From positions 1 through 41,381 of the forward strand of contig JAJFUE010000179.1 in assembly GCA_021372575.1 (NCBI GenBank): DNA of 41,381 bases, read 5' to 3'. Made by a program: the position numbers and the translations under genes. Numbering within the stretch: the first letter of the stretch is position 1; each line of letters opens with the position of its first letter. This document shows positions 1-41,381 of the stretch, one piece after another. The stretch is from a bacterium. Its GTDB lineage: Bacteria; Sumerlaeota; Sumerlaeia; MVZB01. Below the pieces are notes generated by a model that made no database searches, was not told where the DNA came from, and saw only the letters and a program-made list of their open reading frames with translations.

Positions 1-924
1 CTGCTTTACGATGCCGACGAAGCCGGCCAGAAGGCGGCCTTCCGCGGGACGGAGATGCTGCTGCGGCAGGGGATCGAGGTCACGACGGTCCTGCTGCCGG
101 AGGGCGAGGACCCGGACTCGTTTTTAGAGGCGCAGGGGACGGCGGCGATGCGGGAGCGGCTGGCCGAGGCGACGCCGGCGATCGACCATTTTACCGAAAT
201 CGTCGCGGGGAGCGTCAATCTGTCGCGGCCAGAGGGCCAGGCTGATGCGGTTGGGCGGTTGGCGCCGTTGCTTTTGGCGATTCAGGACCCGGCGCTCCGG
301 GACGGTTACATCAGCCGGACGGCCGGGCGGCTCGGTTTGCACTCCGAAACGGTGGCCGCGGCGCTGACGCGGAGGCGTGCGAGGCCGTTTTCGGATCAGA
401 GAAAACCTGAAATCGAGTCGCGACAAGGGTCTGTGGAGGATTCGGCGTCGCGCTCGGAACAAAATTTGCTGTATTTACTGTTGAATGCGAAGGAGCCCTG
501 GGGTTATTTGGGGCAAATCAACCCCGAATGGTTTGAGAATCAGGTTTTACGTGGATTATACGACCAATTTGCACGTGCCTGGATGGATGTGCGTGAAGGA
601 GCGGAACCACCGGTTGACCCGTTCGCCTTTTGTGCCGATGAAGTGCAGAGCCAATGGCTGAGCCGGATCCTGTGCCTCCCGATGAGGCAGTTCGGCGGCG
701 AAATCGAAACCGCCCCAACAGCCGAAGCCCTGCAATTTCAATTACATAAGCTACAGAAGGCGGCTTCACGACAAAAGGATCGGCAATTGAAGGAAGACCT
801 GAAAATGATCCTTTCTCAAAATCCGATCGGTCAGGGTCAGCTGGCCTCAATCGACCAATTGCACAGGGAGGCGATTGAGCGGCACGAAAAGTTCATGGCG
901 CGGATGGGGCAGAAAAAAAGCTAA
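1..924 (+). CDS. dnaG: DNA primase DnaG, C-terminal part (cut by window start)
   Basis: The frame is open from base 1, so the 5' end of the gene lies outside the window. The first residues (LLYDADEAGQKAAFRG) match the end of the Toprim fold of bacterial primases, where the DxD-type acidic residues bind catalytic metal. The remaining ~290 residues are the helical region leading to the C-terminal helicase-binding domain, with a QNLLYLLLNAKE-type helix near residue 155 as in DnaB-interaction domains. DnaG makes the RNA primers for Okazaki fragments at the replication fork. It sits directly upstream of rpoD, the classical macromolecular-synthesis arrangement. The stop is TAA at 922-924. The identification rests on the Toprim remnant and on context; the C-terminal domain alone would be weak evidence. 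Confidence 0.9.
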   Translation: MLYDADEAGQKAAFRGTEMLLRQGIEVTTVLLPEGEDPDSFLEAQGTAAMRERLAEATPAIDHFTEIVAGSVNLSRPEGQADAVGRLAPLLLAIQDPALRDGYISRTAGRLGLHSETVAAALTRRRARPFSDQRKPEIESRQGSVEDSASRSEQNLLYLLLNAKEPWGYLGQINPEWFENQVLRGLYDQFARAWMDVREGAEPPVDPFAFCADEVQSQWLSRILCLPMRQFGGEIETAPTAEALQFQLHKLQKAASRQKDRQLKEDLKMILSQNPIGQGQLASIDQLHREAIERHEKFMARMGQKKS

Positions 925-935
925 CTTTGCCCCCC

Positions 936-973
936 CGTGGCGCGTCCTTATTGAAGGATGGAGTGCGCGCCAT
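936..973. other. Hairpin between dnaG and rpoD
   Basis: TGGCGCG (938-944) pairs with CGCGCCA (966-972), and an inner arm TCCTT pairs with AAGGA around a short loop. No T-run follows, so it is not a canonical intrinsic terminator. It could be an RNA processing or stability element of a dnaG-rpoD transcript, or a small dispersed palindrome. Confidence 0.5.
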
Positions 974-983
974 GAGAATTCGT

Positions 984-1013
984 TTGCGTTTTGGTCGCCG
1001 GATTTTCTAAAAT
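984..1013 (+). promoter_or_regulatory. Candidate promoter for rpoD
   Basis: TTGCGT at 984-989 and TAAAAT at 1008-1013 are separated by 18 bp, close to the primary sigma factor consensus. The predicted start, near 1020, gives a leader of roughly 68 nt. The ribosome-binding site AAGAGGA at 1071-1077 then lies about 10 nt before the rpoD ATG. Judged by eye only. Confidence 0.45.
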
Positions 1014-1087
1014 GTTGTGTTTATTCACCCCGGACCAGTGTTTTGGGCCGGGATGGAACTTGAAATCAAAAAGAGGATTCAATCACA

Positions 1088-2842
<1,755 letters not shown>

Positions 2843-2867
2843 TTTCGAAAAACAAACTTGAACGCAA

Positions 2868-2898
2868 GGCCCCGATCAAACGATCGGGGCCGATTTTT
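2868..2898 (+). terminator. Rho-independent terminator of rpoD
   Basis: A perfect 10-bp GC-rich stem, GGCCCCGATC (2868-2877) with GATCGGGGCC (2882-2891), has a 4-nt AAAC loop and is followed by GATTTTTATT. It lies 25 nt after the rpoD stop codon. Confidence 0.93.
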
Positions 2899-2903
2899 AT
2901 TGA

Positions 2904-2991
2904 GCAAACTGAAGTTTGAACTCCGAACAGGAATTCCGTCCTCTCTCGCATGCTGTCGGAGTTCCTGTTCGGAGTTCAGACTTCAGGTTGC
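2904..2991. repeat. REP-like palindrome, left copy flanking the RAYT gene
   Basis: An 88-bp imperfect palindrome. The left arm starts GCAAACTGAAGTTTGAACTC and the right arm ends GAGTTCAGACTTCAGGTTGC; the arms match over about 35 bp with roughly four mismatches around a ~17-nt loop. It is in the same orientation as the second copy at 3635-3723 and differs from it mainly in the loop. It lies immediately downstream of the transposase stop codon. Confidence 0.9.
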
Positions 2992-2997
2992 TCTAAA

Positions 2998-3603
2998 TTA
3001 CATCTCTGCGTCATCCCATCCCTTTCCATAGTCGTCGATTTTATACTCTCTCCAAATCTCCAGCGCCCTCTTTTCACCCACACGCTTCAGGTATTCCTCC
3101 GCGCTCGAATACGGCCATTCCTGCCATTTCCTTGTATATTGATGATGCACCGGCTGATGGAGCACATAATTCATCGTCGCCCAAAAATGCCGGTCGGAAC
3201 GGATCGCGCGATCAACCGCATTGTACCACACTTTCCGTCCCCGGGTGTTTTCTTCCCCATTCCAGGAAAACGATGTCCGCCCATGTAATTCACCCAGTTC
3301 GTATAGCGTTGCTTTCACATTCTCCGCTCGAATCAATGCATGATAATGATTCGGCAAAACGCACCACGCATAAAGATGATCCGATCGTTTTTCAAAAACA
3401 GCCAATAGCTCGGTTTCGAATGTATCCATCCGTTCCGGTGAATGGCCAATGTAAGATTCGTGCTCATAGCATGCGGCGCTGATATGGTAATTGCGAACTC
3501 CCCGATCTTCATGAGGCGGGCTATGCATCGGCAGTCTTTTAATCCGCCGATTGACCATAATCTTCGCCCTGATTTCAGGTGTTAATTTTCGCCATTCGTA
3601 CAT
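2998..3603 (-). CDS. REP-associated tyrosine transposase (RAYT, Y1 HUH family)
   Basis: The 201-residue protein belongs to the IS200/IS605-like Y1 transposase superfamily that processes single-stranded REP hairpins. The HUH metal-binding motif is NHYHAL (H86, H88), preceded by YAWCVLP as in the family's y.vMPNHvH core. The candidate catalytic tyrosine is Y146 in MNYVLHQPVHH, the position of the YIHxNPV motif of RAYT proteins; the usual Asn is Gln here. A WPYSSAEEY segment follows, as in relatives. The ATG is at 3601-3603 with only a weak ribosome-binding site, normal for such elements. The gene is bracketed by two near-identical ~89-bp palindromes in direct orientation, so gene plus repeats form a REPtron-like unit. 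RAYTs are usually single-copy and domesticated; whether this one is active cannot be told. Confidence 0.92.
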   Translation of the reverse strand: MYEWRKLTPEIRAKIMVNRRIKRLPMHSPPHEDRGVRNYHISAACYEHESYIGHSPERMDTFETELLAVFEKRSDHLYAWCVLPNHYHALIRAENVKATLYELGELHGRTSFSWNGEENTRGRKVWYNAVDRAIRSDRHFWATMNYVLHQPVHHQYTRKWQEWPYSSAEEYLKRVGEKRALEIWREYKIDDYGKGWDDAEM

Positions 3604-3634
3604 GGCCGTACAATTACAAAACGGCTTATAAACC

Positions 3635-3723
3635 GCAAACTAAAGTTTGAACTCCGAACAAGAATTCCATCCTCGTTTCGTTCGGTGTCGGAGTTCCTGT
3701 TCGGAGTTCAAACTTCAGTTTGC
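3635..3723. repeat. REP-like palindrome, right copy flanking the RAYT gene
   Basis: An 89-bp imperfect palindrome that is nearly the same as 2904-2991. GCAAACTAAAGTTTGAACTC opens it and AACTTCAGTTTGC closes it, with arms pairing over about 35 bp. It lies just upstream of the transposase start codon, in the same orientation as the left copy. An open frame of the next gene runs back through it, but that extension is not coding. Confidence 0.9.
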
Positions 3724-3775
3724 TGGCAATCCAAATCCAGATTGTCGGGTTTCGCGGCATTCGTTAGAATCCCTC

Positions 3776-5539
3776 ATGGCCTTGGCCGCGGAACCACTCT
3801 CTGGTGTTTCTCAGCCCCGTTCGAATGCTTTTGCAGTCGTGTGCGCGTGGGGTTTGGCCGTGCTCGTATTGGGGCTGTATCTCGCCACCGCCGCGCCGAA
3901 TCCGTGGTGGGGCGATGGGTGCGAACTGGCCAGCGCGGCGGTGGTGCTGGGGGTTCCGCACCCGACCGGGTATCCGTTGTATGTGGTGGTCGCGCATGTT
4001 TTTATCAAGTTGATGGGCTTCGTTGAGCCCGGGCGCGCGACGACGATTTTGGATGCGGTGCTGCTTGCGGTGGCGTGCGGGATGACGGCGCTGCTGCTGC
4101 GGCGCGTGATCGGTTCGAAATCAACTGCGTCATTGTTGATCGCGGCGGGGCTTGCGGCACTGATCGCGATCTCGCGCACGGTGTGGGACCATGCAACCGT
4201 CACCGAGGTGTATCCGCTTACTTACTTCATGTGCATCGCGGTGCTGCTGGTCGTGTGGACCGATCCGGCAAAACCACCGGGGATCGGTCGCGCGGCGCTT
4301 CTGGGCGGGCTGGTCGGGCTCGCGTCGCTGAATCATTATTCGATCATTGCGTATTTCCCGCTTACGGGGCTGATCGTTCTCGAATGGACTTGGCGCAGGA
4401 AATGGGGCGTGAAGCTTGCGTACTGCGCGACGACGATCGCGTGCTGGCTCGTGATGCTGAGCGGGTATTTGTATCTGCCGCTGCGCGCGCGGGTGAACCC
4501 TCCGCTCAATTGGGGCAACCCCGACACGCTCGCGCGCATCAAGTGGGTGCTGACGGGCGGCCAGTTCGGCGTGACGAACAAGCTCATCTGGGAAGGCGGG
4601 CCGGCGCACGGCACGCTGCGCTGGTTGCAGTGGTGGGGCGAACAGTGGCTTCCCGGCTCGCACGGGGCGCTGACCGCCGCGCTCGGCGTCGTCGTGATCG
4701 CGCCGGCGGTCATCGGATTGCTGATGCTTGCGCGGCGGCGGCCGGCGATGGGGTCGGGTTTGTTGATGGTCCTCGTGGCGACGATTTGTTTTTCGATCTA
4801 TTACCATATCGTCGATATTGGGTCGTATTTCCTGCCGGCGTTGCCGGTGTTCGCGATCGGGTGGATCGAATTCGGCCGCGCGGCGATCGGCCGTCGCATT
4901 CGGTTGATGCCGAATCTGGCAGCCGCGATGCCGCTGGTGCTGGCCGTTTTGATCGCGGCGGCGCGTTACGGCGAAATGGACAAGTCGAGCGACGTCACGC
5001 CGGTCGCGTATGGCACGGCCGTCTTCAACGCGTTGCCGCGGGATTCGATCCTGCTGGTGCGCGGCGATTACCCGATCTTCTCGCTGTGGTATCAGCAGAT
5101 GGCGCTGGGCAAGCGGCCGGACGTGGTCGTGCTCGGGACAAACTTCCTGAACGAGGCCTGGTATCAGCGCTACTTCGAGGCGGCGGGCCGTCCGCGCGTT
5201 CCGTTCAGGGTGAAGGAGCCCGTCGAGTTTCCGACGCGCTACGAGTTCGACCTCATGGTGATGCGCGACTTCGTGATGCCGTGCTTTGCGGCGGGGAAAA
5301 GGGTTTTCATCGCGTATCCCGACGAGGTGCTGGACAACTTTTTCAGTCCGACGTTCGTGACGGTGCTTCCGCCGGGCAAGCTGTATCGGGAGGTTGTGCA
5401 AACGGCGACGTTGCTTCCCGATCCGTGGCTCGCGGAACTGCATCCGAACCCGGGGCTGGCCGCGATGAGCCGCGACGAGGTCGAAGCGCAGTTCAGGAGA
5501 TTTTTCTTGAAGGTGTTCGAGAAGGATCAACGCCCGTAA
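3776..5539 (+). CDS. DUF2723 family integral membrane protein (TMEM260-like, GT-C type)
   Basis: A 587-residue polytopic membrane protein. The family signature is near the N-terminus: WWGDGCELASAAVVLGVPHP at residues 44-63, followed by TGYPLY, with acidic D47/E50 and H62 in the first extracytoplasmic loop as in GT-C glycosyltransferases. About ten hydrophobic segments follow. A soluble C-terminal part (LPRDSILLVRGDYPIFSLWY) is typical of DUF2723. Eukaryotic TMEM260 of this family is an O-mannosyltransferase; a lipid-linked-sugar transferase role here is inference. The frame is open from 3647, but that stretch lies inside the REP palindrome, so ATG 3776, just before the hydrophobic region, is chosen. 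Its 3' end overlaps the convergent binding-protein gene by 13 bp. A paralogue lies at 18568-20268. Confidence 0.88.
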   Translation: MALAAEPLSGVSQPRSNAFAVVCAWGLAVLVLGLYLATAAPNPWWGDGCELASAAVVLGVPHPTGYPLYVVVAHVFIKLMGFVEPGRATTILDAVLLAVACGMTALLLRRVIGSKSTASLLIAAGLAALIAISRTVWDHATVTEVYPLTYFMCIAVLLVVWTDPAKPPGIGRAALLGGLVGLASLNHYSIIAYFPLTGLIVLEWTWRRKWGVKLAYCATTIACWLVMLSGYLYLPLRARVNPPLNWGNPDTLARIKWVLTGGQFGVTNKLIWEGGPAHGTLRWLQWWGEQWLPGSHGALTAALGVVVIAPAVIGLLMLARRRPAMGSGLLMVLVATICFSIYYHIVDIGSYFLPALPVFAIGWIEFGRAAIGRRIRLMPNLAAAMPLVLAVLIAAARYGEMDKSSDVTPVAYGTAVFNALPRDSILLVRGDYPIFSLWYQQMALGKRPDVVVLGTNFLNEAWYQRYFEAAGRPRVPFRVKEPVEFPTRYEFDLMVMRDFVMPCFAAGKRVFIAYPDEVLDNFFSPTFVTVLPPGKLYREVVQTATLLPDPWLAELHPNPGLAAMSRDEVEAQFRRFFLKVFEKDQRP

Positions 5540-6408
5540 AGCGCGGCGTGGATCGCGCGGACGGTTTTCGCGAGGCGCGGCCCGGGGACGAGGAGGTCGT
5601 CGCCGCCGATCACGCGGATGCGCTTGTCGGTCACGGCGGGCAGCGAGCTCATGGAGTCCCAGTCCCTGGCGAGTTGATCGCGCGCCGTGTCGGAAACCGT
5701 CTCGCCGCGCAGTTCCAGGATGATTTCGGGGCGGCGCGCCACGAGGCTTTCGCGAGAGATTTCGCCGTAAGCGCGCGGCATGTCGCCGAAGGCATTGCGG
5801 CCGCCGGCGAGCTTGAGGGCTTCGCCGAGAAAACTGCGGTCCGAAGCGGTGAGCACGCCGGCCATCGATCCGGGCTGGCGATCGACGCTCATGAACACGA
5901 GGGGCCGTTTGGCGGCCGGGATCGCATCGACGCGGTGTTTCAGGCTGTTCAGATCGCGGCGCATGGCCGTGGTCAGCGAGGTTGCCTTGTCCATGCGCCC
6001 GAGCAGTGTCCCGAGCTTCGCGATGTCGCGCTCGATGGTGGCGATGCTGTCCATGTGGACCTCGGCCACGGCGATTCCGCGCGCCGCGGCGAACGACCTG
6101 ATTGCCGGCGTTGCGAATTGCATCACAATGAGGTCGGGCTTCAAGGCGCTGATCGTCTCGAGGCGGGGATTGGCCGGGCCGCCGACCCTGCGCAGTTTCG
6201 CGGCCTCCGGCGGGTAGTTGCAGAAGTCGCTCACGCCGACGAGGCGGTCCTGTGCGCCGAGCGCGTAAACGGTCTCGGTGACGTTTGGGCCGATGGAAAT
6301 GATGCGTTTGTAAACCGGCCCGGCCGCGGCGGAAACCAATGCAATGAGCGCGAGCAGCGCGGGCAACACGGCGAAGAGCGGCTGGAGGCGGTGGTTATTC
6401 AGGTTCAT
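5527..6408 (-). CDS. BtuF/FecB-type periplasmic substrate-binding protein
   Basis: 293 residues with an N-terminal signal peptide (hydrophobic LFAVLPALLALIALVSAAA at residues 10-28). The mature part begins YKRIISIGPNVTETVYALGA, the hallmark of class III (Peripla_BP_2) binding proteins for cobalamin, haem or siderophores. VGVSDFCNYPPEA and ISALKPDLIV follow, both standard in BtuF-like proteins. The long helix linking the two lobes is near residues 120-160. No permease or ATPase gene is adjacent, so the ligand is unknown and partners must be elsewhere. An upstream in-frame ATG at 6459 exists, and the frame stays open much further back through another gene, but the signal peptide places the start at 6408. 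The gene converges on and overlaps the DUF2723 gene. Confidence 0.87.
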   Translation of the reverse strand: MNLNNHRLQPLFAVLPALLALIALVSAAAGPVYKRIISIGPNVTETVYALGAQDRLVGVSDFCNYPPEAAKLRRVGGPANPRLETISALKPDLIVMQFATPAIRSFAAARGIAVAEVHMDSIATIERDIAKLGTLLGRMDKATSLTTAMRRDLNSLKHRVDAIPAAKRPLVFMSVDRQPGSMAGVLTASDRSFLGEALKLAGGRNAFGDMPRAYGEISRESLVARRPEIILELRGETVSDTARDQLARDWDSMSSLPAVTDKRIRVIGGDDLLVPGPRLAKTVRAIHAALYGR

Positions 6409-6552
6409 CAAGTGATGGGCTCGCGGTTGTGAGGTTCGGGCAATCAGCCCATGAAGCATGCGATTATAATCCGGCAAGCGAATTATTTGAACAGGAGGAT
6501 ACGGAGAAAACGGAGAAGGAAAATATGTGTTATCCCTGATTTTTTCCTGTTG

Positions 6553-6589
6553 AAAAAAATCGGCCGCCGGTTCGTGGGGAACCGGCGGC
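6553..6589 (-). terminator. Rho-independent terminator of the Pro/Gln-rich protein gene
   Basis: An 11-bp stem between 6563-6573 and 6579-6589 (GCCGCCGGTTC with its complement) has a 5-nt loop. On the minus strand it is followed by a run of seven T (A at 6553-6559). It lies just past the stop codon at 6612. Confidence 0.9.
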
Positions 6590-6611
6590 TTGCATGGGTT
6601 CAGGTTGTTTG

Positions 6612-8168
6612 TCACTTGTTGGCGGAGCGCACCGTGCCGTCGGGGTTGAGCAGGTCGGCGGGTGTGAGCCGCTCGCGCTTGATGATGTTGATCGACTGGT
6701 TCGGCACCGACTCCAGGGGATCCTTCGAAACGAGGAACATCGTGCCGCCGATCATGATGGTTTCGCCGTGCTCGAGCTTGCGCCATGTTTCGGCGTAATT
6801 GGTGACTTCCTGGCGTTTTTCCTTGATCCACTTTTCGTAGTTCTCGTTGGTGACCTGGCGCTTGTCGATGCCCTTGAGCATTTCCATGTAGATCGTATAG
6901 ATCTGCTCGTCGAGCTGTTTGGCGGCTTCCGTGAATTTCTCGCGGTATTCGTCGCCGGTCGATTTTGCCGCCGGGTCCGTCAGGCTTTCGAAATCCTTTT
7001 GCGGGTCGAAGGTCTCGCGCAGCAAGCTGATCTGCTGACCGGGGGCCGGGGCGCCCAGGGAGCCAAACCCGCCGCCGCCGGGTCCCATCATCATCATTCC
7101 GCCGCCGCCGCCGCCCATGTCGGGGTTCTCGCCTTCGATGCCGCCGCCGCTCGGAATGTAAGAGGTCCGGAACTGGTTCATGTTGCCGGGCTGATTCATT
7201 TGCTGCGACTGCCTGATGGTTTCGCTGCGCAGCATTTGCGGGGTCATGCCGGAAATTTGAGAGATCAATTGCTGTTGCTGCGGCTGCATCTGAAGGCCGC
7301 CGCTCGGCGGGAGCGTTTCGAGAAGGGTCTTGTCCTGGCCCCTGAGCAGGTTGCGCGCGCAGTAATACTGCCAGAGGACAAGCTGGTCGTAGTAGAAGGT
7401 CCACTCAGCCGCGGCCTTCGGGTCGAAGGCGCCCACGTTGAGCGGTTGCGGGACGTTGTTGGGCATGTTGACCACGTTGCCGCCGCCGCCACCGCCCAAT
7501 TCCCGGTTTTCGGGATTTTCGGCATCGCCGCCTTCCATGCTGGCGCCGCCGCCGCCGCCCATTTCCTGGGGCTCATCGCTGCGGTTCTGAGGTTGCGGCG
7601 GGGCTTGGGTCTGCTGCTGACCGGGGCCGCCGAACTGAGGTGGGCCGCCGGGCTGGAAACCCTGCGGGGGCATCTGGGACGTCTGAGGTTGCGGCGTCGT
7701 GGGTTGAGTCTGTTGCTGCTGCTGAGGAGGGGGCATCGTGCCGGGCGCGGGGGTGGTTGGCTGCGGACCCGCCTGATACTCCTGCAGCGCGGTCGTCGGG
7801 AGGTTATTGGCAGCCTGATAGAACATGGTGAGCTGCGCAATGATCCAGCGCTTGTTGTCGGCCCACTCGTTGAGCTTGACGGGAACGCGCGTGATCACGC
7901 CGTCGTCAGGGACGCGCGCGTCCGGCTGGACGGTGCCGGTGTAAAAGAACGTGTAATAGGTTTTGGGTTGGTTGATCGACTCGATTTTCCCGTCCCAGCT
8001 ATAGACGGTGGGATGCGGATCCTTGGGTGAAATGGTGCTGACATCAACCTTGGCGTTTGTCGGCGTCAGGCCGGGAGCCGATTGTGCATTGGCGACGCCA
8101 ATCAGCGTCATCGCCGCAAGAAAGGTCCATCCCGCCCGGCGAATCCTGCCATCGTTTCGTGTTCTCAT
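6612..8168 (-). CDS. Secreted Pro/Gln/Gly-rich protein of unknown function
   Basis: 518 residues that I do not recognise as a named family. A Sec signal peptide with cleavage site VANA|QS near residue 28 is clear. A small ordered part (about 30-120) has the motif VYSWDGKIESINQPKTYYTF. It is followed by a long low-complexity region (about 120-220) rich in P, Q and G, with poly-Q and GGGGG stretches, a helical block (DPKAAAEWTFYYDQLVLWQY), more Met/Gly-rich sequence with MMMM, and a charged helical C-terminal part (about 405-518). This looks like an extracytoplasmic scaffold or fibre-associated protein with flexible linkers. It has its own terminator and appears monocistronic. Ordered islands separated by disordered linkers suggest binding modules, but no enzyme motif is visible. 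Confidence 0.8.
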   Translation of the reverse strand: MRTRNDGRIRRAGWTFLAAMTLIGVANAQSAPGLTPTNAKVDVSTISPKDPHPTVYSWDGKIESINQPKTYYTFFYTGTVQPDARVPDDGVITRVPVKLNEWADNKRWIIAQLTMFYQAANNLPTTALQEYQAGPQPTTPAPGTMPPPQQQQQTQPTTPQPQTSQMPPQGFQPGGPPQFGGPGQQQTQAPPQPQNRSDEPQEMGGGGGASMEGGDAENPENRELGGGGGGNVVNMPNNVPQPLNVGAFDPKAAAEWTFYYDQLVLWQYYCARNLLRGQDKTLLETLPPSGGLQMQPQQQQLISQISGMTPQMLRSETIRQSQQMNQPGNMNQFRTSYIPSGGGIEGENPDMGGGGGGMMMMGPGGGGFGSLGAPAPGQQISLLRETFDPQKDFESLTDPAAKSTGDEYREKFTEAAKQLDEQIYTIYMEMLKGIDKRQVTNENYEKWIKEKRQEVTNYAETWRKLEHGETIMIGGTMFLVSKDPLESVPNQSINIIKRERLTPADLLNPDGTVRSANK

Positions 8169-8209
8169 GGATCCTCGCTCCTGACTTCAAAGGCGCTCTG
8201 CCCCGGGCC

Positions 8210-8261
8210 ATATTAGGCAACGAACACGGGCGATTCACAAGGATTTTTAAACCGTTGTCAA
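8210..8261 (-). promoter_or_regulatory. Possible promoter region of the Pro/Gln-rich protein gene
   Basis: On the minus strand TAATAT (8210-8215) could be a -10 with a poor -35 GTGAAT (8233-8238) at 17 bp. A perfect TTGACA also occurs at 8256-8261 but has no good -10 at the right distance. The exact element is unsure. Confidence 0.3.
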
Positions 8262-8401
8262 TACTTTTGATATCGTGGCTCGCCCGAGAAGGCGCCACCG
8301 GCTTCGGCGAGGTGTTTTTTTTCGTTTTGGATCCTCTCCGCCGAATACTACATCATTATATAACAAAGGGGGCGCAACGTCAGCGGTTGGGTGGGGCGGG
8401 A

Positions 8402-8437
8402 ATGGGAGTTATGGGAAGAATGGGATTTATGGGATTC
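8402..8437. repeat. 9-bp tandem repeat, four units (ATGGGANNN variant)
   Basis: Four consecutive 9-mers, ATGGGAGTT, ATGGGAAGA, ATGGGATTT and ATGGGATTC, lie just downstream of the blaR1-like stop codon. They belong to the same 9-bp-period family as the arrays at 11926, 12705, 18106, 23103 and 24090. Confidence 0.7.
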
Positions 8438-8448
8438 AGTTAATTGAC

Positions 8449-11400
8449 TTATCGTGGGCCATCCTTTGGCGGGGATTGCGATGTTTTGTCGGCGGATGAA
8501 GGGGGGGAAATCGGCCGGCGGAAACGGTCGCCGATGCGGTGGCTGTCGAGCTGGCCGTTGTTCGCGAAGTCCATCAGTTGCCGGCGGTATTTCTCGGCTG
8601 CTGCGAACTGCTTCTGGTTCACGAGCTCGTCGATCAGGTCGGCGTAGGTGGTTTCGGAGAACCCTTTGAGTGCGGGCCATTCGGTGACGGCGCGCAGCCA
8701 GGCCTCGATGGCTTTGTCGCGCATCCCGAGGTTGCGGTAGCAAAGGCCGATCTCGCGCAGCGCCGGCTCGGACTGGATCCAGCCCGGGTATTTGCGGTGG
8801 ATCTTGTCGTTGGCGTCGATGCATTGCGCCCAGCGGCTGGTGCGGAAGAAGTCGTTCGCCTGGTTGTAAAGCACGGCGGCCTCGGTCGTCGGCGCGTCGA
8901 TGTAACGGTCTTCACCTAAGATGATGCGCCTGCCCACGACTTGTGGCGAGGTAGCGATCGGCGCGACTTCGACCGAGCTGACCGTTACGGCGCTGCCGAG
9001 AGCGGGGCCGATGCCGATTCGCGAGATCACGTCGGCGTAGTTGCCGAAGGCTTCGTGGTGCAGCTGGCCGTCAACGAGTACGCGCATGCGGTCGGGCAGG
9101 ATGTCCCACTGGATGTTGTGCCACATATTTGGCGTGACGAAGCCTTTGCCCGCAACACCGGTCTGGCTGATCGTGTTCAGATCGTGCACCCGTAGCTGCG
9201 ATTGATCGACTTCCCAATTGAAGATCAATTCGCCCCAGCCGAAGCCGCCGTAATAGACGCGGATGTTGGTCGAGTCGGTCTTGGCGCGCATGCGGATCGA
9301 GAGCGGGGGCTGGAAAAGGAGGCGCGTGGTCAGCCGAGGGCAATCGGCGAGTTGGTCGGCGGTGATGATCGCGTTGCCATCCTCTTTTTGAACGCGCGCG
9401 CCGTTGAATGCGACCATTTCGTCGAGAAGATTGCCGGTGGGCGCGGTTAGTTTGCGGACGCCCAGTTGCTCGAGCCCGACTTGCTTGCCGTTGATCTTGA
9501 TCGTGACGATGAATTCGCCCGTGTTGTCGAAATGGTTCGAGTCGGCCACGCCGAGGTAGAGCCGCCCGCTGCCGTCAGCCTTAATGGTGCTGTTGCGGCC
9601 GAGAATGAACTGCGTCGCGTTCTCCCTGGCATCGATTTTCCCGATCAAGGCCAGAAAACGGGTCGAGTTCTCGACCGTTCCTTCGGGCCCCCAGGGTCCG
9701 TACGACGAGTCACGCCTGCGCGAAGAAGTCCCAAAGACTTTTCCCTCGGCCGAGATCTCGATCTCGTCGCCGGCCTTGAGGTCGATATTCGTATCCGACC
9801 ACTGGCGGACAGGCGAGACGCGAATGCGACCGTCGGGTGCCGGCATCACGATCAGGGCGCCGGATTCGAAATGGCCGGTGGGATCGGCCGGCGTCGCGAA
9901 CGACTGTTGCGCCGGAGATTGATCGAGCGAGCTTTTTTCAAAGGCCATCGGAGTTTTCGATATGCTCGCGGTGAATTCGCCGCTGTTGTCCTGGAATTGC
10001 GGGTGGCGGTCGTTGACAGCGAGGTAGAGTTCGCCCGTGTCATTGATGCGAGAGAAACCACCTTCAGCGGAGGGCGCGGCGGCTGGCTGCTTATCGTATT
10101 TTGAACCGACGAAGAACACTTTCGTGCCGACCTTGCCGATCAGGCCGCCGCACGGGCCGGCGGGCATCAGGAATTCGTGCGGGGCGCCGCAGCTTTCGTT
10201 GGGGGTGCGGCCGGCACCTTCGGGGCCGACTTTGGGCAGGCCGGGATCCCAGCTGACAGAGCCGGTCGCGGTGATGTGCAGGACGTCGCCGGGGGCGACC
10301 ATCACGCCGGTCGCGACCCATTCGTGTTCGGCATCGGCCTTGGCCGGGACAGTGATCGTCTTGGCTGAGGCGGCCGTGCCGGCTTGGTTCCATTTCGAGC
10401 GGTCGGCGCGGGCGTTGACGTCTGCGCCGCGTGAAATCAGGAAATTGGCGAGCTGGGAATGGCCGCGTTCGACGGCGATGGCCAGGGGCGTGCGGCCGAT
10501 GTCGTCCTTCGCGTCGATCTCGGCGCCGGCGGTGAGCAGGGCCTCGGCGATGTCCTGATGGCCGCCGTTGACGGCAAGGTGCAGGGCTGTCTCGCCCTGG
10601 TCGTCGCGGGTCTTGACGTCCGCGCCTTTCTTGAGCAGGTCCTGAACGGCCTTGAGATCGCCGCTCTTCGCCGCGAAAAGGAGCGGCGGCATGCCCGCGC
10701 CGAGTTCCTCGAGCATCTGCGCGAACTCGGGTTGGTTATATTGCCGCGCGAAATCGAGCGGTGTTTTGCCTTGGGTCTCGGTCGCGTTGATGTCGGCGCC
10801 GGCCGTGAGGAGCGGTTTCACGACCGATGTTTTGCCCTTCATGGCCGCCCAGTGCAGGGCGGTGCGGCCGAGGCGATCACTCGCCTTCACGTCGGCGCCC
10901 TTGCCGATCAGGAACGCGGTCATGCCTTCGTGGCCGTATTCGGCGGCATACATGAGCGGGGTCTTGCCCTGGGGGTCTTTTGCGTTGATGTTGGCGTCGC
11001 CGGCGAGGATCGCGGCCGCGGTCTCCTGATGGCCGCCGATGACGGCCAGGTCGAGCGGCGTGAGGCCGTCGCGGTTGACGGTGTTCACGTTGGCCCCCTT
11101 GGCGATGAGCAGCTTGACCATGTCGGGCCGGCCGGTCATGGCGGCGCGGTGGAGGGGCGTGAGGCTTGGGTCATTCGGTTGCACCTCGGCCATCGGGAGG
11201 CTTGCGATCGCGAAGAGCGCGAGGGCGGCCCAACTCCAGACGGTCAGGCGGCGGACTTTGGATTCCTGGTTCATGATTTCCTCCAGCCTTCTTTGCAAGC
11301 GGGTGTTGCGTTCGAAAATTCCAAGGAAACCGAGGGCGACGGCGGAACGGCCGCGCGCCTCGAGCAGGACTTTGAGCAGCGATTCGCCGTAACGGCGCGG

Positions 11401-12291
11401 CTCGCTCAAGCCGCTTTCGAGGGCGGCTTCATCGCACGCGCACTCGCGCTCGTGCCGAAGCTGCGCGCCGGCCAGCCACACCAGCGGGTGGAACCAGAAG
11501 AGCGCTTGGACGAGGATTTGGAGCCATCCGGCCAGAATGTCGCGGCGGCGCCAGTGGATCAGTTCGTGGAGAAGGACGTCGTCGAGCTGGTCGGGGGTGA
11601 GGGAGGATGGGAGCGCGGCCGGCAGAACGATGCGGGGACGTAAAAGACCAAATAAGAATGGGCTGGTCACGGCGCCGGAGAGGATGAGCGCGGGGGGATT
11701 GCGTCTGCCGATGCGGAGGGCGAGTTTTTCGATCGCGATCGCGAGGGGGCCTTCGTCGATGAGGGAGCCGCGGGAGAGGGTGCGCGTGAGGATGAGGTAG
11801 CGAACGAGGATGAACGAGGAGAGGCCGAGGAACCCGGCCGACCAGATGAGGAGCAGGATGGAGCTGAGGGACCACGGTTGGGACGTCGGCGTGGGCGATG
11901 GCGGCGTGGCGGGGGGATTGGGGGGATAGGTCTTATAGGTCTCATAGGTCTTATGGGTCTCATGGGAGGGGGTAAGCGTTGGCTTTTTATCGATGGTCGG
12001 TTGGACGACCGGCTCGGTTGCCGGCTGCGGTTGCGGGGGTGTGGTTTCGATGCGGACGGTGACGGGGCGCCAGTGGAGGTAGTTGCCGATGCTCCAGGCG
12101 GCGCCGATCGTGGGGGGCGTCAGGGCCTTCACGATCACGAGCATCCAGAGCAGGTAGCGGAACCGCGCCGAAAGGCGGCGCGACAGGAACGCCACGAGCG
12201 CGATCAGGATGATGAGGACGGCGATCTGCCAGCTTGCGGCCGCCGCCCAGCCCGCCCACGCCTCAGCCCATGTTTCCACGTGCGTGTTCAT
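8449..12291 (-). CDS. BlaR1/MecR1-type M56 protease fused to ankyrin, LecA-like, LamG-like and TPR modules
   Basis: A 1280-residue membrane receptor. Residues 1-370 are the BlaR1 core: transmembrane segments near 20-38, 45-60, 143-167 and 351-369, and the M56 zinc protease motif HELIHWRRRD (H242, E243, H246), with ERECACDEAAL further on as the likely third-ligand region. The usual penicillin-binding sensor domain is missing. Instead there are eight ankyrin repeats (376-630), two beta-sandwich modules resembling PA-IL/LecA (about 643-780 and 805-935), a LamG-like module (about 945-1115) and TPR-like helices (about 1135-1245). The gene overlaps blaI by 4 bp (ATGA), so the two are translationally coupled. 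By analogy a ligand outside would trigger zinc-protease-dependent loss of BlaI; the ligand is not a beta-lactam on present evidence. A 9-bp repeat array encodes KTY units at residues 112-122. Confidence 0.88.
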   Translation of the reverse strand: MNTHVETWAEAWAGWAAAASWQIAVLIILIALVAFLSRRLSARFRYLLWMLVIVKALTPPTIGAAWSIGNYLHWRPVTVRIETTPPQPQPATEPVVQPTIDKKPTLTPSHETHKTYETYKTYPPNPPATPPSPTPTSQPWSLSSILLLIWSAGFLGLSSFILVRYLILTRTLSRGSLIDEGPLAIAIEKLALRIGRRNPPALILSGAVTSPFLFGLLRPRIVLPAALPSSLTPDQLDDVLLHELIHWRRRDILAGWLQILVQALFWFHPLVWLAGAQLRHERECACDEAALESGLSEPRRYGESLLKVLLEARGRSAVALGFLGIFERNTRLQRRLEEIMNQESKVRRLTVWSWAALALFAIASLPMAEVQPNDPSLTPLHRAAMTGRPDMVKLLIAKGANVNTVNRDGLTPLDLAVIGGHQETAAAILAGDANINAKDPQGKTPLMYAAEYGHEGMTAFLIGKGADVKASDRLGRTALHWAAMKGKTSVVKPLLTAGADINATETQGKTPLDFARQYNQPEFAQMLEELGAGMPPLLFAAKSGDLKAVQDLLKKGADVKTRDDQGETALHLAVNGGHQDIAEALLTAGAEIDAKDDIGRTPLAIAVERGHSQLANFLISRGADVNARADRSKWNQAGTAASAKTITVPAKADAEHEWVATGVMVAPGDVLHITATGSVSWDPGLPKVGPEGAGRTPNESCGAPHEFLMPAGPCGGLIGKVGTKVFFVGSKYDKQPAAAPSAEGGFSRINDTGELYLAVNDRHPQFQDNSGEFTASISKTPMAFEKSSLDQSPAQQSFATPADPTGHFESGALIVMPAPDGRIRVSPVRQWSDTNIDLKAGDEIEISAEGKVFGTSSRRRDSSYGPWGPEGTVENSTRFLALIGKIDARENATQFILGRNSTIKADGSGRLYLGVADSNHFDNTGEFIVTIKINGKQVGLEQLGVRKLTAPTGNLLDEMVAFNGARVQKEDGNAIITADQLADCPRLTTRLLFQPPLSIRMRAKTDSTNIRVYYGGFGWGELIFNWEVDQSQLRVHDLNTISQTGVAGKGFVTPNMWHNIQWDILPDRMRVLVDGQLHHEAFGNYADVISRIGIGPALGSAVTVSSVEVAPIATSPQVVGRRIILGEDRYIDAPTTEAAVLYNQANDFFRTSRWAQCIDANDKIHRKYPGWIQSEPALREIGLCYRNLGMRDKAIEAWLRAVTEWPALKGFSETTYADLIDELVNQKQFAAAEKYRRQLMDFANNGQLDSHRIGDRFRRPISPPSSADKTSQSPPKDGPR
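11926..11966. repeat. 9-bp tandem repeat inside the blaR1-like gene
   Basis: About 4.5 units: ATAGGTCTT, ATAGGTCTC, ATAGGTCTT, ATGGGTCTC and ATGGG. The period of three codons keeps the frame and is read on the minus strand as HETHKTYETYKTY in the linker between the second and third membrane segments. It matches the intergenic arrays of the same family. Confidence 0.9.
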
Positions 12292-12680
12292 TCGGCGCTT
12301 CCTTTGCGTTGTTTCTCAAGAATTTTCTCGAGTTGCGCGATTTCGGCGTCGGAGAGGTCGGCCGAGCCCTCGATGAAATGCAGGATCGGCATGAGGCGGC
12401 CGTCGAGGACGTGCTCGACGAAGCCCTTGAGCTCGCGGCGGGTGACCTGCTCGCGGGTGACGGCAGGTTGATAGAGATAGGAGTTGCCGACCTGCTCATA
12501 GGTGACGGCGCCTTTGGCGACGAGGCGCGACAGGAGCGTTTTGACCGTTTTGATCGCCCAGCCGTGGCCCTCGGGGAGTGCGGCGAAGACATCGCGGGCG
12601 GCCATGGGACCGCGATCCCAGAGGGTTTTGATGACCTCGAGCTCGGCTGAGGAGATGGCGGGAACAGGTTTGTCGGACAC
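12288..12680 (-). CDS. blaI: BlaI/MecI/CopY family transcriptional repressor
   Basis: 130 residues. An N-terminal winged helix (about 8-72) has the family landmarks ISSAELEVIKTLWDRGPMAA, then WAIKTVKTLLSRLVAKGAV as recognition helix and wing, and a YLYQPAVTREQ strand. The C-terminal helices (about 78-125) form the dimerisation domain. H101-F102 sits where staphylococcal BlaI is cut (Asn101-Phe102), so regulated proteolysis is plausible. The start codon is GTG (12678-12680), supported by AAAGAGG about 7 nt upstream and by homology from residue 8. It is the first gene of a two-gene operon with the BlaR1-like receptor (4-bp overlap). A consensus BlaI operator lies in the promoter spacer, so it very likely represses its own operon; other targets may exist elsewhere. 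No beta-lactamase gene is adjacent. Confidence 0.95.
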   Translation of the reverse strand: MSDKPVPAISSAELEVIKTLWDRGPMAARDVFAALPEGHGWAIKTVKTLLSRLVAKGAVTYEQVGNSYLYQPAVTREQVTRRELKGFVEHVLDGRLMPILHFIEGSADLSDAEIAQLEKILEKQRKGSAE

Positions 12681-12704
12681 GGGGGAACCTCTTTGGGGGA
12701 AAAA

Positions 12705-12720
12705 TAATAGGTCTTATAGG
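12705..12720. repeat. Short 9-bp repeat remnant in the blaI leader
   Basis: About 1.8 units (AATAGGTCTTATAGG) of the 9-bp family lie in the 5' untranslated region of blaI. Confidence 0.6.
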
Positions 12721-12796
12721 ACACGGGGTCCCGCTTCAAACAGCGAAATTAGCCGGCAACAACGTGGCCGGGGACATCTCTTGCCTATGCCAATAA

Positions 12797-12826
12797 TCTA
12801 TAGCCTACACGTGTAGTCGTTGTCAA
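12797..12826 (-). promoter_or_regulatory. Promoter of the blaI-blaR1 operon
   Basis: On the minus strand a perfect -35 TTGACA (12821-12826) and a -10 TATAGA (12797-12802) are 18 bp apart. The start is expected near 12790, giving a leader of about 110 nt. The BlaI operator fills most of the spacer. Confidence 0.85.
12805..12816. promoter_or_regulatory. BlaI/MecI-type operator
   Basis: The perfect 12-bp palindrome CTACACGTGTAG contains the TACA-NN-TGTA core recognised by BlaI/MecI repressors. It lies between the -35 and -10 of the blaI promoter, where bound repressor would block polymerase. Confidence 0.9.
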
Positions 12827-12851
12827 CATTTTTCTTCATCCCATATCCGTG

Positions 12852-12880
12852 TTGATTATTTGCGAGAATTCCGTTACTAT
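12852..12880 (+). promoter_or_regulatory. Promoter of the tetR-efflux operon
   Basis: TTGATT (12852-12857) and TACTAT (12875-12880) are spaced 17 bp. The -10 is overlapped by the TetR-type operator. This promoter is divergent from the blaI promoter, whose -35 starts only 26 bp away. Confidence 0.8.
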
Positions 12881-12898
12881 ACCGTCTGGTCGGTATAG
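12877..12898. promoter_or_regulatory. TetR-type operator
   Basis: A perfect 8-bp inverted repeat, CTATACCG-N6-CGGTATAG. It covers the end of the -10 and the expected transcription start, 42 bp before the tetR start codon, as expected for autorepression. Confidence 0.85.
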
Positions 12899-12940
12899 CC
12901 CAACTGGACTGCTGACCTACATGCATAGGATCCAAACGCC

Positions 12941-13492
12941 ATGGCTCGCCCAAATTCGATCAATAACATCCTGGACGCCGCCGAGTCGATCGTTCTTGAC
13001 GAGGGGGGCGCCCATCTGACGCTTGACGCGGTCGCCGAGCGCTGCGGCCTCAGCAAGGGCGGCCTGATCTACCATTTTCCGACGAAGGAAGCCCTGCTGC
13101 AGGGAATGATCGAGCGGTTCGAGGTGAAGCTCGAAGCCATGCGCAAAGAGATTCGTTCGCATAACGGGAATGGGGAAAATTCCAATGAGCTGGCGATCGA
13201 TATCACGATGATGCGGGATCTATCGCCGGATGATTACCGGTTGAGCGCGGCGCTGCTGGCGGTGATCGCCAATCAGCCCGAGCTGATGCACCCGTTCCGC
13301 GATCAACACTATAAGCGCTTCTGGGAAACCTTGGTCCCCGTCAATTCATTCAAGCGCTCGTCGGTCCTGTTATTTGCGGCGATGGGCCTGCATTTCCACG
13401 AACTGTTGCATATCTCGATCGTAAGCGGCGATCAGCGCAGGGAGATTTTTGACGAACTTCTGCGCCTTGCGGATTCCAAGAAAGAAATTTGA
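12941..13492 (+). CDS. TetR/AcrR family transcriptional regulator
   Basis: 183 residues. The N-terminal helix-turn-helix (about residues 26-47: TLDAVAERCGLSKGGLIYHF) is a clear TetR_N domain, followed by PTKEALLQGMIERF. The C-terminal ligand-binding and dimerisation part (about 60-183) is alpha-helical and unspecific by eye. It is the first gene of an operon with the RND adaptor (36-bp gap) and pump. A perfect inverted repeat overlaps its promoter, so it most likely represses its own operon and is released by a pump substrate. The ATG at 12941 is set by homology at residue 2 onward. The inducer cannot be read from the sequence. Confidence 0.93.
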   Translation: MARPNSINNILDAAESIVLDEGGAHLTLDAVAERCGLSKGGLIYHFPTKEALLQGMIERFEVKLEAMRKEIRSHNGNGENSNELAIDITMMRDLSPDDYRLSAALLAVIANQPELMHPFRDQHYKRFWETLVPVNSFKRSSVLLFAAMGLHFHELLHISIVSGDQRREIFDELLRLADSKKEI

Positions 13493-13528
13493 TCCCGAGC
13501 GAGGACTTTAAGAGAGGGTAGAGTTGCC

Positions 13529-14914
13529 ATGATGTCGTTCTTGTTCCCGAGCCTCAAGACCAGCCGCCGGCTGAAACTGCTGATTTCGGCAGTGGTCATC
13601 GCCATTGTCGCCGTGCCGATTATTTACGTCGTGCATCGCGCGACCGCGGCCGAAGGCGGCAAGGGCGGACCGGGAGGGCCGGGCCAGATGCCGCCGCCGG
13701 AGGTGGCCTACGTGACGATGAAGTCCGAGCGCGTCACGATCACGACCGAGTTGCCGGGCCGGACGTCGCCGCTGCTGGTGGCGGAGGTGCGCCCGCAGGT
13801 GAGCGGGATCATCCTGAAACGGCTGTTCCGCGAGGGCGCGGACGTCAAGGAAGGCGACCTGCTCTACCAGATCGACCCGGCGGTTTACCAGGCCGCCGTG
13901 GAAAACGCGGAAGCCAACCTGAATGCCGCGAAGAAGGCGGTCGATCGCGCGGTGGCCAACCTCAAGTCGGCGCAGGCCAACGTCGTCCAGCAAAAGGCCA
14001 CGCTGGAGTATGCGACGACGAACCTCAAGCGGATGGACGCGCTGGCGAAGAAGGGGGTCATCTCCCCGGACGAGCGCGACAAGGCCTCGACCGCGGCGCG
14101 GGTGGCCGAGGCGCTGTCGCGGAATCTGGAGTCCCAGGTGAGCAACGCGCGCGAGGCGGTCGCCGAAGCCGAGGCGGCCGTGAAGCAGGCTGAGGCCGCG
14201 GTGAAAACGGCCAAGATCAATTTGGACTACACCAAGATCACGGCGCCGATTTCGGGGCGCATCGGCATGTCGAACGTCACGGTGGGCGCGCTGGTGACGG
14301 CGCACCAGGCGGTGGCGCTGACATCGATTCAGCAGTTAGACCCGATCTTTGTCGATGTGCCGCAATCGACCGCCGAACTGCTTCGCCTGCGCCGCAGCAT
14401 CGAGCGGAACAAAACGCTCGACGGCGATCAGAACACGATGCGCCGGGTGCGGCTGATCCTTGAAGATGGCCAGCCTTATTCGAAGGAAGGGACGCTGGAA
14501 TTTCGCGACGTGACGGTTGACCCGTCCACCGGCTCGGTGACGTTCCGCATGGTTTTTCCGAATCCGGACACGGTTCTGCTGCCGGGCATGTTCGTGCGCG
14601 CGATCATCACGGAGGGTGTGAGCCCGAAGGCGCTGCGCGTGCCGCAGCAGGCGGTTTCGCGCGACACGAAGGCGCAGCCGATCGCGATGGTCGTGAACGC
14701 CGCCGGCAAGGTCGAGCAGAGAATCCTGAAGCTCGACCGGGCGATGGGGGACCAGTGGCTGGTGCAGGATGGGCTCGCCGAAGGCGACCGCGTGATCGTG
14801 GAGGGCCTGCAGAAGGTCCGCCCCGGCGCGGAGGTCAAGGCCGTTCCATTCAAGCAGGCGCAGGCCGCCGTCGCGGCCGACCAGACGACGAAACCCGCCA
14901 CGGACATGAAGTAA
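13529..14914 (+). CDS. RND efflux periplasmic adaptor (membrane fusion protein, AcrA type)
   Basis: 461 residues. An N-terminal membrane anchor (about 15-36, no lipobox) is followed by a Gly/Pro linker and the lipoyl half-motif with VRPQVSGIILKRLFREGADV. A long alpha-helical coiled-coil hairpin (about 120-230, Ala/Lys/Glu-rich) and the second lipoyl half (TKITAPISGRIG, about 234-246) follow, then the beta-barrel (DPIFVDVPQSTAELL) and the membrane-proximal domain. It bridges the inner-membrane pump to an outer-membrane channel. Two ATGs in tandem (13529, 13532) follow AGAGAGGG. The RND pump gene begins 12 bp downstream. No TolC/OprM-type gene follows in the window. Confidence 0.95.
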   Translation: MMSFLFPSLKTSRRLKLLISAVVIAIVAVPIIYVVHRATAAEGGKGGPGGPGQMPPPEVAYVTMKSERVTITTELPGRTSPLLVAEVRPQVSGIILKRLFREGADVKEGDLLYQIDPAVYQAAVENAEANLNAAKKAVDRAVANLKSAQANVVQQKATLEYATTNLKRMDALAKKGVISPDERDKASTAARVAEALSRNLESQVSNAREAVAEAEAAVKQAEAAVKTAKINLDYTKITAPISGRIGMSNVTVGALVTAHQAVALTSIQQLDPIFVDVPQSTAELLRLRRSIERNKTLDGDQNTMRRVRLILEDGQPYSKEGTLEFRDVTVDPSTGSVTFRMVFPNPDTVLLPGMFVRAIITEGVSPKALRVPQQAVSRDTKAQPIAMVVNAAGKVEQRILKLDRAMGDQWLVQDGLAEGDRVIVEGLQKVRPGAEVKAVPFKQAQAAVAADQTTKPATDMK

Positions 14915-14926
14915 CGGAGACCAGAG

Positions 14927-17900
14927 ATGCTGTCCAAATTCTTCCTCGATCGACCCGTTTTTGCCTGGGTGATCGCCATTACGATCATGGTTGCCGGCGG
15001 GCTGGCGATTTACAAGCTGCCCGTGGCGCAATACCCGCCGATCGCGCCGCCGTCGATCTCGATTGAGGCCTTCTACCCGGGCGCGTCGGCCGAAACGGTC
15101 GAGAACACGATCACCCAGATCATCGAACAGAAGATGACGGGCTTCGACAACCTGCTCTACATGTCGTCGAAGAGCCTTTCCTCGGGCTCGAGCCGTACCG
15201 AGCTGACATTCGCGCCGGGGACGGATCCGGACTTTGCATGGTCGCAGGTGCAGAACAAGCTGCAACTCGCGATGGCGAGCCTGCCGGACGTCGTGCAGCG
15301 CCAGGGCGTCAAGGTCAGCAAATCGACGCGAAATTACCTGATCATCGTCGGACTCACCACCGACGACGGCAGCATGAGCATGTGGGACCTCGGCGACTAC
15401 GCGCAGTCGAAGGTCGAACAGGTGCTGTCGCGCGTTCCCGGCGTCGGCGAGGTTGAAATCTTCGGCGGCCAGTATGCGATGCGCGTGTGGCTCGATTCGG
15501 AAAAGCTGACGAAATATCAGATGACGATCAGCGACGTGGTGGGGGCGCTTCAGTCATACAACGTCCAGGTTTCGGCGGGGCAGTTCGGCGCGCCGCCGGC
15601 GGTCGAAGGCCAGCGGCTGAATGCGTCGATCATCGTCCAGAACCTGCTCAGCACGCCTGATGAATTTGCCAACGTCCCGCTGCGGATCAACCCGGACGGC
15701 TCGACCGTTCGCGTAAAGGACGTGGGCAGCACCGAACTCGGCGCCGAGCGTTACGGATTCGATGTTCGATACAACGGCAGGCCCACGACGGCACTGGCGG
15801 TGCGCCAGGCGGCCGGCGCCAACGCGCTCGAGACGGCCGACAACATCAAAAAGACAATGGATGATCTTTCCCGATTCTTCCCCAAGGGGATGAAGGTCAT
15901 CTATCCATACGACACGACCCCGTTCGTCAAGGTCGCGATCGAAGAAGTGTTTAAGACGCTGTTCGAGGCGATTTTCCTCGTCTTCCTCGTCATGTACCTG
16001 TTCATGGGCAACCTGCGCGCGACCATGATCCCGACGATTGCCGTGCCGGTCGTGCTTCTGGGCACATTCGCCACGCTTGCCTTCTTCGACTTTTCGGTCA
16101 ACATGCTGACAATGTTTGCGATGGTGCTCGCGATCGGCTTGCTGGTCGATGATGCAATTGTCGTGGTGGAGAACGTTGAGCGGTTGATGGTCGAGGAAGG
16201 CCTCTCACCTTATGATGCCACCTCAAAATCAATGGAGCAGATCACCAGCGCGCTGATCGGCATCGGACTGGTGCTGTCGGCCGTGTTTGGACCGATGGCG
16301 TTCTTTCCCGGTTCAACCGGCGTTATCTACCGGCAATTCTCGGTGACGATCGTATCCTCGATGGCGCTGTCGGTGCTGGTCGCGCTGATCCTGACGCCCG
16401 TGCTTTGCGCTTCGCTACTTAAGCCGGTTGCGAAGGGCCATGAACCGGCGGAGAACTCGTTCAAGCTCGTCAGGCCGTTCTTCATCTGGTTTGACCGCGC
16501 CTTTTTCAAGGTCAGGGATGTCTATGTGGACTTCGTGGGCCATGCCCTGGCGAAGAAGCTTCGCTACATGCTTGCCTTCATCCTGATCGTCGTGACGATG
16601 GGTTATCTCTTCCAGCGCATGCCCACCTCGTACTTGCCCGACGAGGACCAGGGGATCATGTTCGTCCAGGCCACATTGCCGACCGGATCGACACTGGAGC
16701 AGACGCGGGCCGTCCTGGACCAGGTTCAGAAATACCTGGACGCCCATGAGACCGAAATGGTCGAATCGGTGATGTCGATTGCGGGATCGAGCTTTGCCGG
16801 CCAGGCGCAAAATGCAGGCATGGCATTCGTGAAGCTCAAGGACTGGGATCTACGCAAACGCGGAGATCTCAAGGTTGGCGCGCTTGTCGGGCGTTGCATG
16901 AAGGAGTTTTCGCAAATCCGCAATGCGCAAGTGTTTGCCTTCCCGCCCCCATCCGTCGTCGAACTGGGCACGGCGAACGGTTTCGACATGCAACTGGTCG
17001 ATCGCGGCGGCCTGGACCACCAGGCGATGATTAACGCACGCGACCAGCTGGTCGAGCTTGCGAACAAGGATTCGCGGCTCACGCGCGTGCGGCTTAACGG
17101 GTTAAATGACGTCCCCGAGTACCGCCTCGACGTGAACTGGGAGCAGGCGGGCGCGCTCAAACTTTCGATCAACTCGATTCACAATACGATTTCAGCCGCG
17201 TTTGGCAGCGCCTACGCCAACGATTTCGTTCAGAACGGCCGCGTCAAGCGCGTTTACGTACAGTCCTCGCAAAAAGACCGCATGCTCCCGGAGGACATCA
17301 ACAAGCTTTACGTTCGTAATACGGAATCGAAAATGGTGCCGTTTTCAGCATTTGCCACGGGCAAGTGGACGTACGGTCCCCAGATGCTCGAACGCTTCAA
17401 CGGCTTCCCTTCGTCCAACATTCAGGGAGAGCCGGTTCAGGGGCGAAGCTCTGGCGAGGCAATGGCCATCATGCAAGAGCTTACCCAAAAGCTCCCGGTC
17501 GGTTTCGACAGCGATTGGCAGGGCCTGTCATATCAGGAGCGCCAGGGCGGGGCGCAGGCCCCGTACCTGTATGCGTTCTCCGTGCTCGTGATCTTCCTGT
17601 GCCTCGCGGCGCTGTATGAAAGCTGGCCGATCCCGATTTCGATTTTGCTGGCGCTGCCGCTGGGCGTGATCGGCGGCGTGATCGCCACCTCGCTGCGCGG
17701 ATATCCGAACGACGTGTACTTTCAGATCGGGCTGCTTACCACGTTGGGACTGACGACGAAGAACGCGATTTTGATCGTGCAGTTCGCGAAGGCGCGCGTG
17801 GAGCAGGGATTAAGCCTCACGGACGCGACGCTCGAAGCGGCCAAGCTTCGTTTGCGCCCGATCATCATGACCTCGCTCGCGTTCGGGTTCGGAGTCCTGC

Positions 17901-18100
17901 CGCTGGCAATCGCCAACGGAGCCGGCGCCGGAGCGCAGAAGGCGATCGGCACGGGCGTGCTCGGCGGCGTCGTGACCTCGACGTTCCTCGTCACGATCTT
18001 CGCGCCGCTGTTCTACGTGCTGATCGAGAAGACGTTCGGCAAAACGAGCCGCGCGAAGGCGGCCGAAGCGGTTGCGGCGGAGTCGCCGGGGGCGAAGTAA
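14927..18100 (+). CDS. RND family efflux transporter, HAE-1 type inner-membrane pump (AcrB-like)
   Basis: 1057 residues, the usual AcrB length. It starts MLSKFFLDRPVFAWVIAI, as in HAE-1 pumps. There are twelve membrane segments in the 1+5+1+5 arrangement and two large periplasmic loops. The proton-relay acidic pair is D408/D409 in AIGLLVDDAIVVVENVER (AcrB D407/D408), and the partner lysine lies in LTTKNAILIVQFAK near 945. GYLFQRMPTSYLPDEDQG marks the second half. It exports amphipathic compounds by proton antiport. It is the third gene of the tetR operon, 12 bp after the adaptor. The outer-membrane factor must be encoded elsewhere. No terminator is seen after the gene. Confidence 0.97.
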   Translation: MLSKFFLDRPVFAWVIAITIMVAGGLAIYKLPVAQYPPIAPPSISIEAFYPGASAETVENTITQIIEQKMTGFDNLLYMSSKSLSSGSSRTELTFAPGTDPDFAWSQVQNKLQLAMASLPDVVQRQGVKVSKSTRNYLIIVGLTTDDGSMSMWDLGDYAQSKVEQVLSRVPGVGEVEIFGGQYAMRVWLDSEKLTKYQMTISDVVGALQSYNVQVSAGQFGAPPAVEGQRLNASIIVQNLLSTPDEFANVPLRINPDGSTVRVKDVGSTELGAERYGFDVRYNGRPTTALAVRQAAGANALETADNIKKTMDDLSRFFPKGMKVIYPYDTTPFVKVAIEEVFKTLFEAIFLVFLVMYLFMGNLRATMIPTIAVPVVLLGTFATLAFFDFSVNMLTMFAMVLAIGLLVDDAIVVVENVERLMVEEGLSPYDATSKSMEQITSALIGIGLVLSAVFGPMAFFPGSTGVIYRQFSVTIVSSMALSVLVALILTPVLCASLLKPVAKGHEPAENSFKLVRPFFIWFDRAFFKVRDVYVDFVGHALAKKLRYMLAFILIVVTMGYLFQRMPTSYLPDEDQGIMFVQATLPTGSTLEQTRAVLDQVQKYLDAHETEMVESVMSIAGSSFAGQAQNAGMAFVKLKDWDLRKRGDLKVGALVGRCMKEFSQIRNAQVFAFPPPSVVELGTANGFDMQLVDRGGLDHQAMINARDQLVELANKDSRLTRVRLNGLNDVPEYRLDVNWEQAGALKLSINSIHNTISAAFGSAYANDFVQNGRVKRVYVQSSQKDRMLPEDINKLYVRNTESKMVPFSAFATGKWTYGPQMLERFNGFPSSNIQGEPVQGRSSGEAMAIMQELTQKLPVGFDSDWQGLSYQERQGGAQAPYLYAFSVLVIFLCLAALYESWPIPISILLALPLGVIGGVIATSLRGYPNDVYFQIGLLTTLGLTTKNAILIVQFAKARVEQGLSLTDATLEAAKLRLRPIIMTSLAFGFGVLPLAIANGAGAGAQKAIGTGVLGGVVTSTFLVTIFAPLFYVLIEKTFGKTSRAKAAEAVAAESPGAK

Positions 18101-18105
18101 AAAGG

Positions 18106-18130
18106 CATGGGTTATAGGTCTTATAGGCCC
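18106..18130. repeat. 9-bp tandem repeat remnant
   Basis: Two to three degenerate units (ATGGGTTATAGGTCTTATAG) directly after the RND pump stop codon, of the same family as 24090-24170. Confidence 0.65.
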
Positions 18131-18298
18131 CATCGCGAGTGACAAATGTCTTTCGGTAATGAGCCCGACTGGAATGGTTTTCGGTTTGGCGATTCGGTGA
18201 TTGGTTCGGTTGCGATTACGATTACTCTGTAACACGTCAAATTGAATGTAAAATGAGCACAAGTATTGGAGAACATGGTCGCATGTCATGGAACGCCC

Positions 18299-18435
18299 AG
18301 CCCCGGCAGGGGCGGCACAACGGAGCGATACAAATGTGTGTCGCCCCTGCCGGGGCTCGGTATGTTCATGGAGACGCTACCCAGGGTTCCGCTTCGCTCC
18401 ACCCTGGGCTAACTTGTATCGCCCCTGCCGGGGCT
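18299..18435. repeat. Dispersed palindromic element with GCCCCTGCCGGGGC modules
   Basis: AGCCCCGGCAGGGGC (18299-18313) is inverted relative to two direct copies of GCCCCTGCCGGGGCT (18343-18357 and 18421-18435). Between the latter is a hairpin, CCCAGGGT (18380-18387) with ACCCTGGG (18401-18408), around a GCTTCGC loop. From memory, similar CCCAGGG...CCCTGGG elements recur intergenically in many genomes, which fits a small non-autonomous repeat. Only this copy is in the window. Confidence 0.8.
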
Positions 18436-18512
18436 CGGGTCTCGGCTGGATTCGCCGGGCAAGAAACAGCCGGACAGTATGCAATAGCTTGGTTCTGGCT
18501 ACGCCAGCTTAG

Positions 18513-18536
18513 GAGCACGAGCACGGGCACGGGGGC
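18513..18536. repeat. Hexanucleotide repeat (GAGCAC)
   Basis: Roughly four units of GAGCAC/GGGCAC sit just downstream of the second DUF2723 gene. A longer array of the same hexamer lies beyond its other end (20434-20485). Confidence 0.7.
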
Positions 18537-18567
18537 GAACCGATAACTTTCGGCAAGCGCTCTAATA

Positions 18568-20268
18568 TTATTTCTTCCTTGTGATGCCGAGTCGGCGGTC
18601 GATCGCGGCGTTCACTTCCGCCTTGCTCAGCGGCGTCAGTTTGGGATTGGGCTCGATCTCGTCCATTTGCGGGAACGCGAGGACATAGTTCATGCGATCG
18701 GGATCCGAGATCGGCAGAGAGATCACGGGTCGGCGGGTGAAGAACTGCTCGAGCGTAGAGAGTTTTGAGAAAACGCAGTACACACGGCGATGGGCGCGGT
18801 GGGCGGGCAGAATGACGCCGTTGATCATGTCGCGGGTGAACTGGAGATCGTTCGCGACGGTGCGGCGGGAGATGTCGAAATGGATCGGCGACGGCGGCTT
18901 GCCGGCCATGTAGGGGTGGTGCCACGGCGCGTAAAACCAATCGATCGGGAAGATGGCGACGTCGGGGCGGCGGTGATGCACGATCTGTTCGTAGAGCAGG
19001 GTGAAGAATGAATCGCCGCCGATGATCACGACGCCTCCGGGCGTGATGCCGCCCAGAATGGCGCGGGCAAAATGCTGGGGCGTGCGGTCGTTTGCGAGGT
19101 TGACGTCGCGGAAATTAAAGCATACCGCGGCCAGCGCCAATGCCGCAGGGACGAATGCGGCCGCGCGGGGCATGCGAACGCGGGATGCAACGAGATCCGC
19201 GCACTCGAGCCAGCCGATGAGCGCGGCGGGCAGCGCAACCAGGAAATAGCCCTGGATGTCGGGGATCGAATAGAACAACGAGTAGGCGAGCGTGGCGGCG
19301 ATCGAGCATAACAAGCCGAAGCCAAACACGGGCCGGCGCAGCGCCAGCCGCACGAGTCCCGCCGAAGCGAGCGCGATGAGGATAGCGCCGATGGAGATTG
19401 CCGCCGTGGGGCCGATGGATTTCGGCAGCCACTCGAGCCCCCACCACTCGAGCCATCGCGAGAAATTATGGCCCATTCCGATTATTTGATGTTGTGCGAA
19501 GTCGGCGTAGCGGCGGGCCGAGAGGAACTTCAGCAGGCCGGCGAAGGAACTCGGGTTACTTTCGTTGAGAATCGGATCGGCCTGCGCCCGGATCAGGAGA
19601 TAAAGGTAAAGCGTGAGCGGGATGACATAGGACGCAAGGGCGATTGCGAATGCGCGACCGCGGCGGGGAGAGCGGAAGATCCCTTGCAGGATGCGGACAC
19701 CGGCGAGCGGATAGACGTCGAGGATCGAGTAATGGTTGGTCGAAGCCAGGCCGAGGGCGTACGCAAGCGCCGCCGTCCGGCGTATCGATTCGGGCTGGCG
19801 CCACGACAGCGCGATGAGGATGGTTGCCATCAGCAGCGTCAGGGGATAGACCTCGGCGAACGTGGCGTGTTCCCATGTGGTTCGCGCGAAGGCCATCATC
19901 AGCGCCACGCCGGCGGCGATGACGATCGTCGAGGATGTTTTCGCTTCGCGGACGGCCGCGACGAGGCGGACCATGAGCGCGGCGGCGGCGGCGAGCATCA
20001 CGGCGCTGTAAAGGGCCATCACGCGGATCGGTTCGAGAAGGCCGCCGAAGAGCCGGATCAGGCCGTGGCTGGTGAGGATATAAAACGGATAGCCGGGTTC
20101 GTGCGGGATGCCGAGGCAGTAGGCGGCGGAGGCGAGCTCGGGGCCATCACCCCACCAAAGCCCCGGCGCGCCGGTCGGGATGTAAAGAATAAGCGCCGCG
20201 ATGAAAACACCGAACGAAGCCAGAGCCGCGCGGGAACGAAATGATGGTGAGTCCGGGCAGAAATCCAT
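18568..20268 (-). CDS. DUF2723 family integral membrane protein, second copy
   Basis: 566 residues, paralogous to the protein at 3776-5539. The same N-terminal signature occurs (LWWGDGPELASAAYCLGI, with D41/E44, then PHEPGYPFY), followed by about ten hydrophobic segments. The soluble C-terminal part has GGVVIIGGDSFFTLLYEQIV and RRPDVAIFPIDWFY, like DUF2723 proteins. A GT-C glycosyltransferase role is inferred from the family. The frame is open to 20388, but ATG 20268 lies just before the first membrane segment and matches the paralogue. The gene stands alone, with hexamer arrays on both sides. The two copies differ clearly in sequence, so the duplication is old or they have different acceptors. 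Confidence 0.87.
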   Translation of the reverse strand: MDFCPDSPSFRSRAALASFGVFIAALILYIPTGAPGLWWGDGPELASAAYCLGIPHEPGYPFYILTSHGLIRLFGGLLEPIRVMALYSAVMLAAAAALMVRLVAAVREAKTSSTIVIAAGVALMMAFARTTWEHATFAEVYPLTLLMATILIALSWRQPESIRRTAALAYALGLASTNHYSILDVYPLAGVRILQGIFRSPRRGRAFAIALASYVIPLTLYLYLLIRAQADPILNESNPSSFAGLLKFLSARRYADFAQHQIIGMGHNFSRWLEWWGLEWLPKSIGPTAAISIGAILIALASAGLVRLALRRPVFGFGLLCSIAATLAYSLFYSIPDIQGYFLVALPAALIGWLECADLVASRVRMPRAAAFVPAALALAAVCFNFRDVNLANDRTPQHFARAILGGITPGGVVIIGGDSFFTLLYEQIVHHRRPDVAIFPIDWFYAPWHHPYMAGKPPSPIHFDISRRTVANDLQFTRDMINGVILPAHRAHRRVYCVFSKLSTLEQFFTRRPVISLPISDPDRMNYVLAFPQMDEIEPNPKLTPLSKAEVNAAIDRRLGITRKK

Positions 20269-20433
20269 TGCGGGATTGTAGCGAACGAGGCGATGAGGGA
20301 AAAGGACCAAAAGGAGCGCAAAGCAATGAGGGATGCGTTCCCGATTTCCACGAATGGACAAGCCGCGTTTGGCAAACGCGGCATTCAATGCAGTAGCCCG
20401 AGCGTGAGCGAGGGGATGGCCATCGCGCGGTTT

Positions 20434-20485
<52 letters not shown>

Positions 20486-20507
20486 TGGGAAACATTCGAC
20501 AAGGGCT

Positions 20508-22301
<1,794 letters not shown>

Positions 22302-22311
22302 GAAAATCTTC

Positions 22312-22380
22312 GTGAATGGTGGATGGTGGATGGTGAATGGTAATTATCTATCCACCATTCACGATTCACGATTCACGATA
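22312..22380. repeat. Heptamer repeats forming a hairpin between ptsH and ptsI
   Basis: GTGAATGGTGGAT (22312-22324) is the exact complement of ATCCACCATTCAC (22350-22362). Both arms are built of 7-bp units (ATGGTGG type on one side, GATTCAC type on the other). A 13-bp stem would form in the intercistronic RNA. Confidence 0.85.
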
Positions 22381-22381
22381 T

Positions 22382-22684
22382 TCAGGTCTCCCCGAAGCCG
22401 CCTTCGACCATTTCCACCAGGGCGGCGACGGCTTCGGCCGATGCATCGCCGTGGGCCTCGATCAGGATCTCGCTGCCCTGCTCGGCTGCGAGCATGATCA
22501 CGCCCATGATGCTCTTGGCGTTGATGGTCTGGCCGTTCTTGGTAAGGGTGACTTCGCAGGTCTCGAACCTGCTGGCCAGCTTTACGAGTTGCGACGCCGG
22601 ACGCAGGTGAAGCCCCAGTCCGTTGCAGATCACAACCCGCGCGCAATGTCCCGTATCCGTATTCTGGACCTTTGAAAGAGTCAT
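22382..22684 (-). CDS. ptsH: HPr, phosphocarrier protein of the PTS
   Basis: 100 residues, with an N-terminal extension of about ten over typical HPr. The phosphorylatable histidine is H26 in GLGLHLRPASQLV. The regulatory serine site is S58 in INAKSIMGVIMLAAEQG, equivalent to Ser46 of Bacillus HPr, so HPr-kinase control is possible. It accepts phosphate from Enzyme I, encoded next in the operon. CAGGAG lies about 13 nt before the ATG, and a perfect TTGACA element is found about 190 nt upstream. Ser46-type HPr without adjacent Enzyme II genes is typical of regulatory PTS branches. Confidence 0.97.
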   Translation of the reverse strand: MTLSKVQNTDTGHCARVVICNGLGLHLRPASQLVKLASRFETCEVTLTKNGQTINAKSIMGVIMLAAEQGSEILIEAHGDASAEAVAALVEMVEGGFGET

Positions 22685-22849
22685 GGCCCTGTTTCAACTC
22701 CTGCCGGTGCCAGCGCGGTAGGCCGCGCCGATTCCATCCGATGCTAAAACTTCAGTCTTCGATTGGCGATGGTTTTTTTCGCCCGTCTGCGGTCTTTTGT
22801 TCCCGGTCCATGCGAGCGGACACTCCGGACCAAGAGACACCTTAGTATA

Positions 22850-22877
22850 ACCATAGCTGATACACCACGGGTGTCAA
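22850..22877 (-). promoter_or_regulatory. Candidate ptsH promoter with an overlapping inverted repeat
   Basis: On the minus strand TTGACA (22872-22877) and TATGGT (22850-22855) are 16 bp apart. The inverted repeat ACACC-ACG-GGTGT (22862-22874) covers the -35 side of the spacer and could be an operator. A TTATACT lies just downstream as an alternative -10, but at too long a spacing. Confidence 0.5.
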
Positions 22878-23102
22878 CCACGATTTTGGGCAATCGGCCG
22901 AAAGCGGGCCGGCACAGCCCGGGAAACATCAAAAACCCATTTATCATTGGGGATTTTTTGATATTCCGCATCGGGATGGCCGTGTATTTACAGGATCTGG
23001 GGAGAAGACATCAACGGGCGTTTGGGGGATGGATCAACGAGAAAGCGGATTTTCAGGGTCAAATTTATTGTCGGGCGGGGCGCATGCGAGTGATATGGTG
23101 AA

Positions 23103-23146
23103 TGGGTCCTATGGGTCCTATGCGTCCTATGCGTCCTATAAGTCCA
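23103..23146. repeat. 9-bp tandem repeat upstream of the M28 gene
   Basis: Units TGGGTCCTA, TGGGTCCTA, TGCGTCCTA and TGCGTCCTA, then degenerating. It ends about 35 bp before the M28 start codon. An open frame through it would read GPMGPMRPM, an artefact of the repeat. Confidence 0.9.
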
Positions 23147-23179
23147 GTAAAGTCCTTGTCCGGTGGAGTGGAGATCGTG

Positions 23180-24085
23180 ATGCGAGTTTTTGCGATCGGC
23201 CTGATCCTGATCATTCAGTGTGCGTCCAGCGCGCGCGGGGGTGGATTTGACGCCGAGCTGGCGGGCCGTTGGATTCGGGAGCAGTGCGCCTATGGGCCGC
23301 GCGTGCCGGGAACGCCGGCGCACGAGAACTGCCGCAAGTGGATCGGCGAGCGGCTGCGCGAGCTCGGCATGACCGTTCAGGAACAGGAATTCGCGACCAG
23401 CCTGCCGCTTACGCGCCAGGCGGCGCGGGCGTGCAACATCTGGGGGCTGCCGTCGAAGGACGGCCCGACCAGCCCGGCGCTGATCATCAGCGCGCATTGG
23501 GACACGCGGCCGTTCGCCGACAGCGATCCGTCGGGGACGAAGCCGCCGATGCTCGGGGCCAACGACGGCGCCGCGGCCGTGGCCATGGCGCTCGGGCTTT
23601 ACAAGGCGCTCGGCGACTCGCCGTTGAAAAAACATATCGTGCTGGCGTTCTGGGACGCCGAGGACGCCGGGATGAGCGGGCCCGACAATGAATGGACGTG
23701 GGCCGTGGGCGCGCGTTATGCCGCCGCGCACAGGCCGGCGTGGATCAAGCGCGTCCGGCTGGGCATCAACATCGACATGCCGGCGGGGTCGGATCTGAGC
23801 CTCAAGCGCGAGATGTTCTCGGAGAAGTCGGCCCCGTGGGCGGTCGATGAGATCTGGCGCATCGGGCACGACCTCGCGCCGAACCGCTTCAGCGACGAGG
23901 CGCTCAGCACGACCGACGACCATCGGCCGTGGATCGACGCGGGCGTGCCATATGTTGATTTGATCGGCTGGCCGTATGCATACTGGCACACGGCGGGCGA
24001 CACGCCCGAGCATTGCGATCCCAAGGCGATGCGCGCGCTGGGCGAGGTGCTGGATTTCTTCATTCGAAATGGCGGGTGGAAATAA
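23180..24085 (+). CDS. M28-family zinc enzyme, glutaminyl-cyclase-like, secreted
   Basis: 301 residues with a signal peptide at 1-18 (VFAIGLILIIQCASSA). The M28 alpha/beta core is present: H106 in SAHWDTRPFADSDP, D129 in GANDGAAAVAMALG, the E161-D162 pair in FWDAEDAG, D200 in GINIDMPAG, and H270 in YWHTAGDT. The ED pair, TTDDHRPW and YVDLIGWPYAYWHT resemble bacterial glutaminyl-peptide cyclotransferases more than M28 aminopeptidases, so N-terminal pyroglutamate formation on exported proteins is the favoured role; peptidase activity is not excluded. ATG 23180 (GGAG 8 nt upstream) is chosen over an in-frame ATG at 23102 that would translate the 9-bp repeat. It is followed by another 9-bp repeat array. 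Confidence 0.87.
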   Translation: MRVFAIGLILIIQCASSARGGGFDAELAGRWIREQCAYGPRVPGTPAHENCRKWIGERLRELGMTVQEQEFATSLPLTRQAARACNIWGLPSKDGPTSPALIISAHWDTRPFADSDPSGTKPPMLGANDGAAAVAMALGLYKALGDSPLKKHIVLAFWDAEDAGMSGPDNEWTWAVGARYAAAHRPAWIKRVRLGINIDMPAGSDLSLKREMFSEKSAPWAVDEIWRIGHDLAPNRFSDEALSTTDDHRPWIDAGVPYVDLIGWPYAYWHTAGDTPEHCDPKAMRALGEVLDFFIRNGGWK

Positions 24086-24089
24086 TTTT

Positions 24090-24170
24090 GATGGGTCTCA
24101 TAGGTCTTATAGGTCGTATAGGTCCTATGAGTCCTATGAGTCCTATGGGGCCTATGGGGCCTATGGGTCA
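24090..24170. repeat. 9-bp tandem repeat array, about nine units
   Basis: The longest array of the family in the window. Units drift gradually from ATGGGTCTC and ATAGGTCTT to ATGAGTCCT and ATGGGGCCT. It lies between the M28 and heparinase genes. Confidence 0.93.
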
Positions 24171-24252
24171 ACCGTAAGAAGCATCCAGCTTGGGCGTTTG
24201 CCTGAATAGTCGACCATTGGCTCCGTTCGAAATTCATCAGGGGTGCACCAAC

Positions 24253-27200
24253 ATGGGCAGGTTTTCGATTGTTGTGGCGTGCGTGATTCTGTTGATCGCG
24301 CAATCGGTCCACGCAGTCGATGCGAACGTGGATCGGCGCGAACAGATCATCCAGACGATCGTTCGCGGCGGCGGGCTGGCGCCCGGGCAGGACCGGAAGC
24401 TTACGACTGCCGAAATCGAGTTCAGGCGGCAAATGGAGAAACGCAAGGACGCGCTTCTTGCGAACCGGCTGGCGATCCAGCACCCCGCGATGCTCGATTC
24501 GCGCGCGAAGGAGATTGCGCTCAAGAACATCGCCCAGGCCGATTGGGCGCGCCGCATGGCGGACGGATGGAAGCGGCAGGCCGACGAACTGGTCGCGCAG
24601 CCCAAGGGCTGGGTCGATTCGATGATTCCCGAGCAGACGCCGTGGTATTCGTTCGGCATGACATGCCCCAACTGCGTCGGCAAGAAGTCGCCGGAAGGCG
24701 CCGGCCTCAGGATGAAATGGGACTGGCGCCACCCGGATTCATACACGTGCGGCTATTGCGGCGAGAAATTCCCGTCCGAGAAATATCCCGAGACGCAGGC
24801 GTTGGTTTGCCCACGGATGGGGCAGACGTTCATGTTTTATATGAACGACAAGGAGCGCGCCAACCCGGACGACCGCAGCGGCAAGCTTGCCTATCACTGG
24901 GTCGGCTCGCCGATGCACGTCAGCTTCACCGGCGCGATCCGCGGCCAGAAGGTGATGTTCATGATCGGAGCGCTGGACAGCCTGGCCTACACGTATTACC
25001 TCACGGGCGACCCGAAGTATGCGGAGCTGACGCGCGACATTTTGCTGCGGCTGGCGCACTCGTATCGCAACTGGCTGTATTACGACTGCCGCTGCACGGT
25101 GGCCGATTGCGACCCGCTTTACGCGGCGTGGCATCCGAAGGAATTGAAGCTGGAGTGGAAGCGCCAGCTCGCGGCCGATGACTTCAAGAACGACACGGCC
25201 GAAAAGGCCGCGTTGATGCAGGAGTATTGGGGCTGCGGGCGCCTCTACCCGGACTGCGACAACACGGGCGTCCTCTTCAATGTCGCGCAGGCCTACGACC
25301 TCACGCTCGACGCGAAGGACAAGGACGGGAATCCGGTGTGGAGCGAGGCGCAAAAACGGGCGGTCGAGCGCGACCTGTTGCTCGAGTGGATTTTCGGGGC
25401 GGAGTATTACGCCGGCGGGATCGACCAGGCGAAGCTCACCAATAATAAAGCGCCCCGTATTTACCATGCGATGGCTTGCGTGGCGCGCGTCATCGGCATT
25501 CCCTCGATGGCGGATACCGCCCTGCGCGGCTACGAGGCGATTCGCGACCAGTCGTTCGGCTACGACGGACTGAGCCATGAAAGCCCGAGCTACACGAACC
25601 AGTATCTGTATCAATTGATCCGAATTCCCGAACGTCTGTATGATTTCGAGTGGCCGGAAAAATTCGCGGAGCGGAGGAAAACCGGCAACCTTTACGAGAA
25701 CGACAGCCGGCTGCGCTTGATGTACCAGTCGTCGCTCTGGGAATTGCAGGGCAACGCGACGGAGCCCCCGCTGTCGGACACGCACGTCGGCGCAACGCTG
25801 AGCCCGATCGTCGTCGAGCAGGGGGCGCGGCGATTCCCCGAACTGTTCGAGGGCTGCATGGGCACGCTCCTGCGGGGCGCCCCGGTCAGCTCGTATTCGC
25901 TGTTCAACGTCGATGCCCGCGAACCCGCGCGCAAGGAACCTCTCGACCCGCCGGAGATCTATTTCCCCGACTGGATGACGGCGATGCTTCGGCATGGGCA
26001 AGGCGACGCCGCGGCCACGCTGGCGATGAGCTTCAGCCGTGAAGGCACGCACCGGCAGCACGACAACCTGGCGCTGTTTTACGCCGACGGCGGCAACACC
26101 ATCCTGGCCGATCAGGGCTACGTGACGGACGCGCCGATTAATAGATGGTTGCAAAGCACGAAAAGCCACAACCTCGTGATCGTCGATGACTCCGAGCAAA
26201 GATTCCACTGGATCTGGGATTCGTACAGCGAGACGCCGCGCAATCCGCGGCTTGAGATGATGTTCACCGGGCCGAAGGTTTCGGCGGTCGAGGCATCGTC
26301 GGAAGTTTACGATCAGTGCAAGGAATACCGGCGACTGGTCGCGATGATCAAGGGGCCCGGCATGCGAACGTTCGCCGTCGATATTTTCAGGGTCCGCGGC
26401 GGCAAAAAACAGGCGTATCAGATTGTGAGCGAACTGGCCGCGAGCGATTCGAAAAACGGACGGCTCGAGTTCGCGGGCGTGACAATGCCGGAGGAAAAAC
26501 CGCTCCCGGATTTCGGCGCGAGCATTGCCAGGGAAGCGATGTTCGGGCTGCGCGACGAGCGCAAGGTGAAATCCCCCGCCAAGCCCTGGCAGGCCACATG
26601 GCGCGACGACAGCGGCGCGTATCGCTTCTGGAACCTCGGCGACGCCGATTTCGTCGCGGCTTACAACGGCCCCGGCCAGGAAACGCCGGCGCCCGGTCGG
26701 CGCTCCCGGTTTCTTAATGTAATCCGCGAGGGCAGCGATCTCACGAGCACGTTTTTTGGACTGCACGAGCCGGGCGGCAAGAACGCCGACTGGATCATCA
26801 GGAAAGCGCAGCGCCTGAAAACGCCGAAAGCCGCGGGCCCCAATGCCATCGCGCTTCTCATCGATACCGCATGGGGTCAATACCTCGTGCTCAACGAATT
26901 CGCGAATGAGGCGAAGATCAAGGGCGTCAGCTTCCATGGCAAGTTCGGAGTCTGGTGCAAGGATGCCGGCGGCAAGGAATGGGTCGTCGCCTGCGGCGCA
27001 TCGACATGCCAGGCCGGCAAGCTCGGCTTTTCCGGCAAGGCCCCCGCGTGGATCGACGAGGCCACGACAAACACTTCGGTAAAGGAACTCAAGCCCTCGC
27101 ACGCGCGGCCGGCCGACTGGCAGGACGCGCCGGCGGGCTGGCAGGGATACGTGCTGCTCAACGACGGCAAAAGCGACACGGGATTCCCGGTCACGCGGAC

Positions 27201-27291
27201 CGACGCCGAAAATATCCGCGTGGAAAAGTTCCCGCTGCCGAAAAAAGCCGGGACATTTAAACTGATGGCGCTGAGGGTGGACGAAAAATAG
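24253..27291 (+). CDS. Secreted heparinase II/III-type polysaccharide lyase
   Basis: 1012 residues. A signal peptide occupies 1-21 (FSIVVACVILLIAQSVHA). A four-cysteine, zinc-ribbon-like insert follows: C138-x2-C141 (CPNC) and C166-x2-C169 (CGYC). The alpha/alpha toroid spans about 200-560 (ALDSLAYTYYLTGDPKYAEL, GCGRLYPDCDN, YDGLSHESPSYTNQYLYQ). The beta-sheet part begins near 590 with the family motif HRQHDNLALFYADGGNTILA (H603) and DQGYV. Such enzymes cleave uronate-containing polysaccharides by beta-elimination. The length exceeds that of classical heparinase II because of the N-terminal and C-terminal regions. ATG 24253 is chosen because the signal peptide follows at once. A KDG-kinase-like gene at the window end would suit uronate breakdown, but the two are not linked in an operon. 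Confidence 0.85.
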   Translation: MGRFSIVVACVILLIAQSVHAVDANVDRREQIIQTIVRGGGLAPGQDRKLTTAEIEFRRQMEKRKDALLANRLAIQHPAMLDSRAKEIALKNIAQADWARRMADGWKRQADELVAQPKGWVDSMIPEQTPWYSFGMTCPNCVGKKSPEGAGLRMKWDWRHPDSYTCGYCGEKFPSEKYPETQALVCPRMGQTFMFYMNDKERANPDDRSGKLAYHWVGSPMHVSFTGAIRGQKVMFMIGALDSLAYTYYLTGDPKYAELTRDILLRLAHSYRNWLYYDCRCTVADCDPLYAAWHPKELKLEWKRQLAADDFKNDTAEKAALMQEYWGCGRLYPDCDNTGVLFNVAQAYDLTLDAKDKDGNPVWSEAQKRAVERDLLLEWIFGAEYYAGGIDQAKLTNNKAPRIYHAMACVARVIGIPSMADTALRGYEAIRDQSFGYDGLSHESPSYTNQYLYQLIRIPERLYDFEWPEKFAERRKTGNLYENDSRLRLMYQSSLWELQGNATEPPLSDTHVGATLSPIVVEQGARRFPELFEGCMGTLLRGAPVSSYSLFNVDAREPARKEPLDPPEIYFPDWMTAMLRHGQGDAAATLAMSFSREGTHRQHDNLALFYADGGNTILADQGYVTDAPINRWLQSTKSHNLVIVDDSEQRFHWIWDSYSETPRNPRLEMMFTGPKVSAVEASSEVYDQCKEYRRLVAMIKGPGMRTFAVDIFRVRGGKKQAYQIVSELAASDSKNGRLEFAGVTMPEEKPLPDFGASIAREAMFGLRDERKVKSPAKPWQATWRDDSGAYRFWNLGDADFVAAYNGPGQETPAPGRRSRFLNVIREGSDLTSTFFGLHEPGGKNADWIIRKAQRLKTPKAAGPNAIALLIDTAWGQYLVLNEFANEAKIKGVSFHGKFGVWCKDAGGKEWVVACGASTCQAGKLGFSGKAPAWIDEATTNTSVKELKPSHARPADWQDAPAGWQGYVLLNDGKSDTGFPVTRTDAENIRVEKFPLPKKAGTFKLMALRVDEK

Positions 27292-27293
27292 AA

Positions 27294-27335
27294 GCGATGA
27301 GCGATGAGAGATGAAAGATGAGAGATGAAAGATGA
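27294..27335. repeat. Heptamer tandem repeat (GAGATGA type)
   Basis: Six consecutive 7-mers: GCGATGA, GCGATGA, GAGATGA, AAGATGA, GAGATGA and AAGATGA. It begins two bases after the heparinase stop codon. Confidence 0.9.
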
Positions 27336-27338
27336 AAT

Positions 27339-27373
27339 GGCCGGCGAGGTGTTGATGAACTCGCCGGCCGTTT
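27339..27373 (+). terminator. Probable terminator of the heparinase gene
   Basis: A perfect 10-bp stem, GGCCGGCGAG (27339-27348) with CTCGCCGGCC (27360-27369), has an 11-nt loop. The following tract (GTTTGG) is poor in T, so termination efficiency is uncertain. Confidence 0.6.
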
Positions 27374-27424
27374 GGTTCTGGTGTCGTGTCTCACGCTGAT
27401 TGCAGATTATCATTGTCGGAAGTG

Positions 27425-27557
27425 CGATGATGATCGAACCGGTAAACCGGTTCTGAAACTTCGGCGCATGTGTCCGGGGGTGGGTTCGGCTCGCAAGCTT
27501 GCCAAACCAACCCCCAGCTTTGGGATCGAACCACTTCGTGGTTCAAAAACATCATCG
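27425..27557. repeat. Cloverleaf-foldable palindromic element
   Basis: An outer perfect 8-bp inverted repeat, CGATGATG (27425-27432) and CATCATCG (27550-27557), encloses three hairpins. They are GAACCGG-TAAA-CCGGTTC (27436-27453), an imperfect ~15-bp stem (27476-27490 with 27501-27515) and GAACCAC-TTC-GTGGTTC (27528-27544). It may be a small mobile repeat or a structured RNA; no tRNA features such as an anticodon arm or CCA are present. Confidence 0.65.
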
Positions 27558-27619
27558 GCTCCACTTTTGAGGGACTACACGGGGATCGGTAGTCTTTCTC
27601 TGGCGCTCGGGCTACTGCA

Positions 27620-28924
27620 TTACAGCTTGACGATGCGGGCCTTGGGGTTGCGCAGGCGCTTGGTGGCGTTGCGCGTATCGACGATGAGTTTCGACTCGCG
27701 GCCGACCATGTTGAGGTTGACGGCCTCGTGGTCGGTGACGATGACGATGCAATCGGCGCGGCGCAGGCGGCCCGGCGTGAGCTCGATCGATTTCATGTCG
27801 ATCGAGTTCTCGTGCAGCACCGGGACGTGGGGGTCGTAATAGCTGACGTCGGCGCCGCGGTCGGCGAGCATCTCGATGATGTCGAGCGCGGGCGACTCGC
27901 GCACGTCGCTCACGTCGCGCTTGTAGGCGACGCCGACGACGATGATGCGCGAGCCGTTGACCGGCTTGGCGGCGTCGTTGAGCGCGTCGGAGACTTTCTG
28001 GACGACGTAGCGCGGCATGAAGCCGTTGATCTCGGCGGCCATCTCGATGAAGCGCGCCTGGTCGTCGAGGGTCTTGAGTTTCCACGCGAGGTAATGCGGG
28101 TCGATCGGGATGCAGTGGCCGCCGAGGCCCGGGCCGGGGTAGAACGGCATGAAGCCGAACGGCTTGGTGGCGGCGGCGTCGATCACTTCCCAAACGTCCA
28201 GGCCGAGCTTGTCGCACATGAGCGCCATCTCGTTGACCATGCCGATGTTGACGCTGCGGAACGTGTTCTCGAGCAGCTTGACCATCTCGGCGCATTTCGT
28301 CGAGCTGACGGGGATCACGTTCTGGAACACGCGGCCGTAGTATTTGACCGCGCGGCGCGTGCATTCGTCGGTGATGCCGCCGACGATCTTTGGAGTATTG
28401 CGGGTTTTCCATTTCGGGTTGCCGGGATCGACGCGCTCGGGCGAGAACGCGAGGAAAAAGTCCTCGCCGACCTTGAGGCCGGTCGATTCGAGGACTGGCA
28501 GGACGGCCTCGTCGGTCGTGCCGGGGTAGGTCGTCGATTCGAGGATGATCGTCTGGCCGCGCTGGAGGTGCTGTTGGATTTCATCGACGGCGGCGAGGAT
28601 GTAGGAGATGTCGGGGTCCTTGGTCTTGCGCAGGGGCGTCGGCACGCAGATGGAGACGGCCTCGACCTGTTCAAGGTGGCTGAAGTCCCACGTCGCGCGG
28701 ATCCTGCCGCTTTTGACGAGCGGCTCGAGCTCGGCGGTCGGGATGTCCTCGATGTAGGAGACGCCGTTGTTGATCGACTCGACCTTGTCGATGCTGACGT
28801 CGAAGCCGATGACGTTGAAGCCGCCGGTGCGGGCCATCTCGACGACCAGCGGCAGGCCGACGTATCCGAGGCCGATGACGCCAACGGTCGGCGTGGCCTT
28901 GCTGCGCGAAGCGTTCTTGCTCAT
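27620..28924 (-). CDS. Nucleotide-sugar dehydrogenase (UDP-N-acetylhexosamine/UDP-glucose 6-dehydrogenase family)
   Basis: 434 residues. The N-terminal Rossmann fold carries GVIGLGYVGLP (GxGxxG at 18-23). SICVPTPLRKTKDPD and ESTTYPGTT are family motifs, and FSPERVDPGN is more typical of the WbpA/WecC N-acetylhexosamine branch. The catalytic cysteine is C271 in PGPGLGGHCIPIDP. The C-terminal UDP-sugar-binding domain has VGVAYKRDVSDVRESPALDI. It oxidises the C6 hydroxyl of a UDP-sugar to a uronate in two NAD-dependent steps, supplying surface polysaccharide precursors. A small membrane-protein gene lies 27 bp upstream in the same direction, so they may be co-transcribed. The exact sugar cannot be decided by eye. 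Confidence 0.93.
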   Translation of the reverse strand: MSKNASRSKATPTVGVIGLGYVGLPLVVEMARTGGFNVIGFDVSIDKVESINNGVSYIEDIPTAELEPLVKSGRIRATWDFSHLEQVEAVSICVPTPLRKTKDPDISYILAAVDEIQQHLQRGQTIILESTTYPGTTDEAVLPVLESTGLKVGEDFFLAFSPERVDPGNPKWKTRNTPKIVGGITDECTRRAVKYYGRVFQNVIPVSSTKCAEMVKLLENTFRSVNIGMVNEMALMCDKLGLDVWEVIDAAATKPFGFMPFYPGPGLGGHCIPIDPHYLAWKLKTLDDQARFIEMAAEINGFMPRYVVQKVSDALNDAAKPVNGSRIIVVGVAYKRDVSDVRESPALDIIEMLADRGADVSYYDPHVPVLHENSIDMKSIELTPGRLRRADCIVIVTDHEAVNLNMVGRESKLIVDTRNATKRLRNPKARIVKL

Positions 28925-28951
28925 GGGTTCTCTTTCTTTGCTCGATTCTGA

Positions 28952-29185
28952 TTACAAGTCGTCACGCCCGGGGGCGGTCGGCGTCGCCGATGCGGCCGGC
29001 GCCTTCCAGGCCACACGGACAGACCTTATTATTCCCCAACCGATCAATGCAGGCAACACTCCAAGAATGGGTGGCAGGGTGAAATTGGCGCGGCACCCGA
29101 CGAACGCGCCCGGCACGCCCAGGATCAGGAACAGGATCGCGAGCACGAAGGCCAGCGCCGCGCACACCTTGTCGAACGTGTTCAT
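28952..29185 (-). CDS. Small two-helix membrane protein, unknown function
   Basis: 77 residues. Two hydrophobic helices, KVCAALAFVLAILFLILGV (about 6-24) and LPPILGVLPALIGWGII (about 37-53), are joined by a short loop with one cysteine. The tail is polar, Ala/Pro-rich and disordered. AAAGGA lies about 13 nt before the ATG. It sits 27 bp upstream of the nucleotide-sugar dehydrogenase gene. I do not recognise a family. Coding is supported by the ribosome-binding site, the amphipathic layout and the operon-like spacing. Confidence 0.7.
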   Translation of the reverse strand: MNTFDKVCAALAFVLAILFLILGVPGAFVGCRANFTLPPILGVLPALIGWGIIRSVRVAWKAPAASATPTAPGRDDL

Positions 29186-29323
29186 GGCCGTGCGAGGTCC
29201 TTTCTTTTGCGGGTTCGATCTTGAAACTTACAATATGATTTGGGTGGCGAATTACCAATCAAATTCTTGCAACCGTGACGGAATGCGGTTTTGATCGAGG
29301 CGAATCGACGAGGGGGGATCAAA

Positions 29324-30232
29324 ATGCGGTTGGTCAGTTATCGGGCAAATGCGGCGTGGCGGGCCGGGATCGTGGTTGGCGAATGCGTTGCGGACCTGGA
29401 ACGGGCCGGGCGCGCAAACGGCTGGAAATTGCCGGCGACGGTCCGCGAACTGCTGGAAACGGACAAAAATTTGTCGGCCGCGAAACGGGTGGAAAAACAA
29501 TTGATGCACGCCGCGAGGAAGCCGCGTTGGCTGATGCATGTGAGCGATCTCGAGCTGGGCCCGCCGATCCCAGACCCGCAGAAGATCATTGCGCTCGGTT
29601 TCAACTATCGCAGCCATGCCGACGAGCAGACGGCGTTCTTCAGGAAGCCAATCGAGCCGCCGAAAACGCCGGTGATCTTCGCGAAGTATGCGAGCGCGCT
29701 GGTCGGACCACGCGCTGCGATCGTGTTGCCGCCGCAAGACCTGACGAAAGAAGTCGATTATGAAGTCGAGCTCGTCGCGGTGATCGGAAGGGCGGCGAGG
29801 GGAGTGAGCGAGGCCGACGCGCTGAAATACGTCGCGGGCTACATGGTGATGAACGACGTGTCGGCGCGCGACTGCCAGTTCGGCGACCGGCAGTGGACGC
29901 GCGCCAAGAGCTTCGACACGTTCGCGCCGTGCGGGCCGTGGCTGGTCACGCCGGACGGAATCAAGGAATGGCCGCTGCGGTTGTGGACGAAACTCAACGG
30001 CGAGACCGTGCAGGGCAGCACGACCGGCGACATGATCTTTTCGGCGGCGCACGTGATCGCGTATCTCTCGCGTGGGATGACGCTCGTGCCGGGGGACCTG
30101 ATTGCAACCGGCACGCCGGCGGGGGTGGGCAAGTTCAGGATTCCGGAGAGGATGCTGAGGGATGGGGATGTTGTAGCGTGCGGGGTTGAGGGGATTGGGG
30201 AATTGGTGAATGAAGTAAGATCCGAAAGATGA
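29324..30232 (+). CDS. Fumarylacetoacetate hydrolase (FAH) family protein
   Basis: 302 residues. A variable N-terminal part (1-75) precedes the FAH core: KIIALGFNYRSHADE, then metal ligands E147 and E149 in VDYEVELVAVIG and D178 in MVMNDVSARDCQ. KSFDTFAPCGPWLVTPD and LVPGDLIATGTPAGVG are hallmarks of the acylpyruvase/2-hydroxyhepta-2,4-diene-1,7-dioate isomerase/2,4-diketo-3-deoxy-L-fuconate hydrolase branch. It cleaves or isomerises C-C bonds in 2-oxo acids with Mg2+; the real substrate is undetermined. Start 29324 is preferred over 29291 because AGGGGGGA precedes it and the product starts MRLVSYR as in relatives. It is divergent from the small membrane-protein gene. Confidence 0.92.
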   Translation: MRLVSYRANAAWRAGIVVGECVADLERAGRANGWKLPATVRELLETDKNLSAAKRVEKQLMHAARKPRWLMHVSDLELGPPIPDPQKIIALGFNYRSHADEQTAFFRKPIEPPKTPVIFAKYASALVGPRAAIVLPPQDLTKEVDYEVELVAVIGRAARGVSEADALKYVAGYMVMNDVSARDCQFGDRQWTRAKSFDTFAPCGPWLVTPDGIKEWPLRLWTKLNGETVQGSTTGDMIFSAAHVIAYLSRGMTLVPGDLIATGTPAGVGKFRIPERMLRDGDVVACGVEGIGELVNEVRSER

Positions 30233-30262
30233 AACCAGATAAGGTTTTTGCGCGGCATACAT

Positions 30263-30292
30263 AAAAAAAGGGGCGGTCATTTCGACCGCCCC
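30263..30292 (-). terminator. Rho-independent terminator for the beta-helix/InlB protein gene
   Basis: A 9-bp stem, GGGGCGGTC (30270-30278) with GACCGCCCC (30284-30292), has a 5-nt loop and seven T on the minus strand (A at 30263-30269). It also lies just past the plus-strand FAH gene and may weakly serve it. Confidence 0.88.
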
Positions 30293-30321
30293 AACATGTT
30301 TCATCGTGAATTCGGGCAAGA

Positions 30322-33300
30322 CTACTCGAGAACCGCCCAACCGTGAGCACGGTTGACGACGCCCACGCCCGGGCCGATGCCGGTATAAACATCGCCGTAG
30401 TCGCCGTTGCATCCAACGGGGCCGCCCACGGAGTCGGCCGTTTTCAGCAGGTTGTTCATGTAGCGCACGTCGCCACCCGCTGCGTCGGAATAATTCGGGT
30501 TGGACGAAACGTCGCCCGTGCCGGCGGTGTAGCCCACGTTGGCCGTGGCGCCGAACACGTTGTTGTAGCTCGAATTGAACACGCTCGGCGAGGCGATCTG
30601 GGTCAGGTTGATCGCCTGAGCGCCCTGCGAATAGATGTTACTATTCGTGATGTTCATGATGATCGAGCCATTGGCCACGTTCCTCACGAGCGCTGAAGCC
30701 GGGGCAATGCCCAGGTGCACGAGGTCGCAGTGATCGAGGCTCAGCCGCACCGGGCTGCCCGTGCCGGCATTCTGCGAACCGGCATCCAACGTGCCGTAGG
30801 CCGCGTTGGTGCCGCCGGAGCCGAGCAGGACGCAGCGGTTCAGCGTGATGCTCGTCCCGAGCGGGCCGATCTTGCCGAACGCCGGATAGTTCATCGGGCC
30901 CTGGAAGATGCTGTTCTGGATGCGGCCGGTCCACTGGGAGGCGGCGTTGAAGGCAACAACCGGTCCCCACGGGATATTGGCGGTGCCGATGAGGGTGTTC
31001 TCACCGAAGGTGCCGATATCGACGTTGTTGAGGTTGAGCGTCGCGCTGGTGTAGCTCAGCCACAAGCCGGCACGGACGTAGCCCTTGATCCGGACGTGAT
31101 CCAAGGTGTAGGTCGGACCCGGGATCCTGCGCGTGACAGGGGTGCCGCCCGTCGGGCTGTTGTTGGACAGGTCAATGCCCGTGCAGCCGACGCGGTCGGT
31201 GGAGACGCCGCCCGCGGCGTAATCAGCGCGGTTCAGGTTCATGTTGACGTAGCGGAGCGTCACCGAGCACGGGTTCTGGTGGTGGGCAATGCCCGTCACC
31301 GGAGCATACGTGGTCGGGCCGGTTGACACGATGTCGCAGTTCTCGATGCGGACCGTGCTGCCGGTGGTCACGCCCATATAGATGTGGCCGACAGGCATGG
31401 TGGCGGCATTCGCGGTGCCCCACTTCATGTACTGGAAGGTAATCCGGCCGCCGCTCAGCGATCCGAGCTGGATCGTGACCGGGCTGGCGGTAACCCCAAG
31501 GATGATCGGACACGTGGTCGTATTGTCAGCCTGCTCGACCTTCGGAGACTGTCCGGCCGTGGCGATCAGGTTGACCGACTTGTTGATCCGGAGGTTCTCC
31601 TTGTAAGTCGCGCTGTTGACGATCTCGACGGTCTCGCCCTCGGCGGCCGCGTTGATGGCGGCCTGGATGGTGCCGTACTGCGTCGGGACCTTGATCGAGT
31701 TGATATCGACGGCGAAATTCGCCGTGACGCTGATGTCGGCGGTCACGTTCGTGTCGGTGCGGGCGGCCGTGAGGACGCCGTCACTCCAATTGACGAAGTG
31801 GTAGTTGGAGTTTGCGACCGCGGTCACCTGGGTGCCGTTGCCGCCGTGATCGACGGTCTGCGGCGTCGTGCCGCTGATCGTGCCATTTGAGCCGGCGGTG
31901 TAGGTCAGGGTGTGGGTGTTGATGGCGAAGGTGGCCGTGACGCTGATGTTCGCGGTCACGTTCGTGTCGGTGCGGGCGGCCGTGAGGACGCCGTCGCTCC
32001 AACTGACGAAGTGGTAGTTGGAGTTTGCGACCGCGGTCACCTGGCTGCCGTTGCCGCCGTGATCGACGGTCTGCGGCGTCGTGCCGGTGATCGTGCCGTT
32101 CGCGCCGGCCGTGTAGGTCAGCGTGAACTGCGTAAGCGCTTCGAATGTCGCCGTCGTGGTCAGGTCGGCCGTGAAGACGTCCTGGCGCGTCGGGTTGGTG
32201 CTGTTGTTGTCGAGCCACTTCGAGAAGGCATAGCCCGAGGCCGGGGCCGCCGTGACCGACGGGCCGCTGGCGCCGTGGTCGGCGGTGCCGGTGACGCTCG
32301 CGGCGCCGTTGACGGTGCCGTTTGCGCCCGCGACGTAGTTGTAGTTGTAAGTGTTGATCGCGAAGCTGGCCGTATGCGTCGCATTCGCGGCCACGTTGAA
32401 GTCGGTGCGCGGGTTGGACGTCAGGGCGTCTTCCCACTGCGTGAAGTGATACCCGGTCGCCGGGATCGCCGTCACAGGCGTGCCGTTCAGGTTCCAGCCG
32501 ATGACCTGCGAAAGCGTGCCGGTGACTTCACCGTTGGCCGCCGCTGCATAATTCACGGTGTAGGTGTCGAGGATGAAGTTGGCCTTGAAGATCTTGCTGG
32601 AGGTGATCGCCGTGTCGGTGCGCGACAGGCTCATGTTGCTGTCGCTCCAGCCACCCCACGTGTAGTGGGCGTTGACGGCCGCCGTCTTGGCCGGGCAGCT
32701 GTCGCCGGAGTTGATGTTGTACGTCGTCGAGGTGACGCCATCGATCGTGCCGCCCGCCGTCGGGTTGGCCGCATACCGGACGCCGATCTTGTTTTCGATC
32801 GTGCCGGAGGCGATGTCGCCGTAACCGGCGTCGATGCCGATCGGGCCGCCGAGCGCGTCAGCGGTCTTGAGCGCCGTGTTGCTGTAACGAACGTCGCCGG
32901 CCTCGGGATACAGATAACCCGGATCGACGGACAGATCGCCCGCACCGGCACCGACCGTGATGCCCGAGCTGGCTACCGGCCCGAACCAGTTATTGTTGTT
33001 CTCCACGATGCTGATTGGGAACGAAGTCGTATTCGCCAAATTAATAAACGCCGCGTTGTTAGCCGAGTAGACGTTGCAGTTGGTGACCGTCAGACTCGTC
33101 GCGGTGTTTGCGCGCTGGCTTGCCGGCCGGGCGAAGCACGCCACGTTCGTGAGCGTCGTCGTCGTCATGTCGACGATATCGCAATGGTCAAAGTGAATTT
33201 GTTGCGGTCTGGCAGCTGTCCAGGTGCCACCATTCGCATAGAAGGTAACGGGGCCATACCCGGCGCTCGCGCCCGGGGCCTGGCCGCCCGACGCATTGCG

Positions 33301-34329
33301 GGGATACTTCGTCACGAAAACGCTGCGCGTGAGCGTCGCGCTCGTAAATGCCGGAACTGAGCCGTAAACCGGGTTTGCATAAGCGGCAGAGGTGCCACCG
33401 CCGCCCAGTTGCACGGCATTACCGACCGCCGGAGCGCGGAAGATGCATCTGTCAGCCTGCAAGGTGAATGGCGAGTAACCATTCCTGCTCTGAAGGCAGG
33501 ACGACGGGAAATCGGCGGCATTGGAGGTGGCCCCCAAGGTGCCGATATCGCAGTAACTCATGATCAATAACGCATTCATGTTGTTTAAGGAAATTCCGAC
33601 CGTGCCGAAATTCTTGATCCGGACGTGATCCAGAATGTAAGTCTCATGATTGCTGGATTGATAGTTATTGATATTCGGTCCCGACAGGATCCCAATCGCC
33701 TGGTTCGAGGCGGTGACCAGGTTGTTGGTGACACCCATGTCGATGTCAACGTAACTCAGCTTGATGAATTCGTTGCAATATCCAGCACTGAGGTAAGTAT
33801 TTTTGGTGGAGTGCTGAATCGCATGGATCGCCGGGTTGGAGCCGGTCTCGATGATATTCACGTTTTCCAGGATCGCGTAATTCGAATTGCCCTGGATAAA
33901 GTTAACGACCTGATATAAGGCGGTTGGGGCCGGCTGAGTTTGATACTGTATCGTAATGCGGCCGCCGGAGAGCGAACCGAGTTTCGCGCAGTTTGCCGTC
34001 GTTGTGCCGCCGGAGCCGTTCATGAACGCGACAAACGCGCGCATGTTGCCGAGCGAGGAAGGAACGGGGCCCGGCAGCTCGGGAATATTGCCCGCGTTGG
34101 TTATGACCGGGGTTTGGCCTAAATCGGCAGTGATGTAAACCACCTTGTTGATGATCAGTTGAGTTTCCGTGTAGGTCGCGCTATCGGTGATGTTGATCGT
34201 ATCACCGGCGGTGGCGGCGGTAATTGCTGCCGACAAAACGCCGGTCCCACCGCCCGAGATGTTGGTCGTTGCCGCGGTCGCGACCGACGCGAGCATGACA
34301 AACAACAAGGCCAAAACTATTTTCTTCAT
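30322..34329 (-). CDS. Large secreted protein: beta-helix, InlB B-repeats, beta-helix
   Basis: 1335 residues. Signal peptide MKKIVLALLFVMLASVATAA. Residues ~22-570 and ~880-1335 look like right-handed parallel beta-helices of the pectate-lyase/Beta_helix type: both open with a GTI/ITAATAGDTI-type start, then have many LxNVNI/LDHVRIKNFG rungs. Between them are five repeats of about 70 residues of the bacterial InlB B-repeat type (TYTAGANGTITGTTPQTVDH ... NYHFVSWSDG). The last two are nearly identical and come from a 213-bp tandem duplication (about 31700-32120). AGGAG lies 9 nt before the ATG. Base composition in the first third is lower in GC than the neighbours. Beta-helix proteins bind or cleave polysaccharide; no lyase active site is recognised, so adhesin/surface protein is equally likely. 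Confidence 0.85.
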   Translation of the reverse strand: MKKIVLALLFVMLASVATAATTNISGGGTGVLSAAITAATAGDTINITDSATYTETQLIINKVVYITADLGQTPVITNAGNIPELPGPVPSSLGNMRAFVAFMNGSGGTTTANCAKLGSLSGGRITIQYQTQPAPTALYQVVNFIQGNSNYAILENVNIIETGSNPAIHAIQHSTKNTYLSAGYCNEFIKLSYVDIDMGVTNNLVTASNQAIGILSGPNINNYQSSNHETYILDHVRIKNFGTVGISLNNMNALLIMSYCDIGTLGATSNAADFPSSCLQSRNGYSPFTLQADRCIFRAPAVGNAVQLGGGGTSAAYANPVYGSVPAFTSATLTRSVFVTKYPRNASGGQAPGASAGYGPVTFYANGGTWTAARPQQIHFDHCDIVDMTTTTLTNVACFARPASQRANTATSLTVTNCNVYSANNAAFINLANTTSFPISIVENNNNWFGPVASSGITVGAGAGDLSVDPGYLYPEAGDVRYSNTALKTADALGGPIGIDAGYGDIASGTIENKIGVRYAANPTAGGTIDGVTSTTYNINSGDSCPAKTAAVNAHYTWGGWSDSNMSLSRTDTAITSSKIFKANFILDTYTVNYAAAANGEVTGTLSQVIGWNLNGTPVTAIPATGYHFTQWEDALTSNPRTDFNVAANATHTASFAINTYNYNYVAGANGTVNGAASVTGTADHGASGPSVTAAPASGYAFSKWLDNNSTNPTRQDVFTADLTTTATFEALTQFTLTYTAGANGTITGTTPQTVDHGGNGSQVTAVANSNYHFVSWSDGVLTAARTDTNVTANISVTATFAINTHTLTYTAGSNGTISGTTPQTVDHGGNGTQVTAVANSNYHFVNWSDGVLTAARTDTNVTADISVTANFAVDINSIKVPTQYGTIQAAINAAAEGETVEIVNSATYKENLRINKSVNLIATAGQSPKVEQADNTTTCPIILGVTASPVTIQLGSLSGGRITFQYMKWGTANAATMPVGHIYMGVTTGSTVRIENCDIVSTGPTTYAPVTGIAHHQNPCSVTLRYVNMNLNRADYAAGGVSTDRVGCTGIDLSNNSPTGGTPVTRRIPGPTYTLDHVRIKGYVRAGLWLSYTSATLNLNNVDIGTFGENTLIGTANIPWGPVVAFNAASQWTGRIQNSIFQGPMNYPAFGKIGPLGTSITLNRCVLLGSGGTNAAYGTLDAGSQNAGTGSPVRLSLDHCDLVHLGIAPASALVRNVANGSIIMNITNSNIYSQGAQAINLTQIASPSVFNSSYNNVFGATANVGYTAGTGDVSSNPNYSDAAGGDVRYMNNLLKTADSVGGPVGCNGDYGDVYTGIGPGVGVVNRAHGWAVLE
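31695..32126. repeat. 213-bp tandem duplication encoding InlB repeats
   Basis: Two adjacent copies 213 bp apart (for example GTGTAGGTCA at 31898 and 32111) with only scattered differences. They encode repeats four and five of the InlB block, pointing to recent expansion or homogenisation. Confidence 0.85.
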
Positions 34330-34518
34330 AACGCCTGCTCCTAGTGAAAAAATTACAAGGATTTAATTCACGAAAAACCTCTCTTTTTTTGCCCTTCGTT
34401 CCCTCCTTCTGTTCGTATTTTGAGTTTCACGCACTCGGATCCAAATGTCCGAAATCTGCGTTAAACATTAACAAACACATAGGCATGCATGTCCGGGGCG
34501 AGAAATTCAGATGCTCAT

Positions 34519-34547
34519 ATCTAAATGGTTTTTCAGATTTGAGTCAA
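34519..34547 (-). promoter_or_regulatory. Candidate promoter of the beta-helix/InlB gene
   Basis: On the minus strand TTGACT (34542-34547) and TTAGAT (34519-34524) are 17 bp apart in AT-rich sequence. The leader would be about 185 nt, which is long for such a gene. Confidence 0.5.
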
Positions 34548-34663
34548 GCCAAAAGAAGAAAAATTTCACAATATGTTCATAAAGCTCGAAATCGAATTTT
34601 GTGATTTGAAGAATTTATAGGCAAAGTACCGGAAACGGCATTCCGACTGGTGGTTTCAAATAA

Positions 34664-34690
34664 TGACCGCCGCCAACCGGGCGGCGGTCA
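34664..34690 (-). terminator. Terminator-like hairpin after the first propeller gene
   Basis: An 11-bp stem, TGACCGCCGCC (34664-34674) with GGCGGCGGTCA (34680-34690), has a 5-nt loop. The minus-strand tail ATTATTTG is only moderately T-rich. Confidence 0.7.
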
Positions 34691-34720
34691 TTTTCGAACA
34701 CAGGGGGGCATCAACGGCGC

Positions 34721-37700
34721 TTACCGTCCGATCCGCGCCCCGCTGGCGTAGGGTTCGATCCGGACGGGCTGCGTGATGCGCGCGCCGGCGGGCGTTGTGC
34801 CGCCAAGGTGCATCGTGCCGCCGCCCGTCAGTTCGCTGAGGCCCTCGTCCAGAGTGTTGAACGGCGTGTCCGGCGCGCCGGTCTCGACGCCAAAGTAGTT
34901 GAAGTTGACCCAGATTTGCGAGCCGTAGTAGGTCAGGTATTCGGTCCAGAGGTTGCTAGTCGCTTGAGCGGTGGCCGGGTCGATCGTCGTCGGGAACAGG
35001 CCGTATGGCTGGCTCAAATAGAAACCGTTGCCCGACAGGCCGGAGGTGTAGCTGGGCACGTCGCCGGTCGAGTCGGCCTGCCAGGCGAGCCAGTAGTTGC
35101 CGGCCGGAAGCGTCAGGCCGGTGACGGGGACGATGTTCCAGCCGCTCATGGCCGCCATTGAGGGGGACTGCCAGAGCAGGTTGCGCGGCGAGTTGTTGTC
35201 ATAGACCGCGAGGCGCAGGTTTCCCCTGGTCTCGTGCGAGTAGAAACGGACGTCCTTGACCGGGCCCTGCTCGGGCATCTGGATGAGGTTCGCGTGGACG
35301 AAGGTGTTGTAGGCGATGCCGATCTTCACGATCCTGCCCGGGACGGAGTTGGCCGCGAAGTAAGCGCAGCCGCGGCCGGCGTCGATGAGCGCCGGGCTTC
35401 GGAAGTTGCCCTCGCCGGAGCCCAGTGTCAGCGCACCGGCCTTCGTGAAATCGGAGAGGCGCACCTTGAGGACCATGCCCGGGTCGAGGCTCGTGCCGAA
35501 ATAGGCGTAACCGCCGGCCGTGTCGATGCCCGCGCTCGCGATCGCGGTTTCCTCGGAGCTCAGAGGCATCTCGCCGGTGATGGTGAAATCGTAGAGGCGG
35601 ACTTTGACGATGTTCGTGGGATTGGGATACGTGTATGGCGCGAAATACGCATATCCGCCCGCCGGATCGATCGTCGCGCTCTGCAGGTTTGACTCGGTCG
35701 AATTGAGCGTCAGGATGCCGTCACACAGGAAGTCCGACAGGCGGATCCGGGCCACCATGCCCGGGCTGGTGTTCGTGCCGAAATAAGCGTAACCGCGGCT
35801 GGAGTCGATGACCGCGCACTTGGGGCTGTTCAGGCCCGTGCCGAGCTTCAGGGTGTCGAGGACGGTGAAATCCGACAGCCGCACTTTGACGATCCGTCCG
35901 GGGCTCATCTCGGAGCCGAAGTAGGCATAGGTGCCGGCGGGGTCCATGACGGCGCACACGAGTGAATTGACGCCGGTGCTGAGAACGGCGACGCGCGTGA
36001 AGTCGGAGAGCCGGACCTTGACGATCTTGCCCGGGGCGGTGTAGGTGCCGAAGTAGGCGTATTCGCCGGCCGGATCGATGAGGGCGCTCGCGAGCCAGTC
36101 CTCGCCGGCGTTGAGCGAGAGGGCATCGACGCGCGCGAAGTCCGAGAGTCGGATCTTGACGACGATCCCCGGCTCGGTGCCCGTTCCGAAATACGCGTAG
36201 GTGCGGGTCGGGTCGATCACGGAACTGGCGAAGTAATTCTCGCCGGTCGGCAGCGTGATCGTGGCGGAGCGGGTGAAATCGGAGAGGCCCACCTTGACGA
36301 CTTTCGCCGGCGTCGTGCAGGTCCCGAAATACGCGAACTTTGCCGCCGGATCGATCAGCCCCGTCTTGACCAGCGTTTCGGTCTGCAGCGTCAGCGTGGA
36401 TTCGCGCGTGAACGACCCAAGGTTCACCTTGATCACGTGGCCGGGGTAGTTGTTCGTCGCGAAGTAACCGAACCCCGCGGCCGGATCGACCGCGGCGGTC
36501 GTGATGCGGTTCTCGCCTGAGTAGGCCGTGATCGCGCCGATGCGGCTGAACGTGGAGAGCCGGATCTTGACGATCGAGCCGGGTTCGGTGTCGGTGCCGA
36601 AATACGCGGCGTCGCCGGCCGGGTCGATTGCCGCGCTGACCGGAATGCTCTCTGGGAGCGTGATCGCGCCGGTGCGCGTGAACGTCGAGAGCGCGATCCG
36701 CACGATGGTGCCGGGAGACGTGTAGCAGCCGAAATACGCGTAGCCGCCGGCCGGGTCGATCGCCGCGCACTTGAGCGAGGACTCGCCGCTGGCGAGCCGG
36801 ATGTAACCGACGCGCGTGAAATCCGAGAGGCGGACCTTGACGATCGTCCCCGGGCTACCCCAGTTCGTGCCGAAATAGGCATAACCGGCGGCCGGGTCGA
36901 TCACCGCGCTCGTGAGGAGCGTCTCGCCGGCGTTGAGTGTCAGCGCGCCGACCCGCGTGAAGTCCGACAGGCGGATCTTGACGATCACGCCGGGATCGCC
37001 ATAGTTCGTGCCGAAATACGCGTAGCCCCCCGCTTGGTCGATCACCGCGCACATGATGTTGTTCTCGTATGCGTTGAGCGTGAGCGACGCCACGCGCGTG
37101 AAATCCGACAGGCGTACCTTGATGATGACCGACGGCGAGGACGCCGTCGCGAAATACGCGTAGCCGCCCGCCGGATCGATCACGCCGCAGTTGATCTGGC
37201 TTTCATTGTAGGTGCAGATCGTGTTGCCTTCGCGGCGCATGCCGGCGGAAGGGTAGTTGGTCGAGCCCACCGTGCTGTTGCCGGCCGCCGGGTCGGAGAA
37301 CGAGAGCGAGCGGTCGATGTGGGTGTGGCCTTTTTTGTCGGTGACGCGCAGAGAGATCCTATAGACCTGCTCCTTGAGCCCGCGCGCCTTCCAGTCGGCC
37401 CTGAACAGGGCGACCGGGTTGCCGGGCATCGCGCCGCCGAGGTTCATCGGCGCCGGCTTGAGCTGCACGGTCTCGAGGCCCTCGATCTCGGCTTCGACTT
37501 TCGCGACCCCGGCCGGGGCCTTGACCAGCGCCTGGATCGTCAGCGTGCCGCCGTTCTTGACGGACGGGGCAGAGAGGGTTGGGATGATGTGGATGCGCGA
37601 GTCACCGGTGCCGACCGGAGCGGGCGCCTTGGCCGCGAATGAAAACGATGGGACGAGCAGAAGGAGTGCCATCGTGAGGATTCGAATCCGCCGAACGAAA

Positions 37701-37726
37701 TGTGCGTGCCGAATCGAATGAATCAT
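34721..37726 (-). CDS. Secreted 14-repeat beta-propeller-like protein A
   Basis: 1001 residues. Signal peptide near 15-33 (MALLLLVPSFSFAAKA). An Ig-like domain (about 42-150: VKNGGTLTIQALVKAPAGVA) is followed by fourteen repeats of about 45 residues (about 178-810). The repeat is of the type VIDPAGGYAYFGT..PG.IVKVRLSDFTRV.ALTLN.GE, resembling 40-residue YVTN-type propeller blades. Fourteen would make two seven-bladed propellers. A C-terminal sandwich-like domain (about 815-950: NLRLAVYDNNSPRNLLWQS) and a tail similar to a beta-helix start (PFNTLDEGLSELTGGGTMHL) end the protein. It is a tandem paralogue of the protein at 37886-40687, which lacks this tail. Function is unknown; surface binding is plausible. 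GGGGG precedes the ATG. Confidence 0.88.
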   Translation of the reverse strand: MIHSIRHAHFVRRIRILTMALLLLVPSFSFAAKAPAPVGTGDSRIHIIPTLSAPSVKNGGTLTIQALVKAPAGVAKVEAEIEGLETVQLKPAPMNLGGAMPGNPVALFRADWKARGLKEQVYRISLRVTDKKGHTHIDRSLSFSDPAAGNSTVGSTNYPSAGMRREGNTICTYNESQINCGVIDPAGGYAYFATASSPSVIIKVRLSDFTRVASLTLNAYENNIMCAVIDQAGGYAYFGTNYGDPGVIVKIRLSDFTRVGALTLNAGETLLTSAVIDPAAGYAYFGTNWGSPGTIVKVRLSDFTRVGYIRLASGESSLKCAAIDPAGGYAYFGCYTSPGTIVRIALSTFTRTGAITLPESIPVSAAIDPAGDAAYFGTDTEPGSIVKIRLSTFSRIGAITAYSGENRITTAAVDPAAGFGYFATNNYPGHVIKVNLGSFTRESTLTLQTETLVKTGLIDPAAKFAYFGTCTTPAKVVKVGLSDFTRSATITLPTGENYFASSVIDPTRTYAYFGTGTEPGIVVKIRLSDFARVDALSLNAGEDWLASALIDPAGEYAYFGTYTAPGKIVKVRLSDFTRVAVLSTGVNSLVCAVMDPAGTYAYFGSEMSPGRIVKVRLSDFTVLDTLKLGTGLNSPKCAVIDSSRGYAYFGTNTSPGMVARIRLSDFLCDGILTLNSTESNLQSATIDPAGGYAYFAPYTYPNPTNIVKVRLYDFTITGEMPLSSEETAIASAGIDTAGGYAYFGTSLDPGMVLKVRLSDFTKAGALTLGSGEGNFRSPALIDAGRGCAYFAANSVPGRIVKIGIAYNTFVHANLIQMPEQGPVKDVRFYSHETRGNLRLAVYDNNSPRNLLWQSPSMAAMSGWNIVPVTGLTLPAGNYWLAWQADSTGDVPSYTSGLSGNGFYLSQPYGLFPTTIDPATAQATSNLWTEYLTYYGSQIWVNFNYFGVETGAPDTPFNTLDEGLSELTGGGTMHLGGTTPAGARITQPVRIEPYASGARIGR

Positions 37727-37805
37727 GGTAGCCCCCTGAAAAGGATAAACTCGTGAACGGCTCTGTCGCTCCTGACGGTAATGTCAGGACGCGGTTTTTT
37801 TCAAT

Positions 37806-37831
37806 TAAAAACCGCCGGCGAAAGAGGCGGT
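37806..37831 (-). terminator. Terminator of propeller protein B gene
   Basis: On the minus strand ACCGCC (37826-37831) pairs with GGCGGT (37811-37816) and is followed by TTTTT. It lies 54 nt past the stop codon of the upstream gene, so the two propeller genes appear to be separate transcription units. Confidence 0.75.
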
Positions 37832-37885
37832 GGCGTGCGATGGACATGCCGGCCTCGCCGATCACGGCGATTCGAAATCCATCGT

Positions 37886-40687
37886 CTATTCGTAACAGGT
37901 CCAGTTGCCGGCCGCGTTTTTTGGGACCGCGGTGTAGGTCACGTATTCGCTCCAGCGAGAAATCGTGCTGCTGGCCGAGGAATCGGCGATCGCGGCCGGA
38001 AAGCTGCCGAACGCAAGGTCCATGGAAAAACCAACGCCGGTCACACCGGCTTTGAAGCTTGGAACCGTCAGGAGCGAGTCGCTCTGCCATGCGAGCCAGT
38101 AGCTGCCGGGCATCAGCGTGAGCGACGCGGGCGTTCCGGAGGTGATCGGAACCGTCAGCCAGGCGTTCGCCGCCGTATTGGGCTTCGAGCCCGACTGCCA
38201 GAGCAGTTTTTTCGGTGACGCGTTGTCATAGATTGCGAGCCGCAGGTTTCCGTTCGCCGCGTGCGAATAGAACCGCACGTCGTTGATGATGCCCTGCTCC
38301 GGCATCGTCAACTGGGTGGCTTGGGCAAGCCCACGGTAAGAGAGCGCAACCTTGGTCACCCGCCACGGCCACGTCGATGACCCGAGATACGCGAACTCGC
38401 CCGCCGGATCGAGCACCATGCACATGGCGCCATATTCATTGCTGCCAAGCACGGCCCCCGTGCCCACCCTGGAGAAATCGGACAGGCGAACTTTTGTGAT
38501 CAAGTCATTGCCGGCGAAATAAATAAAGCCCCTTTCGGCATCGATCGCCGCGCATCTCCACATCCCGGTGTTGCTCTGAATCTCGCCGACCTTGGTGAAA
38601 TCCGACAGGCGAATCTTCACGATATACACCGGGTTCGAGTAGCTGCCGAAGTAGGCATAGCCCCCGGCCGTGTCGATTGCCGCGGCGTCGAAGCCCATTG
38701 CGATGTTGGGCAGGCTGCCCACGCGCGTGAAATCCGAGAGCCGGATTTTCACGATTCTCGACGGTTGCGTGCAGCAACCGAAATACGCAAACCCGCGGTC
38801 CGGGTCAATCACGGCGGATTGCAACCGGTCATCGTACGACGAGAGCTTCAGCGAGCCGGCGAGACTGAAATTGGAGAGCTTGATCTTGACGACGCGGCCC
38901 GGGCTCGTGTCGGTCCCGAAGTAGGCGGCGTCGCCGGCCGGATCGATGACGGCGCATGTCAGAGCGCCGTCACCGGTGGCCAACGCGCCGACCCGGCTGA
39001 AGTCCGACAGCCGAATCTTGATCACGTTGCCGGTTGAAGTTGAGGTCCCGAAATAGGCGAAGCCCCCGTCGGCGTCAATCGTGGCGCACGTCAGGTAATT
39101 CTCCCCCGCATTAAGCTTCAGTTCGCCGGCACGCGAGAAATCCGAAAGCCGCACCTTGACGATATGCCCCGGTGACGTGTTCGTGCCGAAATACGCAAAC
39201 CCGGCCGCGGAATCGACCACGGCGCTCCTGAGGTCAGTGGCCGCCCCGGAGATGAAGCTGATGCTGCCAACTTCGTTCAGTTCGGAAAGGCGCACCTTGA
39301 TCACGCTTCCGGGCATGCTGCCGGCGCCGATATAAAGGAACGTGGCGCTCGAATCCATCAGCATGACCTCCGGCGCGCCGTTGCCGGAGAGCGGCGTCGC
39401 CCCGGCGCGCGTGAACGTCGAAAGACGCACCTTGACGAGGGTGGCCGGGTTGGTGCTGAGGCCGAAATAAACCGCGTCGCCGGCCGGATCGATCGCGGCG
39501 CAGTTGGGCGAGTTATCGCCGCTGTTGAGCGTCAGCGCCGCCACGCGGCTGAAGTCGGAAAGCCTTATCTTGATAATCATGCCCGGCGAAGTGCTGGTTG
39601 CGAAATACCCATAGCCCGCCGCCGGGTCGATCGCCGCGGCCAGAATCTTGTTTTCGCCGGCGTTCAATGTCATCGCGTCCACGCGCGTGAAATCGGAAGT
39701 TCGAATCTTGATGATCTTCCCGGGAGATGTATTCGTTCCAAAATAGACATGGCCCCTCACCGGATCGAAGACGGCGCTGTGCAGGTAGAACTCGGCGGTG
39801 TTCAAGGCAAGCGCGCCGCCGAACGTGAAATCCGAAAGCCTCACCCTGTGCACAAGCCGCTCCGTGCCGCTCTCTGCGAAGTACGCGTAGCCGCCCGCCG
39901 GATCGATCACCCCGTCGCTGAAGTTGCCGTAGAAATTATTCAGCGTCAACGTCCCAACGCGCGTGAAGTCGGAAAGGCGCACCTTCACAATCGATGCGCC
40001 GACCGCGAAATAAGCGAACCCGGCCGCGGTGTCGATCACCGCGGCTCTGACATTGTTCTCGCCGCTGTTGAGGCTCATGGCGCCGACTCGCGTGAAGTCG
40101 GAGAGGCGCACCTTGACGATGGATCCCGGCGATGTGAAGGTCCCGAAATACGCGAATCCCCCGGCCGAATCGATGACGCCGCACATCGCGCTGTTCTCCC
40201 CGATATCCCCGACGAGACCCCCGACGCGCCGCATGCCGCCGGAAAGATACGTCGTCGTCCCGACCGTGCTGTTGCCGGCCGCGGGATCGGAGAAGCTGAG
40301 CGAATGGTCGGTGTAGGTATGGCCCGCGAGGTCGGTGATGCGCAGGCAGACGTTGTAAACTTGTTCCTTGAGCCCGTGCGCTTTCCAATCGGCCCGGTAG
40401 AGCGCCGAGCCGTTTCCGAGCGCCGGGGCGGCGACGTTCGAGGGCTCGAGCGGGATCGTCTCGACGCCTTCGATCTCGGCTTCGACTTTCGCGACCCCAG
40501 CCGGGGCCTTGACCAGCGCCTGGATCGTCAGCGTGCCGCCGTTTTTGACGGATGGCGAAGACAGAGTCGGGATGACATGGATGCGACCGTCGGTGGTGCC
40601 GATGGTCTGGCTTCCTGCCGTCGCTGCGTTCGAAACTTGCGCGACACAAAATATGAGCACAACAATAAGATGCAGTTTGCGAAGCAT
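37886..40687 (-). CDS. Secreted 14-repeat beta-propeller-like protein B
   Basis: 933 residues, paralogue of the protein at 34721-37726. Signal peptide LIVVLIFCVAQVSNA|A. The same Ig-like domain (about 35-145) is followed by fourteen YAYFGT/KVRLSDF repeats (about 165-790) and the same C-terminal sandwich-like domain (about 800-920), ending in WTCYE without the beta-helix-like tail. The N-terminal domains of the two genes share an almost identical ~80-bp block (40470-40550 and 37482-37562), while the repeats have drifted more, suggesting duplication plus partial homogenisation. Some blades are degenerate (for example LLM-type repeat 7 and short repeats 2 and 13). Function unknown; the fixed count of fourteen in both paralogues argues for two closed seven-bladed propellers. 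Confidence 0.88.
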   Translation of the reverse strand: MLRKLHLIVVLIFCVAQVSNAATAGSQTIGTTDGRIHVIPTLSSPSVKNGGTLTIQALVKAPAGVAKVEAEIEGVETIPLEPSNVAAPALGNGSALYRADWKAHGLKEQVYNVCLRITDLAGHTYTDHSLSFSDPAAGNSTVGTTTYLSGGMRRVGGLVGDIGENSAMCGVIDSAGGFAYFGTFTSPGSIVKVRLSDFTRVGAMSLNSGENNVRAAVIDTAAGFAYFAVGASIVKVRLSDFTRVGTLTLNNFYGNFSDGVIDPAGGYAYFAESGTERLVHRVRLSDFTFGGALALNTAEFYLHSAVFDPVRGHVYFGTNTSPGKIIKIRTSDFTRVDAMTLNAGENKILAAAIDPAAGYGYFATSTSPGMIIKIRLSDFSRVAALTLNSGDNSPNCAAIDPAGDAVYFGLSTNPATLVKVRLSTFTRAGATPLSGNGAPEVMLMDSSATFLYIGAGSMPGSVIKVRLSELNEVGSISFISGAATDLRSAVVDSAAGFAYFGTNTSPGHIVKVRLSDFSRAGELKLNAGENYLTCATIDADGGFAYFGTSTSTGNVIKIRLSDFSRVGALATGDGALTCAVIDPAGDAAYFGTDTSPGRVVKIKLSNFSLAGSLKLSSYDDRLQSAVIDPDRGFAYFGCCTQPSRIVKIRLSDFTRVGSLPNIAMGFDAAAIDTAGGYAYFGSYSNPVYIVKIRLSDFTKVGEIQSNTGMWRCAAIDAERGFIYFAGNDLITKVRLSDFSRVGTGAVLGSNEYGAMCMVLDPAGEFAYLGSSTWPWRVTKVALSYRGLAQATQLTMPEQGIINDVRFYSHAANGNLRLAIYDNASPKKLLWQSGSKPNTAANAWLTVPITSGTPASLTLMPGSYWLAWQSDSLLTVPSFKAGVTGVGFSMDLAFGSFPAAIADSSASSTISRWSEYVTYTAVPKNAAGNWTCYE

Positions 40688-40762
40688 GATGCGCTATTCC
40701 TCGCGATTTATCGACGATTCTGTCGATGAAGACTGTAATGTCGCGATCACCCTCTGGGCAAT

Positions 40763-40794
40763 AAAAAACCGCCGCCCGATATGGACGGCGGTTT
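40763..40794 (-). terminator. Rho-independent terminator of the PfkB kinase gene
   Basis: A 7-bp stem, ACCGCCG (40768-40774) with CGGCGGT (40786-40792), is extended by A-T pairs and followed by six T on the minus strand (A at 40763-40768). Confidence 0.85.
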
Positions 40795-40815
40795 CTTTGG
40801 TGAGTTGTGGTTGAT

Positions 40816-41381
40816 TTACCGTTCCACGCGGGCGCCTTTGGCTCCGATCGCTTTTTCGACTTCCTTGACGGTCACCATCGAGGTATCGCCGGGGGTTGTC
40901 ATCGCCAGCGCGCCGTGGGCCGCGCCGTAATCGACCGCTTCCTGCGGGCCCTTGCCTGACAGGAACGCGTATTGTACGCCCGAGGCGAAGCCGTCGCCGC
41001 CGCCGACGCGGTCGTAGATCTCGAGGTTTTCGCGCAGGCGGGCTTCATAGAAGTTGCCGTCGGCCCACAGCACGGCGCCCCAGTCGTTCACGTTCGCCGT
41101 CTTGGCGTTGCGCAGCGTCGTCGCCACGACCTTGAAGTTCGGGAACTCCTTGACCGCGCGCGCAATCATCTTCTTGAAGTTGGCCGGATCGATCTTGCTG
41201 ATGTGCTCGTCGAGTCCTTCGACTTCGAAGCCGAGCGCGGCGGTGAAGTCTTCCTCGTTGCCGATCATGACATCGACGTTCTTGGCGATGGCGCGGTTGA
41301 CCTGCATCGCGCGTTCCTTGCCGCCCTGGCTCTTCCACAGGCCGGCACGGTAATTAAGATCGTAGCTGACAATCGTCCCGG
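40816..41381 (-). CDS. PfkB-family sugar kinase, probable 2-keto-3-deoxygluconate kinase (cut by window end)
   Basis: 188 codons of the C-terminal part; the 5' end lies beyond the window. The segment starting GTIVSYDLNYRAGLWKSQGG matches KDG kinases (S.DLNYR..LW). NVDVMIGNEEDFTAALGF is the ribokinase-family strand after the substrate site. The catalytic aspartate is in DRVGGGDGFASG, the second PfkB signature. It would phosphorylate 2-keto-3-deoxygluconate at C6 in uronate or glucose breakdown (modified Entner-Doudoroff), which fits a lyase-bearing organism, but the substrate cannot be proven from the fragment. The in-frame ATG at 41307 is internal. Confidence 0.85.
   Translation of the reverse strand, partial: GTIVSYDLNYRAGLWKSQGGKERAMQVNRAIAKNVDVMIGNEEDFTAALGFEVEGLDEHISKIDPANFKKMIARAVKEFPNFKVVATTLRNAKTANVNDWGAVLWADGNFYEARLRENLEIYDRVGGGDGFASGVQYAFLSGKGPQEAVDYGAAHGALAMTTPGDTSMVTVKEVEKAIGAKGARVER

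Follow-up and report, generated by a model that had tools for sequence, protein, structure and literature searches.

The REPtron of Escherichia coli (RAYT group 2; TnpA_REP, PDB 4er8) is one of several described systems that resemble the locus reported here, which lies on a 41,381-nt contig of a Sumerlaeota bacterium (JAJFUE010000179.1, assembly GCA_021372575.1), analysed whole and referred to below as the window. The two systems share the fold, the HUH-Tyr core, flanking REP dimers, dispersed REPs and a guide tetranucleotide 5′ of the hairpin. In contrast to E. coli, the hairpin here has no bulge and a stem of only 5 bp, the guide is GGAG and not GTAG, a 2-nt spacer follows it, and the transposase carries Gln rather than Asn four residues after the tyrosine (Y+4). 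According to the available part of one account, biochemical work on REP choice by RAYTs covers few systems only: E. coli, Stenotrophomonas and Marinomonas (PMC8266576).

Further groups offer partial parallels, as far as the published excerpts allow comparison. Judged by its printed motifs, TnpA_Y1 subclass 2.8 (Quentin et al. 2018, PMC6006769) is similar in NHYH, in W[YH] and in its length of about 199 aa; the sample described there consists of eight proteins from cyanobacteria, whose motif is YIHYNP and whose REPs are "long canonical" ones with GT[AG]G, and relatives are noted in other phyla of nr, whereas the hairpins here are short (5 bp) and headed by GTAG, GGAG, GGTG or GTTG. RAYT group 3 (subclass 2.5), with its GTAG-1/-2 REPs (PMC3733652, PMC6006769), also has a short hairpin, unpaired bases after the head, very short loops and more than one REPtron per genome, but its proteins have DH[LF]H and WQ as printed where those described here have NHYH, and the heads here also include GGAG and GGTG. 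The REPs of Haemophilus influenzae and Thioalkalivibrio HL-EbGR7 have the same CTTCAG/CTTTAG hairpin tips; in the examples printed, however, GTAG abuts the base of a longer stem with no spacer (PMC2817692). Finally, the REPINs of Pseudomonas fluorescens SBW25 are inverted REP doublets beside a RAYT that can fold as hairpins, much as found here. The excerpted SBW25 figures place 61% of REPs in doublets and describe singlets as less conserved (PMC3116915), while 36 of 56 units in the present host are single and as well conserved as the units in dimers.

Layout of the locus and anatomy of the repeat unit

The original prediction described a Y1 HUH gene bracketed by two nearly identical palindromes of about 89 bp, and this arrangement was borne out. 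The palindromes occupy positions 2902-2993 and 3633-3725, have arms of 34-37 nt that are 91-92% complementary, and are 93-95% identical to each other over their halves; the RAYT reading frame between them ends 4 bp short of the left palindrome and starts 29 bp from the right one (Table 1). Both fold on their own far better than shuffled sequences (z −8 to −11; 0 of 200 shuffles equally stable), and the REP core pattern has four matches within the window, with none expected. The view of each palindrome as one REP of more than typical length did not survive: each palindrome of about 90 bp consists of two 42-nt units in inverted orientation, each with a REP core of 24-26 nt, and a single long REP of about 89 bp is ruled out because most genomic copies are lone 42-nt units. 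Just outside the REPtron, a terminator-like hairpin follows a convergent upstream gene (1088-2842), whose product was judged by eye to be sigma-70-like. The RAYT gene has a GC content of 0.485, compared with 0.615 for the window, and a GC3 of 0.515, compared with 0.82-0.86 in two neighbours, and may therefore have been acquired. Another stretch of the window, 34038-34745, has a similarly low GC (about 0.47).

Table 1. Coordinates of the REPtron features, numbered from the first base of the window
Feature	Position	Strand	Basis or remark
RAYT / TnpA_REP-like HUH-Y1 transposase gene, 201 aa	2998..3603	(-)	Open reading frame, NCBIfam, profile and fold match to 4er8
HUH motif codons, H86-Y87-H88	3340..3348	(-)	Translation; both His invariant in the alignment
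Putative catalytic Tyr146 codon	3166..3168	(-)	Y146 invariant; role inferred from the HUH-Y1 family
Gln150 codon (Y+4)	3154..3156	(-)	Asn in other clade members
REP unit 1, left dimer	2902..2943	(-)	Head GGAG 2921-2924 (-)
REP unit 2, left dimer	2952..2993	(+)	Head GGAG 2971-2974 (+); left-dimer heads point inwards
REP unit 3, right dimer	3633..3674	(-)	Head GGAG 3652-3655 (-)
REP unit 4, right dimer	3684..3725	(+)	Head GGAG 3703-3706 (+); right-dimer heads point inwards
Intrinsic-terminator-like hairpin	2868..2891	(+)	Consensus scan; weak (2 found vs 1.0 expected)

Fifty-six genomic copies of the unit align without gaps and with sharp ends, giving the 42-nt consensus GATGTCGGAATTCCTGTTCGGAGTTCAAACTTCAGTTTGCTC; eight copies from one multi-copy region, mostly at contig ends, were left out of this alignment. 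The REP core reads GTTC-GGAG-TT-CAAAC-TTCA-GTTTG, preceded by T (38 units), G (11) or A (7). The guide, or head, GGAG is invariant in all 56 units and is followed by the spacer TT, and 64 of the 66 core matches in the genome have GGAGTTC in place. A canonical REP has a GT[AG]G head by the definition excerpted from PMC6006769; the window repeat is a REP carrying another guide. Its hairpin has a 5-bp stem and a TTCA/TTTA loop (CAAAC-TTYA-GTTTG or CAAGC-TTYA-GCTTG), and one stem pair swaps on both sides, from A-T to G-C, in 23 of 55 units (shuffle mean 9.3; 0 of 500 shuffles as high). The unit also holds a second small hairpin, GAATTCC-NGTTC-GGAGTTC, with the guide inside its 3′ arm. The pairs of this hairpin form in 99.1% of cells and vary on one side only; in its 5′ arm (columns 8-13), 18 of 21 substitutions preserve the pair, and its first loop base shows transversions only (18 of 18). 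Possibly it is what remains of an inverted head. Comparison with known RNA families gave only sub-threshold matches (RF03060, 21.8 bits against 36.8; RF02498, 17.7 against 100).

Units within 100 bp of each other form 10 dimers (20 of the 56 units), of which 4 have their heads inside, including the 2 that flank the RAYT, and 6 have them outside. The identity of single and dimer units is practically the same (0.900 vs 0.894; 760 of 2000 shuffles as extreme), and the host units thus show neither the predominance nor the better conservation of doublets that characterizes REPINs.

The transposase and its clade

The NCBIfam model NF047646 (REP_Tyr_transpos) matches the window RAYT at 63.3 bits (E 2.2e-17), below its curated cut-off of 80 bits, which 4 of the 9 clade members with bit scores listed do reach; all 17 members of an alignment of relatives (A1) match the model at E ≤ 0.001. 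A Pfam search of the window protein gave no match at 1e-3. A 17-sequence family profile compared with the PDB found E. coli TnpA_REP (4er8, a RAYT with bound REP hairpin) at E 2.5e-8, and the same entry was the top PDB match of an AlphaFold2 model of the window RAYT (mean pLDDT 82; E 1.4e-7). The HUH and tyrosine residues of a RAYT, here H86, H88 and Y146, are invariant in the alignment.

The usual class-2 Y-motif, as printed in PMC6006769, is Y---NP, and the window copy instead reads YVLHQP. The exchange of Asn for Gln noticed earlier is real, at Gln150, and is private to the window copy: Asn stands at Y+4 in 69 of the 70 clade members readable there (of 71 rows, that of L230 is truncated at this position). 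Gln as a family trait is ruled out, and since the other 69 have kept Asn, we file the clade as RAYT and the window copy as a variant inside it. In E. coli TnpA_REP, the Asn is an assigned metal ligand. IS608 TnpA also uses Gln (Q131) at the corresponding place, as excerpted from PMC6006769, and by this analogy the window RAYT may have retained its activity.

The clade spans PVC phyla, Hydrogenedentota and Sumerlaeota. A scan of genome contigs found 18 loci in Verrucomicrobia/Verrucomicrobium, Planctomycetota, Phycisphaerae/Phycisphaerales, Lentisphaerae/Lentisphaeria, Kiritimatiellales, Hydrogenedentota and Sumerlaeota, and profile searches at E ≤ 1e-25 found members in 52 of 387 genomes of the phylum around a Verrucomicrobium (G158) and in 11 of 392 genomes of the phylum around a planctomycete (G147). 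We defined the clade as the 71 of 78 nonredundant RAYTs that score at least 190 bits and searched within 350 bp of each for a REP built of head, 2 nt, 5-bp stem and TTNA loop. Such REPs are present at 47 of the 71 members and on both sides of the gene at 37; many of the 24 RAYTs where none was found within 350 bp belong to a deeper branch. The 47,254 bp within 350 bp of a RAYT hold 222 of them, the 85,032 bp lying more than 1 kb away hold 23, and reversed sequence gave 3. Because the search demanded a perfect stem, stem pairing here carries no evidence. Among 160 distinct REPs, the loop is TTCA/TTTA in 159, the spacer begins with T in all 160 and the stem begins with C in 156, with 28 different stems. 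At the 44 loci with at least two REPs, 210 of 220 REPs bear the head most common at their locus, and at 38 loci only one head occurs (by locus, GTAG 22, GGAG 17, GGTG 4 and GTTG 1). The clade has a rigid grammar in which the head is nearly fixed per locus and the stem is free. No description of this clade or its grammar was found in the RAYT and REP literature searched; the REPtron itself is a known kind of system.

Copies, placement and possible activity in the host genome

The host genome (G000; 4.63 Mb in 214 contigs, the window being contig C31) contains the further copies of the palindrome sequence on which the original prediction hinged. The 19-nt unit core has 66 matches at up to 3 mismatches (36 on one strand and 30 on the other), and the 24-nt core has 82 at up to 2 mismatches, with none in the reversed control in either case; 33 of the 66 are identical over all 19 nt, which suggests recent spread. 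The units are largely intergenic (53 of 64 classified units, with 6 overlapping a gene end and 5 intragenic). The underlying gene calls are approximate: they come from a gene finder based on codon usage, with the window as training set, and it missed the RAYT owing to the atypical codon use of that gene. The RAYT is single-copy. Its nearest relative in the genome is a 52%-identical paralogue (C155:39836-40438), and four distant Y1 genes were also noted (G000:C127:11732, C82:3660, C76:13457 and C100:58236; 21-27% identity, one with an internal TGA). The paralogue is flanked by GTAG-TY-CCGCC-TTCA-GGCGG, with 83 matches genome-wide at up to 2 mismatches (control 0) and a unit of only 26 nt, from GTTC to AA (28 unique copies). 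Since the paralogue bears a different family, the flanking palindromes do identify the cognate REP family of the window RAYT, as had been proposed: GGAG-TT-CAAAC for the window and GTAG-TY-CCGCC for the paralogue.

Other repeated sequences were also seen in the host genome. A multi-copy REP-bearing region occurs at the ends of contigs C6, C7, C28, C83, C85, C149 and C152 and at C8:21267, and in several copies a second, degenerate unit of like orientation follows at a distance of 56 bp; lying mostly at contig ends, it probably broke the assembly. A separate repeat, (GTAG)TCCCTCGCTYACGCTCGGGCTACTGCAT, often lies 50-100 bp from REPs (e.g., L094, L064, L073 and L074), in 11 distinct contexts among the fetched loci. 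With GTAG and CTAC ends in some copies, it looks like a double-foot REP of another RAYT.

These counts bear directly on the possibility that the palindromes delimit an autonomous IS200/IS605-like element, gene and ends moving together. Near-identical palindromes at both ends of an HUH-Y1 gene, the Gln at Y+4 shared with IS608 and the low GC and GC3 of a possibly acquired gene would all suit such an element. However, in IS200/IS605 elements the gene and its ends multiply together, whereas here no second gene copy exceeds 52% identity and yet tens of solo units are present; in addition, relatives have Asn, not Gln, and carry head-tagged hairpins on both sides at 37 of 71 loci, and searches of 72,556 plasmid and 50,697 phage records gave no match to the gene. 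The contrast between one gene copy and many units leads us to reject the IS-end reading, which is largely refuted and now highly improbable. Spread of the gene by plasmid or phage was dropped as a candidate on the same record search.

A different alternative treats the hairpins as host RNA elements, either terminators or stabilizers of mRNA ends, with only a secondary link to the RAYT. Units near gene 3′ ends are mostly on the strand of the gene, just after the stop codon, and among the 60 units whose flanks were long enough, the ones lying no more than 30 bp from a predicted 3′ end turn the head side towards the gene 13 times and the tail side 2 times; GU-compatible changes also predominate in the second hairpin. 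Against this, no T-run belongs to the conserved 42-nt unit in the 56-copy alignment, the core grammar tracks the RAYT clade across phyla despite differing stems, and two RAYTs in one genome have two families. We therefore consider an RNA element unlikely as the primary identity of the units, while a secondary role at mRNA 3′ ends is compatible with a REP origin.

The locus is very probably a REPtron, as predicted: a single-copy RAYT with dimers of its own cognate REP on either side. The anatomy, the copy number, the dispersion of units, the one REP family per RAYT and the grammar around related RAYTs are direct observations on which this reading is built, and by analogy with TnpA_REP biochemistry, REPs would be mobilized in trans. 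In this scheme, (i) the RAYT would bind the folded single-stranded REP through guide and hairpin, as described for TnpA_REP in the available part of PMC8266576, (ii) Tyr146 would cut beside the REP, forming a 5′-phosphotyrosine link, and (iii) strand transfer would copy or move REP units in trans to other, mostly intergenic, sites. A TnpA_REP-like mechanism is supported by the conservation of guide and stem, by the dispersion of the units and by the separate family of each RAYT, whereas its chemistry and the movement of REPs are inferred; neither a transposition event nor an empty site nor a transcript was observed. Also counting against the REPtron reading are the NCBIfam score below the cut-off, the lack of a Pfam match at 1e-3, the 24 clade members with no such REP within 350 bp, the many REPs but no such RAYT found in the related genome G002, and the GGAG guide outside GT[AG]G.

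Because Gln150 is private to the window copy, the enzyme could also be altered or decaying, and the REPs could be relics of a REPtron whose RAYT is now inactive. This reading departs from the preferred one in present activity only, and the two are not mutually exclusive. It is in keeping with the one-in-70 exchange of Asn for Gln and with Asp131, a residue that in the clade mostly accompanies GTAG heads but here occurs with GGAG. The open frame, the retention of the other invariant residues and the recent spread suggested by the identical cores speak for a functional enzyme, and we regard present inactivity as rather improbable, though less so than the alternatives above.

Related genomes, head-to-tail arrays and a possible guide code

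Of 22 genomes, 20 contain the exact pattern GKWGTNCNNNCTTYAGNNNG, the copy number ranging from 1 to 1263 (0 to 9 in the reversed control); G018 and G154, both counted among the 22, are apparently one genome, and G001 and G011 had no copies. In most genomes the excess was large, but it was slight in G153 (18 vs 9), G149 (13 vs 2), G161 (4 vs 1), G163 (4 vs 3) and G159 (1 vs 0), all of them reached through a clade RAYT locus. The highest count came from the 8.9-Mb planctomycete genome G147, the source of L131 (1263 matches; control 6), which has at least three REP families (GGAG-TC-CTGCC, GGAG-TC-CCGCC and G[TG]AG-TG-CGGCC), three clade RAYTs and one more distant RAYT. The window core at up to 2 mismatches is far more restricted, with 80 matches in G018, 76 in G002, 1 in G012 and none in 37 of 41 genomes. 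G018 belongs to the class of the host, and its RAYT is the same as that of L138, a Candidatus Sumerlaeota locus. Most of the G018 matches listed have a GTAG head on the stem of the window. No RAYT of the window's kind was found in G002, a 71% complete genome from the taxonomic family of the host; either its REPs are orphans or a contig is missing.

Two Sumerlaeota relatives contain head-to-tail arrays in exact register, with periods of 26 nt and 35 nt. In 20 stretches of G018, picked mostly for clustered matches, the gap between neighbours on the same strand is exactly 26 nt in 39 of 45 cases, and more than one unit type occurs in 15 of 24 arrays. The 35-nt period comes from one array (overlapping loci L259 and L262), which probably belongs to G002. 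Of 44 pairs of neighbouring units, 25 share their stem and 19 do not, as composition predicts (0.58), which disfavours simple slippage; loop bases, however, agree in 35 of 44 (expected 0.50), which favours some local duplication. A C|T junction, the dinucleotide cleaved by TnpA_REP, was considered for these arrays but is not supported: in G018 the junction is CC in 32 of 43 gaps shorter than 60 nt and CT in 5. By eye, a terminator-like hairpin often directly follows the REP arrays of G018 (L264, L265, L270, L274 and L280), itself with a TTCA/TTTA tip (e.g., CCCCGC-TTCA-GCGGGG). No description of single-unit arrays was found in the excerpted REP literature searched, and they may still have been reported.

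Variation in the head offers a lead on guide specificity. At 48 loci (the 44 with at least two grammar REPs and 4 added through a wider geometry), RAYT positions 131 and 32 are the best predictors of head base 2 (leave-one-out 0.875 and 0.844). Residue 131 is Asp in 21 of 23 GT.G loci and Glu in 16 of 21 GG.G loci; residue 32 is hydrophobic in 23 of 25 GT.G loci and Arg in 13 of 23 GG.G loci. By parsimony, however, the head changed only about four times on the tree. When labels were simulated on the tree, the observed value was reached by position 131 in 7 of 300 runs and by position 32 in 50 of 300, and some column equalled the best observed value in 26 of 300. Seven of the top 15 columns fall within 125-135 (reached in 1 of 300), although the mean excess of this segment was reached in 49 of 300. 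Counter-examples are L137 (GTAG with Arg32, beside GGAG relatives) and the window copy (GGAG with Asp131). In the model, residue 32 lies just before β1 (37-45) and 131 in a strand (127-133) taken as β4; position 131 aligns with E. coli E100, and regions like those around 32 and 131 contact GTAG in the E. coli RAYT, as excerpted from PMC8266576. With so few head changes, the association is suggestive, and a guide code at residues 32 and 131 is a lead only.

One joint reading, which we offer tentatively as possible but doubtful, would unite these results. The cross-phylum clade would use a modular cassette (GTWY, guide G[TG][AT]G, TN and CNNNC-TTYA-GNNNG) in which guide and stem vary independently and guide base 2 is read by positions 32 and 131, and the Sumerlaeota enzyme would insert single cassettes beside resident ones at their boundary, producing exact-register head-to-tail arrays with mixed stems.

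Few partnerships of a transposase and its substrate that host genomes maintain are as small as RAYT-REP pairs. In this clade a single rigid scaffold comes in dozens of natural variants that differ in guide and stem, with different pairs even inside one genome, so that swaps could be used to test guide specificity. Both the head-to-tail arrays and the finding that single units are conserved as well as dimer units are relevant to the nature of the replicating unit; if the cassette reading is true, this unit would be the single REP and not the REPIN doublet.

Follow-up and report, generated by a model that had tools for sequence, protein, structure and literature searches.

To our knowledge, BlaR1-BlaI has been described almost exclusively as a switch of beta-lactam resistance. 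BlaR1 has an N-out/C-out topology with four transmembrane (TM) segments and undergoes autocleavage at Ser283-Phe284, whereas BlaI is cleaved between Asn101 and Phe102, the Phe at P1' being almost invariant (PMC9834060). Here we describe a BlaI-M56 pair that resembles the BlaR1-BlaI and MecR1-MecI systems (S. aureus, B. licheniformis) in its M56 zinc protease, in four predicted TM segments, in a C-terminal sensor predicted to lie outside the cytoplasm, and in an adjacent BlaI with the cut-site Phe and a TACANNTGTA-type operator over the promoter. It differs from them in that the receptor has no penicillin-binding sensor and carries instead a module tail of about 910 residues; moreover, its operator was found only at its own promoter, and no resistance gene adjoins the pair.

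The locus and its gene layout

The window, that is, the whole stretch of 41,381 nucleotides that we analysed, is one whole contig of a genome of 214 contigs and 4.6 Mb, from a bacterium belonging to the uncultured phylum Sumerlaeota. The blaI and M56 genes form a two-gene unit on the minus strand, in which the genes overlap by 4 nt. The features of the unit are the following (residues are those of the receptor):

8449-12291, minus strand: M56 receptor gene, 1280 aa, a single open frame with no internal stops
12288-12680, minus strand: blaI, BlaI/MecI-family repressor (Penicillinase_R), 130 aa, GTG start
12805-12816: putative operator CTACACGTGTAG, of the BlaI type TACANNTGTA, within the minus-strand blaI promoter
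11182-12291, minus strand: TM and M56 zinc-protease region, residues 1-370 (Pfam M56, BlaR1 structure match, hydropathy and charge)
10393-11181, minus strand: eight ankyrin repeats, residues 371-633 (Pfam Ank_2, E 1.5e-78, and reading by eye)
9922-10344, minus strand: first PA-IL/LecA-like module, residues 650-790 (Pfam PF07828, LecA in the PDB)
9457-9849, minus strand: second, divergent PA-IL-like module, residues 815-945 (independent profile; Pfam below cut-off)
8932-9444, minus strand: beta-rich module, residues 950-1120 (AlphaFold2 model and Foldseek)
8512-8904, minus strand: TPR-like helical hairpins, residues 1130-1260 (TPR_1, tblastn, model helices)

An earlier note on this DNA had placed both genes at 8449-12680 and had read the receptor as one chain of 1280 residues with an unbroken frame, and this is confirmed. 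The GC3 of the M56 gene is 0.77-0.89 across every module; because it is uniformly high, the ORF looks like one coherent gene.

The repressor and its operator

BlaI matches Pfam PF03965 with an E value of 4e-30. In pairwise alignments with the BlaI/MecI matches in the PDB, its His101-Phe102 aligns with the Asn101-Phe102 cut site of S. aureus BlaI/MecI. The coupling of a BlaI repressor to the M56 protein, which had been claimed before, is seen in the adjacent gene, the winged-helix domain and the Phe at P1'. The operator CTACACGTGTAG lies between the -35 (TTGACA) and the -10 (TATAGA) of a promoter on the minus strand that is directed towards blaI, a pair that was not listed by a simple promoter scan. 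The 12-mer pattern CTACANNTGTAG has one occurrence in the 4.6 Mb genome, which is the operator at the blaI promoter. When other BlaI-M56 loci were inspected, TACANNTGTA was present upstream of blaI in 37 of 94, as compared to 0.2 in shuffles, and control palindromes and other spacings gave 0 in the same 94 upstream stretches. The predicted autorepression of blaI-M56 by BlaI is therefore well supported, both by the operator in the blaI promoter and by its recurrence in relatives.

CopY-type repressors also share the TACANNTGTA operator and the BlaI-like fold, and the window's BlaI scores 81 bits with TIGR02698, below the cut-off. Unlike them, however, it is paired with an M56 receptor, and a copper-ATPase gene is absent among the neighbours scanned.

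We also observed a palindrome, CTATACCG-N6-CGGTATAG, at 12877-12898. A TetR gene (12941-13492) follows shortly after it and is succeeded by an RND efflux operon (13529-18100), and the palindrome is probably the TetR operator.

The M56 receptor core

Pfam Peptidase_M56 matches residues 20-337 with an E value of 3e-46 and 158 bits (curated cut-off 31), and the receptor matches by sequence the cryo-EM structure of BlaR1 (8exp) with an E value of 6.7e-6. The motif HELIHWRRRD occupies residues 242-251, with HELIH at 242-246, and the third-ligand motif ERECACDE starts at residue 281. In eight M56 homologues H242, E243, H246, E283 and D287 are invariant, and so the zinc site made of HExxH and a distal Glu is kept. 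Hydropathy predicts four TM segments, at about residues 11-44, 46-65, 139-169 and 349-370. Together with the positive-inside charge pattern, it predicts an N-out/C-out topology with the protease inside and the tail on the outer face, outside the cytoplasm and not away from any plausible ligand. Gly321-Phe322 is a possible candidate for an autocleavage site, as the counterpart of BlaR1 Ser283-Phe284. With its operator, the cut-site Phe102, the protease motif and the predicted four-TM topology, the BlaI-M56 circuit looks complete as far as its sequence can tell.

Pfam gave no penicillin-binding transpeptidase match in the 1280-residue chain, and the BlaR1 equivalog model NF000326 scores 135 bits, below its cut-off of 400. 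The earlier reading of a standard M56 protease core with HELIHWRRRD, deprived of the penicillin-binding sensor, is in agreement with these results.

The modules of the tail

The tail of about 910 residues contains ankyrin, two PA-IL-like, concanavalin-like and TPR modules. The earlier note had listed eight ankyrin repeats, two LecA-like modules, a LamG-like module and TPRs; the ankyrin repeats, the two LecA-like modules and the TPRs were borne out, the LamG-like module in part, and no part of the tail appeared to fold as something unrelated. Pfam ankyrin families cover about residues 376-630, with E values down to 1.5e-78, and the repeats, counted by eye, are arranged as five (371-533) plus three (534-633).

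The first LecA-like module is recognised by Pfam (PF07828 at residues 658-779, E 5.5e-8, above cut-off) and matches LecA in the PDB with an E value of 0.002; the calcium-loop motif VNDRHPQFQDNSG is found at residue 759. The second module (about 829-933) remains under the Pfam cut-off (E 0.07) and is recognised through a custom, independent profile, built exclusively from PA-IL modules of three other, unrelated bacterial genomes, with which it scores 48 bits, while 1000 shuffles peak at 7 bits; the motif VADSNHFDNTG is found at residue 915. Both modules belong to the same family as the galactophilic lectin PA-IL/LecA (PF07828) and have its Asp...Asp-Asn calcium-loop pattern, since the residues D, D and N are retained in both copies. 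They differ from LecA in being tandem, divergent and placed within a receptor, and in lacking His50 and Gln53, which are not conserved in the alignment of LecA with the PA-IL module. We take these two residues to be the sugar contacts of LecA, and the D, D, N positions to form its calcium loop. Since His50 and Gln53 are not conserved, sugar binding by the two modules is treated here as a hypothesis, and galactose binding in the manner of LecA is doubtful.

Residues 950-1120 are probably concanavalin/LamG-like. This segment has no Pfam match, and its single-sequence AlphaFold2 model is weak (pLDDT 53, pTM 0.56), but concanavalin-like folds, namely a GH16 glucanase and galectins, lead the Foldseek list obtained with this low-confidence model (E 7e-5 to 3e-4, TM about 0.4), which is suggestive. 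A match to the segment in genome G333 (L189) was discarded as chance, considering that it falls in an ORF that looks like an unrelated protein of peptidase type.

At the end of the chain, a TPR at residues 1177-1202 is below cut-off in the whole chain (E 7e-4), but TPR_1 passes it on the isolated segment (E 1.4e-6, 28.3 bits vs. a cut-off of 27.8). tblastn gave matches to residues from about 1130 to 1250 in many genomes. The AlphaFold2 model of the whole tail, made without homologues, has a pLDDT of 34 and is usable for secondary structure alone; it contains helices at the TPR-like end.

Swapped tails among relatives

The earlier note had set the giant multi-module tail against the usual penicillin-binding sensor, and here a correction is needed: long swapped tails are not exceptional but common on M56 receptors in Sumerlaeota, Planctomycetota and Verrucomicrobiota. 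In a set of 111 M56 proteins, which consists of the best matches to the window's receptor and relatives and is not a random sample, the tail has a median length of about 510 residues, reaches at least 910 in 15 proteins and has a maximum of 1648, and 110 Pfam families are represented in the tails of 76 relatives. In these phyla, then, an M56 receptor normally bears a giant swapped tail. Among the 76 tails the counts are 14 for PD40/WD40-type propellers, 11 for CarboxypepD_reg, 9 for Big_5, 5 each for ankyrin and LRR, and 4 for Laminin_G_3. Within the class, M56 tails include HEAT, TPR, beta-helix, Ig-like, toastrack and SPOR, and the window's own genome has 11 M56 genes, several of which have LRR, secretin-like, T2SSG or CarboxypepD_reg tails. 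The pairing with blaI also recurs: we collected 98 BlaI-M56 pairs with swapped tails in these three phyla, which have in common with the window's pair the gene order, the 4-nt overlap (29 of the 98), the operator and a long variable tail. The window's pair differs from them in that PA-IL is present on its receptor only, and in that those with ankyrin tails fall into another M56 clade.

In fact, ankyrin arrays are also carried by five M56 proteins of Phycisphaerae (L143, L162, L136, L153 and L132), and the best-aligned of these tails begin right after TM4. These proteins form a separate clade: in a 35-row tree, with the ankyrin group defined by the trait before the tree was made, a single clade with the window's receptor was rejected (p-AU 2.4e-69). 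The M56 cores nearest to the window's receptor bear other tails, HEAT (L066) or Big_5 (L093-L097). It follows that ankyrin tails have arisen at least twice and that tails are swapped on similar cores.

The lectin-bearing combination is what sets this receptor apart. PA-IL was found in 4 of 386 sampled genomes, the window's genome included. The other genomes of the class lack it, and so do all other M56 tails of the collected set. A scan of genome contigs with the full protein gave no relative, and a search with the tail in 39 genomes of the class gave none either; a plasmid search gave ankyrin-level or partial matches only, none covering 80%. The lectin-bearing M56 architecture is unique within the material searched, and only this combination looks unusual. 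In a distant genome (G136), a 518-aa protein with a possible signal peptide (L177:958-2514) contains two tandem LecA-like modules.

Proposed ligand, mechanism and output

A ligand of glycan nature is plausible, considering the PA-IL and concanavalin-like folds in the tail. The proposal that the tail senses a glycan or surface ligand and not an antibiotic had already been made from the sequence; the absence of a domain that binds penicillin agrees with it, and so does the predicted position of the tail, with its binding modules, outside the cytoplasm, while the lack of LecA His50 and Gln53 weighs against it. Ankyrin and TPR modules normally bind proteins, and their presence, together with the partial loss of the LecA sugar residues, calls for caution about the glycan.

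For the same reasons a different sensor has to be considered, in which the tail is a protein-interaction scaffold, the PA-IL and concanavalin-like folds are structural or protein-binding, and an envelope protein or damage is reported. The protein-binding habit of ankyrin and TPR, the only partial retention of the LecA sugar residues and the tails of the relatives, mostly beta-propeller, CarboxypepD_reg, Big, LRR and HEAT, speak for this scaffold, whereas PA-IL is a rare lectin family that is present here twice, with D, D and N of the calcium loop in both copies; we regard it as a possibility to be taken seriously, if not the expected one. Much less probable is that cell-wall or beta-lactam sensing persists by a route that the tail does not reveal, for instance through peptidoglycan fragments. 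The history of the family would fit, and a peptidoglycan fragment is reported to act in the BlaR1/BlaI system of B. licheniformis (PMC3305447), but the chain has no penicillin-binding transpeptidase match and the neighbours scanned include no beta-lactamase or PBP gene. That the assembly fused unrelated genes into the M56 ORF is very improbable: the contig comes from a MAG and the exact module architecture was met once only, but 1280 codons stand in one frame with uniformly high GC3, and in Phycisphaerae M56 proteins the ankyrin array likewise starts immediately behind TM4.

The reading that we favour, and to which we give an even chance, is that of a one-component receptor of the BlaR1 type with its repressor, which would derepress its own operon in response to a ligand outside the cytoplasm, plausibly a glycan. 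More tentatively, the tandem PA-IL and concanavalin-like modules may detect an external polysaccharide and so bring about BlaI cleavage, within a general BlaI-M56 platform with exchangeable tails in these phyla. For the ligand, the actual cutting of BlaI and the genes that respond, we infer the following sequence of events. Without ligand, BlaI would occupy the one operator, which overlaps the blaI promoter, and hold blaI-M56 expression low. The periplasmic tail would then bind its extracytoplasmic ligand, for which a polysaccharide or a glycosylated surface or matrix component is most likely, and binding would cause, by analogy with BlaR1, a shift in TM4 and the metalloprotease. The M56 protease would cut BlaI at His101-Phe102, and the promoter would be freed, together with any other, weaker sites.

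No carbohydrate-use gene adjoins the BlaI-M56 pair. The M56 gene is separated by 281 nt from the next gene downstream, which has a promoter-like site of its own and matches no Pfam family. Directly behind the pair of the closest Sumerlaeota homologue, L066, stand two pectate-lyase genes (L066:280-3870), one of them with a malectin domain; this fits the carbohydrate theme indirectly, the L066 tail itself being HEAT-like. In three Planctomycetota MAGs, a nickel superoxide dismutase gene stands directly behind a BlaI-M56 pair with a Big_5 tail, recognised by Pfam in two of them (L093:7875-8366 and L094:7986-8543) and as a homologue at the same place in the third (L095:8218-8658). The output cannot be transferred from these closest homologues, because their tails are quite different (HEAT, Big_5) and three of them precede a nickel superoxide dismutase gene; a pectate-lyase or superoxide dismutase output was rejected, as neither gene is among the neighbours scanned at the window's pair.

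These results suggest that beta-lactam resistance is one specialised use of a general platform of membrane receptor and repressor, on which sensor tails can be exchanged and which is widespread among uncultured phyla. We found no description of swapped-tail M56 receptors in the literature searched, most subscription journals being outside its reach, and as far as that literature shows, BlaI-M56 with swapped tails is a broad, little-described receptor platform. Such M56/BlaI genes should not be annotated as beta-lactam sensors or resistance genes. The idea of a platform is directly testable, since the operator, the cut site and the active-site residues are all predicted.

Repeated sequences in the window

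A 9-nt repeat, ACCTATAAG, forms an array at 11926-11963 on the minus strand, in frame within the first predicted extracytoplasmic loop of the receptor, where it reads HKTYETYKTY. Similar repeats are dispersed in the window, at 8400-8436, 12707-12721, 18114-18128, 23102-23145 and 24091-24169 besides this array, and a 15-mer of the repeat has 123 copies in the genome at no more than one mismatch, as compared to 0 for the reversed control. Long tandem repeats are present at 31721-32125 and 35865-37183 (213 bp, 94% alike; units of 132-141 bp), where they overlap minus-strand ORFs of 1335 and 1001 aa.
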